DNA of 64,000 nt, from NCBI RefSeq assembly GCF_000213575.1, contig NZ_GL892006.1:330614-394613 (forward strand), written 5' to 3'. The stretch comes from Dysgonomonas mossii DSM 22836 (GTDB taxonomy: Bacteria; Bacteroidota; Bacteroidia; Bacteroidales; Dysgonomonadaceae). The notes beneath the pieces were generated by a model. It had not been told where the DNA came from, made no database searches, and saw only the letters and a program-made list of their open reading frames with translations. A program made the position numbers and the translations under genes. Numbering within the stretch: position 1 is the first letter of the stretch; every line of letters begins with the position of its first letter. Below, one piece after another: positions 1-64,000 of this stretch.

Positions 1-904
1 ACTCGGCATTTGTTTCTTCTGCTTTTTTCACAGCCAACGCCATAGCGGCAGGATCTTCAGGGTTTGGAGAAATCACTGTAGGAAAATCGCCACTCAACAC
101 ATCTTGTTCGGGTACGTTTATAATATTGGTAAACCCGCATTCTTTTAGTGCTTTAGGGATAATTGTAAATCCCGTGCCATGCAGAGGAGTATAAACAATA
201 CCGATATTTGCATGACGCTTGATCGAATCGGGAGAAAGAAGCAATGTTTTCAAGTCCTGTATATAGGCATTGTCCATATCCTTGCCCAGTATTTCGATCA
301 GCTTTTTATCACCGCCTTTAAATTTGATCTGGTCAACTTTCACTCTGTTCACCTCAGCGATAATGCTCTTATCATGCGGAGGAATAACCTGCGCACCATC
401 TTCCCAATATACCTTATAACCGTTATATACTTTCGGGTTGTGAGAAGCTGTAATCATTATACCACTCTGACAACCTAGCTTGCGGATAGCATACGAGATT
501 TCGGGAGTAGGTCGTAAGTCTTCGAACAGATATGCCTTGATTCCGTTTGCAGCAAAAATATCTGCCGAAATTTCAGCATACAAACGGCTATTGTTACGAC
601 AATCGTGACCGATCACTGCTTTTATTTCTTTTAACGAAGAAAACTCCTTCAATAGATAATTAGCCAGCCCTTGTGTTGCACCTCCGATTGTGTATATATT
701 CACGCGGTTGGTACCTACACCCATAATTCCGCGAAGTCCTCCTGTTCCAAATTCAAGATCTTTGTAAAAAGATTCTATAAGTTCAGTTTTATCTTCTTGA
801 TCCAACAATGCCTGAACTTCTTTTCGTGTATCGGCATCGTATTTTTCCGACAACCATGTTTTTGCTTTAGCTGTTACCTGTGCCAGTAATTCACTGTTTT
901 CCAT
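1..904 (-). CDS. Phospho-sugar mutase (phosphoglucomutase/phosphomannomutase family), 3' part outside the window
   Basis: Interconverts hexose 1- and 6-phosphates in the cytoplasm, feeding glycogen, envelope sugar and glycolytic pools. Reading the minus strand from an ATG at 904 gives MENSELLAQVTAKAKTWLSEK, then a GTGGLRG motif (substrate/fold signature of the eukaryote-type PGM2-like branch) and TASHNP, whose serine is the phospho-carrying catalytic residue of the alpha-D-phosphohexomutase superfamily. The frame stays open to the left edge, so about 300 residues are visible of a protein usually near 580; the metal-binding DGDxDR loop and domain 4 lie outside. A TATTTTTG -7 element lies at 956-963. 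The family is certain; glucose versus mannose specificity cannot be decided from this part. Confidence 0.93.
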   Translation of the reverse strand, partial: MENSELLAQVTAKAKTWLSEKYDADTRKEVQALLDQEDKTELIESFYKDLEFGTGGLRGIMGVGTNRVNIYTIGGATQGLANYLLKEFSSLKEIKAVIGHDCRNNSRLYAEISADIFAANGIKAYLFEDLRPTPEISYAIRKLGCQSGIMITASHNPKVYNGYKVYWEDGAQVIPPHDKSIIAEVNRVKVDQIKFKGGDKKLIEILGKDMDNAYIQDLKTLLLSPDSIKRHANIGIVYTPLHGTGFTIIPKALKECGFTNIINVPEQDVLSGDFPTVISPNPEDPAAMALAVKKAEETNAE

Positions 905-955
905 GCTTTCTTCTTTATTTTAGTTTTATATTGATCTAAACAAAAATGCGAATAA

Positions 956-963
956 CAAAAATA
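956..963 (-). promoter_or_regulatory. Bacteroidetes -7 element for the phospho-sugar mutase
   Basis: The minus strand reads TATTTTTG, matching TAnnTTTG, about 50 nt upstream of the ATG at 904. No good TTTG -33 box is visible at the expected spacing. Confidence 0.45.
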
Positions 964-1147
964 ACAATTTTTTGCTTTGAGGGGGTAAGAAGATCTAAGA
1001 AATATAGTCTTTCTCCACACTCCGACCAATCATATCCTTTAATCCATTGATTATTCACACAAAACTAAATAGGTGAATACCAAAAACATAATAAAGTATA
1101 ATAAAACCTAATCGCTCGGTATCGCATTCCATTTAAGAAAAGTTCTT

Positions 1148-1179
1148 TTTGGCAGTTCCCGAAGAAAGCATTACTTTTG
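1148..1179 (+). promoter_or_regulatory. Promoter of the mgtE leader transcript
   Basis: TTTG at 1148-1151, a 20-bp spacer, and TACTTTTG at 1172-1179 match the Bacteroidetes primary-sigma consensus (TTTG, 19-21 bp, TAnnTTTG). Transcription should begin near 1185, giving a leader of about 160 nt before mgtE. Confidence 0.75.
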
Positions 1180-1237
1180 CAGCGGTTTTAACGCCCCCTA
1201 CTCATTTTGGGCTAGTATTCACTAAAAATTAAGAATC

Positions 1238-1297
1238 ATGGACGAAGACCCCTATCCGAGTTACAGAAACAAAACAGAAGTATTAACCTCTCTGTAA
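1238..1297 (+). CDS. Putative acidic/proline-rich leader peptide upstream of mgtE
   Basis: A 19-codon ORF, ATG to TAA, encodes MDEDPYPSYRNKTEVLTSL. It lies about 50 nt inside the predicted leader transcript and ends 49 nt before the mgtE start. The N-terminus alternates acidic residues and proline (D-E-D-P-Y-P). Enterobacterial MgtL leader peptides upstream of the Mg2+ transporter gene mgtA also begin with an acidic/proline pattern, and nascent chains of this kind are known to destabilise ribosomes when Mg2+ is low. Both strands of two predicted RNA stems lie within or just after the codons of this ORF, so translation would control leader folding. Seen directly: the ORF, its position and its overlap with the inverted repeats. 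Inferred: that it is translated and senses Mg2+. It could be a chance ORF, although position and composition argue against that. Confidence 0.6.
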   Translation: MDEDPYPSYRNKTEVLTSL

Positions 1298-1338
1298 AGG
1301 GTCTTATTGTGATTTCCTTACAGAGATAAAGTAAGGAG
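1245..1338 (+). promoter_or_regulatory. Candidate translation-coupled attenuator: three alternative hairpins, last one sequestering the mgtE Shine-Dalgarno
   Basis: Structure A: AAGACCC (1245-1251) pairs with GGGTCTT (1299-1305), enclosing TTACAGA (1261-1267) paired with TCTGTAA (1291-1297). Structure B: TCTCTGTAAAGG (1289-1300) pairs with CCTTACAGAGA (1316-1326), 11 bp with one bulged A. Structure C: TTCCTTAC (1314-1321) pairs with GTAAGGAG (1331-1338), 8 bp including one G-U, with a 9-nt loop. C buries AAGGAG (1333-1338), which is 8 nt before the mgtE ATG. A and C can coexist; B excludes both. A ribosome held on the early DEDPYP codons would block A, let B form and free the SD. A ribosome that finishes at 1297 would mask the 5' arm of B and let C form. 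All pairings are read from sequence; the switching is inferred. Confidence 0.6.
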
Positions 1339-1346
1339 ATTGCATC

Positions 1347-2729
1347 ATGAGTGAAATAATAATCCGCCTCCAACAGCTTATTGAAGACAAAAGCTGGAAA
1401 ATCGTAAAACAAGAACTTAACAACCTCGATTCTGTTCAGATAGCAGAAATCATTGCCGACATACCAAAGTCTGATCAGATCATTTTATTCCGCCTCTTGC
1501 CACAAGAATTGGCAAAGGAGACTTTCAAACGCCTTTCTCACGACGAAAAAGAAGATATAATCGAAGGACTGGCTGTTAACATCAATGTAGTAACATCTCT
1601 TCTTAATGATCTTGATCCGGACGACCGTACGGCTTTTTTTGAAGAACTACCGGGCGAAGTGAGCCAGCGTCTGATGCAGATATTATCGGACGAAGAAAGA
1701 GAAATCACCACCAAGCTACTGGGCTTCCCAAAAGATAGTATCGGACGTCTGATGACACCCGAATACGTCGCTGTAAGACCATACTACACTGTAGAACAGG
1801 CTATAAACCATATCCGCAAGTTCGGACAAGACTCTGAAACACTAAATGTAATATACATCGTAGATGATAATTGGAAGCTTATCGCCGATATCCGCATCAA
1901 GGAAATAATTTTGGCTTCCGCCAACCAGACTATCGGCGAGCTTAGCGACAATCGGGTTATCTCGCTTAACGCATACGACGATCAGGAAGTTGCCGTAAAA
2001 ATATTCTCCGACCACGACCGTGTAGCTTTACCCGTAACGGATACCAACGGCACATTACTGGGCATTGTTACCATCGACGACGTTATGGATGTGGCAGAAG
2101 AAGAGAGCACAGAAGACTTCCAAAAGTTTGGGGGTACAGAGGGGCTCGACCTGTCATATACCAAAACATCTCTTTCCGAAATGGTGAAAAAACGTGCGGG
2201 ATGGCTAGTTGTACTCTTTTTAGGAGAGATGCTCACAGCATCAGCAATGGGCCACTTCGACGAAGAGATAGAGAAAGCCGTAGTGTTGGCCTTGTTTGTT
2301 CCACTAATCATTTCAAGCGGTGGTAACTCGGGTTCGCAGGCTGCCAGTCTTATTATCCGTGCATTGGCACTGGGCGAATTAAAGCTAAAGAACTGGTGGT
2401 ATGTGATGAGAAAAGAAATTTTATCAGGTCTGCTTTTGGGTTCTATCCTCGGTGTAATAGGCTTTACACGGATATTTATATGGCAAGAACTGGGCTTATA
2501 CGACTATGGAGAGTATTGGGTATGGGTTGCGTTGAGTGTATCCGTTTCGCTCGTATTTATTGTCTTATGGGGAACGTTCTCCGGCTCGATGATCCCCCTC
2601 ATGCTAAAGAAAATTGGATTAGACCCCGCTACCGCTTCAGCTCCGTTTGTGGCAACGCTGGTGGATGTTACCGGACTGATCATCTATTTCTCTATTGCAG
2701 CTATGTTCTTAAGCGGAAAACTACTCTGA
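1347..2729 (+). CDS. mgtE: Magnesium transporter MgtE
   Basis: Mg2+-gated inner-membrane Mg2+ channel/transporter, 460 residues, usual family length. Domain order is visible: helical MgtE_N (about 1-125), a CBS pair (about 130-255) and a five-helix membrane domain (about 275-460). Two family signatures are present: GGNSGSQAA near residue 325, and DPATASAPFVATLVDVTGL near the C-terminus, which lines the Mg2+ path. In the family, N and CBS domains close the pore when cytosolic Mg2+ is high. An AAGGAG Shine-Dalgarno 8 nt before the ATG is unusual in Bacteroidetes, where SD use is sparse, and sits in a hairpin of the structured leader. A long inverted repeat follows the gene. Single-gene transcript; convergent with the TPR gene. 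Confidence 0.95.
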   Translation: MSEIIIRLQQLIEDKSWKIVKQELNNLDSVQIAEIIADIPKSDQIILFRLLPQELAKETFKRLSHDEKEDIIEGLAVNINVVTSLLNDLDPDDRTAFFEELPGEVSQRLMQILSDEEREITTKLLGFPKDSIGRLMTPEYVAVRPYYTVEQAINHIRKFGQDSETLNVIYIVDDNWKLIADIRIKEIILASANQTIGELSDNRVISLNAYDDQEVAVKIFSDHDRVALPVTDTNGTLLGIVTIDDVMDVAEEESTEDFQKFGGTEGLDLSYTKTSLSEMVKKRAGWLVVLFLGEMLTASAMGHFDEEIEKAVVLALFVPLIISSGGNSGSQAASLIIRALALGELKLKNWWYVMRKEILSGLLLGSILGVIGFTRIFIWQELGLYDYGEYWVWVALSVSVSLVFIVLWGTFSGSMIPLMLKKIGLDPATASAPFVATLVDVTGLIIYFSIAAMFLSGKLL

Positions 2730-2750
2730 CAAACTAATTATCTATAAAGT

Positions 2751-2821
2751 AAAGATCGGCTGGCTTAAGGTTATCTCTTGTCATACTGAGCAAGATGAAT
2801 AATTTAAGCCAGCCGATCTTT
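2751..2821. terminator. Long inverted repeat/bidirectional terminator between mgtE and the TPR gene
   Basis: AAAGATCGGCTGGCTTAA (2751-2768) is the perfect complement of 2804-2821, giving an 18-bp stem followed by TTTTATAT. The 35-nt loop contains TTGTCATACTGAGCAAGATG, a degenerate copy of the dispersed repeat described in the findings. It serves both convergent genes. Confidence 0.75.
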
Positions 2822-2853
2822 TTTATATTATATTATACGAAAGCACCTTCAAT

Positions 2854-5070
2854 CTATCCGACTCCGTATTTGATCTGATCGAATAAGAAAGGGAATATTT
2901 TTGCGTCTACGCCATGATTTAATAGACTTTCTCTGTCTGCATCAAACAACATAGCAAACAATTCGAAGTCATTCTCTTTGTATACAGCCTGTTTATAATG
3001 TTCGATAGCTTCTTTCATATTACCGGCGCAAAGGTCTACATGTCCGGCATTTAAGAAGTCATGTATCGTAGGTTTTCTTTCTAAAATTTGATTGTAATAT
3101 TTTTGAGCTAACTCGTACTTTCTCAACAAGAATGCAGTCCATGCAATAGGACGCTGTGCTTTTGTACCCTTAGAATCTAATAGCTCTACCTTAAAATACG
3201 TATTTAAGGCCTGCTCATAATCGTTCATCTCCAGATAGCAATGCCCTATATTCAGCTCCGTGTTTACATTATCAGGATTCAATTTTGCTGCTTTCTGATA
3301 GTAGTACAATGACATATCGGGCTTCTTCAACGTTCGGTATATCTGTGCTATACGCCTTATGATCCACGAATTATCGGGTCTCAACACGTCCGCTTGCAAG
3401 TATGCAGCCAAAGCACCATCCTGATTGTTGAGCATTTGCTTACAATACCCTATTTTTTGCCAAATGTCATCATTCTGAGTATCAATATCAATCAGGCGAT
3501 TGAAGACATCCAACGCCTCACTGAAATTATTTTTATCGAAACAATACTGAGCAATTTTTCTCATGCTTTCCTCATCGGATATCAATGGAGCAATAGACTT
3601 CTTGTCATAAAAATTCAAATTCAGCTTGAATACGTCAAAGAAGTTGTTGCGATATGGATGCAATTTAAAGAAACGATACAGGTCTTGAATATATTGATTT
3701 GAAGTAACCTCATCATCGATAGTAGGATTCATTGCCTGTGCCTCTTTTTGCAGTTGCTTGATTTCTTCCGATTCGGCACCCATCCGCCCCATCATCATAT
3801 CCCGTTGTGCAGGAGATATTTGTAACAGGCTCAAACAAAAAGAATACTTGTCGGAGTTGCACATATGCCCCGAATCGAGAACGGCAGTCTTCAACAGATT
3901 ACTTCCGCTATCTTCGGGAAACAGGCTCATAAGCTCAGAGTACGAAGGATCGAAGGGCATAAACCAATTGCTCATTTCGGAAAAGAAAGAAAAGTGCTTT
4001 AATCCCGAAAATGTAGAATGAAACACATCAGCACCTTCCATTTGCAAATTGGAATATTCCTGTAACTTTTTACCAAGTCCCGATTCTTCAAGCTCCTTTT
4101 GCCATTCAGGATTTTTCTCCGAAAAGTCTGTATCACCGCCCATCAGCTCTTCCATATTCAGTTTGCGACCGGCCAGATTATTAAACTTCATCATCTCTGG
4201 CAAAATCTCCTCCCTGATTTTCTTGCTAATCTGCTCGGTCTCGCGCGAACGAATCAACTGAATCACAACACGGCGAACAGCCCTGCGGAATTCCTGATTT
4301 TCGGACATAATATCCAATTGGTTTTGCAACTCAGGATACAATGACCAACGCACATCGTACATTTGCATGACAATCACAAGACCTACAATAGCCCTTACCC
4401 GCAGTTGCATATTGTCGGAAAAAGACATGTACATCAACACCTGTACTTTTCTATAGTCGAAGCGATGAAACAAGCTTAGAGACAATGCAGACAAAAGCAA
4501 GCTCTTTTCTCTTACAGGCATCACCTCATTTTCGAGAAAAGAAATATAATCGTTGTAGTCGCTTTCTTCAGCTCGGGGAGAAACATATACTTTGGAGAAT
4601 AAATCGGAAGCTACACGTTCACGCCTTACCGCCAAATCGAGTTTTCGCTGGTTCTTTTCTTCTCCCACCTCAAGTAAATCGACAATAGACATAGAATCGG
4701 AAATATCCTTCAACTGCTTCAAATAATCAGGCAGCGTATTTGTCTTTAATCTGTTTATCCGATACTTTTCATAAAATATATTGGTCGACTCTGTATTTAA
4801 GAGTTCATCGGCAACATCGTCTGTCAGCTCATATAGAGATCTTAACAAGTTACGATAAACATTATCCCGTTCGGTATCTTCAACACCTTCAAACAGGTAA
4901 TGAAGCATATATTTGTAGTTTGTCTCCAATTCGCTCAATGTTTCAGACACTTTCCAATCCTGAAGGTTTACGACCAACTTTGTCAGTGACTCAAACACAT
5001 CTTTCAACTGTCTTTTTGACAGGTTTTGAAGAATTTCTTTTTTAAGAGCTATTATATCGCGACTGTTCAT
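2854..5070 (-). CDS. Tetratricopeptide repeat protein, function unknown
   Basis: 738 residues, no signal peptide and no membrane segment, so probably cytoplasmic. The N-terminal two thirds are helical and charged with no motif I recognise. From about residue 520 the protein becomes classical TPR: successive helix pairs with the W..G/A..Y..A spacing, for example FSEALDVFNRLIDIDTQND, DGALAAYLQADVLRPDN and YYQKAAKLNPDNVNTELNIG. At least five repeats are visible up to about residue 700. TPR arrays bind partner proteins, but nothing here names a partner. The gene lies 26 nt downstream of the antiporter on the same strand and may be cotranscribed with it. It ends at the shared inverted repeat after mgtE. 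Confidence 0.85.
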   Translation of the reverse strand: MNSRDIIALKKEILQNLSKRQLKDVFESLTKLVVNLQDWKVSETLSELETNYKYMLHYLFEGVEDTERDNVYRNLLRSLYELTDDVADELLNTESTNIFYEKYRINRLKTNTLPDYLKQLKDISDSMSIVDLLEVGEEKNQRKLDLAVRRERVASDLFSKVYVSPRAEESDYNDYISFLENEVMPVREKSLLLSALSLSLFHRFDYRKVQVLMYMSFSDNMQLRVRAIVGLVIVMQMYDVRWSLYPELQNQLDIMSENQEFRRAVRRVVIQLIRSRETEQISKKIREEILPEMMKFNNLAGRKLNMEELMGGDTDFSEKNPEWQKELEESGLGKKLQEYSNLQMEGADVFHSTFSGLKHFSFFSEMSNWFMPFDPSYSELMSLFPEDSGSNLLKTAVLDSGHMCNSDKYSFCLSLLQISPAQRDMMMGRMGAESEEIKQLQKEAQAMNPTIDDEVTSNQYIQDLYRFFKLHPYRNNFFDVFKLNLNFYDKKSIAPLISDEESMRKIAQYCFDKNNFSEALDVFNRLIDIDTQNDDIWQKIGYCKQMLNNQDGALAAYLQADVLRPDNSWIIRRIAQIYRTLKKPDMSLYYYQKAAKLNPDNVNTELNIGHCYLEMNDYEQALNTYFKVELLDSKGTKAQRPIAWTAFLLRKYELAQKYYNQILERKPTIHDFLNAGHVDLCAGNMKEAIEHYKQAVYKENDFELFAMLFDADRESLLNHGVDAKIFPFLFDQIKYGVG

Positions 5071-5096
5071 TCTTTAATACTATGTATGGGTTATGC

Positions 5097-7364
5097 TCAA
5101 TTAGTCATTATCAATGTAGAAGGAGCATCACGAAGCAAGTTAGGTTTTTTTACATCCAGTTCTTTCCAACTATTGAGACTAATCAAGATCAAATCTTGTT
5201 TCATCAATATATCACTATCCACAGGTATATTGTTGTTCCACAGCTGAAATAAGTATGGGTTCACTGCTTTTATTGCCTTTACAGACTTTACAAATTCTAT
5301 CGAGTTCTCGGCGAGTCCTACCCGATCCCATAATGTTATTCTCACGTATGAGTTTTCGGCCAGCCTTTCCATAAAGTCACCCATAAAAATATCATCCTCA
5401 TCCAATATAGGAACAAAAATATTACGGATAGTTATTAATCCTTTATCAATAAATATGCCAACCGGCATATTGGTCTTCGAAATAATAGAGCGGGTACGAT
5501 CATCGAACGGAGCATTGAATGTTCCTTTTTTTCTGATCTTGTTCTGCACGATAGAAAAGATATAATCGGGAACATAACTCAGAGCATTGGAGAAACGCCC
5601 TAGAAACCTGTCGGAATATGTATATCCTTTATTCCCAATCAAAAGGAAATCGTATTCTCCTTTGTTTGCAATTTTTATAATACTGTTCTGAAAATTATTT
5701 GTAACCTCAAACATTGTGTTTACATCCTGTTGCAAAGAATGAGCCTCCTCCTTAACGGGTTTAAAAATACGATCTTCTTCCTCATCTATATTGTATTGAT
5801 GCATCGGGCTACCTTCCGTTAAATGCAATAATGTCAGATCAGACTGTGATTGTTTTCTTTTTATCAAACAACTTGCCAAAAGCAATAGCTTACGCCCTGT
5901 TTGAGGGCTTGAAAAAGGCACTAATACTTTAAATTTCTTTTGTGCCGAAATTTCAGAATAATTTTCGTTTCGTTTAAATATCTTATCCAGAATATTTAAA
6001 CTAGGCGATGTCATAAAGGTGGTAACCAGTGCCATAATCACCATCATGGCAAATAGTTCGGGCGTTAATATTCCTAAGTCGAGACCGATATTCAATACAA
6101 CGAGCTCCATCAAACCTCTGGTATTCATCAATGCACCTATCACCAAACTATCTTTCCAGTTTTGCCCCACAAAGCGTGCGGCCAAGGCGCTACCCAGAAA
6201 TTTACCGGTTACAGCAACTGCAATCACAATAAAACACACTAGCCACAAATGTCCGGTATTTAATAAGCCAATTTCGGTTCTCAATCCTGTGAAAACAAAG
6301 AATAGAGGCAACAAGATTATCAGTGTTACATATTCTATCCTTTCGGTCAGAAGATTACGCAAACGGATATTCGAAGGCATTATAACCCCTGTAAGGAAAG
6401 CCCCAAACAAGGCGTGAATCCCGATAGCCTCGGTAGTATATGCCGATAGGAACAATATCAATATAAAGCCACCCATTATAGTTTTAGACATCCCTTTCGA
6501 ATGGTGATTATCTGCAATATTTTTTAAGATCGGACGAACAACCTTAAACATAATAAGCACATATACCACAGCCATCAAAATCACATATAGGGAACTGGTG
6601 AAAGTTCCGGCTTTGGCTATCGCTATCACAGCAGCCAACAAACACCAGGCTGTGATATCGTCTATGGCTGCACAGGTAATAACCATAGGCCCTACGGGCG
6701 ATTTGTTGATTCCTTTTTCGTGCACAATACGTGCCAAAACGGGAAAAGCTGTTATACTCATCGCAATCCCCATAAAGAGAGCAAACGAAACAAACCCGGA
6801 GTGTGCATGAGTAAAGTCTTCATATATAAAATATGCCAGTAATGCCCCTAACGTAAATGGAAAGACAATGCTGGCATGACTTATGATTACGGCACTATGA
6901 GCCCTATTCTTCAACACATTCAGATTCAGCTCCATACCCACAATAAACATAAAGAGTATCAGTCCTACCTGACTCAACAAGTTGATATTAACGAGTGAAG
7001 CTACAGGAAACAGGAATTGAGAAACCTCTGGAAAGTAGAAGCCTAATAAAGATGGCCCTAATACGATCCCTGCCGCTATTTCGCCAATCACAGAAGTTTG
7101 ACCGATTTTTTTACAGATCCAGCCAAAAATTTTCACCACCAGCATGATTACAATTATCTGCAACATTAAGATGGCGAAAGGAACACTTATATTATGCAAT
7201 AAGCTTTTGCCAAATTCGCCCCATGCGGTTTCCCCTGTTGTTTGCTCCGAGATCGTACGTCCTACCTCCAGATTATTTTTACCAAGTTGAAGTATAATAA
7301 GTAATATGAGAGAGAATGACCCTATCGATATAATGTAAAAAAGTACATTCTTTAATTTTTTCAT
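5097..7364 (-). CDS. CPA2-family cation/proton antiporter with C-terminal cytoplasmic domain
   Basis: 755 residues. An N-terminal hydrophobic helix (about 8-25) and a hydrophilic stretch precede a 12-helix Na+/H+ exchanger domain (about 55-450). It contains GEIAAGIVLGPSLLGF and the AAIDDITAWCLLA segment, whose acidic residues are the usual ion-binding pair of this superfamily, plus NTRGLMELVVLNIGLDLGIL. From about 470 to the end is a soluble domain resembling a tandem universal-stress-protein fold (KVLVPFSSPQTGRKLLLLASCL; later RNIFVPILDEDD), likely regulatory. It exchanges Na+ or K+ for H+ across the inner membrane; the ion is not decidable. It precedes the TPR gene by 26 nt on the same strand. 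Confidence 0.88.
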   Translation of the reverse strand: MKKLKNVLFYIISIGSFSLILLIILQLGKNNLEVGRTISEQTTGETAWGEFGKSLLHNISVPFAILMLQIIVIMLVVKIFGWICKKIGQTSVIGEIAAGIVLGPSLLGFYFPEVSQFLFPVASLVNINLLSQVGLILFMFIVGMELNLNVLKNRAHSAVIISHASIVFPFTLGALLAYFIYEDFTHAHSGFVSFALFMGIAMSITAFPVLARIVHEKGINKSPVGPMVITCAAIDDITAWCLLAAVIAIAKAGTFTSSLYVILMAVVYVLIMFKVVRPILKNIADNHHSKGMSKTIMGGFILILFLSAYTTEAIGIHALFGAFLTGVIMPSNIRLRNLLTERIEYVTLIILLPLFFVFTGLRTEIGLLNTGHLWLVCFIVIAVAVTGKFLGSALAARFVGQNWKDSLVIGALMNTRGLMELVVLNIGLDLGILTPELFAMMVIMALVTTFMTSPSLNILDKIFKRNENYSEISAQKKFKVLVPFSSPQTGRKLLLLASCLIKRKQSQSDLTLLHLTEGSPMHQYNIDEEEDRIFKPVKEEAHSLQQDVNTMFEVTNNFQNSIIKIANKGEYDFLLIGNKGYTYSDRFLGRFSNALSYVPDYIFSIVQNKIRKKGTFNAPFDDRTRSIISKTNMPVGIFIDKGLITIRNIFVPILDEDDIFMGDFMERLAENSYVRITLWDRVGLAENSIEFVKSVKAIKAVNPYLFQLWNNNIPVDSDILMKQDLILISLNSWKELDVKKPNLLRDAPSTLIMTN

Positions 7365-7500
7365 ATATGTTCTCCGTTAACAACCTAAATTAATTATAAG
7401 TACCTAATAATACTTTTGCCTAAGCGAAGACAAAATTATGGTTTATTTTCGAATCCTATCCCACTTTACTTTATCAGCGTATGTAGAAGCATAATACATA

Positions 7501-8763
7501 TTAATCTTTTTTAACTAATATTTTATCTATACGAACACCATCCATATCTACAATTTCGATTATAAAATTTTTCCATTTCAGGATCTCCCCGGTCTTCGGT
7601 ATATGCCCCAGGTTATCAAGTATCAGACCACTAACAGTATTATAATCGTATTTGTTATACATGTCTCCCATTCTGAAATAAACAAGAAAATCATAGAATG
7701 AGCATTGTCCATCTATCAGGCAACTTCCATCCTGACGCTGTACGATTGCAGGCTCTTCCAGCGGATCTAACAAAGTACCAACCAATGCTTCCAGAATATC
7801 TTTTAATGTAACAATTCCCCTCACCGCACCAAATTCGTCGCAAACGAGAGCATACGATACATGATTCGCTTTCATGTCAGCCAATGCACTATATACTTCC
7901 ATACTTTCAGAAAAGAACTGAACAGGACGCACAACAGTCTTCACATCAAAGTCGGGAGATTCTATTTTCCCAAACATATCCTTCAGATAAACAACTCCCA
8001 ACACATGATCCAAATCTTTAGTTCCTACAGGATATTTATCAAAGGGGTATTTATGTATAAGGGTTACGATCTCATCATTTGTCATATCCGTATCTATCCA
8101 TACAATATCTCCCCGATTGGTCATAATAGATTCCAAATCTCTATCGCCCAGATTAAAGACACGCTCTACGATTTCTTTTTCTACATCACGCACTTCCCCG
8201 TCTTCTGCTCCTTCAATTACCATCGACTTGATTTCTTCTTCTGTAACTTTAGACTCGGATAGAGAAATACCCAGCATGCGAAATATTAAAGACGAGCTTT
8301 TGGATAACAGCCATACAAAAGGAGATACAACAATAGACAAATAATGCATCGGGCGAGCTATAACTTTAGCGACTTTCTCTGCCGAACTCATACCGATACG
8401 TTTTGGCACCAATTCGCCAAGAACAATTGTGAAATAAGTAACTATTATAACAATACCAAACCGAGCAAGCGGATATGCATAGTTTGCAGAAAGCCCCATA
8501 TTGACAAATAGTGCCGATACATCGCTAGCCAACACATCGCCCGAATAGAGCCCCGTGAGGATACCGATGAGTGTAATCCCCACCTGAACCGTAGATAAAA
8601 AACGATCGGGGTTTTCGGACAATTGCATTGCAGTCTGAGCAGATTTACTGCCTCGCTTTGCTTCCGTTTTGAGACTTGATTTACGTGCTGAGATAACAGC
8701 AATTTCGGACATTGAAAAAACACCATTCAATAATATCAAAAGAACTATGATTGCGATTTCCAT
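7501..8763 (-). CDS. CNNM/HlyC-CorC-type membrane protein (DUF21, CBS pair, transporter-associated domain)
   Basis: 420 residues. A DUF21/CNNM membrane domain (about 1-190, three to four helices, starting MEIAIIVLLILLNGVFSMSEIA) is followed by two CBS motifs (about 205-330) and a C-terminal CorC_HlyC domain (about 340-420; SGLILDNLGHIPKTGE). Often annotated as hemolysin, but proteins of this architecture are now linked to Mg2+/Co2+ efflux or homeostasis. The placement 5 kb from mgtE is suggestive but not operonic. It stands alone, with 136 bp to the antiporter downstream and a divergent pheT upstream. No clear consensus promoter is visible in front of it. Confidence 0.9.
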   Translation of the reverse strand: MEIAIIVLLILLNGVFSMSEIAVISARKSSLKTEAKRGSKSAQTAMQLSENPDRFLSTVQVGITLIGILTGLYSGDVLASDVSALFVNMGLSANYAYPLARFGIVIIVTYFTIVLGELVPKRIGMSSAEKVAKVIARPMHYLSIVVSPFVWLLSKSSSLIFRMLGISLSESKVTEEEIKSMVIEGAEDGEVRDVEKEIVERVFNLGDRDLESIMTNRGDIVWIDTDMTNDEIVTLIHKYPFDKYPVGTKDLDHVLGVVYLKDMFGKIESPDFDVKTVVRPVQFFSESMEVYSALADMKANHVSYALVCDEFGAVRGIVTLKDILEALVGTLLDPLEEPAIVQRQDGSCLIDGQCSFYDFLVYFRMGDMYNKYDYNTVSGLILDNLGHIPKTGEILKWKNFIIEIVDMDGVRIDKILVKKD

Positions 8764-8978
8764 ATATTTTATTAATATTCGTCAAGCGAAGGTAAAGATA
8801 TTACAAATGCAAAATACATTTATTTGATATTTATTAAGAAAGTTTGAAAATCCATTCAATCTTAATTGCTTTGTTTGGTATTACCCATAAAGGAATAAAG
8901 GGGTGAAACAGGATATAACCCACTTCTCAAATAAATGATTCGATAGATTATATTAACAACCGAATGAAATAAATTTTG

Positions 8979-8986
8979 TATTTTTG
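8979..8986 (+). promoter_or_regulatory. -7 element for pheT
   Basis: TATTTTTG matches TAnnTTTG; transcription would start about 8992, leaving a leader of about 30 nt. The -33 region is weak. No T-box or Phe-rich leader peptide is visible. Confidence 0.5.
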
Positions 8987-9020
8987 ACGGACTTTTTCGA
9001 AAAAATAAAAACATTAATAT

Positions 9021-11486
9021 ATGAACATCTCGTACAACTGGTTAAAAGATTATCTTGACTTCGATTTATCCCCTCAGGAAACTGCCGATGCCCTGACATC
9101 TCTCGGTCTCGAAACCGGCGGTGTAGAAGAAGTAGAAACAGTAAAAGGAGGTCTCGAAGGCCTAGTGATAGGTGAAGTACTCACTTGTGTAGATCATCCC
9201 GACTCAGACCACCTGCACATCACAACGGTAAACGTTGGAGAAAGTGAGCCGCTGCAAATAGTGTGCGGAGCTGCAAATGTTGCCGCAGGACAAAAAGTGG
9301 TGGTTGCCTTGGTAGGAACAAAACTATATTCGGGCGATGAGTCTTTTACGATAAAGAGATCTAAAATCAGAGGTGTGGAGTCGCTTGGTATGATATGCGC
9401 CGAAGACGAGATAGGAATAGGTACAAGCCATGCGGGAATCATCGTATTGCCTGCGGATGCTAAGGTAGGTACTCCGGCAAAAGAACATTACAACATACAG
9501 AGCGAATATATTCTCGAAGTAGATATTACGCCAAACCGTATAGACGGTGCTTCACACTTTGGAGTTGCCCGTGATTTGGCTGCATATCTGAAACAAAACA
9601 AACTAAAAGGGTCACTGAAAAGTCCATCAGTTGAAAGCTTTCAACTGGATGAACCAAACGGCGGTGTACCTGTAAAAGTAGAAAATACGGAAGCCTGCCC
9701 ACGTTATGCAGGTGTAACAATAAAAGGCGTAAAAGTTACCGAAAGTCCTGAGTGGCTTAAGAACAGGCTTACTTCTGTAGGCTTGCGCCCAATCAATAAT
9801 GTAGTAGATGTTACCAACTATGTACTGCAAGAACTGGGACATCCATTGCACGCATTCGATGTAGCTCATATCTCGGGAGGAACAGTAATTGTAAAAACCT
9901 TACCGGAAGGAACTAAGTTCGTTACCCTAGATGAAGTAGAACGTACACTTAGCGAGAGAGACCTGATGATATGCAACGACAAAGAAGGGATGTGTATCGG
10001 TGGAGTATTTGGCGGATTAGATTCGGGAGTTACAGAAAATACTACCGATGTTTTCCTCGAATGTGCATACTTCAACCCTACATGGATACGCAAATCGGCA
10101 CGTCGTCATGGACTAAATACCGATGCTTCATTCCACTTCGAACGTGGCTGTGATCCAAACGATACGATTTATGTATTGAAACGTGCTGCGTTGTTGATAC
10201 AAGAACTTGCGGGTGGAAAGATAGTAGGACCGATACAAGATATATATCCTAACCCTGTAGCAAAACCTACAGTAGAGCTGTTGTACGATAAAGTAAATAG
10301 CCTGATAGGAAAGGTTATCGAAAAAGATACTGTAAAATCTATCCTCGAAAGTTTAGAGATTACAATAGAGAAAGAAACAGAAGATACGCTTAGCCTATCT
10401 GTCCCTACCTACAGAGTAGATGTATTGCGTGATGTAGATGTGATCGAAGATATATTACGTGTCTACGGATATAACAACATAGAAATAGGCGACAGCCTGA
10501 AGTCAAACCTTTCGTACGAAACACCTACGGATAAAAGTTATGACTTACAAAACCTGATCTCCGAGCAATTGACAGGTAGCGGATTTAAAGAAATAATGAA
10601 TAACTCGCTAACAAAAGAAGCCTATTATTCAGACTCTCAATTATACCCTGTTATTAACAGCGTACGAGTTATCAATCCGCTCAGCAACGACCTTAATGTG
10701 ATGCGTCAAACGTTGATTTACGGAGGTTTGGAAAGCATTGCATACAACCGTAATCATCAGAACCCTGACATCAAATTCTATGAGTTCGGGAACTGCTATT
10801 TGTATGATGCTTCTAAAAAAGTGGAGGGTGAAACTTTAAAAGAATACAACGAAGAGTTTCATCTTGGCTTGTGGCTTAGTGGAAACAATATAAGCAATAG
10901 CTGGGCAGCAGGCGATGAAAAGACATCTGTATATCAACTAAAAGCCTATGTTGAAAATATATTAGCCCGTTTGGGTATCGCTCCCAACAGGTATGAATAC
11001 GTACAGACATCGAACGAAATATTTACAGCAGCTTTAGACATACAAGCCAAGGGGAAAGGTAAATCGCTCGGTGTATTGGGTATCGTTAACAAGAAAGTGC
11101 TGAAATCGCAAGACATTAATGCCGAAGTGTTCTATGCCGAACTAAACTGGGACAGCCTGATGAAAGAGATCAAGAAACACAGCATTACATACACGGAAAT
11201 ATCAAAATTCCCGGCTGTAAAACGTGACCTTGCTTTGCTATTAGATAAGAATATCCTATTCGATCAGATAGAGAAGATAGCATACAAAGCCGAACGCAAG
11301 TTATTGAAGAACGTTTCTTTGTTTGACGTATACGAGGGCAAAAATTTACCCGAAGGCAAAAAGTCTTATGCAGTAAACTTTGTCATTCAGGACGATGAAA
11401 AAACGCTGAATGACAAACAGATTGATGCCATCATGCAAAAGATACAAAAATCTTTAGAAAGCGAGTTAGGTGCACAGTTGAGATAA
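9021..11486 (+). CDS. pheT: Phenylalanine--tRNA ligase beta subunit
   Basis: 821 residues, the normal bacterial length. MNISYNWLKDYLDF is the typical start. A tRNA-binding OB fold (about 42-150, GLVIGEVLTCVDHPDSDHL) is followed by B3/B4 (about 215-390, RPINNVVDVTNYVLQELGHP), the B5 domain (about 405-475), a catalytic-like core (about 480-700) and the FDX-ACB anticodon-binding domain (about 728-821, FPAVKRDLALLLD). Forms the alpha2beta2 synthetase with PheS, whose gene is not in this window, so pheS and pheT are unlinked here, common in Bacteroidetes. Ends at a strong bidirectional terminator. Confidence 0.97.
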   Translation: MNISYNWLKDYLDFDLSPQETADALTSLGLETGGVEEVETVKGGLEGLVIGEVLTCVDHPDSDHLHITTVNVGESEPLQIVCGAANVAAGQKVVVALVGTKLYSGDESFTIKRSKIRGVESLGMICAEDEIGIGTSHAGIIVLPADAKVGTPAKEHYNIQSEYILEVDITPNRIDGASHFGVARDLAAYLKQNKLKGSLKSPSVESFQLDEPNGGVPVKVENTEACPRYAGVTIKGVKVTESPEWLKNRLTSVGLRPINNVVDVTNYVLQELGHPLHAFDVAHISGGTVIVKTLPEGTKFVTLDEVERTLSERDLMICNDKEGMCIGGVFGGLDSGVTENTTDVFLECAYFNPTWIRKSARRHGLNTDASFHFERGCDPNDTIYVLKRAALLIQELAGGKIVGPIQDIYPNPVAKPTVELLYDKVNSLIGKVIEKDTVKSILESLEITIEKETEDTLSLSVPTYRVDVLRDVDVIEDILRVYGYNNIEIGDSLKSNLSYETPTDKSYDLQNLISEQLTGSGFKEIMNNSLTKEAYYSDSQLYPVINSVRVINPLSNDLNVMRQTLIYGGLESIAYNRNHQNPDIKFYEFGNCYLYDASKKVEGETLKEYNEEFHLGLWLSGNNISNSWAAGDEKTSVYQLKAYVENILARLGIAPNRYEYVQTSNEIFTAALDIQAKGKGKSLGVLGIVNKKVLKSQDINAEVFYAELNWDSLMKEIKKHSITYTEISKFPAVKRDLALLLDKNILFDQIEKIAYKAERKLLKNVSLFDVYEGKNLPEGKKSYAVNFVIQDDEKTLNDKQIDAIMQKIQKSLESELGAQLR

Positions 11487-11506
11487 ATATCAAACTAAAA
11501 TAGATG

Positions 11507-11540
11507 AAATAGGCTGCTTTGTAAAGCAGCCTATTTTTTT
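11507..11540. terminator. Bidirectional terminator after pheT
   Basis: AAATAGGCTGCTTT (11507-11520) pairs perfectly with 11523-11536, followed by a T run on the plus strand and preceded by an A run, so it can stop both pheT and the convergent hydrolase gene. Confidence 0.9.
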
Positions 11541-12177
11541 AATAATAATGAACGATATCTATTACCTCCGATCGTGACATTGCTCCGGGATTTATACCAA
11601 GCTCACCCTCGGGTACAGGAAGATTCAGCTTATCGAAATACTCTTTCCAACCATCTGTTATTTCATCCGAACCGGGAGATTTGAATGTCATAACATTAAG
11701 AGGAAAAATCGCAGTCCCGTTATTTGCTCTTAATAATACCTCATAGATGAATTCGGAACAATAATATTGATCGTTATTCATCACAAAGCCGTCGTCATAT
11801 TCTTTCCCTACCAGCGTAAATCCTTCTTGTATTGCCCGGGGTATACAACATTGATATTCTGCCTTTAACCTCCCCACAACAGATACAGGATAACAGCCTT
11901 TATTATTTTCGGGATAGAGATATTCATGCAAGGGAGTAATAGCAACTCTGGGATGAGTAGCTTCGATTACATAGATGCTGTCATTTTCATCGATATAGAC
12001 CATACCCACATGGGTGAAATGATATTGATCGATACTCGATGTTACTTCCTTTATTGCTTTGCCCATATCTCCCGAACAAGACTCCTGAAAAATAAGGTCT
12101 CCCGCTTGCAGCTTAAAGTTATCGGCTGAAATATGAAATGGCAGCAATAGAAATAAAATAAGAACAATTGTTTTCAT
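11539..12177 (-). CDS. Exported permuted papain-like (C92, YiiX/YaeF-type) cysteine hydrolase
   Basis: Start chosen at 12177, where MKTIVLILFLLLPFHISA is a clean signal peptide; the frame opens 12 codons earlier but that adds a hydrophilic tail. About 212 residues. GDLIFQES, then HFTHVGMVY (catalytic-type histidine) and, near the C-terminus, YYCSEFIYEVL, whose cysteine is the expected nucleophile, reproduce the circularly permuted NlpC/P60 order of peptidase family C92. Such proteins hydrolyse amide bonds in cell-wall peptides or acyl-protein links; the substrate here is unknown. Predicted periplasmic. It lies 106 nt downstream of the BtuB-like gene on the same strand, with a long inverted repeat between them, so separate transcription is likely. 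Confidence 0.8.
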   Translation of the reverse strand: MKTIVLILFLLLPFHISADNFKLQAGDLIFQESCSGDMGKAIKEVTSSIDQYHFTHVGMVYIDENDSIYVIEATHPRVAITPLHEYLYPENNKGCYPVSVVGRLKAEYQCCIPRAIQEGFTLVGKEYDDGFVMNNDQYYCSEFIYEVLLRANNGTAIFPLNVMTFKSPGSDEITDGWKEYFDKLNLPVPEGELGINPGAMSRSEVIDIVHYY

Positions 12178-12200
12178 ATTATTGAGGTATGTAAAAGAAC

Positions 12201-12270
12201 TGTCTGTTGTCATAAGAGATGTTTCACTCTGTTCAGTATAACAAAAACACTGTCTCTATGACAACAGACA
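12201..12270. terminator. Long inverted repeat after the BtuB-like gene
   Basis: TGTCTGTTGTCATAAGAGA (12201-12219) pairs with 12253-12270 with one bulge. Segment 12216-12244 is a degenerate copy of the dispersed TTGTCATTCTGA-type repeat (inverse orientation). Likely terminates the receptor mRNA on the minus strand. Confidence 0.6.
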
Positions 12271-12283
12271 ATCCCAATTAATT

Positions 12284-14305
12284 CTATCTAAAAGTATAAC
12301 TAATACCACCCATCAACCAAAAACCCGGTTGAGGAATATTCCCTCTATCAAAATAATGAGTATTGTACAGATTATTCATACTCAAATTCAACTGTAGGTC
12401 ATTATACTTGTAGTTAAGCTTTAGGTCGAGAGTAGAGAATGACGGATAATGCTCATTACCAACCTTCACCAGATTTTCATACTTTTCATAAAATCCCATC
12501 CGTTTTTGAAAACGGAAATACCAGCCTGCCGAAAATCCTTTATAAATTTGATGATGAAACTGAGCTGTAAACTTATCCCGCAAATAATTCAAGCTATACA
12601 ATGATATCATATTTTGCGCATAGCTGGTCTGGTGCATACGTGCATAGTCAAGAGATACGGAAGACTGCTCCCCTAATACAGGGAACACATCTGCCAATCG
12701 GAACTTTACTCCCATTTCAACGCCTTTTGTATCTACTTTTGTAAGATTCCACGATGCCCATTTTGTATCATTCGCATTCACCTTTACCCAGTCTATCATA
12801 TCTCGTCCCCAGAGAAGAAAGCCTGTGAAATATGCAGAGAAAAACGATTTATTGTATTTGAAGTTAAGATCGAGAGACTCTGACTTCTCAGGTTTCAATC
12901 CGCTGTTTCCGTTGTGGGTTTCTGTTGTATAATAAAGATCAGTAAAAGTAGGCATCCGTGTCGATTTGCTCCACGATGACGATATGTTAAAATCTTCTAC
13001 AGGGCGATATGTAGCGCTCACCGAGGGGTAAAATCTATATTTACCACTCAACAAAGTGTTGTGATTCATCAAAACGCCTGCAGACAGCACAACTTTTTCG
13101 ATAGTTAAAGTATGCTCGAATGCCACACTCGCATTGGTGCGGTCATCATACATTTTATATTTCCGGTGAGGTTCTACCATCGGTTTACCTAATACCGAAC
13201 TCATTATATCTTCTTTTCGCAACTCACCGCCCAAGCTGGTAATCCCCAATCGAGATTCATAGCTAAAGATAAGATTCGCTCCATAGGTGTCATTCCGGTG
13301 ATAGTTGCGCCCCTTGTCGGTATCCTTGATCAGGTCAAACTGATCGTGATGCCTATCCCAATATACAATGGGAATTATTTTGAGTTTAGAACCAAACTCT
13401 CCTTTCAGAGACCCCATATATGTGCTTGTACGCTCATACTGATTGGGATATTTCGCCGAATAGAAAGTATTAGCTCCATATTTTTTATCGTTATAACCTA
13501 ATTGCAAGTCAATTTTAGATTCGTTTAGTCTGAAACGTGTTTGCCACAACACATTATACAGATCATAGTCGCTATTGGCTATATAACCCGCAGAAGAGTT
13601 GTAGCCTACCGACAAACTATTTGTTGTTATTCCTGCTTTTGCCACACCACGGACTTCCATGCCACGCAACTTGTGCATGCCCGACTCTACACTGGCATAA
13701 GCTTTATAATCCGCACTTTTCTTTGTAATAATATTGATTCCCCCCGAAAAAGCACTGGCTCCGTATATTAGGGCTGATGGGCCGTGAATGATTTCGATAC
13801 GTTCGATGTCGGAAAGATTGATTGGAATATCGAAACTGTAATGTCCTGTGTGGGGATTGGAGAGATTTACTCCGTTGAGAAGTACTGCGTTTTGATCGAA
13901 TGTGCCACCTCTGATTGAGATATCGGCTTGTACACCATGTCCGCCTCGTTGAATCACATCTATGTTAGCGGCGTAAACTAACAAGTCTTGAATACTCCGG
14001 ACGGGCGCCTGCTCTATTTGCTCTTTAGTGATTACTGTTACCAGCTTAGCTGTTTGGTTGATCGGCATCTCTACCCGCGATGCCGTCACCATCACTTCAT
14101 CGAGCTCTTTCTCCATCACTTTTTGTTGTTGCTCGTTACTTGTAGTTTGTGCAGATGCGAGCGATACATGAAGACATGTAAGTGCACATCCTGTCACAAC
14201 CCCAATGTTAACAAGCCTGTGCATACTGTTGAATGCACTGTAGGCTTTCCGCAAAAATCTTTTAAAGCGATAAGCCTGCTGTTTGTTTACTTGTTTTTGA
14301 TTCAT
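12284..14305 (-). CDS. TonB-dependent outer-membrane receptor, BtuB-like (corrinoid transport)
   Basis: 673 residues. A plug domain (about 70-190) carries DEVMVTASR as a TonB-box-like start and DISIRGGTFDQNAVLLNGVNL, then IHGPSALIYGASAFSGGINIIT; the rest is a 22-strand barrel ending in the aromatic GISYTFR. The RGGTFDQ..LLNGVN and TGHYSFDIPI wording matches Bacteroidetes BtuB homologues, so corrinoid uptake is the best guess. The protein starts with an unusually long basic N-terminus (about 50 residues, RFKRFLRKAYSAFNSMHRLV before the hydrophobic GVVTGCALTCLHVSLASAQ), resembling an extended signal peptide. No cobalamin riboswitch is visible upstream. The ligand is inferred, not proven. Confidence 0.85.
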   Translation of the reverse strand: MNQKQVNKQQAYRFKRFLRKAYSAFNSMHRLVNIGVVTGCALTCLHVSLASAQTTSNEQQQKVMEKELDEVMVTASRVEMPINQTAKLVTVITKEQIEQAPVRSIQDLLVYAANIDVIQRGGHGVQADISIRGGTFDQNAVLLNGVNLSNPHTGHYSFDIPINLSDIERIEIIHGPSALIYGASAFSGGINIITKKSADYKAYASVESGMHKLRGMEVRGVAKAGITTNSLSVGYNSSAGYIANSDYDLYNVLWQTRFRLNESKIDLQLGYNDKKYGANTFYSAKYPNQYERTSTYMGSLKGEFGSKLKIIPIVYWDRHHDQFDLIKDTDKGRNYHRNDTYGANLIFSYESRLGITSLGGELRKEDIMSSVLGKPMVEPHRKYKMYDDRTNASVAFEHTLTIEKVVLSAGVLMNHNTLLSGKYRFYPSVSATYRPVEDFNISSSWSKSTRMPTFTDLYYTTETHNGNSGLKPEKSESLDLNFKYNKSFFSAYFTGFLLWGRDMIDWVKVNANDTKWASWNLTKVDTKGVEMGVKFRLADVFPVLGEQSSVSLDYARMHQTSYAQNMISLYSLNYLRDKFTAQFHHQIYKGFSAGWYFRFQKRMGFYEKYENLVKVGNEHYPSFSTLDLKLNYKYNDLQLNLSMNNLYNTHYFDRGNIPQPGFWLMGGISYTFR

Positions 14306-14339
14306 TTTGTTTAGTTAATTAATAATAAAAATGTCGCTG

Positions 14340-14347
14340 CAAAAGTA
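14340..14347 (-). promoter_or_regulatory. -7 element for the BtuB-like receptor
   Basis: Minus strand reads TACTTTTG followed by CAGC, the same TACTTTTGCAGC word as in the mgtE and CoA-transferase promoters. The -33 box is poor. About 35 nt upstream of the start. Confidence 0.55.
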
Positions 14348-14807
14348 AAGAAATTCTGCACAACTTCACCTATATATATCAGCTAGAATTATAGAAGCAA
14401 CAGTCTACAGCTTAAACAATTTAGAGCAAATAAACTTAAGCATCAAACACTTAGAGAAAGGAATAGTCAAGAAAAAAAATGTTTTAAAAATCCTTGAAAT
14501 CAAACCACATTCTAAATAAAGAGCGAGCTTGATAGATAGTGTTCAAAAAAAATAAACAACTAATAATAAAACACCTCCATTCACATTGTATTCATTAGAT
14601 ACTCAAACTTCCACAGCTCAGGAGAGGTTCTGTAATTGATAATTTTTATGCGATACAACTTTCAAATAAAATATTTCTATTATATTTACTGTTTTGAACT
14701 AGCATAAAATACGAAGGAAACAAAATAAATAATGAACAATACCATTATTTTCTACAGAATTAAGAGTTTATTATTCCAACCAAAAGTATCTTAATAAATA
14801 CATAAAA
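14348..14807. other. AT-rich divergent intergenic region, 460 bp
   Basis: Lies between the BtuB-like gene and the acyl-CoA carboxylase operon. I searched both strands for a B12 box, a tRNA and ORFs and saw none. TATATTTA at about 14682 is one base off a -7 element and is the best visible candidate for the carboxylase operon. Otherwise no recognisable structure. Confidence 0.4.
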
Positions 14808-16349
14808 ATGAAGAAATCATACGAACAGTTCATTGCTCGTCAAGAGCTCTTGAAGAAACAATATGACGACACATATTACCAAAAACAACATCAGCGAGGC
14901 AAACTAACTGCACGCGAACGCATCCTTCTTCTATTCGACGAAGATACATTTGAAGAAACAGATGCTTACGCCCCTCCTGCTACGTCCTCATTCGGAAAAT
15001 CAGTAAAAGCTTTTGGAGACGGAGTGATTACAGGATTCGGAAAAGTTAACGGGCGTTTGGTGTATGCATATTCACAAGACTTTAATGTACTTGGAGGTTC
15101 TCTTGGAGCAACCCATGCCGCCAAAATAGCAAAAATACAGGACATGGCGCTCAAAACAGGTTCGCCAATGGTGGGACTTATCGACTCGGGAGGCGCGCGT
15201 ATACAGGAAGGTATCAGCAGCTTGGATGGATATGCAAGTATATTCAAAAGAAATGTGCTTTCCTCTGGCGTTATACCTCAAATATCAGTAATAATGGGAC
15301 CTGCTGCCGGAGGCGCAGTATACTCCCCTGCCCTCACCGATTTTATATTCATGACTGCCGACACAAGCTATATGTTTGTTACAGGCCCTAACGTGGTGAA
15401 AGAAGTACTCAACGAAACAGTATCCACCGAAGATTTGGGTGGAGCCTCGGTACACGCTTCAAAATCGGGAGTAGCGGACTTTGTATATAGCGACGACGAA
15501 AATACAATATTGGGCGTCAAGAAATTGCTATCCTACCTCCCATCAAATAATATGGAGAATCCACCGCTCACCGAACCGGCAGAAGCGGCAACACGGGATG
15601 ATGAGCAACTCCGAAACATTGTTCCCGAAGATCCGGACAAGCCTTACGATGTAAAAGAAGTAGTGAGATTGATCGTAGACAATGGAGACTTTTTGGAAAT
15701 ATCGGAGAACCATGCGGCGAATATATTTACAGCTTTTGCCCGTATCGATGGTCGTGTAGTAGGAATAGTAGCCAACCAGCCCAAAGTAATGGCAGGAACA
15801 CTGGATACACACTCTTCGGTAAAAGGAGCTCGTTTCATCAATATTTGCGATGCTTTCAATATACCAATTGTAACGCTGGTGGATGTTCCGGGATTCCTTC
15901 CGGGAACCGATCAGGAACATGAAGGCATTATCCGTCACGGAGCAAAGCTTTTGTATGCATATACATTTGCCAATGTACCTAAAATAACAATTATCCTCCG
16001 AAAAGCTTACGGTGGGGCATATATAGTAATGAACAGCAAAGGAATCGGAGGCGACTTTAGTTTTGCATGGCCAACTGCCGAAATTGCAGTAATGGGACCC
16101 GACGGAGCTATTGCTATTCTCTTCCGCAAGGAATTGAACGAAGCGGAAGATCCGGCTCTACTGAAAAAAGAACTTACCGACAAATATCGAGAAGAGGTTA
16201 CAAATCCGTATATAGCAGACGAAAAAGGATATATAGATGAAGTGATAGACCCTGCTGTAACCAAACAAAAGATTGCTTCGAGCCTTAAAGCCCTTGAACG
16301 CAAAATTGAGTTACGTCCTAAGCGTAAGCATGGTAATCTACCTTTGTAA
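14808..16349 (+). CDS. Acyl-CoA carboxylase carboxyltransferase subunit (propionyl-CoA carboxylase beta type)
   Basis: 513 residues, the standard size. Two crotonase-like halves are clear: N-terminal (SGGARIQEGISSLDGYASIF, then GPAAGGAVYSPALTDF, oxyanion hole) and C-terminal (VDVPGFLPGTDQEHEGIIRHGAKLLYAY, then GGAYIVMNSKGIGGDF). It moves CO2 between carboxybiotin and an acyl-CoA, most likely propionyl-CoA to give (S)-methylmalonyl-CoA. First gene of an operon with biotin carboxylase (18 nt downstream) and BCCP. The family also includes the methylmalonyl-CoA decarboxylase alpha subunit, which runs the reverse reaction with a Na+-pumping membrane subunit. No such subunit is present here, whereas a biotin carboxylase is, which favours the carboxylase. 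Confidence 0.92.
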   Translation: MKKSYEQFIARQELLKKQYDDTYYQKQHQRGKLTARERILLLFDEDTFEETDAYAPPATSSFGKSVKAFGDGVITGFGKVNGRLVYAYSQDFNVLGGSLGATHAAKIAKIQDMALKTGSPMVGLIDSGGARIQEGISSLDGYASIFKRNVLSSGVIPQISVIMGPAAGGAVYSPALTDFIFMTADTSYMFVTGPNVVKEVLNETVSTEDLGGASVHASKSGVADFVYSDDENTILGVKKLLSYLPSNNMENPPLTEPAEAATRDDEQLRNIVPEDPDKPYDVKEVVRLIVDNGDFLEISENHAANIFTAFARIDGRVVGIVANQPKVMAGTLDTHSSVKGARFINICDAFNIPIVTLVDVPGFLPGTDQEHEGIIRHGAKLLYAYTFANVPKITIILRKAYGGAYIVMNSKGIGGDFSFAWPTAEIAVMGPDGAIAILFRKELNEAEDPALLKKELTDKYREEVTNPYIADEKGYIDEVIDPAVTKQKIASSLKALERKIELRPKRKHGNLPL

Positions 16350-16367
16350 TACTTAAAATTGTATCTG

Positions 16368-17870
16368 ATGAAAAATAAAAATAAGATAAAATCAATTCTT
16401 ATTGCCAACCGTGGAGAGATCGCTATCCGAATAGCGCAGACCGCCAAGAAAATGGGCATAGAATCTGTAGGTATACGCACAGTAAAAGAACCTGATGCAT
16501 ATTATCTGACTCAGGTAGACCGTATCGTCAATTTTCCGGATAGGGAGATAAACGAAACGCCTGAATTTTTGGATATAGAATGCCTGGTGCTATTAGCTAA
16601 AAGAAACAAAATAGACGCTATCCATCCCGGATACGGCTATCTATCCGAAAATGCAGAGTTTGCGACCCGCTGTACAGAGGAAGGAATTATTTTTATAGGG
16701 CCTTCGCCACGTATCATACAGAATATGGGTGACAAGATCACTGCAAAAAATATCGCAGCCAAAGGCAATGTTCCCATGCTAGGGGGTAGCAACGGTAGCG
16801 TCAGCACACTGGACGAAGCTATCGAAATTTCAAAATCGATTGGTTTCCCTGTAATCATAAAAGCTTCTGCCGGAGGTGGAGGGCGAGGTATGCGTATTGT
16901 ACGCAAACAATCAGACCTCAAACAAATGTACCTGTCCGCTTCGTCCGAAGCACTGGCTGCATTCAGCAACCCATCTGTATTTATTGAGAAGTATCTGGAG
17001 AATCCGAAACATATTGAAATACAAATAGTAGCCGACACCCATGGGAATATTATCCATCTGGGAGAAAGAGAATGTTCGGTACAACGCAAACATCAGAAGT
17101 TGCTCGAAGAAGCCCCTTCTCCGGCTCTGGACGATGAGCTGCGGAAAAAGATGACTGATGCTGCTGTTTCTCTTGCAAGAGAAGCTAAATACATCAGTTT
17201 GGGAACAGTGGAATTCTTACTTGATAAGGACAAAAACTTCTACTTCATGGAGATGAACACTCGTGTGCAGGTAGAACACCCTGTAACCGAAATGATAACA
17301 GGATTAGATCTTATAGAATTGCAAATACGAATTGCCAACGGAGAAAAACTCCCGATTACGCAAGACGATGTAAAACTCAACGGATGGGCTATCGAATGCC
17401 GTATCAATGCAGAAGATGTGCAAGCTAATTTCTCACCATGTACAGGTATCATCAAAGCAATGAGTTTGCCAAAAGGGAGCAACACCAGAATAGATAAAGG
17501 CGTAGTAGTGGGCTCTGAGGTTACTCCTTTCTTCGACTCTATGATTGCCAAATTGATTATTCACGGAAAGGATCGGGATACCGCCATTGCAAGAACAATC
17601 AAGGCTCTCAATAAATTCCATATAAAAGGAATAAAGACAACGATACCATTCGACAAAGCTGTACTGCATAACAAAACATTCCAAAAAGGTGATTACAATA
17701 CATCTTTCATCGAAAAGCAATTAGACTCACTCGTATATCGCGAGAAAGATGAAGACCTGTTTGCAGCACTGTTCTCTGCCAATCAGTTTAAGAAACAAAA
17801 CGAGGCACTTACAGAGAAGAAAGAAGAAACAGACCCTTGGGCTATGAGAAACAGGATTAATAATATGTAA
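16368..17870 (+). CDS. Biotin carboxylase subunit of the acyl-CoA carboxylase
   Basis: 500 residues from the ATG at 16368 (a TTG three codons earlier is possible but not needed). ATP-grasp enzyme that carboxylates biotin using ATP and bicarbonate. Visible: KSILIANRGEIAIR (N-terminal biotin-carboxylase domain), HPGYGYLSENAEFA, KASAGGGGRGMR (glycine-rich ATP lid), EKYLENPKHIEIQI, FYFMEMNTRVQVEHPVTE (metal and catalytic glutamates) and a C-terminal domain ending near ANFSPCTGIIKAM..GSNTRIDKGV. The last 50 residues are a charged extension after the usual end, possibly for contact with the partner subunits. Middle gene of the operon; 10 nt precede the BCCP gene. Confidence 0.94.
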   Translation: MKNKNKIKSILIANRGEIAIRIAQTAKKMGIESVGIRTVKEPDAYYLTQVDRIVNFPDREINETPEFLDIECLVLLAKRNKIDAIHPGYGYLSENAEFATRCTEEGIIFIGPSPRIIQNMGDKITAKNIAAKGNVPMLGGSNGSVSTLDEAIEISKSIGFPVIIKASAGGGGRGMRIVRKQSDLKQMYLSASSEALAAFSNPSVFIEKYLENPKHIEIQIVADTHGNIIHLGERECSVQRKHQKLLEEAPSPALDDELRKKMTDAAVSLAREAKYISLGTVEFLLDKDKNFYFMEMNTRVQVEHPVTEMITGLDLIELQIRIANGEKLPITQDDVKLNGWAIECRINAEDVQANFSPCTGIIKAMSLPKGSNTRIDKGVVVGSEVTPFFDSMIAKLIIHGKDRDTAIARTIKALNKFHIKGIKTTIPFDKAVLHNKTFQKGDYNTSFIEKQLDSLVYREKDEDLFAALFSANQFKKQNEALTEKKEETDPWAMRNRINNM

Positions 17871-17880
17871 TACATCGATT

Positions 17881-18411
17881 ATGAAAAATAAACAACATAA
17901 ACCAATCATAGCTTTAGATAAGAATTCGAACAAAACATTTGATTTCCTTATCGATGAAAATGGAAAATATACACACAATTCTAAAGAGCTGGACTTCAAA
18001 ATAGAAACCACGCCTGATGGTTTTACCGCAATGACAGTGAATGGGCTTACCTATCCTGTAGAAGTAATAGCCCAGCACCAGAATGAATATGAATTGCAGG
18101 TGAATGGTGTCAGTTATGTATTTTCGATTGAGTCTCCTTTTTCGTTGGAGCGTAAGAAGCTATTGGCCAACTTACTAAGCGAATCTACTACGATACGGCT
18201 AAAAGCTCCTATGCCGGGTAAAATACTCGATGTTTTGGTGAAGGCCGGCGATACGGTAAAGGTAGGCGATACTCTTTTGATTTTGGAGGCCATGAAGATG
18301 CAAAATGCGATCTTGGCAAGCACCAAAGGTATCATAAAAAAAGTATTGGTAAAGAAAGGCGATACCACTAGCAAAAGTGATTTGTTGATAGAATTGGAGA
18401 AAGAAGTGTAA
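17881..18411 (+). CDS. Biotin carboxyl carrier protein of the acyl-CoA carboxylase
   Basis: 176 residues. The C-terminal 75 residues are a biotinyl domain (APMPGKILDVLVKAGDTVKVGD) with the attachment motif EAMKMQ, the modified lysine being residue 139. The N-terminal 100 residues are a divergent spacer with a short beta-rich segment (FTAMTVNGLTYPVEVI) like that in other Bacteroidetes BCCPs, rather than the Ala/Pro-rich linker of AccB. It carries carboxybiotin between the carboxylase and the carboxyltransferase encoded just upstream. Last gene of the operon; a terminator lies about 85 nt downstream. Confidence 0.93.
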   Translation: MKNKQHKPIIALDKNSNKTFDFLIDENGKYTHNSKELDFKIETTPDGFTAMTVNGLTYPVEVIAQHQNEYELQVNGVSYVFSIESPFSLERKKLLANLLSESTTIRLKAPMPGKILDVLVKAGDTVKVGDTLLILEAMKMQNAILASTKGIIKKVLVKKGDTTSKSDLLIELEKEV

Positions 18412-18495
18412 TAAAAAGGCGATACCCGTTTCTAGCATCAGCAACAATAAATTGTATTTCCCCAACTTAATATCTTTTACGATATGTAGTATATA

Positions 18496-18527
18496 AAATA
18501 ACCTGCTTCGGCGGGTTATTTCCTTTT
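18496..18527 (+). terminator. Terminator of the carboxylase operon
   Basis: AAATAACCTGC (18496-18506), TTCG tetraloop, GCGGGTTATTT (18511-18521; one G-U pair), then CCTTTTTAT. Confidence 0.9.
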
Positions 18528-18534
18528 TATGGGT

Positions 18535-18542
18535 TAAATTTG
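18535..18542 (+). promoter_or_regulatory. -7 element for the EEP-family gene
   Basis: TAAATTTG matches TAnnTTTG, 29 nt before the ATG at 18572 and immediately after the upstream terminator. Confidence 0.5.
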
Positions 18543-18571
18543 TACTCAAACAATCTATAAATGTCCAAAAT

Positions 18572-19489
18572 ATGAAAAAAACACTTTTAGGGATTATCCT
18601 CCTTTGTTTATGCTCTTTTATTTTTGCCCAAACTCTTAATGTAGCCACGTACAATATCAGAAATGATAATCAAGGTGATGCCAACAAAGGCAACGGATGG
18701 GCAACCCGATGTCCTGTTATTGCCAACCTTATAGCCTATAACGATTTCGACATCTGGGGTTCACAAGAAGTAAAACACAATCAGCTGATAGACTTGCTCG
18801 ATGCATTGCCACAATACAGCTATGTAGGTGTAGGTAGGGACGACGGGAAAACCGAAGGCGAGTATGCTCCCATCTTTTTCAAAAAAGATAAATACAAAGT
18901 ATTAAAGTCCGGACATTTCTGGATGGCAGAAAAAACGGATGAGCCAAACAAGGGCTGGGATGCTGCACTTCCCCGCATTTGTACATGGGTACAACTGAAA
19001 GAAACAAAAGGCAAGCTTAAGTTCTGGTTCTTCAACCTACATATGGATCATGTAGGAGTAATAGCCCGTGAAGAAAGTGCGAAGCTGGTACTGGCTAAGA
19101 TAAAAGAAATGTGCGGCAATGATCCTGTTATCTTAACCGGCGACTTCAATGTAGATCAAACACACAAAAGCTATACATTGCTAAGCACATCGGGAATCCT
19201 TACCGACTCATACGACCGTGCAGCAGTGAGATATGCACTGAACGGAACATTCAATGCATTCAAACCCGATCTGCTGACAAGTAGCCGTATCGATCATATT
19301 TTTGTAAGCCCAAGCATGTCAGTAGAACGCTATGGTGTATTAACCGATACCTATCGTACCCCAAGAGATGGTGAAAGCAACATCAAAACGGGCGATTTTC
19401 CGAAGGAATATTCCTTCGATGGGTGCGACATACGTTTGCCTTCAGACCATTTTCCGGTGTCTGTAAAACTCATATACAAGAAAAAGTAG
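18572..19489 (+). CDS. Secreted endonuclease/exonuclease/phosphatase (EEP) family hydrolase
   Basis: 305 residues with a signal peptide ending MKKTLLGIILLCLCSFIFAQ. EEP-fold signatures are complete: NVATYNIR near the start, GSQEVK (metal-binding Glu), WFFNLHMDHVG (catalytic His), LTGDFNVD (Asp/Asn pair), DHIFVS and a terminal PSDHFPVSVKL (catalytic Asp-His). The fold cleaves phosphodiester or phosphomonoester bonds; secreted Bacteroidetes members act on extracellular nucleic acid, sphingomyelin-like or phosphosugar substrates, and sequence alone does not choose. It sits between the carboxylase operon and the CoA-transferase, but its own promoter and the flanking terminator suggest independent expression. 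Confidence 0.88.
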   Translation: MKKTLLGIILLCLCSFIFAQTLNVATYNIRNDNQGDANKGNGWATRCPVIANLIAYNDFDIWGSQEVKHNQLIDLLDALPQYSYVGVGRDDGKTEGEYAPIFFKKDKYKVLKSGHFWMAEKTDEPNKGWDAALPRICTWVQLKETKGKLKFWFFNLHMDHVGVIAREESAKLVLAKIKEMCGNDPVILTGDFNVDQTHKSYTLLSTSGILTDSYDRAAVRYALNGTFNAFKPDLLTSSRIDHIFVSPSMSVERYGVLTDTYRTPRDGESNIKTGDFPKEYSFDGCDIRLPSDHFPVSVKLIYKKK

Positions 19490-19530
19490 GAATAAACCGC
19501 TATATTTCAATTTTTAATGTTAATCTCTAG

Positions 19531-19558
19531 TTGTTCAGTTAATAATTTTGTACTTTTG
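19531..19558 (+). promoter_or_regulatory. Promoter of the CoA-transferase gene
   Basis: TTG at 19531-19533, 17-bp spacer, TACTTTTG at 19551-19558 followed by CAGCG. Start of transcription about 19564, leader about 60 nt. Confidence 0.65.
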
Positions 19559-19626
19559 CAGCGCCAAAGAGAAGGTGTTAAAAATCAACTTTATACAATT
19601 TATTTAATCATACTTTTAGAAAAGAC

Positions 19627-21123
19627 ATGGCTTTAAAATTTATGACTGCTGATGAGGCAGCCGCACTTATCAAACACAATGACAATGTAGGATTTAGCGG
19701 ATTTACTGCCGCAGGATGTCCTAAGGTAGTACCAGTAGCGTTAGCTAAAAGAGCTGAAGCAGAACATGCAAAAGGGAATCCATTCCAGATAGGGATGTTT
19801 ACCGGAGCATCTACAGGCGATTCTATCGACGGATCACTGGCTCGTGCTCATGCAGTTAAATTCCGTACACCGTACCAGTCTAGTAAAGATATGCGAAATG
19901 CTATAAACAGCGGGGAGGTTAAATATTTTGATATGCACCTTTCTCAGCTTGCTCAGGAAATACGTTATGGCTTTTTTGGACAAGTGGATTTTGCTATTAT
20001 CGAAGCGTGTGACATTACCGAAGACGGTGAAATAGTACCAACATGCGGTGTAGGAATCACTCCTACTGTAGCTCGCCTTGCTAAAACTGTAATTGTAGAG
20101 CTTAACAGATGGCATCCGAAAGAAATGCGTGGTATGCACGATATTGCAGAATTGCCAAACCCTCCACACCGTAGAGAGATCGGGGTATATTCTGTAAAAG
20201 ACCGTATGGGTACCGACTGCGTAAAAGTAGATCCTAGCAAAATAATCGTTGTAGAAACAAATACACCGAACGAAGGTGGTGGCTTTAGCCCTGTAGACGA
20301 AATAACAGCAAAAATTGGAGAAAACGTTGCTAACTTTTTCGTTAAAGAAATGGCTGAAGGCCGTATGCCTAAGACATTCCTTCCTGTTCAGTCGGGTGTA
20401 GGTAACATTGCAAATGCGGTATTGGCTGCAATGGGTCAAAGCAAAGAAATACCTGATTTTGAGGTTTACACAGAGGTTATTCAAGATGCAGTAATCAGCT
20501 TGATGGAAAGCGGACGTGTAAAATTTGCGAGTGGATGTTCGTTAACAGTAAGTAACCCTGTTATCGAAAAGATCTACAAGAATCTGGAATTCTTCAAAGA
20601 AAGACTTGTACTTCGTCCTTCTGAGTTTTCTAACAACCCGGGTATTGTGCGTCGCTTAGGTATTATCGCTATCAATACAGCTCTGGAAGCTGATATATAT
20701 GGTAATATCAACTCTACTCACGTTACAGGCTCTAAAATGATGAATGGTATTGGTGGTTCGGGAGACTTTACCCGTAGTGCTTATGTATCTGTATTTGTAA
20801 CTCCATCAGTAGCTAAAGATGGAAAAATCAGTGCATTTGTTCCTATGGTATCACATCAGGATCATAGCGAGCACTCTGTTAAAATCATTATCAGTGAATA
20901 TGGAATTGCAGACCTTCGCGGTAAATGCCCTAAAGAAAGAGCAGAAGCGATTATCGAAAACTGTGTTCATCCCGAATATCGTCCTTTGCTAAGAGAATAT
21001 CTTGCTCGCAGCGAACAGGGACAAACTCCTGTTGACTTATATGATGGTTTTGCTTTCCACGAAGCATTTATGGAAACCGGCGATATGCGCAACGTGAAAT
21101 GGACTAAAGAAAAGAAAGCTTAA
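19627..21123 (+). CDS. Acetyl-CoA hydrolase/succinyl-CoA:acetate (propionate) CoA-transferase
   Basis: 498 residues, the length of the Ach1/ScpC class-I CoA-transferases. N-terminal GFSGFTAAGCPKVVPVALA and QSGVGNIANAVLAAMG are the CoA-binding loops; the downstream EVYTEVIQD contains the glutamate expected to form the glutamyl-CoA intermediate; GGSGDFTRSAYVSVF and SEYGIADLRGK close the active site. It likely transfers CoA from propionyl-CoA or succinyl-CoA to succinate or acetate, recycling CoA in succinate/propionate fermentation. Its position downstream of the propionyl-CoA-type carboxylase supports that role. Own promoter and terminator, so monocistronic. Confidence 0.92.
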   Translation: MALKFMTADEAAALIKHNDNVGFSGFTAAGCPKVVPVALAKRAEAEHAKGNPFQIGMFTGASTGDSIDGSLARAHAVKFRTPYQSSKDMRNAINSGEVKYFDMHLSQLAQEIRYGFFGQVDFAIIEACDITEDGEIVPTCGVGITPTVARLAKTVIVELNRWHPKEMRGMHDIAELPNPPHRREIGVYSVKDRMGTDCVKVDPSKIIVVETNTPNEGGGFSPVDEITAKIGENVANFFVKEMAEGRMPKTFLPVQSGVGNIANAVLAAMGQSKEIPDFEVYTEVIQDAVISLMESGRVKFASGCSLTVSNPVIEKIYKNLEFFKERLVLRPSEFSNNPGIVRRLGIIAINTALEADIYGNINSTHVTGSKMMNGIGGSGDFTRSAYVSVFVTPSVAKDGKISAFVPMVSHQDHSEHSVKIIISEYGIADLRGKCPKERAEAIIENCVHPEYRPLLREYLARSEQGQTPVDLYDGFAFHEAFMETGDMRNVKWTKEKKA

Positions 21124-21164
21124 TCTCGATAGATTAAAGATTAAGTATTACAATATTGTAAAAG

Positions 21165-21196
21165 ATCCTGTACTCATAGCTGAGTACAGGATTTTC
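21165..21196 (+). terminator. Terminator of the CoA-transferase gene
   Basis: ATCCTGTACTCA (21165-21176), loop TAGC, perfect complement 21181-21192, then TTTTC. Confidence 0.9.
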
Positions 21197-21302
21197 TATT
21201 TAGAACCATACAAGGTGTCCGTTTATGAACACAACAAGGCTTCCACAAATAAACTTAATATCTTAATATACTGCACATTAAAAATAATGGCACAGTAATT
21301 GA

Positions 21303-21338
21303 CTTTATAGTAGTAAAATAAAATGTTTTACTATAAAG
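21303..21338 (+). repeat. Inverted repeat directly upstream of a small secreted protein gene
   Basis: CTTTATAG plus TAAAA (21303-21318, with a 3-nt TAG bulge) pairs with TTTTACTATAAAG (21326-21338). The repeat ends 9 nt before the ATG at 21348, so it could be an operator or an mRNA hairpin at the start site. No TAnnTTTG box lies nearby. Confidence 0.5.
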
Positions 21339-21347
21339 CGTACAATT

Positions 21348-21776
21348 ATGAAAACAATAAAATTAATCGCAGTAACAATCGTCTCATTTCTATCTATCGG
21401 AATATGTGCACAGAACAAAGTTGAGGTAACATTAAAAGAAAGACAACCACAAGAGAAAGAATGTGTAATATATAAGAATAATGAGACTGCCTCTAAAATT
21501 GTATATGAATATGATTGCAATGGATACAGAACAAAACGCACATCTTATGAATGGGATAAGACTCTTGGGTGGATAGCCCTATCATTATACAAATTCGAGT
21601 ATAACACCAACGACCAGATAGATCACATTTATTATACAGAATGGAACGATAGAAAAGGAAAATGGAATGATAATAGTGATATGATAACATATAAATATGA
21701 TGCGGATGGCAATCTGGCAGCCATAGAACGAACAAAAGTAGACGGTAAACCCTTAGAGTTGGTATCATTATATTAA
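21348..21776 (+). CDS. Small secreted protein, DUF3836-like, function unknown
   Basis: 142 residues with a signal peptide (MKTIKLIAVTIVSFLSIGICAQ region, written here in part as MKTIKLIAVTIVSFLSIG). The mature part is built of short beta motifs of YD/RHS-like type: IVYEYDCNGYRTKRTSYEWD, then YKFEYNTNDQIDHIYYTEW and ITYKYDADGNLAAIERT. This pattern is typical of small exported Bacteroidales proteins placed in DUF3836. No enzyme motif is visible. Flanked by terminators, monocistronic, with an inverted repeat at its start. Confidence 0.7.
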   Translation: MKTIKLIAVTIVSFLSIGICAQNKVEVTLKERQPQEKECVIYKNNETASKIVYEYDCNGYRTKRTSYEWDKTLGWIALSLYKFEYNTNDQIDHIYYTEWNDRKGKWNDNSDMITYKYDADGNLAAIERTKVDGKPLELVSLY

Positions 21777-21791
21777 GGGAGTGTTTGTAAG

Positions 21792-21827
21792 AAAATCCTG
21801 ATTTGCTAGAAACAAGTCAGGATTTTT
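21792..21827 (+). terminator. Terminator after the small secreted protein gene
   Basis: AAAATCCTGA (21792-21801) pairs with TCAGGATTTT (21817-21826), followed by T. Confidence 0.85.
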
Positions 21828-21890
21828 ACATTTCTTATAATCTAGCTTTTATTTTAACCTTTTAAAATTAAGGTTTTATTATCTATCTCC

Positions 21891-21898
21891 TATCTTTG
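21891..21898 (+). promoter_or_regulatory. -7 element for lipA
   Basis: TATCTTTG, 26 nt before the ATG. Just upstream, AACCTT (21856-21861) and AAGGTT (21870-21875) flank an AT spacer, an imperfect 20-bp palindrome where the -33 region would lie and a possible operator. Confidence 0.55.
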
Positions 21899-21923
21899 TT
21901 ATTCAATAATAGAAAAGTATTCA

Positions 21924-22766
21924 ATGGAACACGTAAAAAAACCAGATTGGTTAAAAATAAAACTTGGGGGAAATAATAATTTTTCACAAACCAAACATAT
22001 AGTAGAATCACATAACCTACATACAATTTGCTCGAGCGGAAGATGTCCTAATATGGGAGAATGCTGGGGACGAGGAACGGCCACGTTCATGATCGGGGGC
22101 GATATATGTACTCGGTCATGTAAGTTTTGTAACACAAAAACCGGAAAGCCTCTGGCATTGAATCCAAAAGAGCCGCAAAATGTAGCGGAATCCATCCGAT
22201 TGATGAATCTGAAACATGCCGTTATTACATCCGTAGACAGAGATGATCTACCTGATCAGGGTGCTATGCACTGGGTGGAAACAATCACGAAGGTGAAGGA
22301 AGTAAACCCGAATACAACTCTAGAGGTTCTGATCCCCGATTTCCGAGGTAATACCGAGTTGATTGATATGGTTTGCAAAGCTGCTCCGAATGTTATCTCT
22401 CATAACATGGAAACAGTACGAAGCCTGACACCACAGGTGAGAAGCGCTGCTAAATATGATGTAAGCCTATCTGTGTTGAAGCGAATTGCAGAAAACGGAT
22501 TAAAAGCAAAATCGGGTATGATGGTTGGACTTGGAGAAACAAGGGAAGAAATCTATCAGCTGATGGACGATCTTTTGGAGGCAAACTGCTCTGTTCTTAC
22601 TATCGGACAATATCTTCAACCAAGCAAAAAACATTTGCCTGTAGTAGAGTATATTCACCCGGATGAGTTTAAGAGATTGAAGAGTATTGCTTTGGAGAAA
22701 GGATTTTATTATGTAGAAAGCGGTCCGCTCGTGCGATCTTCTTATCACGCCGAAAATTGCCTGTAA
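21924..22766 (+). CDS. lipA: Lipoyl synthase
   Basis: 280 residues. Radical-SAM enzyme inserting two sulfurs into octanoyl groups on lipoyl domains of 2-oxoacid dehydrogenases and GcvH. Both iron-sulfur cluster sets are present: an auxiliary set C-S-S-G-R-C-P-N-M-G-E-C near residues 35-46, and the radical-SAM CxxxCxxC (CTRSCKFC, about residues 61-68). The C-terminal RSSYHAE is the conserved RSSY segment whose serine ligates the auxiliary cluster. Convergent with the methyltransferase gene, only 3 nt between the stops and no hairpin between them. Confidence 0.97.
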   Translation: MEHVKKPDWLKIKLGGNNNFSQTKHIVESHNLHTICSSGRCPNMGECWGRGTATFMIGGDICTRSCKFCNTKTGKPLALNPKEPQNVAESIRLMNLKHAVITSVDRDDLPDQGAMHWVETITKVKEVNPNTTLEVLIPDFRGNTELIDMVCKAAPNVISHNMETVRSLTPQVRSAAKYDVSLSVLKRIAENGLKAKSGMMVGLGETREEIYQLMDDLLEANCSVLTIGQYLQPSKKHLPVVEYIHPDEFKRLKSIALEKGFYYVESGPLVRSSYHAENCL

Positions 22767-22769
22767 TAT

Positions 22770-23942
22770 TCAAACCTTACGGCAAATAGTAAGGACTTTC
22801 TTTTCATCAGATAGTGTGGTGGCGAATATATAAATTTCTCCACCTTCACTTATTCTTGTCTTTTTTCTGATCTCTTGAACAGAAACGGGAAAATTACGGG
22901 TCGTTATATTCGCTTGTTTTATAGCAGATAGATGCTGTTTTATATCTTTCTTATTAAAAGAGCATACAGTTTCAACAACAAACTTGCGCCCCTGAAATTC
23001 AGAGATCAGATCAGTAGACGTATATAAATGGCTGCTTGGGTGCAACTTCTCTAATTTGTAAATATCCGCTACAGATTTGTACATTCCCGCTTTCAATATC
23101 GAAGCATTGGGCTCGTACAGGTATTGTCCAACAGATGAAGCGTAATTAACATGAGCTGAATCTTCGTTCTCTTTACGAAATGACAGTATATCAGTCTTAT
23201 CCTTTTGTATATTCACACAATGAATATGCTGATCTTTTTTATTCTTGTCTTTTATAAAAAGCAACTCCTTACACTCGTTCGCTACGCTTATAACATGGAT
23301 ATCTGATACGTTCCTCAAAGATTTTAGCGCTAATGAAATATCAAGCATGGGTGATAATTTTATCATTATCCTCTCGCCCTTTGCTTCCAATAAATCTTCT
23401 ATCTCTATTATATTAGGGGTACAATCTTCTATACGGAATATCTTTCTCCCTTCGCTACTACGTCTTGCCGGATCGATATATATGAGATCAACAGGTGATA
23501 ATTTTTCAAGATATGCTATTCCATCGGTACTCTCTACTCGAACATGTTTGAGTCCTAAAACATCTAAGTTATATTTCGCAACTTCAGCGAGTTCTTCCTG
23601 TTGCTCTATATAAATTGCCTCTTTAAACTTTGCAGCTATGAAAGAGAAATCGACACCAAAACCTCCTGTAAGGTCTATCATAGAATTTCCTTCCACCAAC
23701 CCCGCCTTGTATCGGGCGGTCTGCTCCGAAGAACATTGTTCCATTGAGATATGCTTAGGATATAGAATGGAATCGATATGATACCACGAAGGCACTTTCT
23801 CTTTTGCGATCTTTCGCCCTGAAATTTGCTGTACTGCCAATTGAATATCTATATCAGGATATCGCTTTGCAGATAAAGCAAGCTCATGAATATCATCAGA
23901 CTCATGCTCTTTTATAAAATCTATTAGTGAAGGACTTAGCAT
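22770..23942 (-). CDS. SAM-dependent methyltransferase with C-terminal THUMP-like domain
   Basis: 390 residues. A Rossmann methyltransferase core (about 90-230) shows the SAM loop SMIDLTGGFGVDFSFIA and the motif IYIDPARR in the catalytic region. The C-terminal third (about 300-390, FQGRKFVVETVCSFNKKDIK) matches the THUMP-like domain found with this core. The family is annotated as putative RNA methyltransferase; target unknown. Its ATG overlaps the tamB stop codon (TAATG at 23942-23944 on the minus strand), so it is translationally coupled to tamB. Confidence 0.85.
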   Translation of the reverse strand: MLSPSLIDFIKEHESDDIHELALSAKRYPDIDIQLAVQQISGRKIAKEKVPSWYHIDSILYPKHISMEQCSSEQTARYKAGLVEGNSMIDLTGGFGVDFSFIAAKFKEAIYIEQQEELAEVAKYNLDVLGLKHVRVESTDGIAYLEKLSPVDLIYIDPARRSSEGRKIFRIEDCTPNIIEIEDLLEAKGERIMIKLSPMLDISLALKSLRNVSDIHVISVANECKELLFIKDKNKKDQHIHCVNIQKDKTDILSFRKENEDSAHVNYASSVGQYLYEPNASILKAGMYKSVADIYKLEKLHPSSHLYTSTDLISEFQGRKFVVETVCSFNKKDIKQHLSAIKQANITTRNFPVSVQEIRKKTRISEGGEIYIFATTLSDEKKVLTICRKV

Positions 23943-26900
23943 TACTTTTTCATTCTGATGAATCGGCTCAACGAGCTACCTCTCTTCGTGGAGTCTGGTA
24001 ATATAGGAGTAACCGTATCTCGAACAGACTTCGTCTTTAATGTAGGGAATCCAAACAGATCTCTGAGGTTATCGAAGTCTTTCTTGTATATAAGACCTAC
24101 CCCTTGAGATTGCGATGTTTTTCCGGTATAATAGAATTTCTCGTTATAGTGGTTGTATGCTTTTACGCGCCATGTTCCGGCATTATTGAGCAAATACTCG
24201 ATATCAACGTCACTAATCATGGCTTCTTTGCCGTTATTGATATTTACATCATTGCGATATCCAAAGTTACCATTTATCAATAGCCGGTCATTCATCAAAC
24301 GACTAGACAATATGAGTTCTACTTCTGTACTTGTAAAATCTTTGTCGCTATAACGTATATTCGTCCCGAGCTCCCATCTACTATCTATCTGGCTGACAAT
24401 TTTGGTCAACTGATTGGACAGTGTAGCAGAAGCCACGGCGGCAAAATCTGAAGTTTCGTAAGGGGTATTCGATCCTTTAGGGCTATCAAACTTAGACAAG
24501 AGTAGCAAATATGCAACTTGCCAGTTGATCATATCAGGTGTATTTATAAGGCTCTTCACCTGCCGTGCCACTTCCGGATCGGCAGCAGGGAATTGTATAT
24601 CAAGCCCCACGGTAGGTTGTCTCAATGGCCCTGTCAGATCAAGAACACAGTTTACCGGAATAGTCGTTTGCCCGGTTGTTTCTATTAAAGTTTGATCGAG
24701 ATCTCTTAAACTAGCTGTAAGTTTATAGATAGCTGTTACATCCAAAATGGCTTCGAACGGATCACCCTTAAATTGTACTGTACTCCCATCCTCTATCGTA
24801 AACCGCCTTTCCATCAAGCGTTGGAAAGTAAAAGTGTAACTTCCTCTATTTATAGTATATGTTCCAAACAGACGAGGCGCAGATTTTGAGCTCCATTGAA
24901 ATTGCATAGCACCACTACCCGTTCCGCTAATTAGATCACCGCCCACAGGATCCATAAGAATTTCTACTGTAGCGTTAGGTGTGGCATCAATATAAAAATT
25001 CATATTTATTTCCATCCCCGAACTCGCTTGTATCGGGGGTGCGACCTCTGCTATATTTGGAGAGGCTACAGAGTCGGTCTTGTGCTTCGATTTATAATTG
25101 ATAAACGAATATTCATTTATGATATTCTCCATGAAATTCATACGGACGAGTGTCTTATCCTCAGTCCTCATGCTAATATCTATATCTACGGCTCGTTCGT
25201 CACCACCAATAGTTCCTTTTCCACTCCCGAATACCTTTCCATAGAAGATTGGATTTTGTTTTTGGGTGGCATTATATACAAGGAAATGATCGGCTGAGAG
25301 ATCGACTAAATACATGAAATCCTTAAAATAATCGTGAGCCACCTTTCCGCTGGCTAAAGACTTATTATTATATTCATCGATGAGAGTGATGTTGGTAAAG
25401 TAGATAAGATCTTTCTTCATATAGATCGTATCCGAAAACTTATAATTTGTATTCAGGAAGTTAATCCCTATATTTCCATCCTTAATGTAAGCCTTGCCCT
25501 CAACGGTTACATCCGAAAAGTCTCCGAACAAATGGACTTTACCCGTACCTCTACCACTTATATTCTGAAAAACAGCCTCTGCGTACCTATTCAGAAAACT
25601 AATATCCAAGCTATCGGCATCAAAATTTATAGAAAGCCCCTGATGTATCGGATCTATTTCTCCGTCTACTTTTGTTTTCTTATTTTCTTTGCTGACAATC
25701 ATGCCATCCAACATTATTTTGTTGGTTTCGTCATCCAGCTCACTGAATATATTTAACCGACCAAGCTCTGTTCCATTAAACTTAAAATCAGTGATATCCA
25801 AACGAGTATTCAGATACGGCTTGTTCTCGATGCTGGACATAAACAAGCTGCCTGTAGCCGCTCCACCAAATCTCAATACATCGATTGCTAATGTCTGGAA
25901 TACATATTCTAAATTGATTTTTTTCAACTCTACCTTCAATATATCCGAAGAGCTGCTTGGCGAGTAACTGCCATTTATCTTTATCTCTTGACTTTTGTCA
26001 CTTGTATATACCGAAAAATTATTAACAGTATAATGCCCATCCTGTATTTTAATATGAGATTTTTCCATCTTCCAAGTCGTATTGTTCAGCAACAGCTCGC
26101 TTGGTAGTGTTTCAAAATCAATCATCAAAGGCTTTCTGTCATCCTTGGTAAAGAGCGTGGAAATAGAAAAATCACCTTTAGCCTTCTGCATTCCATCATT
26201 AAGGAGAGAAATATTGGTATTTATCTTATTGTTGGCTAATGTAGATTTTACAGAGATTTCATTTGTCACTTCTTTTTTTCCAATTATAGAGGCATCTATA
26301 CGTGTATTCACCACATTGTCTGAATTCTCATTTTCGGCAAGAACATAGCCGGATTTTATATTCATTCCGGCAGCTTTGATAGCCGGAGTAAAGATTTCCA
26401 CTTTGAATTTATCCAAATGATTATCGTACCGTCCTACTATTTTAGCCTGATTTATGACTGTAACAGGTAGTTTGAATACAGAACTGAGTGTCTCCGTATT
26501 ATTGATAGCAAAATCGAATGTAAAATTATTATTAACCTCGCTTTTTTCTACCTTCTTTCCATTTACTTTTATCAAAGCGGGCAAATATGGATGCAATGTC
26601 TCTAAAATACTATTTGCCATCGTAGAGAAAGAGTAGTCACCATTGACATGTCCGTTAAGGATATCAGACTTTATACTTAGTGTATGCCCCAAAGAATCTA
26701 TTGTAGACTTAACAAGAAACTCGTCCATCTTGAAAACTTGATTTTCTCGAAGAAAGTCAACCGAATCGATACGTATATATCCTTGCGCATTATCTATATC
26801 CTTACCCACAAAGTCGGCATCTATATTAAACGATAAATAAGAATAAGGCATATTCTTTACCAAATGCAATTTATCTAATTGGATATCTGTAGCCTTTGCC

Positions 26901-28465
26901 TTAAAAACGAGTTCGGGCATATTCTTATCTGTAAGATCAAACAAGCCCGCTATATCGAGCTTTCCATTCGGGTCGTCAATCGCTAACTTACCATCGATGC
27001 GCAAACCATCATATCCGGCATCAAGCTTTATATTTTTATATGAATATTCTTTATAATCGAAGTTTGGAATAATCCCCTCGGCTTTACCTCTCAGCTTACC
27101 ATTTTTTGGTTTTTCAAGATCCACTGTCAAGCTTAAAGAAGCCTTATTGAGATCTTTATTGTCCAAGAGTGTCCCCAAACTGAAATCGGTAGTATATACT
27201 TTACCTTTTACGTATGTTTCGATGCCCGGCTTCGGATTATTAACTCCGAAAAGGACATCTGTTTTAACCACTCCCAAATCAGTTTCTACACTACCAAAAG
27301 CGACAAGTTGATCGAGATAGCCCGAAATATCTCCTCTGAAAGATATTGCCCCAAGTTTTTTTAATTGAGCAGGCAGTTGCCTTTTTTTTGACGAGAAGTT
27401 GTCAATAATACTCGACAATTCAGTATGGGTTAACGATAATTCATCGACACTACCAAGTACATATGTCTTGGATGGGTCTCTCATATCTCTGATTTCTGCA
27501 TTCGCAATCAAATGCATCTTCTTCCCGTAATCTAAGGATAATCCCGATACAGTGAGGTCATCAATCTTGCCTTTGACTTGCCCGCTTATAATGATCTTAT
27601 CATCAAAGTCCTTTAAGATAGGGACTAATGCAGAAACATCCTGCGGCAATATATAAGAAGTAGCAACAACGCAATCGATACTGGCGTAATCCATTATCTT
27701 AGCGGTATCGCTGGTAGGAGTCAGATCTATTTCGCAACGACTTAGTTCTAATGAAGATGAAGGCAGGTCGAGTTCAAAATTCCTTATAGAAACTTTCTTC
27801 CCTTGAGTGATTATACGAAAAGTAAGATCAGATATATCCAATCCGCTTTTCTCTCTAAGAGCGAACTTTTTGACTTGAATGTTCAACGAATCTGATGTTA
27901 GAGATTTCATCGCTAACTTTGCATTCAAGTCCGAAACGGCTATATGGTTTTTGTCAAAATGATGAACAACTAACGGCTTATCTTTTACATCGTAATAGAA
28001 TTGACCATTCGTAATATTTACAGCATTCAGTTTGACTTCTATTTTCGATTTGGGCTTATCGTCCTTTGGTTTAAAGGCATCGATAATATACTGTATATTC
28101 AGAGGCGAATCATCAGATTCTTTAGAAAGGTGAACCTCGAAGTCGGAAAGCCAAGCAGAGGTTACCACTATCTTATTTTGAATCAAAGAGATGAGATCGA
28201 CACTGGCTGATATCTTATCGGCCAATAGTACTTTCTCCTGAGACTGATCATAGAGGTAAACACTGTCTAGCTGAACAGTATTGAATAGCTGAAAATGTAA
28301 TTTACCGATACCTAATTCGGTTCCGATTTTTGCTTTTAGTTCTTCTACAATAATGCCTTTAGCATATTCCTGCACAGCAGGCATATTCAACAGTCCAAAT
28401 AGCAGGGTTACGAGTCCAACTATTATACCTAATACAGTGAGAAATATTTGCTTAAACCGTTTAAT
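23942..28465 (-). CDS. tamB: TamB-like translocation/assembly module protein, probable AUU start
   Basis: About 1507 residues if translation begins at ATT 28465. The only canonical start is a TTG at 28390, but the 25 codons before it encode a perfect N-terminal anchor (KRFKQIFLTVLGIIVGLVTL, then LFGLLNMP) with no ATG, GTG or TTG before the stop at 28478-28480. ATT is preceded by AAGGAAG at 4-nt spacing and by a -7 element at 28487-28494. The body is a long beta-rich AsmA/TamB groove (about 30-1200), and the C-terminal 350 residues are the DUF490/TamB domain (RGSYTFTFQRLMERRFTIEDG, then LDLTGPLRQPTVGLDIQFP). It spans the periplasm and aids lipid or outer-membrane protein transport. Coupled to the methyltransferase gene. 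Confidence 0.85.
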   Translation of the reverse strand: MKRFKQIFLTVLGIIVGLVTLLFGLLNMPAVQEYAKGIIVEELKAKIGTELGIGKLHFQLFNTVQLDSVYLYDQSQEKVLLADKISASVDLISLIQNKIVVTSAWLSDFEVHLSKESDDSPLNIQYIIDAFKPKDDKPKSKIEVKLNAVNITNGQFYYDVKDKPLVVHHFDKNHIAVSDLNAKLAMKSLTSDSLNIQVKKFALREKSGLDISDLTFRIITQGKKVSIRNFELDLPSSSLELSRCEIDLTPTSDTAKIMDYASIDCVVATSYILPQDVSALVPILKDFDDKIIISGQVKGKIDDLTVSGLSLDYGKKMHLIANAEIRDMRDPSKTYVLGSVDELSLTHTELSSIIDNFSSKKRQLPAQLKKLGAISFRGDISGYLDQLVAFGSVETDLGVVKTDVLFGVNNPKPGIETYVKGKVYTTDFSLGTLLDNKDLNKASLSLTVDLEKPKNGKLRGKAEGIIPNFDYKEYSYKNIKLDAGYDGLRIDGKLAIDDPNGKLDIAGLFDLTDKNMPELVFKAKATDIQLDKLHLVKNMPYSYLSFNIDADFVGKDIDNAQGYIRIDSVDFLRENQVFKMDEFLVKSTIDSLGHTLSIKSDILNGHVNGDYSFSTMANSILETLHPYLPALIKVNGKKVEKSEVNNNFTFDFAINNTETLSSVFKLPVTVINQAKIVGRYDNHLDKFKVEIFTPAIKAAGMNIKSGYVLAENENSDNVVNTRIDASIIGKKEVTNEISVKSTLANNKINTNISLLNDGMQKAKGDFSISTLFTKDDRKPLMIDFETLPSELLLNNTTWKMEKSHIKIQDGHYTVNNFSVYTSDKSQEIKINGSYSPSSSSDILKVELKKINLEYVFQTLAIDVLRFGGAATGSLFMSSIENKPYLNTRLDITDFKFNGTELGRLNIFSELDDETNKIMLDGMIVSKENKKTKVDGEIDPIHQGLSINFDADSLDISFLNRYAEAVFQNISGRGTGKVHLFGDFSDVTVEGKAYIKDGNIGINFLNTNYKFSDTIYMKKDLIYFTNITLIDEYNNKSLASGKVAHDYFKDFMYLVDLSADHFLVYNATQKQNPIFYGKVFGSGKGTIGGDERAVDIDISMRTEDKTLVRMNFMENIINEYSFINYKSKHKTDSVASPNIAEVAPPIQASSGMEINMNFYIDATPNATVEILMDPVGGDLISGTGSGAMQFQWSSKSAPRLFGTYTINRGSYTFTFQRLMERRFTIEDGSTVQFKGDPFEAILDVTAIYKLTASLRDLDQTLIETTGQTTIPVNCVLDLTGPLRQPTVGLDIQFPAADPEVARQVKSLINTPDMINWQVAYLLLLSKFDSPKGSNTPYETSDFAAVASATLSNQLTKIVSQIDSRWELGTNIRYSDKDFTSTEVELILSSRLMNDRLLINGNFGYRNDVNINNGKEAMISDVDIEYLLNNAGTWRVKAYNHYNEKFYYTGKTSQSQGVGLIYKKDFDNLRDLFGFPTLKTKSVRDTVTPILPDSTKRGSSLSRFIRMKK

Positions 28466-28486
28466 ATCGCTTCCTTTTTAGAGATA

Positions 28487-28494
28487 CAAAATTA
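28487..28494 (-). promoter_or_regulatory. -7 element for tamB
   Basis: Minus strand reads TAATTTTG. Transcription would start about 28481, leaving a leader of only about 15 nt before the proposed ATT start. -33 box weak. Confidence 0.5.
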
Positions 28495-28626
28495 CCAAAA
28501 AAAGTGATTCCCTCTTACTCCGAAAACAGTTATCTTGCACTTTTAGTGTACTATTAAGATTAATTATGGAAAACCTTTTCTAAACACACTTACAAGACAG
28601 AAAGCTTTCAGATACTACGCTATAAT

Positions 28627-29286
28627 TTATTTCCGAAGCAAGTCGGTTATCATCAAAGGATTTGTTGTCTTCATTTCGTCTAAGACTTTCTTCACCTCAT
28701 CATAAGCTGAGTTTGCCGATGTAATCCGATTCATCTCATTTGCAGTAAGTCCTACCATTTGCAAGAATGACACTTCTCCGTGCGGCGTTTGAATCTTTCC
28801 CAACTCAGGATCGGAAACAAAAGCAACCCCTACAATATTAATTTCGGCTGTAGAGTTGAGACGAATAGGGCCATTCGCCGGAATAACATGATATTCTTCA
28901 AACCACTTACCGCTCTTTATTACATAGCGGGCAAGATTATTCATGAGGTTGACCACCCAAGTAGGATCGTCGCCATCTTCGTCAAAAGGTTTGAGACGGA
29001 ATGTAAATTCAAATCCCCATTTACTAAATTCACCTCCGGCAGCCTCTTCATTATAATAAAGTTCAGACATGCCATAGCTTACTAAGTGGCGATGAAACAT
29101 ATCTTTTTGCGAATCGTATATACTCACACCATCTAACGGGTCTTCTCCACCCACCATGTAATGCACAGGAGGAGCATAATGGCGAGGTTTTTGATCTCCA
29201 TAAATACCTTCCACTACCTTATCTATCTCCAGCCACCCTACTGCATCTTCTTCATCGAATATATTCTTGTATTCTTTTTGTGTCAT
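28627..29286 (-). CDS. Suppressor-of-fused (SUFU) domain protein
   Basis: 219 residues, no signal peptide. Matches bacterial SUFU proteins: a charged N-terminus, HYMVGGEDPLDGVSIYDS, SYGMSELYYNEE, WGFEFTFRLKP and GVAFVSDPELGKIQTPHGEV. Bacterial SUFU-fold proteins have been proposed, from gene-neighbourhood analyses, to act as immunity proteins to secreted polymorphic toxins; others have no known role. No toxin gene is adjacent: tamB lies downstream and a GH20 enzyme upstream. Transcribed from its own TATATTTG promoter. Confidence 0.88.
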   Translation of the reverse strand: MTQKEYKNIFDEEDAVGWLEIDKVVEGIYGDQKPRHYAPPVHYMVGGEDPLDGVSIYDSQKDMFHRHLVSYGMSELYYNEEAAGGEFSKWGFEFTFRLKPFDEDGDDPTWVVNLMNNLARYVIKSGKWFEEYHVIPANGPIRLNSTAEINIVGVAFVSDPELGKIQTPHGEVSFLQMVGLTANEMNRITSANSAYDEVKKVLDEMKTTNPLMITDLLRK

Positions 29287-29368
29287 TTATGTACTATTCT
29301 ATTCTTCTAATTTTCTGTTTTCTTTCGGACATTTAGCCCACCACACACCAATATCAGTACGATACATA

Positions 29369-29376
29369 CAAATATA
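29369..29376 (-). promoter_or_regulatory. -7 element for the SUFU gene
   Basis: Minus strand reads TATATTTG, about 83 nt upstream of the start at 29286, between the GH20 terminator and the SUFU gene. Confidence 0.5.
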
Positions 29377-29410
29377 ATCTTTTTAGTAAATAGTTACTGG
29401 CGATACACAT

Positions 29411-29442
29411 AAAAAAGTGCCGGCACATGAAGTCACCGGCAC
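29411..29442 (-). terminator. Terminator of the GH20 gene
   Basis: On the minus strand GTGCCGG (29442-29436) pairs with CCGGCAC (29423-29417), directly followed by TTTTTT (29416-29411). Confidence 0.88.
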
Positions 29443-29479
29443 ATCTCTTACATTATATATCTAGTTACTCTATTGTGTC

Positions 29480-31840
29480 TTACTTAAAATAAGTCTCATC
29501 CAGGTAACTGAATTCCGATTTATCTGCCTTACGGATACCTACATAGATATCTTCCCACTGGGTAGGCCATCCGCCAAATATAGCACCTAGTCTAATTAGC
29601 TTGAATGCATGAGTACCTTTGGCCAATGCAACCGACTTATCACTACGTGAAAATCTGCGGGCTGTTCCATTGTTATCTTTTTCGTTAGATATCAACAATT
29701 TACCATCAATCCACAATTCATAGTCTGTAGTGAAGTAATAAACACCATCTTCAGGAATATTCACGTACCCGGTAAGGACAGTAGAATAATAGTCGTCGGC
29801 ATACGGTTCTGTATAATTCGGTATTCTATGCTTAGACTTCTGTGGAGCAGCTACATATTCAGTTTCGGCAGCAGTCTTGCCTTCCAGTTCTGCCACTGTC
29901 CTTGTATATCCTTTATAGTATTCTGCTTTAAGTCCCGGATTAGCATCCTTTTCCTTCTCTACAGCCGGTGCATACGATTGCTTCTCGATAGTGATAGTAC
30001 GCACATCGCTCATCTTGTCAGACAAGAGTACCGAACGTATTTTCAATGTTGTATTTTCAGTAAATGTCAATGGCTTATCATAAACCTGCGACGTCAATAC
30101 AGGCTCGCTGCCATCGGTAGTATATACCATTTTTACAGGTTCTGTTGTTTTAAATTCGAGTGTAACCTGATCTGTGAATGCTACAAAGTTGCACGACGGC
30201 GCTCCCTTTTGCTCTGGTAGCGGTATATAATAATTGATGTTATGCATATCAAGACGCACACGCTGATTATCGATACGACGTTCAAAATCTTTATAGTTTT
30301 TCTTGTCTTTCGGAGTCCAATTCAGTTCAGCCAATGCAATAATACGCGGATAAATATCATATTCCATACCATTACCATTATACTTATATTCAGTCCAAAC
30401 ATTGGCCTGCGCACCTAAGATATGATGTTTCTTATCTTCGGCAATTTTTTCCGGAACAGGCTCATATCCATACACTTTCTCTAAATCCAAGAAGCCGCCT
30501 ATCGTTACCGGAAGGTTTTTAGAATCACCTTGGTATTTGTCCAAGTACATCCATGCCCCAGGAGTCATTATCACATCATGCCCCATATTTGCAGAAGCAA
30601 TACCGCCTTCTTCTCCTCGCCAACTCATTACCGTTGCCGTTGGAGCAAGTCCTCCTTCAAGTATTTCGTCCCAACCGATCATCTTCTTGTTATGTTTCAA
30701 CAAGAACTTTTCGATACGTTGCACAAAGTAACTTTGCAATTTCTCTTCAGCAGAGTGAGTCTTATCCGCCTTTAAGCCAAGTTCTTTTATACGAGCCTGA
30801 CACTTAGGACATACTTTCCATCTGTCTTTCGGACACTCGTCGCCACCAATATGGAAGTATTCGCTTTCGAACAAAGGAATCACTTCCTCTATTACATTTT
30901 CCAAGAACTGGAATACAGAATCGTTTCCGGCGCAATACACATCATTAGCCACACCCCAGAAACAACGCACATCGATTGGCTTTCCTGTACAAGACAGCTC
31001 GGGATATGCAGCAATTGCAGCGACACCATGTCCGGGCAATTCTATTTCGGGTATAACTTCTATAAAGCGTTCCTTAGCGTATGCCACAATCTCTTTCACC
31101 TGATCTTGTGTATAGAAGTAAGGGCCATATTCGTTCCCTTCACCCTCTGTTCTTTTTGCTCCTATCTCTGTTAGTTTAGGGTATTTCTTTATTTCGATGC
31201 GCCAGCCTTGATCTTCTGTCAGATGCCAGTGGAATGTATTGATCTTGAACATAGCCAACACATCCAATTGCTTCTTGATAAAGTCTACATCAACAAAGTG
31301 ACGGCAAACATCTAGGTGCATTCCTCTGTACTTGAAACGAGGCTCATCTTTTATAGCCACTCCGGGTACTTTCCATGCAATATTCTTTACAAGCGTAGGA
31401 CTTTCTATTTCGGCAGGAAGCAACTGCATCACAGTCTGCATACCATAAAACAAGCCATGCGGTGTTTTAGCCTGAATATCTATCCCCTTTTCGCTAACAT
31501 CGAGCAAGTAACCTTCTTCGTTAACTGGAAGATCAGCGACAATAGACAAATTAATATAATCTGTAGCAGGTTTAGTCTTTTTAATACTCAAGTTGTATCC
31601 TGTAGAAGCTTTGATTTTTGCAGCAAAATAAGCAGCAACTTTTTCTACGTCTGCGTTGTCTGCTACAAACACGACACTTTTCCCAAGTTTGAAGGTATCT
31701 TCTCTTTGCGTCAACTCGAGTGGTAATGGCGTAATATTTATACCTTCATTGTATGGCTTAAGAACCGTGGGTTCACTTCCACCGCATGAAAGCATTAAAA
31801 TTGTCACCATAAATAAAATGATTGGCGTAAGTTTTTTCAT
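29480..31840 (-). CDS. GH20 beta-N-acetylhexosaminidase lipoprotein with chitobiase C-domain and PA14
   Basis: 786 residues. Lipoprotein signal peptide with lipobox LMLSC. Order: GH20b N-terminal domain (about 30-155), GH20 catalytic TIM barrel (about 160-505) with the catalytic pair in YFHIGGDECPK (about residues 333-334), a chitobiase C-terminal Fn3-like domain (about 545-620, VYTTDGSEPVLTSQVYD), and a PA14 sugar-binding domain (about 640-780, LKAEYYKGY). Releases terminal GlcNAc/GalNAc by substrate-assisted catalysis from host or bacterial glycans at the cell surface or periplasm. A 20-bp tandem motif also found upstream of the GH2 gene lies 186 nt before its start. No SusC/D pair is adjacent, so it is not in a recognisable PUL. 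Confidence 0.95.
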   Translation of the reverse strand: MKKLTPIILFMVTILMLSCGGSEPTVLKPYNEGINITPLPLELTQREDTFKLGKSVVFVADNADVEKVAAYFAAKIKASTGYNLSIKKTKPATDYINLSIVADLPVNEEGYLLDVSEKGIDIQAKTPHGLFYGMQTVMQLLPAEIESPTLVKNIAWKVPGVAIKDEPRFKYRGMHLDVCRHFVDVDFIKKQLDVLAMFKINTFHWHLTEDQGWRIEIKKYPKLTEIGAKRTEGEGNEYGPYFYTQDQVKEIVAYAKERFIEVIPEIELPGHGVAAIAAYPELSCTGKPIDVRCFWGVANDVYCAGNDSVFQFLENVIEEVIPLFESEYFHIGGDECPKDRWKVCPKCQARIKELGLKADKTHSAEEKLQSYFVQRIEKFLLKHNKKMIGWDEILEGGLAPTATVMSWRGEEGGIASANMGHDVIMTPGAWMYLDKYQGDSKNLPVTIGGFLDLEKVYGYEPVPEKIAEDKKHHILGAQANVWTEYKYNGNGMEYDIYPRIIALAELNWTPKDKKNYKDFERRIDNQRVRLDMHNINYYIPLPEQKGAPSCNFVAFTDQVTLEFKTTEPVKMVYTTDGSEPVLTSQVYDKPLTFTENTTLKIRSVLLSDKMSDVRTITIEKQSYAPAVEKEKDANPGLKAEYYKGYTRTVAELEGKTAAETEYVAAPQKSKHRIPNYTEPYADDYYSTVLTGYVNIPEDGVYYFTTDYELWIDGKLLISNEKDNNGTARRFSRSDKSVALAKGTHAFKLIRLGAIFGGWPTQWEDIYVGIRKADKSEFSYLDETYFK

Positions 31841-31892
31841 TAGTTTTTACAGGTTTAAAGTTTAATGATTATGGTATTTTAAGTTGATTTTA

Positions 31893-31900
31893 CAAATATA
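31893..31900 (-). promoter_or_regulatory. -7 element for the GH20 gene
   Basis: Minus strand reads TATATTTG, 53 nt upstream of the ATG at 31840. No TTTG at -33. Confidence 0.5.
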
Positions 31901-32025
31901 ACCATCGTTTATTGCATATCAGCTATCGAATAGTTAATTAACATTTAAAAAAGTAACCTTACCTTCCCTTTAAATAATACTTCAACGCAAGTATCCATAG
32001 AAAACAGCGAACAGTTCCAGTCTAC

Positions 32026-32045
32026 AAAAAGTAACAAAAGTAACA
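32026..32045 (-). promoter_or_regulatory. 20-bp tandem motif TGTTACTTTTGTTACTTTTT upstream of GH20
   Basis: Two TGTTAC half-sites spaced by 9 bp in direct repeat, read on the strand of the GH20 gene. Identical at 19 of 20 positions to 60052-60071 upstream of the GH2 gene, in the same orientation. Possible binding site of a shared regulator. Confidence 0.5.
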
Positions 32046-32164
32046 GTTAACAATACATATTTTGATGTCACTTTTCACTGCCATAATTTAACAAACAAAA
32101 GCACGCTACTATATCAGATAAATCCAGTAAAGAAAGATTATCCAACCTCCACTACGATATAACA

Positions 32165-32196
32165 AAGGGACACTTCATATACATGAAGCATCCCTT
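32165..32196 (-). terminator. Terminator of mdh
   Basis: Arms AAGGGA/TCCCTT and CTTCAT/ATGAAG pair around a two-base mismatch, with a TTTGTT run after the hairpin on the minus strand. Starts 27 nt after the mdh stop. Confidence 0.7.
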
Positions 32197-32222
32197 CTCT
32201 AGTCAAACTTTGCAAATAAGCG

Positions 32223-33164
32223 TTAGATAGCGTTTATTTCTTTCAGAACAGCATTTGTTTTGTGAACGGCTGCTGCTGATGCTTCAAATTTTTCTTTTTC
32301 GTCTGCTGTAAGTTTAAGGTCGATGATCTTTTCCCATCCGTTTTTACCTAAAACTACAGGCACACCAATACAAATATCATTTTGTCCGTATTCTCCTTCA
32401 AGAGACACACAACAAGTAACTACCTTTTTCTGATCGTGAAGAATAGCTTCTACCACGTAAGCTCCGGCAGCACCTGGTGCATACCATGCCGATGTCCCAA
32501 GCAATCCGGTAAGAGTAGCACCTCCAACCATCGTATCGGCAACAACCTTGTCCAATGCTTCTTTAGACAAAAGGTCTGTTACAGGAATACCTTTGTATGT
32601 AGCTAAACGAGTTACAGGAATCATTGTAGTATCTCCGTGTCCACCTATTACCATACCTTCTACTTCATTCGGATTGCATCCTAATGCTTCGCTTAAGTAA
32701 TATTTGAAACGTGAGCTATCCAATGCCCCCCCCATACCTACAACACGGTGTTTAGGAAGACCAGTCACTTTAGATGCAAGATATGTCATTGTATCCATTG
32801 GGTTGGATATGATAACAAGAACAGCATTCGGTGAGTATTTAAGGATATTTTCTGCCACACTCTTCACAATACCGGCATTTACTCCGATTAGTTCTTCACG
32901 AGTCATACCCGGTTTGCGAGGAATACCCGAAGTAATTACAACTACATCAGAGTTAGCTGTTGCTGCATAGTCGTTAGTCACACCTTTTATACGTGTATCA
33001 AATCCCAACAACTGCACAGTCTGGTTCATATCGATAGCTTTACCTTCCGATACTCCTTCTTTTACATCAAGCATCACTACTTCATCAGCCACTTCATTAA
33101 ACGCAAGAACGTTTGCACATGTAGCACCTACATTTCCGGCACCTACTACTGTTACTTTAGACAT
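32223..33164 (-). CDS. mdh: Malate dehydrogenase
   Basis: 313 residues from the ATG at 33164; an upstream in-frame ATG at 33218 would add 18 AT-rich codons with no homology, so MSKVTVVGAGNVGATCA is taken as the true start. NAD-binding GAGNVG loop with an acidic residue at the end of beta-2 (VVMLDVKEG), the substrate loop ITSGIPRKPGMTREEL (arginines binding the C4 dicarboxylate), and the catalytic GMVIGGHGDTTMIP (His). LDH-like MDH type. Interconverts malate and oxaloacetate in the reductive branch leading to fumarate and succinate, consistent with the propionate genes at 14.8-21 kb. Monocistronic with its own terminator. Confidence 0.96.
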   Translation of the reverse strand: MSKVTVVGAGNVGATCANVLAFNEVADEVVMLDVKEGVSEGKAIDMNQTVQLLGFDTRIKGVTNDYAATANSDVVVITSGIPRKPGMTREELIGVNAGIVKSVAENILKYSPNAVLVIISNPMDTMTYLASKVTGLPKHRVVGMGGALDSSRFKYYLSEALGCNPNEVEGMVIGGHGDTTMIPVTRLATYKGIPVTDLLSKEALDKVVADTMVGGATLTGLLGTSAWYAPGAAGAYVVEAILHDQKKVVTCCVSLEGEYGQNDICIGVPVVLGKNGWEKIIDLKLTADEKEKFEASAAAVHKTNAVLKEINAI

Positions 33165-33258
33165 AATAATTTGATTTAATATATTAATTAATAATTTGAT
33201 TCTTTCATATTGCAACAAGACTGAAACAGATACTAAACAATCTCGCCTAAAAGCCTAA

Positions 33259-33266
33259 CAAATGTA
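33259..33266 (-). promoter_or_regulatory. -7 element for mdh
   Basis: Minus strand reads TACATTTG, about 95 nt upstream of the start. The leader between has no obvious structure. Confidence 0.45.
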
Positions 33267-33350
33267 CATGCTTATTCTGAAATAAAGAAGATTTTGTTCG
33301 TCAAAAATACCCCTATTTTATTAAAAAAAGCGAAAGGTTTTTAAATGCCT

Positions 33351-33382
33351 TTTGTTCAATCTGTATAAATCCGTTATATTTG
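33351..33382 (+). promoter_or_regulatory. Promoter of the coiled-coil membrane protein gene
   Basis: TTTG (33351-33354), 20-bp spacer, TATATTTG (33375-33382): a full consensus match, 24 nt before the ATG. Confidence 0.75.
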
Positions 33383-33406
33383 TAGTCGCAGATTTTTAAC
33401 ATCATC

Positions 33407-34297
33407 ATGGATACAGAAAAAAAGAGTAATTCGAAAATATTAATTGGAATAATAGCCCTCCTTATTTTGGGGATAGGTATAGCTAGTTACTTTATATTCA
33501 GCCAGAAGACTCAAATCGATGAACTGCAACAGGAAAGCGTTCTGAACAAACAGCAGTTGGAAGACGAGTACGAGAGCCTGTCGATGCAATACGAAGGGTT
33601 TAAGTTGAATATAAAAAATGATTCTCTTCTACAAAAGCTAACAAATGAACAAACTAAGGTTCAACGCTTACTTGAAGAGTTGAAGACTGTGAAAGCTGAA
33701 AATAAAGCTGAAATTTCCCGCTTGAACAAAGAGCTGGCTACTCTGCGCCAAATATTAAAGTCGTACATCGCACAGATTGACTCATTAAACAGGGCAAATG
33801 CTCAGCTCAGACAAGAAAAGCAGGAGATAACAAATAAGTATCAGGAAACATCAAGAACCCTGAATCAGGTAACTCAGCAAAAGCAGGACTTGACCGAAAA
33901 AGTAACCAAAGCCGCCAAGCTGGATGCCACCAATATAAGCGTGCAAGCCACAAATAGCAAAGGAAAGGTACAAAAGAAAATAAATAAAGTAGAGCAGCTG
34001 ATAATCAATTTTACAATAACAAAGAATATTACTGCCGAGCCGGGTGAACGTACCATATATGCACGTATCATGAAACCCGATGATGATGTATTGACAAAAA
34101 GCAGAGCCAATACATTCCCTTACGAGAATGGAAATATCAATTACTCCATCAAGCGAGTTATAGAATACGGAGGTGAAGAAGTTGGTGTAACTATGTATTG
34201 GAATGTAGAAGAATATCTGATGCCGGGAACATACCGTGTAGACATCTTTGCTGATGGCAGTAGAATAGGCAGTAGATCTTTCTCTTTAGAAAACTAA
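33407..34297 (+). CDS. Single-pass membrane protein with long periplasmic coiled coil, function unknown
   Basis: 296 residues. Short cytosolic tail, one membrane helix (about 10-31, ILIGIIALLILGIGIASYFI), then about 140 residues of heptad-rich coiled coil (repeated EL/QL/EI with Q and K, e.g. IDSLNRANAQLRQEKQEIT). The C-terminal 110 residues form a compact beta domain (INKVEQLIINFTITKNITA, ending GTYRVDIFADGSRIGSRSF). The shape suggests an envelope tether or a spacer that presents the C-terminal domain; I do not recognise the family by name. Followed by a GNAT gene 18 nt downstream, probably cotranscribed. Confidence 0.85.
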   Translation: MDTEKKSNSKILIGIIALLILGIGIASYFIFSQKTQIDELQQESVLNKQQLEDEYESLSMQYEGFKLNIKNDSLLQKLTNEQTKVQRLLEELKTVKAENKAEISRLNKELATLRQILKSYIAQIDSLNRANAQLRQEKQEITNKYQETSRTLNQVTQQKQDLTEKVTKAAKLDATNISVQATNSKGKVQKKINKVEQLIINFTITKNITAEPGERTIYARIMKPDDDVLTKSRANTFPYENGNINYSIKRVIEYGGEEVGVTMYWNVEEYLMPGTYRVDIFADGSRIGSRSFSLEN

Positions 34298-34315
34298 AAC
34301 CTTATTGATATATAA

Positions 34316-34810
34316 ATGCAAATAGTAGAAGCTACTACAGACCATATTTATAATATCCAGGTACTATCAAATGTGATTTGGCCCGCTACATTTAGCAACA
34401 TTCTTTCGCAAGAGCAGATAAGCTACATGATGGATATGATGTATAGTACGAGTTCGTTGGAAAAGCAGATCAATGAGTTAAATCATCACTATCTATTAGC
34501 CGAGGAAGATGGTGAATACTTAGGTTATTTATCGTACGAGCTGAACTACAAAGGCACACCAATAACCAAAATACACAAAATATATGTACTGCCGTCTATC
34601 CAAGGCAAAGGTGTCGGTCGCTTGTTTATAGATGCGGTGAGTAAACTTGCCCTGAAAAATAACAATACGCTTCTTTCGCTGAATGTAAACCGATACAACA
34701 AAGCGATTGATTTCTATAAACGAATGGGCTTCGATTTTTTCGCAAGTGAAAATATTGAGATCGGAAACGGCTTCCTGATGGAAGACTATGTGATGAATAA
34801 AGACCTGTAG
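34316..34810 (+). CDS. GNAT-family N-acetyltransferase
   Basis: 164 residues. Core GNAT fold with motif A IHKIYVLPSIQGKGVGRLFI (Q/RxxGxG/A acetyl-CoA pyrophosphate loop near residues 95-105) and motif B NRYNKAIDFYKRMGF. Acceptor unknown; the RimI-like layout is compatible with a protein or small-molecule amine. Its TAG stop abuts the stop of the pentapeptide gene on the other strand (TAGCTA at 34808-34813), so the two converge with no spacer. Confidence 0.9.
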   Translation: MQIVEATTDHIYNIQVLSNVIWPATFSNILSQEQISYMMDMMYSTSSLEKQINELNHHYLLAEEDGEYLGYLSYELNYKGTPITKIHKIYVLPSIQGKGVGRLFIDAVSKLALKNNNTLLSLNVNRYNKAIDFYKRMGFDFFASENIEIGNGFLMEDYVMNKDL

Positions 34811-35374
34811 CTAGTCAATAATAATATCAAATTGGTTTAGCAACCCCGCCAATCCATCTTTAGAAAAACGTGCTTTTTTGATCTGGTTCTGAGTTAGGTC
34901 TATTGAGTAATTATATGCAGTGGTAAAATCTACTTCTTGAAGATTGGTATTATAAAAAATCGTCTCTTCCAAATCAGCTTCCAAAAACTTTGACTGTTTA
35001 AGATCGGCACCCCCAAAGTCGACTCCCTTCAATGAAGTATCCTTAAAACGGGTTTTACTCATTTTTCGCTTTTCGAAAGAGGCATAATCCAATATGCAAT
35101 TTTCAAAGTCGACATGAAAAATAAAATCGTGGCAATGATTAAATTTCACACCAAGCATTTTACAATTCTTAAAATGAATATTATTCAGAGTAGATTGATT
35201 GAGTTCGACCATCGACAAATTACAATCTATAAAGGAACAATCCGTAAAAGTACAAGCTATCAGCTTTGAGTGTGAGAAATCACATTTCGAAAAAGTACAA
35301 TTATCAAACGACTTTTTATGTAATCCTTCTACGTAAGATTTACCTTCAAAGATTATATCTTCACTTACGATCAT
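34811..35374 (-). CDS. Pentapeptide-repeat protein
   Basis: 187 residues of right-handed quadrilateral beta-helix. A(D/N)LXX-like repeats with F or L at the central position run through the chain: FDNCTFSKCDFSHSKLIACT, CSFIDCNLSMVEL, then VDFGGADLKQSKFLEADLEE. Ends with a helical tail (FSKDGLAGLLNQFDIIID) usual for this Bacteroidetes subgroup. Qnr/MfpA relatives mimic DNA and bind gyrase, but those are longer (about 215) and have a typical loop; I would not call this a resistance gene. Last gene of the recR operon, 8 nt after tsaC. Confidence 0.85.
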   Translation of the reverse strand: MIVSEDIIFEGKSYVEGLHKKSFDNCTFSKCDFSHSKLIACTFTDCSFIDCNLSMVELNQSTLNNIHFKNCKMLGVKFNHCHDFIFHVDFENCILDYASFEKRKMSKTRFKDTSLKGVDFGGADLKQSKFLEADLEETIFYNTNLQEVDFTTAYNYSIDLTQNQIKKARFSKDGLAGLLNQFDIIID

Positions 35375-35382
35375 GCCCTCTC

Positions 35383-35946
35383 CTACTCTCTGATTATTTT
35401 CACTTCTCCGGTCTTACCCAATTTTATGATACTCGATGCTTTCGATTTATTTGTATCATCCTGCCTGTATTTTACGATATAATCTACACCCTGCTTTATC
35501 TCTTCGCTTATATCATCAAAGTTAGCTGGTGCAGGTTCCCCGCTGATATTAGCAGATGTAGAAACCAAGGCCTTCCGAAAACGCTTACACAACTCTTGAG
35601 AAAACTTTTCTTTTGTGATACGGATAGCGAGACTGCCGTCTTCTGCCATCAAATTAGGCGCAACATTTCGTGCTCCATCATAAATTATGGTCAATGGCTT
35701 TTCGGATAACTCTATCAGATCCCATGCTATAGAAGGAACTTCATCGATATAATAGTCGAGCTTGATAGGATTATCGAGCAAAGTAATTAGAGCTTTACTG
35801 TCAACCCTTCGCTTTAGTTCGTATACACGATGTACCGCTTCCTCGTTGGTAGCATCGCAACCTATACCCCATATTGTGTCGGTAGGATACAAAATCAATC
35901 CACCGGAAACAAGCACTTCAAAAGCCTTCTTTATATCTTCTTCCAT
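35383..35946 (-). CDS. tsaC: Threonylcarbamoyl-AMP synthase (TsaC/YrdC-Sua5 family)
   Basis: 187 residues, a single YrdC domain without the Sua5 extension. LYPTDTIWGIGCDA is the signature loop, KRRVDSKALITLLDN holds the nucleotide/threonine-binding region, and KALVSTSANISGEPA the conserved STSAN motif. Makes L-threonylcarbamoyl-AMP for the universal t6A37 modification of ANN-decoding tRNAs, working with TsaD/B/E. Fifth gene of the recR operon; 2 nt separate it from the GNAT gene upstream. Confidence 0.93.
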   Translation of the reverse strand: MEEDIKKAFEVLVSGGLILYPTDTIWGIGCDATNEEAVHRVYELKRRVDSKALITLLDNPIKLDYYIDEVPSIAWDLIELSEKPLTIIYDGARNVAPNLMAEDGSLAIRITKEKFSQELCKRFRKALVSTSANISGEPAPANFDDISEEIKQGVDYIVKYRQDDTNKSKASSIIKLGKTGEVKIIRE

Positions 35947-35948
35947 AA

Positions 35949-36476
35949 TTATTTATTATTAAGCAGCTGAGAAAAGTAAACATCTTCAAACTCTTCACCT
36001 CTTTGCAGCCAGTCTTTTAAAACCCCAACAGATTGATACCCTGCTTTCTGAAACAAGCTGATACTATTCGTATTGCTTTGCGCTATATACGCATAGATTT
36101 GATGAAGGTACAAAAAGTTGAAAGCATAGTTGCTCATCAGTTCCAGTGCTTGTTTGGCAAAGCCTCTTCTGCGATAGTCATCATCAATGAGGATACCAAT
36201 ACCGGCTCTGCGGTTATGGGCATCTATATCGTAAAGATCAATGGTTCCGACAGTTGTCTTCTCTTCTACGAGGTCTATCATCAGGCGCAATTGTTTGCTT
36301 TGGTATATATCCATCTCCAAAGAATCATTGATATACTGCCTCAGCACCAACTTAGAGTACGGAGCCAAAGTATTGCCATGATACCACAAGACTGTAGAAT
36401 TCTCCCAGCGATATAAGATTTCTAAATCTTCGGGTTCTACGGCTCGCAAAACGATATCTTTGTTTTTCAATAGCAT
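35949..36476 (-). CDS. GNAT-family acetyltransferase (RimJ/SpeG-like)
   Basis: 175 residues from MLLKNKDIVLRAVEPEDLEI at 36476. A start at 36524 is open but would overlap the HAD gene and add sequence without homology. Motif A IGILIDDDYRRRGFAKQALELM and motif B LHQIYAYIAQSNTNSISLFQ are clear. It resembles the Acetyltransf_3/RimJ-RimL class that acetylates protein N-termini, polyamines or ribosomal proteins. Member of the tight recR operon between the HAD phosphatase and tsaC. Confidence 0.88.
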   Translation of the reverse strand: MLLKNKDIVLRAVEPEDLEILYRWENSTVLWYHGNTLAPYSKLVLRQYINDSLEMDIYQSKQLRLMIDLVEEKTTVGTIDLYDIDAHNRRAGIGILIDDDYRRRGFAKQALELMSNYAFNFLYLHQIYAYIAQSNTNSISLFQKAGYQSVGVLKDWLQRGEEFEDVYFSQLLNNK

Positions 36477-36495
36477 TTTGTAAAAGACTAATTTG

Positions 36496-36951
36496 TTAAT
36501 AATTTCCCCTCTCGAACATTTCACCCAAGCGTATAAAGAAATTCTTCTTTCTTCTCCTCGCTCTTTGGTTTTCTCCCGAAGACATCATTATATTTTCGAA
36601 TGAAACTTCTCCTCTTTCCATCGCTTTAATCGCATGATATATCACCCCCCAATCAGGAAGTCCGCCCAAATTGCGGTCGTCAATAAACAAATCTGCTGTT
36701 AATTTTCGGGATGCTGTTAACGAATCCTCCTCGGGATAATTTTTATTGGCTGCATAAAAATGCAACCCTTTATTTTTACAATAATCTACTGCTTCCTGCA
36801 ACAGGCTGCCGTCTCGCACTGTCCAAAGAATAAGGATGTGCCCGTCTTGCTGCAATTGCAAAAGCGTTTCGATAGCAAAAGGAATGGGACGTCCGATTTT
36901 GGGATACTCATGTTCGACAATTGTTCCGTCAAAGTCTACTGCAATAACCAT
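36496..36951 (-). CDS. Small HAD-superfamily phosphohydrolase (BT0820-like)
   Basis: 151 residues. Motif I is AVDFDGTIVEH (nucleophile Asp, general acid Asp). Motif II is LILWTVRDG, and motif IV is LFIDDRNLGG. No large cap domain, so it probably acts on small or macromolecular phosphates. It resembles the Bacteroides BT0820-type proteins. The C-terminal 30 residues are strongly basic (RARRRKKNFF), not part of the HAD core, and may contact nucleic acid or a partner. Third gene of the recR operon, 5 nt after the membrane protein. Confidence 0.85.
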   Translation of the reverse strand: MVIAVDFDGTIVEHEYPKIGRPIPFAIETLLQLQQDGHILILWTVRDGSLLQEAVDYCKNKGLHFYAANKNYPEEDSLTASRKLTADLFIDDRNLGGLPDWGVIYHAIKAMERGEVSFENIMMSSGENQRARRRKKNFFIRLGEMFERGNY

Positions 36952-36956
36952 TTTAT

Positions 36957-37406
36957 TTAATCTTTTATTTCTGATGTAGTATCGTTAGCTTCTTCTAAGG
37001 TCTTTCGGTTAGGATAACAAAAAAACAATGCAAATATAATTATAATTGTCATATACACAGAGTTTTTTGAATTAAACAGATACAGTCCCGCTATATTCAA
37101 CATAGCCGCTGCATCTAGTACAAACATACGCAGAATATAGGCAGGAAGGTACTTCTCAAGAAACTTCTGGTGCTCCAGCTCAGCGATCCTCCGATACTGA
37201 GTATGGAATAATTTCAATGCGATTGGAATACTAGCCAAAGATATTATAATCGTATATTGCTCAAACACAACATTTGTACTTGTCGCAGTACCAAAAGTTA
37301 AACCTTTAGAGAATAATATAAATGTTAAAACAGTCAACAGCAAAAGAATGTTCGCCCAGAATAACAACATTAATGTTTTATATAGCTTTCGTTCTTTATT
37401 CTCCAT
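36957..37406 (-). CDS. Four-helix integral membrane protein, function unknown
   Basis: 149 residues. Hydrophobic segments at about 10-32, 48-66, 88-110 and 115-135, with short charged links (RRIAELEHQKFLEKYLPAYI between helices 2 and 3). No known motif; similar small proteins accompany recR in Bacteroidales. Lies 8 nt downstream of recR and 5 nt upstream of the HAD gene, so cotranscription is near certain. Confidence 0.8.
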   Translation of the reverse strand: MENKERKLYKTLMLLFWANILLLLTVLTFILFSKGLTFGTATSTNVVFEQYTIIISLASIPIALKLFHTQYRRIAELEHQKFLEKYLPAYILRMFVLDAAAMLNIAGLYLFNSKNSVYMTIIIIFALFFCYPNRKTLEEANDTTSEIKD

Positions 37407-37414
37407 TATAATTC

Positions 37415-38038
37415 TTACAATTTATATGACTCATTAAACAATGTCCTGTTCAGGATAGAGCGACCCAATGTTACTTCGTCGGCATATTCTATTTCATCTC
37501 CGATAGAAATCCCCCGTGCAATCATGGAAACCTTTATATCGAAAGATGATAATTTCTTATAGATATAGAAGTTGGTGGTATCTCCTTCCATCGTAGTACT
37601 CAATGCCAAAATAATTTCTTTCACGTCACCCTTGGCTACACGTGTCACCAGGCTGTCTATCTCCAGATCGGAAGGACCTATACCATCTATCGGCGAAATG
37701 ATACCTCCCAACACATGATACAAGCCTTTGAATTGCATCGTGTTCTCAATAGCCATGACCTCTTTTATATTCTCTACAACACAGATAGTGGCTGCATCAC
37801 GAGACTTATCCAAACAGATAGGGCAAATATCGTCATCACATATATTATGACAAACATTGCAATACTTCACTTCATGCTTCAAAGAAACCAATGCCTGAGC
37901 AAAACCTTCTACCATAGCATTGTCCTGCCTCAACAGATGCAATATCAACCTCAAAGCCGTTTTACGCCCTATGCCGGGAAGCTTTGCGAATTCATTTACT
38001 GCATTTTCTAATAAAGCGGATGGATATTTTTGATTCAT
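37415..38038 (-). CDS. recR: Recombination mediator RecR
   Basis: 207 residues, normal length. Helix-hairpin-helix ([17 protein letters not shown], about 17-33), four-cysteine zinc finger CxxC..CxxC ([16 protein letters not shown], about 57-72), Toprim domain (about 80-175, [27 protein letters not shown]) and a Walker-B-like C-terminus. Works with RecO/RecF to load RecA on SSB-coated gaps. First gene of a six-gene operon; a TATCTTTG -7 element lies 23 nt upstream. Confidence 0.97.
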
Positions 38039-38060
38039 GATGCCTGAAAATTTTCGGATG

Positions 38061-38068
38061 CAAAGATA
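38061..38068 (-). promoter_or_regulatory. -7 element for the recR operon
   Basis: Minus strand reads TATCTTTG, 23 nt before the recR ATG. -33 region not clear. Confidence 0.55.
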
Positions 38069-38117
38069 AGAATTATTTAAGTGATTTTCTCACTGATTCA
38101 AGACATCTTAAATCTAT

Positions 38118-38299
38118 TTAAATATTATAAGAAGGTATTTTTATGTAATTAGAGAACAAAGCGGGATTGCCATTTACAAGACAAATTTGTGCAGACTGGT
38201 TGCCTGAATAAATTTTGCTATTCGTTTTCCTGCCATGATAGGTTCAGCTTGTGAACTTATCGTTGACGATTCGGGTATTTCTATCATACCTACACTCAT
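38118..38299 (-). pseudogene. Remnant of an Fpg/MutM-like DNA glycosylase (5' fragment, frameshifted)
   Basis: From ATG 38287 the minus strand reads MIEIPESSTISSQAEPIMAG, then KRIAKFIQATSLHKFVL and a stop at 38174 (an ATG at 38299 would add four residues). In a shifted frame it continues LVNGNPALFSNYIKIPS to a stop at 38118. The pieces line up with the start of Bacteroidetes Fpg-family proteins: MIE(I/L)PE, GK(R/T)I, (S)PHKF, then a (N/D)GNP/GDP segment. Only about 55 of some 250 residues remain; the rest has been lost, with the neighbouring antiporter gene starting close upstream. Decayed, not functional. Assignment is from remembered family wording. Confidence 0.6.
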
Positions 38300-38322
38300 A
38301 GGTTAATATTATAATAGTAATT

Positions 38323-40692
38323 TCAGGATGCAATCGATGATGCTTTTATATTTTCCTCAAACGAATTTAGTTTATTTTTCTCACCCGCCAACCATATTAC
38401 GTCACCTTCTTGGAACACAAAGCCGGAAGTGAAATTGATAATAGACTCATCTCCCCTATCGATACCGATCACCATAGATTCTGTTTTTTCACGGATACCG
38501 GCATCTACAATAGATTTATCAATAAGCGGAGATCCCGGTTCTACAAGATATTGGGATAAGCATATATAATATTCGGCTTCTTCCTCCATGAGCAAATCCG
38601 GCTCTGCCTTTTCCTCCAAATATTGAGACAGCTTTTGCATTTCCTCATCCGACCCCGAAACAACTAATTTATCAAATGGGTATATACGTGTGTTCCCATC
38701 AGGGATATTAATCTTATTACATCCTCTAACGATAGTCACAATATTTACACCCGTTTTTTGTCTAAAGTCTAACTCCCGCAAGGTTTTTCCGATGTTGGAG
38801 AATGACTGAGAGATTTCAAATTCAGCGATATGTATATTCTTCGAACGGAGGTCATTCGCTACAGTTGGCAAAATAGCTGCATTCTTCTCTTTTAGTTTTT
38901 GTTTCAGGTTTAAATTTTCAAGGAATCGTGCCTCTATCCTACGAGACTGAGCCTTGAACCCTTGAGAGAATATAATCAACGTTACAACAACCAACGAGAT
39001 AATAACCATCAGTATTGTAAGCCTTGGGAATAGAGGAATCAATACCATTAGCACCAATACAATACAGATAATAATACGGAACACAATCAACGAAACCAAT
39101 GCTCCTCTGTTAAGTCGGTTATCCTTCCACAGATTTTTGAACTCTTCGGAACGATTTTTCTTCATCATAATGGCTCGTAAAAATGGAGCCATCAGAGTGA
39201 GTGCAATAATCGCTATTAGAATCTGCCCCCAGACACTTCCGGGTACGTATTCTAAAATATATGGAGTTATGAAGTTCTGAAATACTAAGAGAATAGCCAA
39301 AGAGATAGTGAAATACACAGCCACTAAAGTGAGTATACTTTTCAATAATTTTCTCCAGTCATTTTGCTTATTTACGGTATCGTATCCCGATGCACCGTAT
39401 CCATCTTTTATCTTAGCGAATTTATCGGGAATCCTCTTTTCCAACCAGCCGTAAGCCGTATCAGACAGCTTAATACAATACGGAGTAGTAAACGTTGTTA
39501 TCACCGACACTGCCACTATTATCGGATACAGCGCATTTGTAATAACACCAAGACTAACACCTAAAGTAGCTATAATAAAGGAGAACTCTCCTATCTGTGC
39601 CAGACTGAATCCCGACTGCATAGCCACTTTCAAGCTCTCACCCGAAGCCAAGACACCTAATGTGGCAAAAGTGATACGCCCTATAAGCACAACTAAAGTA
39701 AGAATTATCACCAGTACGCCATATTCGGCAATAATAGCAGGATCGATCATCATTCCCACAGATACGAAGAAGACAGCTCCAAACAGATTCTTCAATGGCT
39801 CTATAAGGTGTTCGATATGTTTAGACTCGATTGTCTCTGCCAATATAGACCCCATTATAAAAGCACCCAAAGCGGCCGAAAAGCCGACAATAGAAGCAAA
39901 AAGAACCATGCCAAGGCAAAGTCCGATTGCCACAATCAATAAAGTTTCGTCATTCAGATACTTCTTCAGTTTCTTGAGTATTGTGGGTATCATATAAATA
40001 CCTACAATAAACCAGATAAGCATGAAGAAGAACAGCTTTACGACACTGTTTGCCAATTCACCACTTTCTATATGCCGGCTCGATGCAAATGTTGTCAGCA
40101 AAACCATCATTATGATGGCTGCAATATCTTCAACAATGAGCATCCCGAATACGATTCCCGCAAACTTTTTCTTTTGCAGCCCCATATCATTAAAGGCCTT
40201 GATGATAATAGTAGTAGACGACATAGAGAGCATACAACCCAGATAAATACTATCCATCCGGGTCCAATCATCTATTAGATTTACAATGAATAGCTGCCCC
40301 GCCAGGTAGCCTATTATTATCATAGATCCCAAGTTGATAAGGGTAGCAATAGACGCTTTACCTCCAACATCCATCAGTTTTTTAAAACTAAATTCGAGCC
40401 CTAAAGCAAAGAGCAGAAAAATTACGCCGATCTCTGCCCAAATACCGACATTGCTCATATCCGATATTTCAGGTAGGGTTTTGAATATAGTTCTTATACT
40501 TTCGTCCGATGCTCCCGATATATCTATAACGAGTTTCTCTATGAACTTTTTAAAATGGAGACTTGCCAAAAATCCTGCAACAATGTATCCCAATACTACA
40601 GGTTGTTTTAGCCATTTGAATATAATAGTAACTATTCCGGCAGTTATTAATATAATTGCCAGATCACTTATAAAATCAGGAAGGTGAGCCAT
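38323..40692 (-). CDS. CPA2-type cation:proton antiporter with C-terminal RCK/TrkA-C domain
   Basis: 789 residues. Exchanger domain (about 1-405, twelve helices) with VVLGYIVAGFLASL at helix 2, LLFALGLEFSFKKL and the SSTTIIIKAFNDMGLQ..VEDIAAIIM pair typical of KefB/YbaL-type antiporters. A second membrane portion (about 455-600, four to five helices) is unusual and separates it from the cytosolic TrkA-C-like domains (about 640-789, FDKLVVSGSDEEMQKLSQYL; FQEGDVIWLAGE). The RCK_C part suggests gating by a nucleotide or ion. Likely K+ or Na+ efflux against H+. Differs from the antiporter at 5-7 kb in its regulatory end. Monocistronic. Confidence 0.9.
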   Translation of the reverse strand: MAHLPDFISDLAIILITAGIVTIIFKWLKQPVVLGYIVAGFLASLHFKKFIEKLVIDISGASDESIRTIFKTLPEISDMSNVGIWAEIGVIFLLFALGLEFSFKKLMDVGGKASIATLINLGSMIIIGYLAGQLFIVNLIDDWTRMDSIYLGCMLSMSSTTIIIKAFNDMGLQKKKFAGIVFGMLIVEDIAAIIMMVLLTTFASSRHIESGELANSVVKLFFFMLIWFIVGIYMIPTILKKLKKYLNDETLLIVAIGLCLGMVLFASIVGFSAALGAFIMGSILAETIESKHIEHLIEPLKNLFGAVFFVSVGMMIDPAIIAEYGVLVIILTLVVLIGRITFATLGVLASGESLKVAMQSGFSLAQIGEFSFIIATLGVSLGVITNALYPIIVAVSVITTFTTPYCIKLSDTAYGWLEKRIPDKFAKIKDGYGASGYDTVNKQNDWRKLLKSILTLVAVYFTISLAILLVFQNFITPYILEYVPGSVWGQILIAIIALTLMAPFLRAIMMKKNRSEEFKNLWKDNRLNRGALVSLIVFRIIICIVLVLMVLIPLFPRLTILMVIISLVVVTLIIFSQGFKAQSRRIEARFLENLNLKQKLKEKNAAILPTVANDLRSKNIHIAEFEISQSFSNIGKTLRELDFRQKTGVNIVTIVRGCNKINIPDGNTRIYPFDKLVVSGSDEEMQKLSQYLEEKAEPDLLMEEEAEYYICLSQYLVEPGSPLIDKSIVDAGIREKTESMVIGIDRGDESIINFTSGFVFQEGDVIWLAGEKNKLNSFEENIKASSIAS

Positions 40693-40881
40693 ATAATTTT
40701 ATTTTCTGCAATAAAATTCAGTATAATTTAATATAAAAATATTTGCTCTTGTTAACAGAACGTATAAAATGAGGTTTTTTCAATGTTTAAAATTATCCAA
40801 AAAAAATGATTATCGAAAATAAATAACCAAAAAGTTACACATTACAGTCTTTACTACTTTTTATTTATTTTATCATTTTTA

Positions 40882-40912
40882 TTGTATCAATAATATATTT
40901 ATGTTAGCTTTG
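40882..40912 (+). promoter_or_regulatory. Promoter of the OmpA-family gene
   Basis: TTG at 40882-40884, 20-bp spacer, TAGCTTTG at 40905-40912. Transcription should start near 40918, exactly where a hairpin begins. The remaining 40693-40881 is AT-rich with no other feature seen. Confidence 0.65.
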
Positions 40913-40918
40913 GAGATA

Positions 40919-40944
40919 GTTTTTTACGTCCGATGTAAAAAAAC
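40919..40944 (+). repeat. 5'-terminal mRNA hairpin of the OmpA-family transcript
   Basis: GTTTTTTAC (40919-40927) pairs with GTAAAAAAAC (40935-40944; one extra A), loop GTCCGAT. It sits at the predicted 5' end, as does the stabilising stem-loop known for E. coli ompA mRNA. Confidence 0.5.
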
Positions 40945-41018
40945 ACTTACATAACATAATGATTCAAAACAATCCAGCTCAATTTTCGCACTACAGACTG
41001 GAATTAAAACACAAAAAA

Positions 41019-42191
41019 ATGAAAAAGATTATTTTATTAATTGTTTCCGTCATTATAGCAGGAAGCTATAGTTTTGCACAAGAGAAGGCTTATGCCCCAA
41101 CGTCTTTTTGGGATCATTGGTTTATACAAGGTCAGGTCGGAGGATCTTATACAGTAAGCGAATTCCATAGCAAAGCTAAGTTTGGAGATCTCATAACCCC
41201 TCATGTAGCTATATCGGCAGGAAAATATTTCTCACCTGTAGCCGGAGCGCGTTTACAAGTGGGTGGATGGCAATCGAAAAACTATCTTGAATATACGTTA
41301 AATAAACAAGCGAAAACCGGAACTTACAAAGTGGATTATATACAAACAAGCGTTGATGGTTTGCTTAATTTAACAAATCTATTTATGCCATATAGCCCCG
41401 AGAGAGGTTTCAATCTGATTGGTATTGCCGGTATCGGTTATGCTCATGGTTTTGGAAAAGATAATATCGAAGGACTGGGAAGCATAGGCAGGACGAACAG
41501 TATTATACCACGTGTCGGATTTCAAGGAGACTTCCGTATAAGCGAAGCTGTAAGCCTTAATCTTGAGGTAATAGGCAATCTATATCCCGATAACTTCAAT
41601 GGTGTGGTAGCTGATAAAAAATATGATGGTATTGTAAGCGCTCTTATAGGTCTTACTTACAACTTCACCAAAGGCGGGTTTAAGATGGTTGATGAGGCAG
41701 ACCCTGCTGCAATCAGGTCGATGAATGATAAAATCAACGAATTAAGAGGACAAATAGGAAGCAAAGATTCTGAAATCAGCAGATTAAAACAAGAGCTGGC
41801 CGTTAAACCTGAACCTCAGATCGTAATAGAAAAGACGAAAGAGATCAAGGAGCAAACAGAAGTATTGATGAATGCTGTTGTTGTATTCCATATTGGTAGT
41901 GCTAAGCTTGAAAAGAATCAAGATATCAATATTTACAATGCAGCCCGTTATCTAAAAGATAATCCACAGGTAAATGTTATAGTTACAGGATATGCCGACA
42001 AGAGCACAGGTACTGCTGCTATAAACCAAAGACTTTCTGAACAACGTGCTGAGGCTGTAGCCAACGTGCTTGTTGAAGAGTATGGTATCTCAAGAAGCAG
42101 AATAACAACTAAAGCCAGCGGAGACAGAGAACAACTATTCCCTACAGATCAGTGGAATCGTGTAGTTGTATTTACAGCCGTTACAAAGTAA
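41019..42191 (+). CDS. OmpA-family outer-membrane protein
   Basis: 390 residues from ATG 41019, where MKKIILLIVSVIIAGSYSFA is the signal peptide; an in-frame ATG at 40959 gives a 20-residue leader without signal features. N-terminal eight-stranded barrel (about 30-235, ending GLTYNFTKGGFKM). A short coiled coil (about 245-275, MNDKINELRGQIGSKDSEIS) leads to a C-terminal OmpA domain (about 290-388) with VVFHIGSAKLEKNQ..VIVTGYADKSTG and QRLSEQRAEAVANVL, including the conserved Asp and Arg that bind diaminopimelate in peptidoglycan. Links outer membrane to cell wall and is probably abundant. Single gene with strong promoter and terminator. Confidence 0.94.
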   Translation: MKKIILLIVSVIIAGSYSFAQEKAYAPTSFWDHWFIQGQVGGSYTVSEFHSKAKFGDLITPHVAISAGKYFSPVAGARLQVGGWQSKNYLEYTLNKQAKTGTYKVDYIQTSVDGLLNLTNLFMPYSPERGFNLIGIAGIGYAHGFGKDNIEGLGSIGRTNSIIPRVGFQGDFRISEAVSLNLEVIGNLYPDNFNGVVADKKYDGIVSALIGLTYNFTKGGFKMVDEADPAAIRSMNDKINELRGQIGSKDSEISRLKQELAVKPEPQIVIEKTKEIKEQTEVLMNAVVVFHIGSAKLEKNQDINIYNAARYLKDNPQVNVIVTGYADKSTGTAAINQRLSEQRAEAVANVLVEEYGISRSRITTKASGDREQLFPTDQWNRVVVFTAVTK

Positions 42192-42213
42192 AAAGTTCTT
42201 GCAAAAAATAAAG

Positions 42214-42248
42214 AAGAGGCTGTCTCACTTTCGATGAGGCAGCCTCTT
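42214..42248. terminator. Bidirectional terminator between the OmpA-family gene and terC
   Basis: AAGAGGCTGTCTCA (42214-42227) pairs with 42235-42248 with one G-U. On the minus strand it is followed by CTTTATTTTTT, so it best serves terC. Confidence 0.85.
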
Positions 42249-42267
42249 GTCGTATAAGTGTATTTGA

Positions 42268-43095
42268 TTATTCTTCTTTTTCTACAATCTCCGAATCAAT
42301 AAGCTTTACAGGCTTTGATTTTTTGCGAAGCTTCATATTCAGAAACTCTACCAGCAAAGAGAATGCGATGGCAAAATAGATATATCCTTTAGGTATCTCT
42401 CCCACCACTGATCCAAATATAGAAAGGTTAGATAAATGTGCTGCTTCTACGATTAGCATAACCCCTATCAATATCAGAAATGAAAGACCCAACATCTGAA
42501 TAGTGGGATGCTCATTTACAAATCTACTTACAGGTCCGGAGAACAACAGCATTACCATTACAGCCAAAACAACTGCCGTTACCATTATCGTCATAGCACC
42601 CACATAGCCAAACTCACTGAAGCTGACAAGTCCAACAGCAGTAAGCACACTATCGAAAGAGAAAACAATATCAAGTGCTACGATCTGAGCAATAACTCCC
42701 CAAAAATTAGTTTTTGATTTAGCTGTAACCGAATCACTTTCACCTTCTAGTTTATGATGTATCTCGGTCACACTTTTGTATAATAAGAAAAGCCCTCCTA
42801 CTAATATAATGATACTCTGCCCCGATATAGACCCATCAAACCATTGTGTATCAAAACTAACAATAGGCTTGGTGAGCTTCATCAGCCACGATATACAAAA
42901 GAGCAAAGCAATGCGAAAAAGCATAGCCAAAACAAGACCCACAGTACGGGCTTTGGGCTGTTCTTTGGCAGGAAGCTTAGCTGATACTATAGACAAAAAT
43001 ACAATATTGTCTATACCAAGTACAATTTCCAGAAAGGATAAAGTCAGAAGTGCAATCCACGCACTAGGCAAAAAGAACGTTTCCAGAATTTCCAT
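42268..43095 (-). CDS. TerC-family integral membrane protein (probable metal exporter)
   Basis: 275 residues, seven to eight membrane helices. Signatures: LSFLEIVLGIDNIVFLSIVS in helix 1 (Asp/Asn in membrane) and ALDIVFSFDSVLTAVGL in the second half, the paired acidic motifs thought to bind metal in the TerC/Alx/MntE-like superfamily. C-terminus lysine-rich and cytosolic. Relatives export Mn2+ or assist metal loading of exported enzymes. In other phyla some are controlled by the yybP-ykoY Mn2+ riboswitch; I do not see that element here. Instead the leader (about 190 nt) carries a lysine-rich small ORF and a 16-bp hairpin ending 7 nt before the ATG. Confidence 0.92.
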   Translation of the reverse strand: MEILETFFLPSAWIALLTLSFLEIVLGIDNIVFLSIVSAKLPAKEQPKARTVGLVLAMLFRIALLFCISWLMKLTKPIVSFDTQWFDGSISGQSIIILVGGLFLLYKSVTEIHHKLEGESDSVTAKSKTNFWGVIAQIVALDIVFSFDSVLTAVGLVSFSEFGYVGAMTIMVTAVVLAVMVMLLFSGPVSRFVNEHPTIQMLGLSFLILIGVMLIVEAAHLSNLSIFGSVVGEIPKGYIYFAIAFSLLVEFLNMKLRKKSKPVKLIDSEIVEKEE

Positions 43096-43101
43096 CTTTA
43101 T

Positions 43102-43141
43102 TTTTTTGTGTCAAAATTAATAAACATTTTGACACAAAAAA
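43102..43141 (-). promoter_or_regulatory. Perfect 16-bp hairpin at the terC start site
   Basis: TTTTTTGTGTCAAAAT (43102-43117) and its exact complement (43126-43141) flank an 8-nt loop. In terC mRNA the hairpin lies between the small-ORF stop (43145) and the ATG (43095), 6 nt from the latter, so it would limit ribosome access. It could also be a protein operator. Confidence 0.6.
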
Positions 43142-43144
43142 GAA

Positions 43145-43279
43145 TCAATGTTTTTTTTCGAGATAGTCTTTTATAACAGCATTTCCGTCTGTCTTTATCA
43201 AACCCAGCATATACTGAATCTTAAGCTGCAGTTTTTTTAGTTTTGTTTTTAGTTTTGTCTTCAATTTTGCTTTCTTAAT
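43145..43279 (-). CDS. Putative 44-residue lysine-rich small ORF in the terC leader
   Basis: Open frame from ATT 43279 to TGA 43145. First part: KKAKLKTKLKTKLKKLQLK, an amphipathic basic helix; second part: IQYMLGLIKTDGNAVIKDYL and EKKH. No ATG/GTG opens the frame. Choices are ATT, an internal TTG (residue 6), or ATG at residue 24. An ATG two bases upstream of the ATT frame reads ATG TAT TAA, so a one-base indel would restore a standard MIKKAK start. It lies wholly inside the predicted terC leader (-7 at 43294-43301). Sequence reads like a real protein, with a 12-nt tandem repeat (ACAAAACTAAAA twice). Could be a decayed or regulatory ORF. Confidence 0.4.
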   Translation of the reverse strand: MKKAKLKTKLKTKLKKLQLKIQYMLGLIKTDGNAVIKDYLEKKH

Positions 43280-43293
43280 ACATTCTCAATAGA

Positions 43294-43301
43294 CAAATAT
43301 A
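43294..43301 (-). promoter_or_regulatory. -7 element for the terC leader
   Basis: Minus strand reads TATATTTG; transcription start about 43287, giving a leader of about 190 nt. Confidence 0.55.
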
Positions 43302-43406
43302 AGATATAAAATATACATCCACAATTTACTAGGTTAAATATTAACTTCGTTTAGTTTTATTTTTATCACGTCTACATATTAAAAAACATATTTATAAAAT
43401 ATGATG

Positions 43407-43414
43407 TATCTTTG
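43407..43414 (+). promoter_or_regulatory. -7 element for the HD-domain gene
   Basis: TATCTTTG, 38 nt before the ATG at 43453; weak -33 region. Confidence 0.5.
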
Positions 43415-43452
43415 TTTAAATATCAATAAATACATATAATCTCACAATATAC

Positions 43453-44694
43453 ATGACCATAAAGAAAAAGATAATCAACGACCCTGTTTTTGGCTTTATT
43501 ACGATACCGAACCTATTTTTATATAAATTGATTCAGCATCCTCTACTCCAGCGGCTAAACCGTATCAGGCAAATGGGATTAGCTTTTTTTGTATACCCCG
43601 GAGCACAACACACACGCCTACACCACTCTATAGGAGCTATGTACCTGATGGATGAGGCAATAAAGGTTTTACGGATAAAAGGGCACGAAATAACAGACGA
43701 CGAGGCAAATGGAGCGTTAGCTTGTATATTGCTGCATGATGTGGGGCACGGCCCGTTCTCTCATGCTTTGGAGCATACGTTGACAAATGGTATCCATCAC
43801 GAAGATTTTTCTTTGGCACTTATGAATTACCTAAACAAAGAGCTAAAAGGACAATTAAGCACATGTATATCAATATTCAAGAATGAATATCCAAAGAAAT
43901 TCCTGCATCAGTTAGTTAGCGGGCAGCTCGATGTTGATCGCCTCGATTATCTTCGACGTGATAGTTTTTTTACAGGTGTGACGGAAGGAAATATCGGTTC
44001 GGCTCGTATCATAAAAATGCTTGATATAAAAAACGATAAACTGGTAGTAGAAGCAAAAGGCATTTACTCTATCGAAAACTTTTTGACCTCACGCCGATTG
44101 ATGTATTGGCAGGTGTACCTTCACAAGACGGCCGTTGCCGCCGAAAAGATGTTGATAAAAGTTCTGATACGAGCTAAAGAATTAACAAACAATGGGGTTA
44201 ATTTATTTGCATCTCCTGCTTTGCAGTATTTCTTGCAAAAAAACATAGATAAAGCCTATTTCGAAAAGAAAATGGATGAAGTACTGCTTCACTTTGTTAA
44301 GTTAGATGATAATGATATTTGGAGCGCACTCAAGGTGTGGGCTGATCACGATGATGTAGTATTATCAAAATTGAGTGATTGCCTTGTAAACAGAAAATTG
44401 TTTAAAATAGAAATAACGAATGAAGAGCTTCCGACCTCTTATATACAGGAGTATATAGAGCGATATATGAGTGAATTTAATATTACAGAAAATGAAGCGG
44501 CCTATTTCTGTTCCTCAGATGTTATCTACACCAATATGTACAATGAAGTGGATGACAGCATTGATATTTTATATAATGATGGGACGATAAAAGACATTTC
44601 CGCTGCTTCGGATATGCTGAATATACAATTGCTATCAAAAAAAGTAGAAAAGCACTATTTTTCTTATCTTAAGATATTACCGACAAAGAATTAA
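43453..44694 (+). CDS. HD-superfamily phosphohydrolase
   Basis: 413 residues. Metal-binding HD residues are all visible: R-x..TRLHHSIGAMYLM (His), LLHDVGHGPFSHALEH (His-Asp, then His), and later LDVDRLDYLRRDSFFTGV (Asp), the order of dNTPase-like YdhJ/SAMHD1-type proteins. N-terminal INDPVFGFITIPNLFL is the characteristic family opening. Probably hydrolyses (deoxy)nucleotides; substrate unproven. It precedes tilS by 30 nt, although tilS has its own promoter box overlapping the gap. Confidence 0.9.
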   Translation: MTIKKKIINDPVFGFITIPNLFLYKLIQHPLLQRLNRIRQMGLAFFVYPGAQHTRLHHSIGAMYLMDEAIKVLRIKGHEITDDEANGALACILLHDVGHGPFSHALEHTLTNGIHHEDFSLALMNYLNKELKGQLSTCISIFKNEYPKKFLHQLVSGQLDVDRLDYLRRDSFFTGVTEGNIGSARIIKMLDIKNDKLVVEAKGIYSIENFLTSRRLMYWQVYLHKTAVAAEKMLIKVLIRAKELTNNGVNLFASPALQYFLQKNIDKAYFEKKMDEVLLHFVKLDDNDIWSALKVWADHDDVVLSKLSDCLVNRKLFKIEITNEELPTSYIQEYIERYMSEFNITENEAAYFCSSDVIYTNMYNEVDDSIDILYNDGTIKDISAASDMLNIQLLSKKVEKHYFSYLKILPTKN

Positions 44695-44707
44695 AATAAA
44701 GATATAT

Positions 44708-44715
44708 TACTTTTG
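44708..44715 (+). promoter_or_regulatory. -7 element for tilS, predicting a nearly leaderless mRNA
   Basis: TACTTTTG lies 9 nt before the ATG at 44725, so transcription would start within a few bases of the start codon. Confidence 0.4.
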
Positions 44716-44724
44716 TACTTAATT

Positions 44725-46050
44725 ATGAATATAGTACAGGTCGAACAATATATAGACGAGCACCAACTATTAGAAGACGGTAGCAAGGTTATTGTAGGGG
44801 TTAGCGGTGGAGCCGACTCTGTCGCTCTACTGGATATCCTGCACTCGTTGAAATATAAGTGTGTGGTGGCACATTGCAACTTTCATCTTCGGGGAGAAGA
44901 GTCTAATCGTGATGCTTTTTTCGTAGAAGAATTGTGCCAAAAGTACAACCTTAAATATGAAAGGGTAGATTTTGATACAGAGGCCTATGCCGAGATCCAT
45001 TCCATCTCGATAGAAATGGCAGCAAGAGAATTGCGATATAACTGGTTTGAACAAATAAGAACAATCCACCTGGCTGATAAGATTGCAGTTGCACATCATC
45101 GTGACGATTCGGTAGAAACCATACTTCTAAACCTCATAAGGGGAACAGGGATAAGAGGATTGACGGGAATAGCTGCCCAAAACAATAACATTATTCGCCC
45201 TCTTCTATGCCTCAGCAGAAAAGATATTTTAGAATATCTTAAAGACAGAGGATTGAAATATGTAGATGATAGTACCAATAATGAGGACTTGTATACACGA
45301 AATAAGATAAGGCTAAATATTATCCCATTGCTGGAGACAATCAACCCATCGGTAAAAGATTCTATTATCCGCACAGGCGAGCATTTATCGCAGGTGGAGA
45401 ATATCTATAATTTTTATATCCAACAGGTAAAGGCAGATGTGTTGAGTGACGATAGCATCAACATCCGAACGCTGATTAAATATTTAGAGCCGGAAGCGAT
45501 ACTCTATGAGTTGCTTGCTCCTTACAATTTTAATACAGCAACAGTAAGACAAATTTTTGAATCGATCATAAGTCAGTCCGGAAAGATATTTTACTCCGAC
45601 ACGCACAAGCTGATTAAGGATAGGGAATTCTTTATAATAAAAAAAAGAGAGAAGCTCTCTGTAGACAGCTTTCTGATAAGGGAAGAAGATCGCTTGATGA
45701 GCTATCCATTACAACTATCTATCGAAACAATCCAAATAGATAATGGCTTTGTAATAGAAAAAAATAAAAATATTCTCTATCTGGATAAAGATAAAATAAA
45801 ATTCCCGCTAACACTCAGAAGGTGGCATCAAGGCGATTGGTTTATTCCATTCGGGATGAAGGGCAAGAAAAAGGTCAGCGATTATTTCACCGATCAGAAG
45901 TTTACTTTGTTCGAAAAAGAAGAAGCCTGGCTACTTTGCTCAGAAAATGATATTGTGTGGATTGTTGGGGAACGTTCCGACGATCGATTTAAGATAGACA
46001 AATCTACCAGGCAAATCCTAAAGATACAGACAACAGATAATCAATTATAA
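44725..46050 (+). CDS. tilS: tRNA(Ile)-lysidine synthase
   Basis: 441 residues from ATG 44725 (a TTG at 44713 is not needed). N-terminal PP-loop ATPase with VIVGVSGGADSVALLDIL (SGGxDS) and HCNFHLRGEESNRDAFFVEE; AHHRDDSVETILLNLIRGTG is the conserved HxxDDxxET substrate region. Substrate-binding domains follow (about 210-300) and the C-terminal TilS domain ends KVSDYFTDQKF..WIVGERSDDRFKI. Converts C34 to lysidine in tRNA-Ile(CAU), essential for AUA decoding. Confidence 0.96.
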   Translation: MNIVQVEQYIDEHQLLEDGSKVIVGVSGGADSVALLDILHSLKYKCVVAHCNFHLRGEESNRDAFFVEELCQKYNLKYERVDFDTEAYAEIHSISIEMAARELRYNWFEQIRTIHLADKIAVAHHRDDSVETILLNLIRGTGIRGLTGIAAQNNNIIRPLLCLSRKDILEYLKDRGLKYVDDSTNNEDLYTRNKIRLNIIPLLETINPSVKDSIIRTGEHLSQVENIYNFYIQQVKADVLSDDSINIRTLIKYLEPEAILYELLAPYNFNTATVRQIFESIISQSGKIFYSDTHKLIKDREFFIIKKREKLSVDSFLIREEDRLMSYPLQLSIETIQIDNGFVIEKNKNILYLDKDKIKFPLTLRRWHQGDWFIPFGMKGKKKVSDYFTDQKFTLFEKEEAWLLCSENDIVWIVGERSDDRFKIDKSTRQILKIQTTDNQL

Positions 46051-46051
46051 A

Positions 46052-46089
46052 AAAAGCACCTCTCTCTATAAAAAGATGAGGTGCTTTTG
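46052..46089. terminator. Terminator between tilS and the convergent lipoprotein gene
   Basis: AAAAGCACCTC (46052-46062) pairs with GAGGTGCTTTT (46078-46088); A run before and T run after make it bidirectional. Confidence 0.88.
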
Positions 46090-46104
46090 TATTTAGTTAG
46101 ACAC

Positions 46105-46587
46105 TTATTTCAATTCGTATCCGGCTCCCTTAGCGTATGCTTTTTGGGTATTTACCAACTGCTCAAAACTCGCATTATAAGCATCCATTTTAGCATCATA
46201 TTCGTCCGAAATCTTATCGAACTCTTCGTCCGAAGACTCTTCTGTTAAAGTCGTAAATTTCCTTCCGGCTTCTACGATTGCTCTTAAATCTTGGTATGTT
46301 TTCAAAGCAGCATTTTTAAATTCCTCTGCACCTTTTGGAGCTTCTAAGGCTTTCACAATATCCAGTTCTGCATCAATCTTTACCAATGCACTATCTGTTG
46401 CAGCAGCAATACTTTCATAAGAACCGGAAGCAATAGCCGCAGAAAGAGTCTCTGTATACGAATCGCTTACATGAGAAATAGTCTCATTCGCCTCTACAAT
46501 CGTATCGTTAAATTTAACAGGAGACGTTCCACCACAAGAGGTTAAAATAAGACTTACTGTGAGTAATGATAATAATAATTTTTTCAT
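46105..46587 (-). CDS. Small helical lipoprotein, function unknown
   Basis: 160 residues. Lipoprotein signal with lipobox SLILTSC followed by GGTSP. The mature part is almost wholly helical, Ala/Glu-rich (IVEANETISHVSDSYTETLS; LDIVKALEAPKGAEEFKNAA), as in small four-helix envelope lipoproteins. No known motif. Own -7 element at 46620-46627. Confidence 0.8.
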   Translation of the reverse strand: MKKLLLSLLTVSLILTSCGGTSPVKFNDTIVEANETISHVSDSYTETLSAAIASGSYESIAAATDSALVKIDAELDIVKALEAPKGAEEFKNAALKTYQDLRAIVEAGRKFTTLTEESSDEEFDKISDEYDAKMDAYNASFEQLVNTQKAYAKGAGYELK

Positions 46588-46619
46588 TTCTAATTATGTT
46601 AAGATTTTTAATAAGAAAT

Positions 46620-46627
46620 CAAAGATA
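46620..46627 (-). promoter_or_regulatory. -7 element for the helical lipoprotein gene
   Basis: Minus strand reads TATCTTTG, 33 nt upstream of the ATG. Confidence 0.5.
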
Positions 46628-46654
46628 GCTAAAACATATATTGAAGCCAATCTT

Positions 46655-48271
46655 TTAGGAAGATAAGGCTCTCTTCTTAGCCAAGAACTCTTTGATTCCT
46701 CCGATATGCTCACGCACTTTTTTATCCGAAAATTCATAGACTTTTGTCACCAGCCCGTCCAAGAAATCACGGTCGTGGGAAACAAGGATAACTGTTCCAT
46801 CATAGTCTAGCAAAGCATTCTTCAGCACCTCTTTAGTCTTCAAGTCCAAGTGGTTTGTAGGCTCATCGAGAATAAGCAGATTTACAGGTTCAAGCAACAA
46901 CTTTATCATAGCTAAGCGTGTTCTCTCCCCTCCCGAAAGTACTTTTACTTTCTTCTCCGAATCGTCCCTGTTAAACATAAACGCTCCCAAAATATTACGA
47001 ATTTGAGTACGTATATCCCCTTCTGCAACCCGATCGATAGTCTCAAAGACTGTGAGATCTTCATCTAACAAATCAGCCTGATTTTGTGCAAAGTAGCCAA
47101 CCTGTACATTATGTCCTAAAAGTATACTGCCATCGTATGAGGTTTCGCCCATCACGCATTTTACAAATGTAGATTTTCCTTCTCCGTTCTTTCCTGCCAA
47201 AGCAATTTTCTCGCCACGCTCTATCATTAGATTGGCATTTTCAAAAACCAGATAGTCATCATATTTTTTCGTTACCATATCTACCGTCAACGGATAATTA
47301 CCCGAACGTGTAGCCGGCTGGAAACGAATACGGATTTGCGATTTGTCTTCTTCATCTATCTCCACACGCTCCATCTTTTCCAATTGACGGATACGGCTTT
47401 GTACAAGCACCGCTTTAGCCGCTTGCGCTCTAAAGCGTTCTATAAATTCTTCTATCTCGGCTATCTGTTTTTGTTGAGCCTCCCATGCATGTATTTGTTG
47501 TTGGCGACGCTCCTGTCTCAGTTCTACATATTTAGAATAGTTTACCTTATAGTCGTAAATACGCCCCATCGTCAACTCAATCGTACGTGTAGTTACCGCA
47601 TCGATAAAAGCACGGTCGTGGGAAATAAGAACCACAGCTTTTGCCTGAGTATTTATAAAGTCTTCGAGCCAACCAATAGATTCTATATCAAGGTGATTGG
47701 TAGGTTCATCGAGCAACATTACATCGGGATTACTCAACAAGAGTTTAGCAAGCTCGATACGCATACGCCATCCTCCACTAAACTCATTGGTAGGACGATC
47801 GAGATCGGCACGCTTAAAGCCTAGACCAAGCAATGCTTTTTCGACTTCACCTTCAAAGTTGACATCTTCTACCATTGCCAAGCGTTCGTGGGCATGAGTA
47901 AAGTCATCTATCAGTTTGGCATAATCATCAGATTCGTAGTCGGTACGTGTTTCCAACTGCTTATTCATATCCTCAATCTTTGCTTGAAGATCGAAGATAT
48001 AAGAGAATGCTAAAGATGCTTCTTCACGCACTGTACGTTCATCGGTAATTTTCATTACCTGAGGAAGATACCCAACGGTAACGCCATCAGGCCCGGTTAT
48101 TGTCCCTCTGAAATGCGTATTGACACCTGCCAGAATTTTGAGCATAGTACTCTTCCCTGCCCCATTCTTACCAACAAGCGCAATTTTATCTTTATCATTA
48201 ATGATATAGCTGATATTATCGAACAATACTCTATCCCCTAACTCAACTTTTAAGCTGTCAACAATTAACAT
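46655..48271 (-). CDS. ABC-F family ATPase
   Basis: 538 residues, two ABC cassettes, no membrane domain. Walker A GKNGAGKSTMLK (about 36) and GKNGEGKSTFVK (about 355); signatures FSGGWRMR and LSGGERTR; Walker B LLDEPTNHLDIE and LILDEPTNHLDL. Between them is the charged linker (about 240-310, RQERRQQQIHAWEAQQKQIA) that inserts at the ribosomal E site in this family. Likely a housekeeping translation factor of the EttA/YbiT/YkpA type rather than an antibiotic-protection factor. Promoter TACCTTTG at 48300-48307. Confidence 0.93.
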   Translation of the reverse strand: MLIVDSLKVELGDRVLFDNISYIINDKDKIALVGKNGAGKSTMLKILAGVNTHFRGTITGPDGVTVGYLPQVMKITDERTVREEASLAFSYIFDLQAKIEDMNKQLETRTDYESDDYAKLIDDFTHAHERLAMVEDVNFEGEVEKALLGLGFKRADLDRPTNEFSGGWRMRIELAKLLLSNPDVMLLDEPTNHLDIESIGWLEDFINTQAKAVVLISHDRAFIDAVTTRTIELTMGRIYDYKVNYSKYVELRQERRQQQIHAWEAQQKQIAEIEEFIERFRAQAAKAVLVQSRIRQLEKMERVEIDEEDKSQIRIRFQPATRSGNYPLTVDMVTKKYDDYLVFENANLMIERGEKIALAGKNGEGKSTFVKCVMGETSYDGSILLGHNVQVGYFAQNQADLLDEDLTVFETIDRVAEGDIRTQIRNILGAFMFNRDDSEKKVKVLSGGERTRLAMIKLLLEPVNLLILDEPTNHLDLKTKEVLKNALLDYDGTVILVSHDRDFLDGLVTKVYEFSDKKVREHIGGIKEFLAKKRALSS

Positions 48272-48299
48272 CGAATCTGTATTTTATTTTTTGAAGGTG

Positions 48300-48307
48300 C
48301 AAAGGTA
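48300..48307 (-). promoter_or_regulatory. -7 element for the ABC-F gene
   Basis: Minus strand reads TACCTTTG followed by CACC, 29 nt before the ATG. Confidence 0.55.
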
Positions 48308-48370
48308 GAGAAAAATAAGACACGAAATATCAAAACGAATTACTGTTAATCGTTATCGTTGGAAATAGGA

Positions 48371-48398
48371 AAGAGAAGAGACAGTCATCTCTTCTCTT
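48371..48398 (-). terminator. Terminator of the lactonase-family lipoprotein gene
   Basis: AAGAGAAGAGA (48371-48381) and TCTCTTCTCTT (48388-48398) form an 11-bp stem with a 6-nt loop. Confidence 0.7.
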
Positions 48399-48437
48399 CT
48401 GAATAATAAAAAGATAAGTAATATTTTTAGCCTTACC

Positions 48438-49631
48438 TTACTTGAAAGAAGTAAATTTCAGGCAAACAGGCATATCCAGTTCTATATCCTTATATGTATT
48501 TTCCAAAAGGCCTGTAACCCGATCTATAAGGAATATTTGGATGACATCATTATCACGACTTGCCACCAATAAGAATTTACCATTCGGAGTAATCACGAAA
48601 TTACGGGGGTGCACTCCTGTTTCCTGATAGCCAACTTTGGTTAGCTTACCATCAGCCTGATTTATAGAGAATATAGCGATACCATCTCCTTTCAGCCGGT
48701 TGGATGCATAAAGGAATTTGCCGTCAGGCGACACATGAATATCAGCACTACCCTTTGCGCCAAGTGTATCGGCTTGGATTGTTTGAATTTGAGTCAGATT
48801 CCCGGCATTTGCATCGTAGTTGAATGCGATAACAGCGCCCGACAGTTCATTGATAAGGTAGGCATACTTTCCATTCGGATGAAAATCAAGATGCCTTGGT
48901 CCTGATCGGGGTGCTACATTAAAAGCAGCAGGTGTTCCCACCTTGAGATAACTCCCCGCATCTTCTTCATTTATAGTGAATTTATGTATTTTATCTGTTC
49001 CCAAATCATCGGCGAACAAATATTTCCCATCAGGAGAATAGCGTACACAATGCAGGTGAGGCGCTTTCTGACGCTCTGCATCTGCCCCTTTTCCTGTAAA
49101 ACGAATCAATTGAGCAGCAGTAGTCAGCGTTCCGTCACCATTAATATCAAAGGCTGTAATACTACCACCCGAATAATTAGCGGTAACAACATGCTTGCCA
49201 GTATTGTCGAGCTCTATATAACAAGGATCAGCACCACCTGTCAATTGCGAATTTAGAAGTTTTAGCGTGCCATCTTTCTTATCGAAAACGAAAGCATTGG
49301 CCCCAGCTTTTGCGTCTCCGGTTTCGGAAACAGAATAAACATGCGTACCTTCTTTATTGATAGTAAGGTATGATGGATTGGTCACCTTAACCACACTTTT
49401 ATATTTGGAAAAACCTGAAACAGTATCAAATTGATAAACATAAATACCTTCGCTCTCGCCTGTTGTATATGTACCCACCAGCAAGTACAAACTTGTTTCG
49501 TCTGAGATAGTTTCTGCACTCATATTTGTTGTATCCGACGGATCAATATTTGAATTATCCACATTTGTTTTTTGTTTACAAGAAATAAGGGAAAGAACAG
49601 CGAAAGCTGAAAATAAAATATATTTACGCAT
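48438..49631 (-). CDS. Lactonase-family (PF10282 beta-propeller) lipoprotein
   Basis: 397 residues. Lipoprotein signal with lipobox LSLISC. The mature part is a seven-bladed propeller of the YbhE/Pgl type: LLVGTYTTGESEGIYVYQFD, GGADPCYIELDNTGKHVVTA, APHLHCVRYSPDGKYLFADD, GPRHLDFHPNGKYAYLINEL, DIHVSPDGKFLYASNRLKGD. The His/Arg/Glu set of 6-phosphogluconolactonase is largely present (RHLDFHP, NEL). Being exported, it would act on an extracytoplasmic lactone rather than on 6-phosphogluconolactone of the pentose phosphate pathway; true substrate unknown. Confidence 0.88.
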   Translation of the reverse strand: MRKYILFSAFAVLSLISCKQKTNVDNSNIDPSDTTNMSAETISDETSLYLLVGTYTTGESEGIYVYQFDTVSGFSKYKSVVKVTNPSYLTINKEGTHVYSVSETGDAKAGANAFVFDKKDGTLKLLNSQLTGGADPCYIELDNTGKHVVTANYSGGSITAFDINGDGTLTTAAQLIRFTGKGADAERQKAPHLHCVRYSPDGKYLFADDLGTDKIHKFTINEEDAGSYLKVGTPAAFNVAPRSGPRHLDFHPNGKYAYLINELSGAVIAFNYDANAGNLTQIQTIQADTLGAKGSADIHVSPDGKFLYASNRLKGDGIAIFSINQADGKLTKVGYQETGVHPRNFVITPNGKFLLVASRDNDVIQIFLIDRVTGLLENTYKDIELDMPVCLKFTSFK

Positions 49632-49740
49632 AATACTCTATTTTATGTAAAAGATGAACCTGAAAATGTTTACTAGAACAAAAGAAGTCAAAAATTATTA
49701 GTTTACGGCATTTTTTCAATACAAAATTCAAAAGAAATAT

Positions 49741-49772
49741 TTTGCTTTAATAAGATTAAAAAGCTATCTTTG
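49741..49772 (+). promoter_or_regulatory. Promoter of rpmE2
   Basis: TTTG (49741-49744), 20-bp spacer, TATCTTTG (49765-49772): a full match to the Bacteroidetes consensus, 38 nt before the ATG. Confidence 0.8.
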
Positions 49773-49810
49773 TCGGCTGAAAAAGAAGAAACAATTTAAA
49801 CTACTATAAA

Positions 49811-50071
49811 ATGAAGAAAGATATTCATCCAGCAAACTATCGTCCGGTTGCTTTCAAGGATATGTCAAACGATGAGGTATTTATTTCACGTTCAACTATC
49901 AATGCTAAAGAAACTATCGACATAGATGGTGTTACTTATCCATTGGTGAAGCTTGAAATCACAAGTTCTTCTCACCCGTTCTATACAGGAAAACAAAAAC
50001 TTGTAGATACAGCAGGACGTGTTGATAAGTTTATGAACCGTTACGCTAAGCGTACACAACCAAAGAAATAA
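49811..50071 (+). CDS. rpmE2: Ribosomal protein bL31, type B
   Basis: 86 residues. [19 protein letters not shown] and [20 protein letters not shown] are diagnostic. It lacks the CxxC zinc motif of type A L31, so it is the zinc-free form. Bridges the two ribosomal subunits. Strong promoter and terminator; monocistronic. Confidence 0.97.
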
Positions 50072-50096
50072 TTGTAATCTAATTACAAGTTTAACT

Positions 50097-50129
50097 AAAA
50101 AAGGCTATTCGAATGAATAGCCTTTTTTA
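50097..50129 (+). terminator. Terminator of rpmE2
   Basis: AAAAAAGGCTATTC (50097-50110), loop GAAT, perfect complement 50115-50128 ending in a T run; the A run makes it usable for the convergent gene too. Confidence 0.92.
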
Positions 50130-50149
50130 GTATATATAGGTCAATTATT

Positions 50150-52138
50150 TCACGATACTACCTTTTCCAATTTACTTATAGTCTCGTTGCCCAATCTAGT
50201 CTTCGATTCGATATGCTTCAAAACAGTCTCCACAAAAGGATTTTCTTCAAAGATACCACGCACTTGTTCAAAATCTATTTTTTGCTGATGTTTGTCTCCA
50301 TCCACACCAAAACCAGTATGAGAAGATAACGAAAATTCCTTCTTAGCATCCTCGTAAATCATTCTATCCAACTCTACAACAGCCTCTTTCCATTGACTTA
50401 CAATATCGACAATATCCTGAGCGGTAATTGTATCCAAAGACAGATTATAATATTGCTGTATCTTATCCCACGCCCAAGTCCATTCAAGTGAGTAATAGTT
50501 TTTATGCAGTTGTTCAAAAATAGCATTCATTTCACTCACATGTTTTATATTATCCGACTCGATATCATCTATAAGCTTATCGATCTCAGAACGAGGAACA
50601 AGCATACCTCCCACATCACTCCATTCATTCAGTCCCACTTCGGTATCAGGTTTCAAACATTCCCTAATTTCCTCATTGCTAGTATATGAACACTTGGATA
50701 AGCGTGAAATTATAGAGTTTCCAAGAAACTTGTTAATAGCCATATTGTACAACTTCAATCCTCTCTTCAGAGAAGTTCCTTTGATACGGCAACTCTGATA
50801 TGTGTACGATCCCGATGTCTCGCCACAAGTCTCTTTCAGCCCTTCCAATATTTCGATCGCCTTAAACATTTTCTGTATTGTATAAGGACTCAGTAGGTTG
50901 AAGTTTATCTGATCTAGTTTTTCAGGATCTTTTCGTTTATCCCTTTTTGGAAATTTCTGTGCATCACGAATCGTACCTACACTACGCAAGTTAATACCGG
51001 GAACCAATACCGACTCATCTTTATCCTCTATCAGATAAGAGAACGGCATGTTGGAAGTATCTGCATTATAATAGTGGCGTCCCATAATAAGAGAAAAAGC
51101 TCCGATGCGCGAAGGCCATAGGATATACGAATTACTGGTTGTTTTTCCTCCACGCTCTACAATGCCCTGATGAATAGGTCCCAGTTTGTACATGTGATTA
51201 CTCTGATTAGAACCCGAACCGGCATTCATAAAAGAAAACATCCCGGCAATCAAGAGTGTAGACTTGTGATGAGTCACTGTATATGGCCCGGCAAACAAAG
51301 CGCAGGCTTCACCGTTCTCACCCTGACAATTGCTAAAAAATAATGAATCGCTCGCCGAATAGGTATGCCCCAATTGGCATGATTGCCCTACAAAGCAGCG
51401 GGTAAGCATCGTCCCATCCTCGACACGTGAACCCGAACAGACAATAAAGTCATTCGCCATTACGCTATATCCGATATGAACAGGATCGTACTGATTACTG
51501 TTAATGCTTCCGTTCTCAAGATGGCGTGCTCCTTCTATTGTGGCATAATCCCCTATGTGCACATTTTTTATTGCTCCTGCATTTACAATCGTCACATTAT
51601 CGCCTATGTACCCAAAATCAGAGGTACGTTCTTTGGCATAATCAGCGACCATGCCCTGAAGTTTTTTTATCAATGCAGGTCGATGGCGATAGAAAGAAAG
51701 AATATAGGCGAAATGAGCACTCAGTTTATCATAGATCATAACCTCACGCCCGCCCGTTTCATTTAATACCGAAACCTCTATTCCATTCCCAAACGATGAT
51801 TGTCCTTCTACATACAGGTGGTGTATGTTTTGTATGCGCACATTGCTGCCAATACGATAGTTGGCTATATAATTCTGTACATTTTCGATAAGGACATTAT
51901 CACCTAATTCGCAATTATGAAGACAGGCATGTTTCAGACCCGAATGCTTTTTAAGCCCTCCCGGTAATGTGAATTCATCTTCAAAAACACCTAACTTAAC
52001 TTTGCCCGAAAAATTAGTATGTTTAATATAGTCTGGTTTGAAGTTCTTATGTACCGAAATATTGTTCCAGTTATCGGCCAAACAGCCCTGACTCTCAAGT
52101 CTTGTTATTTCTTCGGGGGTTAGATTTCTGTAATCCAT
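50150..52138 (-). CDS. DUF4954 family protein (left-handed beta-helix)
   Basis: 662 residues, no signal peptide. Opens MDYRNLTPEEITRLESQGC, typical of the Bacteroidetes DUF4954 family. The region about 60-400 is rich in hexapeptide-like steps (IGDNVTIVNAGAIKNVHIGD; LGHTYSASDSLFFSNCQGEN), indicating a left-handed beta-helix such as that of sugar acyl- or nucleotidyltransferases. The C-terminal third is helical. Such folds usually transfer acyl groups to sugars, but no catalytic histidine assignment is possible here. Monocistronic. Confidence 0.87.
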   Translation of the reverse strand: MDYRNLTPEEITRLESQGCLADNWNNISVHKNFKPDYIKHTNFSGKVKLGVFEDEFTLPGGLKKHSGLKHACLHNCELGDNVLIENVQNYIANYRIGSNVRIQNIHHLYVEGQSSFGNGIEVSVLNETGGREVMIYDKLSAHFAYILSFYRHRPALIKKLQGMVADYAKERTSDFGYIGDNVTIVNAGAIKNVHIGDYATIEGARHLENGSINSNQYDPVHIGYSVMANDFIVCSGSRVEDGTMLTRCFVGQSCQLGHTYSASDSLFFSNCQGENGEACALFAGPYTVTHHKSTLLIAGMFSFMNAGSGSNQSNHMYKLGPIHQGIVERGGKTTSNSYILWPSRIGAFSLIMGRHYYNADTSNMPFSYLIEDKDESVLVPGINLRSVGTIRDAQKFPKRDKRKDPEKLDQINFNLLSPYTIQKMFKAIEILEGLKETCGETSGSYTYQSCRIKGTSLKRGLKLYNMAINKFLGNSIISRLSKCSYTSNEEIRECLKPDTEVGLNEWSDVGGMLVPRSEIDKLIDDIESDNIKHVSEMNAIFEQLHKNYYSLEWTWAWDKIQQYYNLSLDTITAQDIVDIVSQWKEAVVELDRMIYEDAKKEFSLSSHTGFGVDGDKHQQKIDFEQVRGIFEENPFVETVLKHIESKTRLGNETISKLEKVVS

Positions 52139-52223
52139 ATATTATATTTAGATTAAAGCTTGAATAAAAAAACGATTTGTATACATCTTACAATAATACA
52201 CACCGTATTTTTACCAACTGAGA

Positions 52224-52231
52224 CAAATTTA
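52224..52231 (-). promoter_or_regulatory. -7 element for the DUF4954 gene
   Basis: Minus strand reads TAAATTTG, 86 nt upstream of the ATG. Confidence 0.4.
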
Positions 52232-52273
52232 ATAATAATGTCTTTCAGTACTATCGAAATTCTATCTTTTTAA

Positions 52274-52317
52274 TAAGAAACCCCGATTATAAATTAAACT
52301 ATAATCGGGGTTTCTTA
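52274..52317 (-). terminator. Terminator of the large lipoprotein gene
   Basis: TAAGAAACCCCGATTATA (52274-52291) and its exact complement (52300-52317) form an 18-bp stem with an 8-nt loop, just after the stop at 52325. Confidence 0.82.
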
Positions 52318-52324
52318 CTTTATA

Positions 52325-54667
52325 TTAATTCGCATCCGCTACTTCAATATCTTCTATCGGTGTGGATAAGCCCTCTATCCGCCGCTGTAAGCTATATTTA
52401 CTTATCAGATCGGCAATTTCAGGGTCGAGAGGTGCACGATAAACCTTCGATGGGTCTAACTCGCAAGCACGCATCAAGTGATCAATTGCCTCATTATCCT
52501 TATTTGAACGAATCGACAGTATGGCTCTCAAATATTCTGTGTTTCCTGTTTCAGGCAAACCATCCAATACTTCTTTAGCTTTGGCATTATACCCCATACA
52601 TATCAAGCACAATGCTGTATTATAATCGGGATAATCGGACAAAATTTCCAAAGCCTTCCAATATTCTCTGTCTTGCAGTAGTTTCAATCCTTTTTCGTAG
52701 TTGGGTCTTTCCTGAACATCCAGCGCAGTTTCTTCGGTCATACCTGGACGATGCATATTAAACTCGAAAGTAGCTTTATTTAGCAACGGGTATACAGAGT
52801 CTCGAATCACCTTATAGTCGTCCGCAAAATCTTTCTTTATCTTGGCTTCCGTCTCATCGGGATCTATAGCCCCTTCGAGCAGTGCAAGAATCTGCGTTTT
52901 ATTCATTATATCATTTCGCTGCTGAATCTGGTTTACCAAGGTATTCCAGTCTTCTCCTCCAAACTCGACTTTAATAACATTGTTGGCATCATTCACTTCG
53001 CCCGATAGAGACTTAACAAAGTACTCTTTTATCGCATCGGCTCGTTTTTCGGTTAATTTATAGTTTTTGTCGTATGATCCATCCAGCGCTGTAGTTACTC
53101 TAAGTACAATACTGTCGACAACAAATTTACCATCTTCAGTAAATGCACGGTATGTATTTAACACATTATTTATTTGGGCTTTATTATCCTTATAATTGAT
53201 ACCAAAAGCAGATTGGCCGGGCTGAAACTTCACATACGCAGTCAGACGGTTGTATGCATCCCTATACAGTTTTGTTCTTTTATAGATAAGTGAAGTATCT
53301 ACCAACTGCGACAATGATGATATAAAATATGAAATCGTATCACCGGGTGCCATCATATAACGACTTCTATCCACAGCATCTACACGCCCATTCATTGTCA
53401 GACTAAGTTTTTTAAGCCCCACTGTTACGGGATGATCTTGCTTATACAGATATACAAAATCACGACCTGTATCTATAATTGTATCCAGACGAACTCCTTC
53501 TTCGTAAGGAAATGGTATCATTTCTTTTGCCACCTCTCCTTTACGCTCTTTTTTCATTTCATTTTCTGCAATAGCTTCAAACATATATCTGTTTTGAGCT
53601 ATTTCGATAGAGTCACTTTCGGTGAGTACGTTGTTTATTATATCATCCAACGAACGCCCTTCTTCGTACGCTTCACGAAATTTGGCGGGCATCTTCATAT
53701 AGCTTACTTCAAAGTTCTTATCATCCAACACTAGCGCTTTTGCGTTCTTATTGAATTTCTTCATATATTGAGCAAACAAGCCCACGGTATCTTTACCATT
53801 AGCCATATCGCGGATCACCTGCTCGCGTGCTTTACGCACATATTCATTATAAAAGCGTTGGCGATACCCTTTGAGCTTAGCTAGCTCGGCTGCATCAAAT
53901 TTACTTTTCTCTGTCTTCCATTTCTCATATTCCATCTGCTTGCTCCACTCCCTGTAATATTCTTCATAATACAAGTTCTGGCGATTTCTAATATCTTTTT
54001 CAGTTCCGGCTCTATCGAAGAATACCTCGTCATATTTATCATTTCCGACAATAGACTTCATATAATTATCATATTCGGCATAGTCCTGCTTTTGCTTTGC
54101 AAGAAAAGCTTCACCTTTAAGTACTACATCTTTCAGTGGTATAATAGAATCGTTGTGGAACAGTTTAGGGGATAGCGTCGTTCTGAAATTTTCAGACAAA
54201 AGTTCTTTAGGTACTCTTACTAAAAAATCTACTTTTACCCGCCCATTGCGCTCGGGCGTAAAGCGAGACTTAGCCGTAACTACAACTTCTGATAGTTGTT
54301 GCACCTCATTGAGATTCGTTGCTTTTTTACCTTCCCGGTCAACAGACTCTGTTATATTTTCAGCATTGGTAAAAGTCACTTCTTCAGAAACAGTCCTTGT
54401 GCCTCTTACATTCACCCCCTTCTGAAATGGAAGTTCTATTGTTGCTCTTTTCAATTGCTGCATAAATAATGGTTTCACCATTGCTTCTTTGGGCTTATCT
54501 TTGGAATAAGAAAAGCCTCGCCCTGCAACATCCTCTCCACGGGAAGCTCTTATATTACGAACCGACTCCGAAGATTTACATGAGAACATGATGAATGATA
54601 TTATTACCAGAAAAAGAATAGAAAAACATGTTGTCTGGGCAACACGTGTAGTAATGTTTGTTTTCAT
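52325..54667 (-). CDS. Large lipoprotein with OmpA-like and TPR-like segments, function unknown
   Basis: 780 residues from ATG 54667, chosen because the signal peptide (FSILFLVIISFIMFSC lipobox region) then starts about 10 residues in; the frame extends 30 codons further but without signal features. Long charged helical middle with many KY..E and WK. stretches (about 190-330). Around 520-590 DSIVLRVTTALDGSYDKNY and TEKRADAIKEYF resemble the OmpA C-domain core, and the end (about 660-770, EKGLKLLQDREYWKALEILS; NKDNEAIDHLMRACELDPSK) is TPR-like. It probably couples outer membrane and peptidoglycan; no closer assignment possible. Confidence 0.82.
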   Translation of the reverse strand: MKTNITTRVAQTTCFSILFLVIISFIMFSCKSSESVRNIRASRGEDVAGRGFSYSKDKPKEAMVKPLFMQQLKRATIELPFQKGVNVRGTRTVSEEVTFTNAENITESVDREGKKATNLNEVQQLSEVVVTAKSRFTPERNGRVKVDFLVRVPKELLSENFRTTLSPKLFHNDSIIPLKDVVLKGEAFLAKQKQDYAEYDNYMKSIVGNDKYDEVFFDRAGTEKDIRNRQNLYYEEYYREWSKQMEYEKWKTEKSKFDAAELAKLKGYRQRFYNEYVRKAREQVIRDMANGKDTVGLFAQYMKKFNKNAKALVLDDKNFEVSYMKMPAKFREAYEEGRSLDDIINNVLTESDSIEIAQNRYMFEAIAENEMKKERKGEVAKEMIPFPYEEGVRLDTIIDTGRDFVYLYKQDHPVTVGLKKLSLTMNGRVDAVDRSRYMMAPGDTISYFISSLSQLVDTSLIYKRTKLYRDAYNRLTAYVKFQPGQSAFGINYKDNKAQINNVLNTYRAFTEDGKFVVDSIVLRVTTALDGSYDKNYKLTEKRADAIKEYFVKSLSGEVNDANNVIKVEFGGEDWNTLVNQIQQRNDIMNKTQILALLEGAIDPDETEAKIKKDFADDYKVIRDSVYPLLNKATFEFNMHRPGMTEETALDVQERPNYEKGLKLLQDREYWKALEILSDYPDYNTALCLICMGYNAKAKEVLDGLPETGNTEYLRAILSIRSNKDNEAIDHLMRACELDPSKVYRAPLDPEIADLISKYSLQRRIEGLSTPIEDIEVADAN

Positions 54668-54734
54668 AAGTTTGCTTTCGTGTATCATTAAACAATAATG
54701 ATCTGTGTATTGTATAGTTTTTGTAAAAACAGTG

Positions 54735-54742
54735 CAAAGATA
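54735..54742 (-). promoter_or_regulatory. -7 element for the large lipoprotein gene
   Basis: Minus strand reads TATCTTTG followed by CACTG, about 68 nt upstream of the ATG at 54667. This would make the longer frame to 54757 untranscribed, which supports the shorter start. Confidence 0.55.
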
Positions 54743-54892
54743 GACAATGTCTACCAATATTTAAACAAATAAAAATTAATTTTTCGGAATAAAACAAAAG
54801 CTGATCATCTTTTCTATCAGAATAAGAGACATTTAGATCAACACACCTCTCCAAAATAGATATTCGATAAGTATTTCAGTAATATGTTAAAA

Positions 54893-54933
54893 AAACAAAG
54901 AATGTCGGATATTTATTACCCAACATTCTCTTT
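54893..54933 (-). terminator. Terminator of the SPFH/ribbon-helix-helix operon
   Basis: AGAATGT (54899-54905) pairs with ACATTCT (54923-54929), and the minus strand then runs GTTTTTTTAAC. Confidence 0.7.
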
Positions 54934-54934
54934 C

Positions 54935-55171
54935 TTATTCATGATTATTGTCTATGCGTGTTTCTTTCTTCTTTTTTATTCGTCCTGCCTTTCGCAGTGC
55001 CTGATCAAGTATATATTGAATTTGTCCGTTCGTACTACGAAACTCATCGGCAGCCCATTTTTCTATTGCTTCCATCATCTCCGGATCGACTCGCAAGACG
55101 AAACTTTTAACTGCTGATTCCTTTTCTTTCTTAGCCACAATTATATATTTATTGATGAAGCGTTCCGGCAT
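54935..55171 (-). CDS. Arc/CopG-like ribbon-helix-helix protein
   Basis: 78 residues from ATG 55171, overlapping the SPFH gene end by 23 nt; a GTG at 55138 gives a 67-residue protein beginning MAKKEKESAVKSFVLRVDPE, which looks more native. The core KSFVLRVDPEMMEAIEKWAA, then FRSTNGQIQYILDQALRKAG is a beta-helix-helix DNA-binding unit. C-terminal tail KKKKETRIDNNHE. In several Bacteroidales such a protein follows an SPFH gene, so the pair probably works together, perhaps as autoregulator. No toxin partner is seen. Confidence 0.85.
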   Translation of the reverse strand: MPERFINKYIIVAKKEKESAVKSFVLRVDPEMMEAIEKWAADEFRSTNGQIQYILDQALRKAGRIKKKKETRIDNNHE

Positions 55172-56087
55172 TTACAATTGGTTGTGCTGCTTCGTCGGCA
55201 CATAACACGACAAGCAGATTGCTAACCATTGCAGCCTTACGCTCTTCATCCAATTCTACAATTCCTTCTTTCAAGAGTTTGTCCAATGCCAGTTGAACCA
55301 TACTTACAGCACCTTCCACTATCTTTTCGCGAGCAGCAATAATCGCATCTGCCTGCTGACGACGAAGCATTACACTCGCAATCTCAGCAGCATACGCCAG
55401 ATAATTGATGCGTGCTTCTATCACTTCTATACCGGCAATCGCCAAACGACTATTCAGTTCCTCTTCGAGCTTCTCGCTGATTTCACCATTATCGGAGCGC
55501 AATGTCACATCACCGTCTTTGCTTTCATTGTTGTCGTATGCATACATACCGGCTACCTGACGCAAAGCTGCATCGCTTTGTATCTTTACAAAGTTCTCGT
55601 AAGCCTGCATTCTGTTCGAAGATTGAATATAATTATTCACTGAACCCATAACTCCCGAGATAGAAGATGTATCGATATCAAACATCGCCTTATACGTATC
55701 TTTTACTTTCCAAACCAGCACAGAACCGATCATAATAGGATTTCCAACTTTATCGTTCACCTTTATAGGCGGCACATCGAGATTACGTGCTCTGAGCGTC
55801 AATTTCTTTTTATAATAAAAAGGGTTCACCCAAAGAAAACCGTTATCGGTAATAGTCCCTTTATATTTACCAAAGAAAACCATTACTCTGGCTTCGTTAG
55901 GTTCTACAACCATAAATCCTAGAACGGCTAAAGAACATAAAACCATACAACATACAGCTATAAACACTAAAGGAATATAGCCTAGACTAAAAGACCAGAT
56001 ACTCGCTGCCAATACTACAATAATGATAAATAAGGCTAAGAAGCCTGAAATCTTAGTGCCTTTAAAATCTTTTTCGAGTGTTTCCAT
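55149..56087 (-). CDS. SPFH/Band-7 membrane protein
   Basis: 312 residues. Two hydrophobic N-terminal segments (about 15-35 and 38-60) and then a Band-7 domain (about 65-240): VEPNEARVMVFFGKYKGTI, FLWVNPFYYKK, VLVWKVKDTYKAMFDID, and a helical oligomerisation tail (LAIAGIEVIEARINYLAYAA; RRQQADAIIAAREKIVEGA). SPFH proteins form large membrane rings that organise microdomains or regulate membrane proteases. No NfeD or FtsH partner is adjacent; the following gene is a ribbon-helix-helix protein overlapping by 23 nt. Confidence 0.92.
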   Translation of the reverse strand: METLEKDFKGTKISGFLALFIIIVVLAASIWSFSLGYIPLVFIAVCCMVLCSLAVLGFMVVEPNEARVMVFFGKYKGTITDNGFLWVNPFYYKKKLTLRARNLDVPPIKVNDKVGNPIMIGSVLVWKVKDTYKAMFDIDTSSISGVMGSVNNYIQSSNRMQAYENFVKIQSDAALRQVAGMYAYDNNESKDGDVTLRSDNGEISEKLEEELNSRLAIAGIEVIEARINYLAYAAEIASVMLRRQQADAIIAAREKIVEGAVSMVQLALDKLLKEGIVELDEERKAAMVSNLLVVLCADEAAQPIVNAGTLHQ

Positions 56088-56154
56088 ATTTATTATGATA
56101 TTAAAATGATATCATAAAAATAAATATAATTTTGAATAACACAAAACAATTTAC

Positions 56155-56186
56155 AAAAAAAAGAGCCTTATTATTCAACAAGACTC
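56155..56186 (-). terminator. Terminator of the cobalamin operon
   Basis: On the minus strand GAGTCTT (56186-56180) pairs with AAGGCTC (56169-56163, one G-U), followed by a T run (56162-56155). Confidence 0.82.
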
Positions 56187-56210
56187 AGAACGTATATATA
56201 TAAATATTGA

Positions 56211-56729
56211 TCAATTCGATTCAAATTCGAGTATCTCACCATACTCTGCCAACTTGTCGAAGGCTCCTTGCAAGTCTGTTTGTCCAAAATAAACTCTAAA
56301 ACAGTTGATAACTCCGCCATGAGCAAAAACAACAACAGAAGAATAATCTTTCTTTACCAGCTCGTCGATGAAAGATGCAACACGTGCATACATCTGATCG
56401 AAAGATTCACCATTGGGTGTGGGTGTCCTTATCCAGTCCTTATCCCATTCTTCCATATCAATACGATCCCATTCTTTCATCTCCCAATCACCAAAATGCA
56501 ATTCTTTCAGACGGTCGTACAATTGAATATCGGTAAAACCACAATACTCTGCCAGACGCTTTGCTCTGCTTAGCGGACTTGAAAAAACGGCATCAAACTG
56601 CAAGTCTTGTAACTTTTGCTTCACCACCTCAGCTTCGCTCTCAAAGGTATCTTTTAGCGGTACATCCGTTTGTCCGTAACAAACACCATTAACTCCTACA
56701 GCCGTGTGGCGCACTATATATATTTTCAT
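56211..56729 (-). CDS. cobC: Alpha-ribazole-5'-phosphate phosphatase (histidine phosphatase)
   Basis: 172 residues. IYIVRHTAVG at the start holds the phospho-accepting histidine (RH), FSSPLSRAKRLAEYCG the second arginine, LHFGDWEMKEW the catalytic Glu loop and VVVFAHGGVIN the second histidine. Removes phosphate from alpha-ribazole phosphate (or adenosylcobalamin 5'-phosphate) in nucleotide-loop assembly. The assignment over a generic phosphatase rests on its place as last gene after cobT and cobS. Confidence 0.9.
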   Translation of the reverse strand: MKIYIVRHTAVGVNGVCYGQTDVPLKDTFESEAEVVKQKLQDLQFDAVFSSPLSRAKRLAEYCGFTDIQLYDRLKELHFGDWEMKEWDRIDMEEWDKDWIRTPTPNGESFDQMYARVASFIDELVKKDYSSVVVFAHGGVINCFRVYFGQTDLQGAFDKLAEYGEILEFESN

Positions 56730-56760
56730 ATTTAAACTTACGTATAGATAATAATTCTCC

Positions 56761-57516
56761 CTAGCATAATTTCAGAATAATACTTATCCCCAGAAAGAAA
56801 GACAATTCGCATAATAGAAACATTGCACCGCAACAATCTCCTGTATACCCTTGTATCTTTCTTCTCATGAGTAAAATCAATCCAAGGAAAGCAAAGATAG
56901 GAAATATTATAGCCGCCCAAAAGTGAATATTTAATAATAAAACGAAAGGCAGCAAGCCAAACAAAGCCGAAATAAGAGCCGTGCGCAAAGACATCTTCTT
57001 ATACACTGTTTTCGATTTACTCGTTTCCGCATTTCGGGCGTATGGAAGGAATAAGGTAATTTGGGAACTGACAAGCTTGCATAACGGATCGCCCACCAAA
57101 ATTACAGTACAAGCCAAATGCAGACCTAGATTTTCTAAAAAGAAATAAAAGAATAAGAAGTAAAATATCAAGCTGATTACTCCATAAGTACCGATATGCG
57201 AATCTTTCATTATCTCCAATATGCGTTCGCGGGTAGTACCACCGCCAAAGCCATCGAAGAAATCGGCAAAACCGTCTTCGTGCAATGCTCCTGTAATAAG
57301 CAGGCGGCTAAGAAGAGCCACAATTATGGCAATGGAATAAGGTAAAACCTGAGCAGCACACCATAGCACCCCCGCCATAACGCTGGCAGTAAGCCAGCCT
57401 ACGACAGCCCAGTAGTTTATCACCTGCTTAAAATATTCGGCAGGGACATTAAATGCTTTTATACGCCAAAAAGGTAAGCGTGTAAAAAATACTAGTGCTG
57501 CTGCTATTTGTTTCAT
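56761..57516 (-). CDS. cobS: Adenosylcobinamide-GDP ribazoletransferase (cobalamin synthase)
   Basis: 251 residues, polytopic inner-membrane enzyme. AAALVFFTRLPFW at the N-terminus, GALHEDGFADFFDGFGGGTT (the conserved HxDGxxDxxDG metal/substrate motif, about 75-90) and RERILEIMKDSHIGTYGVI are diagnostic. Joins alpha-ribazole (phosphate) to adenosylcobinamide-GDP. Lies 39 nt after cobT and 31 nt before cobC. Confidence 0.96.
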   Translation of the reverse strand: MKQIAAALVFFTRLPFWRIKAFNVPAEYFKQVINYWAVVGWLTASVMAGVLWCAAQVLPYSIAIIVALLSRLLITGALHEDGFADFFDGFGGGTTRERILEIMKDSHIGTYGVISLIFYFLFFYFFLENLGLHLACTVILVGDPLCKLVSSQITLFLPYARNAETSKSKTVYKKMSLRTALISALFGLLPFVLLLNIHFWAAIIFPIFAFLGLILLMRRKIQGYTGDCCGAMFLLCELSFFLGISIILKLC

Positions 57517-57555
57517 CAGTTATAGAGGTTGCCTTCGGAAAGGCAAGTTGCAATT

Positions 57556-58593
57556 TTAAAAATACTTCGTTACTTGAATTTCTTTAAATGAATTCATTTC
57601 ATTTATCATACGCACAGCCGAATCGACGATAGGATATGCGCAAATCGCACCTGTTCCTTCTCCCAGCCTAAGCCCTAAACTAAGAATAGGTTTTGCATTC
57701 AAATACTCCAACACAAGCTTATGGCCGGCTTCATCTCCCTGATGTCCGAAGACAGCATAGTGCAAAACATTTTTATTCAACTTTGATGCCACCAACATAC
57801 AGTTTGTCATAATAAAGCCATCGATAAGAATTATCATTTTCAGTTCGGCAGCCTTGAGCATAGCACCTACAGTCATCACCATTTCATAACCACCGAAATA
57901 GCGCATAATATCTTCGACAGAAGCATCGCCTTTGTAATTATCCATCGATTGCTTCAGCACCTTATACTTATGGTTGATAATATTGCCTGTGTGATCACAT
58001 CCTGCACCAATACATTGATCCAAAGGGATACCTGTGAGGTATGTCATCCATAGGGACGATGAAGAGGTATTTGTAATTCCCATTTCACCAAAGCTAATCA
58101 CGTTACATCCCTCATCGAAACAAGCTTGCACGCATTCAGCACCCGATTGTATGGCTTGTTCCATTTCCTCTTTAGTCATAGCAGCCTCATGGAGATAGTT
58201 ACGTGTGCTTTTTCGGATCTTCTTGTGGATAATCGGATCTTCGGGCTTAAAGTCGAAATTAACACCGGCATCAACAACCTTTAGATTGAAACCATGCTGA
58301 CGTGCCAAAAAGTTGATACCTGCTCCTCCATTCCAGAAGTTTGCTATCATCTGATAGGTTACCTCTTGCGGCGATGGGCTCACACCTTCTGCTGCGATAC
58401 CGTGATCTCCTGCAAATACGATGTGACATGGATTTGTCAACTTCGGATTCAAAGATTGTTGTATCCAACCGATTTGCATAGCCAACTCTTCGAGCTTCCC
58501 TAAAGACCCTTTAGGCTTTGTCAGATTATCAATTTTTTCTTGTAAGTAAGAGCGTACTTCGTCTTCCGGTTTTTCGATGTTAAATTGTTGCAT
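57556..58593 (-). CDS. cobT: Nicotinate-nucleotide--dimethylbenzimidazole phosphoribosyltransferase
   Basis: 345 residues. [13 protein letters not shown] near the start, [32 protein letters not shown] and the C-terminal [19 protein letters not shown] (catalytic Glu in GEGTGA) are all present. Activates lower-ligand bases (dimethylbenzimidazole or other) for attachment to the corrinoid. The 144-nt gap to cobU upstream is the largest in the operon and holds a possible small ORF. Confidence 0.97.
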
Positions 58594-58623
58594 TGTATAT
58601 TTAGTTTCTTTTAGATTTTAATT

Positions 58624-58728
58624 TTACAGACGTTTTTCGTTGCCATGCTGATAGTACAAAGCATTTCGTTTTTCAAAAGGTTCTTCGCAATCAACAGGAT
58701 ATAGTGTTATTAATAACAAAAACGACAA
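58624..58728 (-). CDS. Possible 34-residue small membrane peptide between cobU and cobT
   Basis: A frame from TTG 58728 to TAA 58624 reads MSFLLLITLYPVDCEEPFEK then RNALYYQHGNEKRL. It has a short hydrophobic start and charged tail; it begins 9 nt after the cobU stop. An ATT directly precedes the TTG. No ATG opens the frame. It may be translated with the operon or may be chance; no homologue is known to me. Confidence 0.25.
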   Translation of the reverse strand: MSFLLLITLYPVDCEEPFEKRNALYYQHGNEKRL

Positions 58729-58737
58729 AATTTATGA

Positions 58738-59250
58738 TCACTTCACTTTCAGTGGAATACCCGAAACCATCAGATAGACCTCATCAGCGTTTTCGGCAAG
58801 ATATTGATTAAGCCAGCCTTGCAAATCGGCAAATTTACGTTGCAAGTCGTTTTGAGACATTTCACCCATGCCTATTTCGTTTGTAACAAAAATAAACACC
58901 ACATCTTGAGCAACAAGCTTTCTGAATTCAGATTTCAAAGCAGCAAGGGCAGCTTCAACATCCGAATTCAGATCGAAGAAGAAATTCGTTGCCCATAGCG
59001 TAACGCAGTCAATAAGCACTACTTGATTGTTAAAGGAATGCTCACCCAAGAATTTCTCTTCTTCTACATTTATCCAATTATCTGCCCGCTCGGCTTTATG
59101 CCTTTCTATCCGCTGACGATGTTCGTCATCCCATATTCGCGAAGTTGCCAGATATACAGGATTGGGAGACAAAGACAATGCTAACTTTTGTGCATAGCTG
59201 CTTTTACCCGAACGTTGCCCTCCTGTTATAAGGGTTATTTGCTTAGCCAT
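58738..59250 (-). CDS. cobU: Bifunctional adenosylcobinamide kinase/adenosylcobinamide-phosphate guanylyltransferase
   Basis: 170 residues. P-loop ITLITGGQRSGKSSYAQKLA, YLATSRIWDDEHRQRIERHK with the guanylylated-histidine region, VLIDCVTLWATNFFF and FVTNEIGMGEM are the CobU/CobP signatures; it ends VSGIPLKVK. Phosphorylates and then guanylylates adenosylcobinamide, a salvage step. Its ATG abuts the stop of the adenosyltransferase gene upstream. Confidence 0.96.
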   Translation of the reverse strand: MAKQITLITGGQRSGKSSYAQKLALSLSPNPVYLATSRIWDDEHRQRIERHKAERADNWINVEEEKFLGEHSFNNQVVLIDCVTLWATNFFFDLNSDVEAALAALKSEFRKLVAQDVVFIFVTNEIGMGEMSQNDLQRKFADLQGWLNQYLAENADEVYLMVSGIPLKVK

Positions 59251-59814
59251 TTATTTTCTCTTATACAAAAAATCTTTCCAGCGTTCTTCTACATCACCTG
59301 CTTTATACATTTCGTAACGAGCCATTGTGAAGAACAAATCGGACAAACGATTAATAAATCGCATAACAGCTGCGGGAACTTCATCCTGCTTGTTTAAAGT
59401 CCACAAACGACGTTCGGCACGACGAGCCACAGCACGAGCCAATTGCAAGTTTGCTGAAACGACTGTCCCTCCGGGCAAAACGAATGTTTCGCTGGGTCCC
59501 ATTTCATCTGTCATTTTATCCATGCATTCTTCGCAAAATTTATCCAGATTTTCATCCAGAACATTCTGATTTGTATCTCTTATATCCGACGGTGTAGCCA
59601 CCTGAGACATCACAACCATTATCTCTGTTTGTATCTTGAACAGAATGGGCTGCCACTCATGATCTGAAGATAAGTGAGCCCGAACAACACCTATTACAGA
59701 GTTCAGCTCATCGATTGTACCATTGGCTTCAATTCGTGGATGATCTTTACTCACACGTTTTCCTCCAAAGATTCCGGTTTTACCTTTATCTCCTCCTCGG
59801 GTATATATTTTCAT
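59251..59814 (-). CDS. Cob(I)alamin/corrinoid adenosyltransferase, PduO type
   Basis: 187 residues. MKIYTRGGDKGKTGIFGGKR is the ATP-binding N-terminal signature of the PduO class; FVLPGGTVVSANLQLARAVA and RRAERRLW close the active site. Transfers adenosyl from ATP to Co(I) corrinoids. First gene of a five-gene run (adenosyltransferase, cobU, cobT, cobS, cobC) that makes a salvage and nucleotide-loop pathway. No ring-synthesis genes are present, so corrinoids are likely imported. Confidence 0.96.
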   Translation of the reverse strand: MKIYTRGGDKGKTGIFGGKRVSKDHPRIEANGTIDELNSVIGVVRAHLSSDHEWQPILFKIQTEIMVVMSQVATPSDIRDTNQNVLDENLDKFCEECMDKMTDEMGPSETFVLPGGTVVSANLQLARAVARRAERRLWTLNKQDEVPAAVMRFINRLSDLFFTMARYEMYKAGDVEERWKDFLYKRK

Positions 59815-60051
59815 TTTTTATGATATGTATTATATTATATATTAAAGTATTTCGTTCTGTCATTCTGAAAGATATTAAAGAAGTCAACACGACAAGATTA
59901 ACTCCTATATAAAGTCTAACAAAGATACAACAAGTAGAGATGAATCTATCCCATTTTTTAGGCTTTTTCATATAATTTATCTAATAGGATGGGGAGACAA
60001 AAAGAATGGAAAGGACGGAGAAAAGTAACAGCAATAAAAAAGTAAAAGAGC

Positions 60052-60071
60052 TGTTACCTTTGTTACTTTTT
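60052..60071 (+). promoter_or_regulatory. 20-bp tandem motif TGTTACCTTTGTTACTTTTT upstream of GH2
   Basis: Direct TGTTAC repeat with 9-bp period, one mismatch from 32026-32045, 87 nt before the GH2 start and 50 nt before its -7 element. A third half-site in reverse lies at 60021-60030, facing the cobalamin operon. Confidence 0.5.
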
Positions 60072-60120
60072 AACAATTTATTCCTGTTAAATAATACATT
60101 CTCTATCTCGTTTTTTAGTT

Positions 60121-60128
60121 TATCTTTG
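60121..60128 (+). promoter_or_regulatory. -7 element for the GH2-type gene
   Basis: TATCTTTG, 30 nt before the ATG at 60159. Confidence 0.55.
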
Positions 60129-60158
60129 TCTGTAATTTAATTCGTTAACGTCAACCTC

Positions 60159-62984
60159 ATGCGATTAAACATTTGCATCGTTTCAATTTTTATCTGTCTC
60201 TTAGTGGCAACCTCATGTACCGAAAAGAAGGTAGTATTCAACCAACGGGAATTTATCTCTCTTTCGGGAAAATGGCAATGCGATCTTGGTGAAATAAATC
60301 TGCCCGGAACTGTAGATGAAAGCCGTCTCGCTCCCCGCAATAGTGATACGCTGAGCACAGGGCAGCTTACACGGTTGAATCCTTATGTAGGAAAAATGAA
60401 ATATACCAAAGAGATTGAAATACCGGCAGGTTCAGCTCAGAAAGAATGGCGACTGATCATGGAGCGAACAAAACCTTCTACGGTGTGGATAGACAAAGAC
60501 AGCATAGGTACAAGCTCGCTGATACTATCACCTCAGATATATAATCTCGGAAAACTAGCCGCAGGAAAGCACACTGTGACTATCGTAATAGACAACAGCC
60601 CTACTTCTGTACCGCAAGGGATACATGGCTCGCATGCTTGGACCGATGCTACACAAACAAACTGGAATGGCATAATCGGAAAATTCGGGCTCGAAGCCAA
60701 TGATGGCATTCTCATTAGCGACCTTCAGGTTTATCCAAATGTTTCTTCTAAGACAATACCAGTTGTAGCACAAATCAACTCGTCAGTAAGCGGAAAAGCT
60801 AAAATATCGGTTCAGGGATATCTATGGAATACTACACAAAATATAGCTATACCCGATCAAGTTATCAGTATAGACCTGAAAGAGGGTCTGGAAACATATA
60901 AATTTGATATTAACGTGGGCAACAAACACGTTTTGTGGAGTGAATTTGATCCTGCCCTATACAAGGTTAATTTCGAAATAGAAAGTCAGAAAATAAAAGA
61001 CAGTTATACTATCGACTTTGGCATCAGAGACTTTTCGGCAAAAGGGACACAGTTTGAAATCAATTCTCTAAAAACATTTCTACGGGGCAAACACGATGCC
61101 TGCGTATTTCCTCTCACCGGCTATCCGCCGATGAATAAAGAAGAATGGAAAAGACAAATGCGCATCGCCAAAGAGTATGGAATAAACCATTACAGATTTC
61201 ACTCGTGGACACCTCCGCAAGCAGCTTTTGATGCGGCAAACGAAGAAGGCATATACATGCAGGCCGAACTACCTTACTGGGGAGCAATGGATACGACAAA
61301 CATCGACCTCAACAAATTCTTGATTAACGAAGGCGAGCATATCCTTACTACTTATGGAAACAATCCTTCGTTCGTTATGATGGCTTTGGGTAATGAGCTT
61401 GGAGGTGATGTAAAACTCATGCGTAGCATTGTAACAAATTTCCGCACTTCCGACCAACGTCATCTCTATGCCTTCGGAGCGAATAATATGCTGGGTACTG
61501 CCGGACAACAACAAGGTGAAGATTTCTTTGTCACATGCCGTGTTGGCGGACAGGTAGGTTCCGACGATTATTCAACTCATACCCGTGCGACCTTCTCTTT
61601 TGCTGATGCGAAGAACGGAGGATATATAAACGCTACATATCCTTCTACTGCCATCACTTTCTCGAAAGCTGTAGAAAACTGTACAGTACCGATTATAAGC
61701 CACGAGAATGGTCAATTTCAGGTATATCCCGATTATAACGAGATAAAAAAATATACCGGAGTACTGTATCCTTACAATATGGAAATATTCCAGAAACGCC
61801 TTCAGGAAAATGGACTTGAAGATCAGGCTGATGCCTTCCATAAAGCTACGGCACGTTTTGCTGCGCTCTGCTACAAGGCTGATATAGAAATGTGCCTTCG
61901 CACACCGGGATTTGGAGGTTTCCAATTGCTCGATTTGCAGGATTACCCGGGGCAAGGGAGTGCTTATGTAGGTATATTGGATGCATTTATGGATAATAAG
62001 GGCGGAATGGCGGCAGAAGAATTCGACGGTTTTTGTGACGAAATAGTCCCACTTTCCATTATGTCGAAATACTGCTGGAGCAATAACGAGATATTTACAG
62101 CCGAGATAAAACTAAGCAACTATTCGAAGGAAGCCCTCTCGAAAAAGAATTTGTCATGGACGCTAAGCAAGGCGCATAGCAATGTAAATGTAGCCAGAGG
62201 AGAATTTCCTATCAATATTTCTCAAGGTCATTTAGGCGAAGTAGGAAAAATAAATGTACCTCTTCAAGATATAAATACGGCAACTCAACTCGTATTGACT
62301 TTACAAACAGGTCCTCATGTAAATAAATACGATTTATGGGTATATCCCGACAAGGAGATCTCTGTAAAATCGGATATAAAAGAAACTTCGAGCCTGAAAC
62401 AAGCTTTAGACTTGCTACAGCAGGGAAATAAAGTATTATATACTCCCGATCACAAAGAAGTAGAAAAACTTTCTGTGGGTGGATTGTTTACTCCCGACTA
62501 TTGGAACTATGCCATGTTCAAGAATATTTCGGAATGGCTGAAAAGGGATGTCTCTCCGGGAACACTGTCTATATTGACAGACCCTTCGCACCCGCTATTT
62601 AAGGAGTTTCCGACAGAAACACATAGCAACTGGCAATGGTGGATTATATCAAAAAATTCTCGACCATTTATTCTCGACAGAACCCCTAAGGACTATAAAC
62701 CGTTGGTACAGGTAATTGACAATATAGAGCGTAACCACAAACTAGGATTGATATTCGAAATGCAGGTTGGCAAAGGAAAGTTGCTTGTTTGTATGTGCGA
62801 CCTGAAAGCCATCAGCGACAAACCTGAAGGGAAACAGTTTGGGCAGGCAATTCTCGATTATATGAGTTCTGCCGACTTTGCTCCTACAAATGAGTACACA
62901 GCAGAAGATATAAAAAGCCTGTTTAGTACTTCTATAAAAGAGAAGAAGATCGTAGGAGTAAAGAATATTACTACCTATAAGTAA
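60159..62984 (+). CDS. GH2-superfamily glycoside hydrolase lipoprotein
   Basis: 941 residues. Lipoprotein signal with lipobox LVATSC. N-terminal sugar-binding jelly roll (about 25-210, GKWQCDLGEINLPGTVDESR), Ig-like domain (about 215-320), TIM barrel (about 325-620) and a long C-terminal region. In the barrel NHYRFHSWTPPQAAFDAANE, FVMMALGNELGG (acid/base Glu) and IISHENGQFQVYPDYNEI (candidate nucleophile Glu) follow GH2 order. The last 200 residues end GLIFEMQVGKGKLLVCMCDL, a domain common in large Bacteroidetes GH2-like enzymes. Beta-galactosidase, glucuronidase or another exo-activity cannot be told apart. It shares an upstream tandem motif with the GH20 gene. Confidence 0.88.
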   Translation: MRLNICIVSIFICLLVATSCTEKKVVFNQREFISLSGKWQCDLGEINLPGTVDESRLAPRNSDTLSTGQLTRLNPYVGKMKYTKEIEIPAGSAQKEWRLIMERTKPSTVWIDKDSIGTSSLILSPQIYNLGKLAAGKHTVTIVIDNSPTSVPQGIHGSHAWTDATQTNWNGIIGKFGLEANDGILISDLQVYPNVSSKTIPVVAQINSSVSGKAKISVQGYLWNTTQNIAIPDQVISIDLKEGLETYKFDINVGNKHVLWSEFDPALYKVNFEIESQKIKDSYTIDFGIRDFSAKGTQFEINSLKTFLRGKHDACVFPLTGYPPMNKEEWKRQMRIAKEYGINHYRFHSWTPPQAAFDAANEEGIYMQAELPYWGAMDTTNIDLNKFLINEGEHILTTYGNNPSFVMMALGNELGGDVKLMRSIVTNFRTSDQRHLYAFGANNMLGTAGQQQGEDFFVTCRVGGQVGSDDYSTHTRATFSFADAKNGGYINATYPSTAITFSKAVENCTVPIISHENGQFQVYPDYNEIKKYTGVLYPYNMEIFQKRLQENGLEDQADAFHKATARFAALCYKADIEMCLRTPGFGGFQLLDLQDYPGQGSAYVGILDAFMDNKGGMAAEEFDGFCDEIVPLSIMSKYCWSNNEIFTAEIKLSNYSKEALSKKNLSWTLSKAHSNVNVARGEFPINISQGHLGEVGKINVPLQDINTATQLVLTLQTGPHVNKYDLWVYPDKEISVKSDIKETSSLKQALDLLQQGNKVLYTPDHKEVEKLSVGGLFTPDYWNYAMFKNISEWLKRDVSPGTLSILTDPSHPLFKEFPTETHSNWQWWIISKNSRPFILDRTPKDYKPLVQVIDNIERNHKLGLIFEMQVGKGKLLVCMCDLKAISDKPEGKQFGQAILDYMSSADFAPTNEYTAEDIKSLFSTSIKEKKIVGVKNITTYK

Positions 62985-62988
62985 ATAG

Positions 62989-63062
62989 AACTTATCATTC
63001 TGAATGAAGTCAGAGATCTCATATCCGATAGAGAATGTTCGTTACATTCAGAATGACAAGTT
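62989..63062. terminator. Long inverted repeat/bidirectional terminator between GH2 and uxuA
   Basis: AACTTATCATTCTGAATG (62989-63006) pairs with 63045-63062 with one G-U, loop 38 nt. It consists of two inverted copies of the dispersed TCATTCTGAAYGAAGT-type repeat (62991-63019 and 63031-63059). Confidence 0.7.
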
Positions 63063-63069
63063 ATAATAG

Positions 63070-64000
63070 TTACTGATATAGCGTCTTAGCTATCCCCTGT
63101 TCCAAGCCGCGAAGCTCAGCCAAACCACGAAGGCGGCCAATGCAGGAATATCCCGGATTGGTTTTCTTGTTCAGATCGTCAATCATCTGATGTCCGTGAT
63201 CGGGACGGAAAGGGATAGATATATTACGTTGCTGTTGTATTTCCAGGAGTCCTTTCATTACACCATACATGTCCACATCGCCTTCGAGATGATTTGCCTC
63301 GTAAAAGTTACCCTCCGCATCACGCTGAGTAGAACGCAAATGCACGAAGTTGACTCTGTGACCCAAGCGTTTGATCATATTAGGCAAGTCGTTATCGGCA
63401 CGCACACCGAATGAACCTGTGCAAAAGCATAGTCCGTTAGACTTGTTAGGCACAGCCTCAACCAATTTATTAAAGTCTGATTCCGTGCTCAGAATGCGAG
63501 GTAATCCTAAAATCGGATAAGGCGGATCATCGGGATGGATAGCCAGCTTCACACCTGCCTCATCGGCAACAGGCGCAATCTCTTTTACGAACTCTATCAG
63601 GTTTTTTCGTAGCGTTTCAGCATCTATATCTTTATAGCGATCAAGCTGCGCTTGAAACTCTTCAAGGGTAAAACTTTCTTCTGCACCCGGTAGTCCGGCA
63701 ATCATATTACTGACTAATAGCTCTTTATCCTCCTGCGTCATTTCTTCGAAGCGTTTCTTCGCTTTAGCAATATCTTCCGATGAGTATTCTTGCTCTGCAC
63801 CGGGACGTTTTAGTATAAACAATTCGAATGCCATAAAAGCCGCACGCTCAAAACGTAACGCCTTCGACCCGTCGGGCATTGTATAAGCCAAGTCGGTACG
63901 TGTCCAATCCAGCACTGGCATAAAATTGTATGTAACAATCGTTATGCCGCATTTAGCTAGGTTACGAATGCTTTCTTTATAGTTATCAATGTACTTTCGG
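63070..64000 (-). CDS. uxuA: Mannonate dehydratase, N-terminus outside the window
   Basis: At least 310 residues of a protein usually near 390-400. The frame continues past an internal ATG at 63921 to the right edge ([20 protein letters not shown] directly before [13 protein letters not shown]), so the true start is outside. [40 protein letters not shown] and [14 protein letters not shown] contain the Cys, His and Asp metal ligands of UxuA. Dehydrates D-mannonate to 2-keto-3-deoxygluconate in glucuronate breakdown. This may follow from uronate-containing glycans attacked by the adjacent GH2-type enzyme, but the two genes are convergent. Confidence 0.96.

Follow-up and report, generated by a model that had tools for sequence, protein, structure and literature searches.

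The mgtE gene in the window (the 64,000-nucleotide stretch of DNA analyzed here) is preceded by a leader that probably acts as a translation-coupled Mg2+ sensor controlling the synthesis of a Mg2+ importer and that belongs to a leader family found across the Bacteroidales. We also lean toward a broader view, in which the Bacteroidales possess a general and portable Mg2+-sensing leader: the ribosome would be the sensor, a D-[DE]-x-P-[YH] peptide motif would be read co-transcriptionally, a stem-hidden Shine-Dalgarno (SD) sequence would be gated, and the leader would stand before each of the four bacterial Mg2+ importer classes now known. The observation came from a first-pass annotation of the DNA. 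Conservation, which is the decisive evidence, confirms it as real, and the interpretation given there is supported with three amendments, concerning the inner half of one stem, the behavior of the RNA at equilibrium, and the precedent of the Salmonella mgtQ leader.

Organization of the mgtE leader

The downstream gene was identified by the match of its product to TIGR00400 (E value of 2.8e-122) and by its MgtE_N, CBS, and MgtE domains; it is present in a single copy, with one match in the window's genome. All the elements attributed to its leader, namely a short upstream open reading frame (uORF), the SD of mgtE, and a set of competing stems, were found in place (Table 1). No SD lies upstream of the uORF at 1238-1297. 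In the computed fold, stem C extends to 14 pairs, between 1308-1321 and 1331-1344. The region 1238-1346 folded with a z score of -3.1 (4 of 200 shuffled sequences folded equally well), and the longer region 1184-1380 gave just -1.2 (25 of 200).

Table 1. Features of the mgtE leader, numbered from the first nucleotide of the window
Feature	Position	Strand	Remarks
Presumed Bacteroidetes-type promoter	1148-1179	+	TTTG at 1148-1151, 20 nt, TACTTTTG at 1172-1179
uORF	1238-1297	+	19 codons, MDEDPYPSYRNKTEVLTSL, then the stop; codons 2-4 acidic, codon 5 Pro
Arm 1 (outer stem A, 5' side)	1245-1251	+	AAGACCC; within codons 3-5
Arm 1, 3' partner	1299-1305	+	GGGTCTT; overlaps arm 2 at its 3' end
Inner stem A, 5' arm	1261-1267	+	TTACAGA; in the predicted fold of the window leader
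Inner stem A, 3' arm	1291-1297	+	TCTGTAA; inside arm 2
Stem B	1289-1300 with 1316-1326	+	TCTCTGTAAAGG with CCTTACAGAGA; one A bulged
Arm 2 (anti-sequestor)	1290-1300	+	Pairs with arm 3; holds the uORF stop in the window leader
Arm 3	1308-1326	+	Partner of arm 2 through 1316-1326 and of arm 4 through 1308-1321
Stem C	1314-1321 with 1331-1338	+	TTCCTTAC with GTAAGGAG
Arm 4	1331-1344	+	Contains the SD, which is hidden by pairing with arm 3
SD of mgtE	1333-1338	+	AAGGAG; 8 nt upstream of the mgtE ATG at 1347
mgtE	1347-2729	+	Mg2+ importer/channel of 460 amino acids

The leader recurs throughout the Bacteroidales

A search with the MgtE protein returned 119 loci, and at 40 distinct loci a short ORF whose product starts with Met, Asp/Glu/Asn, Asp/Glu, any residue, and Pro/Ser was present 5' of mgtE. 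We aligned 35 of these loci with MAFFT (alignment A1; L002, L038, L056, L084, and L097 were omitted), and in the consensus structure, arm 2 paired with arm 3 as a hairpin. A covariance model built from this alignment (R1, mgtE leaders only) matched at least 33 of 393 genomes of the order Bacteroidales, once in each, and a second model (R2) matched at least 35 of 393. In the scans of 393 to 395 genomes, the best 9 candidates per genome were scored, so these counts are lower bounds; some of the matches of R1 and R2, counting those of the family scan that follows, were already part of the training alignments, for example, the window itself, L124 (equal to L068), and L130 (equal to L053). R2 gave 15 matches in 14 of the 101 genomes of the window's family. 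A class-wide scan detected the leader in at least 3 of 395 genomes, all three in the Bacteroidales, and a draw from the phylum detected it in at least 2 of 395, the window's own genome and one other with two copies. This same other genome was the one found among 61 in a further scan. The leader thus recurs throughout the Bacteroidales, more generally than the author of the first-pass annotation knew, and is nearly confined to this order, being almost absent outside it.

A further search covered 88 of 151 loci, the 63 omitted being duplicates and mostly distant mgtE loci. The search gave 73 matches (15 sources had none, including L097 despite its similar uORF), representing 71 distinct sequences; 70 were kept, L069 being without its 5' end, and 57 remained at less than 80% identity. 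These 57 leaders are the set referred to below.

The genus has another mgtE lineage, represented by 13 loci (L004 to L016, about 47 to 50% identity), from which the leader was missing. At six of those loci (L005, L006, L009, L011, L015, and L016), an ORF starting with MDE, for example, MDEGEY..., begins shortly 5' of mgtE and overlaps its start out of frame. This ORF could be a chance occurrence or a reduced leader.

The leader peptide is constrained at its N terminus

The acidic and proline-containing N terminus noted in the window peptide was kept across the 57 leaders, with codon-like variation. Codon 3 specifies Asp or Glu in 56 of them and codon 2 in 51 (Asn, Lys, or Gly in the other 6), and codon 5 specifies Pro in 56, with Ser in the remaining one (3 among all 70). 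Codon 6 is Tyr in 38 of 57, and Tyr or His follows the Pro in 41; codon 4, which is paired in arm 1, encodes Gly, Asp, Val, Ile, and others. The family motif is D-[DE]-x-P-[YH]. Base entropies at the three positions were 0, 0.13, and 1.45 bits for codon 3 and 0.13, 0, and 1.61 bits for codon 5: the first two bases are nearly fixed and the third is any of the four, which indicates that selection acts on the amino acid.

The end of the uORF is held in register with arm 2. In 30 of the 57 leaders, the stop codon starts 2 to 10 nt ahead of arm 2; in 25 it starts 5 nt into the arm, in one 2 nt into it, and in the last 13 nt into it. In 56 of 57, the stop thus falls between 5 nt inside and 10 nt ahead of the start of the arm. 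For at least 56 of the leaders, termination would therefore place the ribosome over arm 2. None of the 57 has an SD 5' of the uORF.

A conserved Pro5 (56 of 57) and Tyr6 (38 of 57) would also suit a classical amino acid attenuator, in which stalling senses scarce charged tRNA (for Pro, Asp/Glu, or Tyr) instead of Mg2+, and a response of the Salmonella mgtP leader to charged tRNA-Pro is described in PMC8092293 and PMC3641672. However, runs of regulatory codons for one amino acid are absent from the 57 leaders, which have a single conserved Pro and a mix of Asp and Glu at codons 2 and 3. The free exchange of Asp and Glu at codon 3, which involves different tRNAs, also argues against an attenuator, as does the nature of the controlled genes, which encode Mg2+ importers and not biosynthetic enzymes. 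We regard this explanation as very unlikely.

Two mutually exclusive pairings covary

The pairings were evaluated in the 57 leaders by comparing each leader's own partner arms with partners swapped between leaders. The pairings of arms 2 and 3 (2:3, stem B) and of arms 3 and 4 (3:4, stem C) gave z scores of -12.2 and -12.4, respectively, and that of codons 2 to 7 with arm 2 and the linker (outer stem A, referred to as 1:2) gave -6.3; none of 20,000 permutations reached any of these values. Four other pairs, consisting of three controls not expected to interact and the inner stem A, showed no excess (z of -0.2 to +2.5). Of stem A as originally drawn, the outer half is thus upheld, whereas the inner half (1261-1267 with 1291-1297), with a z of -0.2, was rejected as a feature of the family.

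In alignment A1, 91.4% of the cells of 2:3 were paired, compared with 41 to 60% when the pairing was slid off register, and 32 cells carried changes on both sides; neither the paired fraction nor the double changes were reached in 500 shuffles. Changes on both sides affected 7 of the 11 pairs, a value reached by 18 of 500 shuffles. For 3:4, in an alignment fitted to 2:3, 10 of 11 pairs had changes on both sides and 89.4% of the cells were paired (0 of 500 shuffles), compared with 46 to 52% off register. Since 2:3 and 3:4 share arm 3, they cannot coexist, yet both covary, as the proposal of mutually exclusive stems B and C implied; this is strong evidence for a switch. The first-pass annotation had staked its idea on conservation of the ORF and of the pairings among relatives. 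Both are conserved, and the idea stands.

The leader precedes Mg2+ importer genes of four families

The genes downstream of the leader point to its signal. At 30 loci of the Bacteroidales scan with R1, the downstream gene encoded MgtE (18 loci), CorA (11 loci), or a Mg2+-type P-type ATPase (1 locus). R1 was trained on mgtE leaders alone, its training set being free of CorA, MgtA/B, and NRMT leaders, and yet it recovered CorA and MgtA leaders too. Five further loci came from R2, with CorA at two, MgtE at one, a Mg2+ P-type ATPase at one, and at the last a PRC/MgtE_N/CBS protein followed by an Nramp protein. Among the R2 matches listed for the Bacteroidales, 35 of 35 precede Mg2+ importer genes (19 MgtE, 13 CorA, 2 MgtA/B P-type ATPases, and 1 NRMT operon). 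When all distinct matches from the order, family, phylum, and further scans were pooled, 55 of 56 were found to lead Mg2+ importer genes or operons: 32 MgtE, 18 CorA, 2 MgtA/B, and 3 NRMT-type operons, with 1 exception. The association with four non-homologous families of Mg2+ importers points to Mg2+ as the signal, and is a far stronger pointer than MgtE alone.

These assignments differ in their basis. MgtE was assigned to matches of the family scan from adjoining places in the MgtE protein search. Among the 18 CorA proteins, 13 scored above the cutoff of PF01544, 4 were named by TIGR00383 below its curated cutoff, and the remaining one, at L176, was named from its translation and GMN motif. 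One MgtA/B protein (L170) exceeded the TIGR01524 cutoff and the other (L147), which is cut by the end of the locus, fell just below it (576 versus 611 bits). For the three NRMT-type operons, reading of the Nramp gene covered two (L167, and L179 for the copy of L173), and a test of its family covered one.

The Nramp protein of that NRMT operon was closest to EleNRMT (7qia; 334 bits), the next best being MntH with 86 bits. 7QIA is EleNRMT, a solved Mg2+ transporter of the SLC11 family (PMC8806188). At L167, L171 to L173, and L179, a PRC-barrel/MgtE_N/CBS protein is encoded under the leader, and an NRMT-like Nramp gene comes next at L167 and L179. The presence of the leader predicts that Mg2+ is the cargo of these two Nramp proteins. 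The leader may in this way mark Nramp-like or CorA-like genes with poor annotation as Mg2+ specific, much as the association of the M-box with four importer families was once used to argue for the Mg2+ specificity of NrmT (PMC4072509).

The sole exception among the pooled matches, L165, is the second copy in genome G035. Its leader, MNDDPYPSYSSVKTKTSTLL, precedes a gene for a CzcB/CusB-type periplasmic adaptor of RND efflux, which may hint at a link between the leader and divalent-metal efflux. Such a copy would be accounted for if the same switch responded to another trigger, such as polyamines, ATP or Mg-ATP, or another divalent cation, or if it relied on nascent-chain arrest instead of ribosome drop-off. 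E. coli corA is described as Mn2+ sensitive as well (PMC11552253), and the conservation of Tyr or His after the Pro (41 of 57) exceeds what destabilization by acidic residues would by itself require. Nevertheless, with 55 of 56 distinct matches leading Mg2+ importer genes or operons, we consider a different trigger unlikely and retain Mg2+-dependent destabilization of the ribosome as the preferred reading.

In genome G1196, outside the class, two CorA genes (L150 and L151) each have their own copy of the leader, one of which has Ala in place of the acidic residue at codon 3.

The leader has no match among the RNA families of Rfam

The M-box (RF00380) is a single leader known to precede genes of these four importer families, an operon of an MgtE fragment and Nramp among them (PMC4072509), and the importer association of the Bacteroidales leader is, taken alone, compatible with an RNA-only metal sensor of this kind, i.e., a riboswitch whose RNA binds Mg2+ itself and whose ORF is incidental. 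The dominance of RNA stability in equilibrium folding (see below) is also compatible. Several results speak against a riboswitch, which we hold to be quite unlikely. A scan of 1130-1400 against Rfam gave no match even at E values up to 10, and identity with a known RNA family was rejected. The stretch from codon 7 to arm 2 varies in length and sequence and therefore provides no aptamer-like conserved core. Variation at positions 3 and 5 is codon-wise, and the stop codon is held in register with arm 2 in 56 of 57 leaders.

The M-box itself is an RNA aptamer and involves no peptide. It had no match at the window leader or elsewhere in the window's genome, and seven further leader-bearing loci had no M-box match at the gathering score. 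Among 105 Bacteroidales genomes, 2 contained an M-box, and neither is among the R1 and R2 leader matches listed. If our proposal is true, the leader does for the Bacteroidales what the M-box riboswitch does elsewhere.

The switch would be decided during transcription

We calculated the folding of each leader with a ribosome at different positions. At equilibrium, for the full leader, 3:4 prevailed over 2:3 in 54 of 57 leaders without a ribosome, in 46 with a ribosome at codon 5, and in all 57 with a ribosome at the stop codon. With the early ribosome, 2:3 prevailed in 11 of 57, and mean SD exposure across the family rose from 0.07 to 0.17. In the window leader, 3:4 persisted at every ribosome position calculated, with an SD exposure of at most 0.01, and a switch operating at equilibrium only was rejected for this leader. 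Considered alone, 2:3 is more stable than 3:4 in 35 of the 57 leaders.

The outcome differed in co-transcriptional snapshots, in which the RNA ended right after arm 3 and 2:3 was scored as formed when at least 6 of its pairs were expected. This pairing formed in 57 of 57 leaders when the P site held codon 5, in 38 of 56 with the ribosome at codon 11, and in none of 57 with the ribosome at the stop codon. In this calculation, the geometry thus works as a co-transcriptional decision. Without a ribosome, 2:3 formed in 50 of 57 snapshots, the window leader forming 1:2 instead; the notion that an untranslated leader is OFF is consequently not general, although it fits the window leader. The original claim that a ribosome on the acidic codons frees the SD therefore fails at equilibrium in the window leader, and by calculation it holds if the choice is made during RNA synthesis.

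We infer the following sequence of events, in which the uORF is translated, Mg2+ is the signal, and destabilization of the ribosome is the sensor. At low Mg2+, the ribosome would falter or drop off on the N-terminal acidic-acidic-x-Pro codons, covering arm 1 and leaving arm 2 free. Once synthesized, arm 3 would pair with arm 2, and arm 4 would emerge with its SD open, raising importer synthesis. At high Mg2+, the ribosome would reach the stop codon in or just 5' of arm 2 and cover this arm, so that arm 3 would pair with arm 4 and hide the SD. In the window leader, failure to translate the uORF would allow 1:2 and 3:4 to form and would also be OFF.

Relation to other Mg2+ leaders

The closest precedent is Salmonella mgtQ, described as an 8-amino-acid uORF before mgtB with Asp2, early acidic residues, and a Pro codon in stem region 1 (PMC8092293). 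Pairings 1:2 and 3:4 alternate there with 2:3, 3:4 hides the ribosome-binding site of the Mg2+ transporter gene, and control is at the level of translation (PMC8092293). The Bacteroidales family shares a short uORF with early acidic residues (codon 3 in 56 and codon 2 in 51 of 57) before a Mg2+ transporter gene, as well as the exclusive stems, 1:2 and 3:4 versus 2:3, with the ribosome-binding site in 3:4 (1:2 being supported in its outer half only). Unlike mgtQ, which is intergenic, it sits in a 5' leader that has a promoter-like box of its own; its uORF has no SD, whereas mgtQ has AGGAGG (PMC8092293); and it occurs in another phylum, before MgtE, CorA, MgtA/B, and NRMT genes, with the motif D-[DE]-x-P-[YH]. 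Judged by this architecture, the family would work like mgtQ, yet we do not file it as mgtQ. The mechanism of a peptide-coupled Mg2+ switch thus has a precedent in mgtQ (PMC8092293). No description of a Bacteroidota Mg2+ leader peptide was found in the open-license PMC literature.

In E. coli, the mgtL leader of mgtA encodes an acidic and proline-containing N terminus (EPDP), ribosomes drop off in a Mg2+-dependent manner, and the importer rises at low Mg2+ (PMC11282234). The acidic/Pro N terminus is common to both. mgtL is described as acting through Rho-dependent transcription termination (PMC11282234), whereas the covarying arm of the Bacteroidales family bears the SD, and in the window no U run follows it. 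For corL, the leader of corA, translation of the uORF is inverse to corA expression in a Mg2+-dependent manner (PMC11552253); it differs from the family by its UUG start, its Rho dependence, and fewer acidic and Pro residues, as described in the same paper. The mgtE motif of Thioalkalivibrio lies upstream of mgtE with the SD in a stem and is a riboswitch candidate restricted, according to its authors, to one genus (PMC11109978); its description there mentions no uORF. If our reading is true, Mg2+ sensing through the stability of the ribosome on an acidic/Pro nascent chain is not just enterobacterial: a different phylum relies on it too, acting on translation and in front of four unrelated importer families. 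The 57 divergent leaders are material from which the minimal destabilizing motif could be read.

Shine-Dalgarno sequence, promoter, and neighboring features

AAGGAG precedes the main gene in 43 of 57 leaders and just 1 of 33 ORFs of at least 200 amino acids in the window, taken from their first ATG. Bacteroidetes mRNAs are said to be without classical SDs (PMC7366714), and the SD of the leader is therefore exceptional. It may serve mainly as an arm of the switch. If true, the leader gates a hidden SD in a phylum that makes hardly any other use of SDs, and it makes the purpose of such hidden SDs in Bacteroidetes testable.

The leader also appears to have its own promoter. TTTG at 1148-1151 and TACTTTTG at 1172-1179 form what we take to be a promoter of the Bacteroidetes type, and transcription would be expected to start a few nucleotides downstream. 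Of 55 leaders, 50 have a TAnnTTTG or TAnnTTCG box 5' of their uORF. On the reverse strand, the count is 15 of 55, and two control regions at a greater distance upstream each gave 5 of 54. A scan for sigma-70 promoters gave no site at the leader, and site counts were at chance level.

Directly upstream of arm 2 (1278-1287 in the window; alignment A2), AAGTATTAAC recurs in two reading frames. It reads Lys-Tyr-stop in many leaders and in the window is read through (Val-Leu) to the stop within arm 2. The two stop positions suggest that the reading frame slipped between them long ago. Finally, a long inverted repeat with a T run behind it, seen by eye at 2752-2828 between mgtE and the convergent next gene, is probably a shared terminator.
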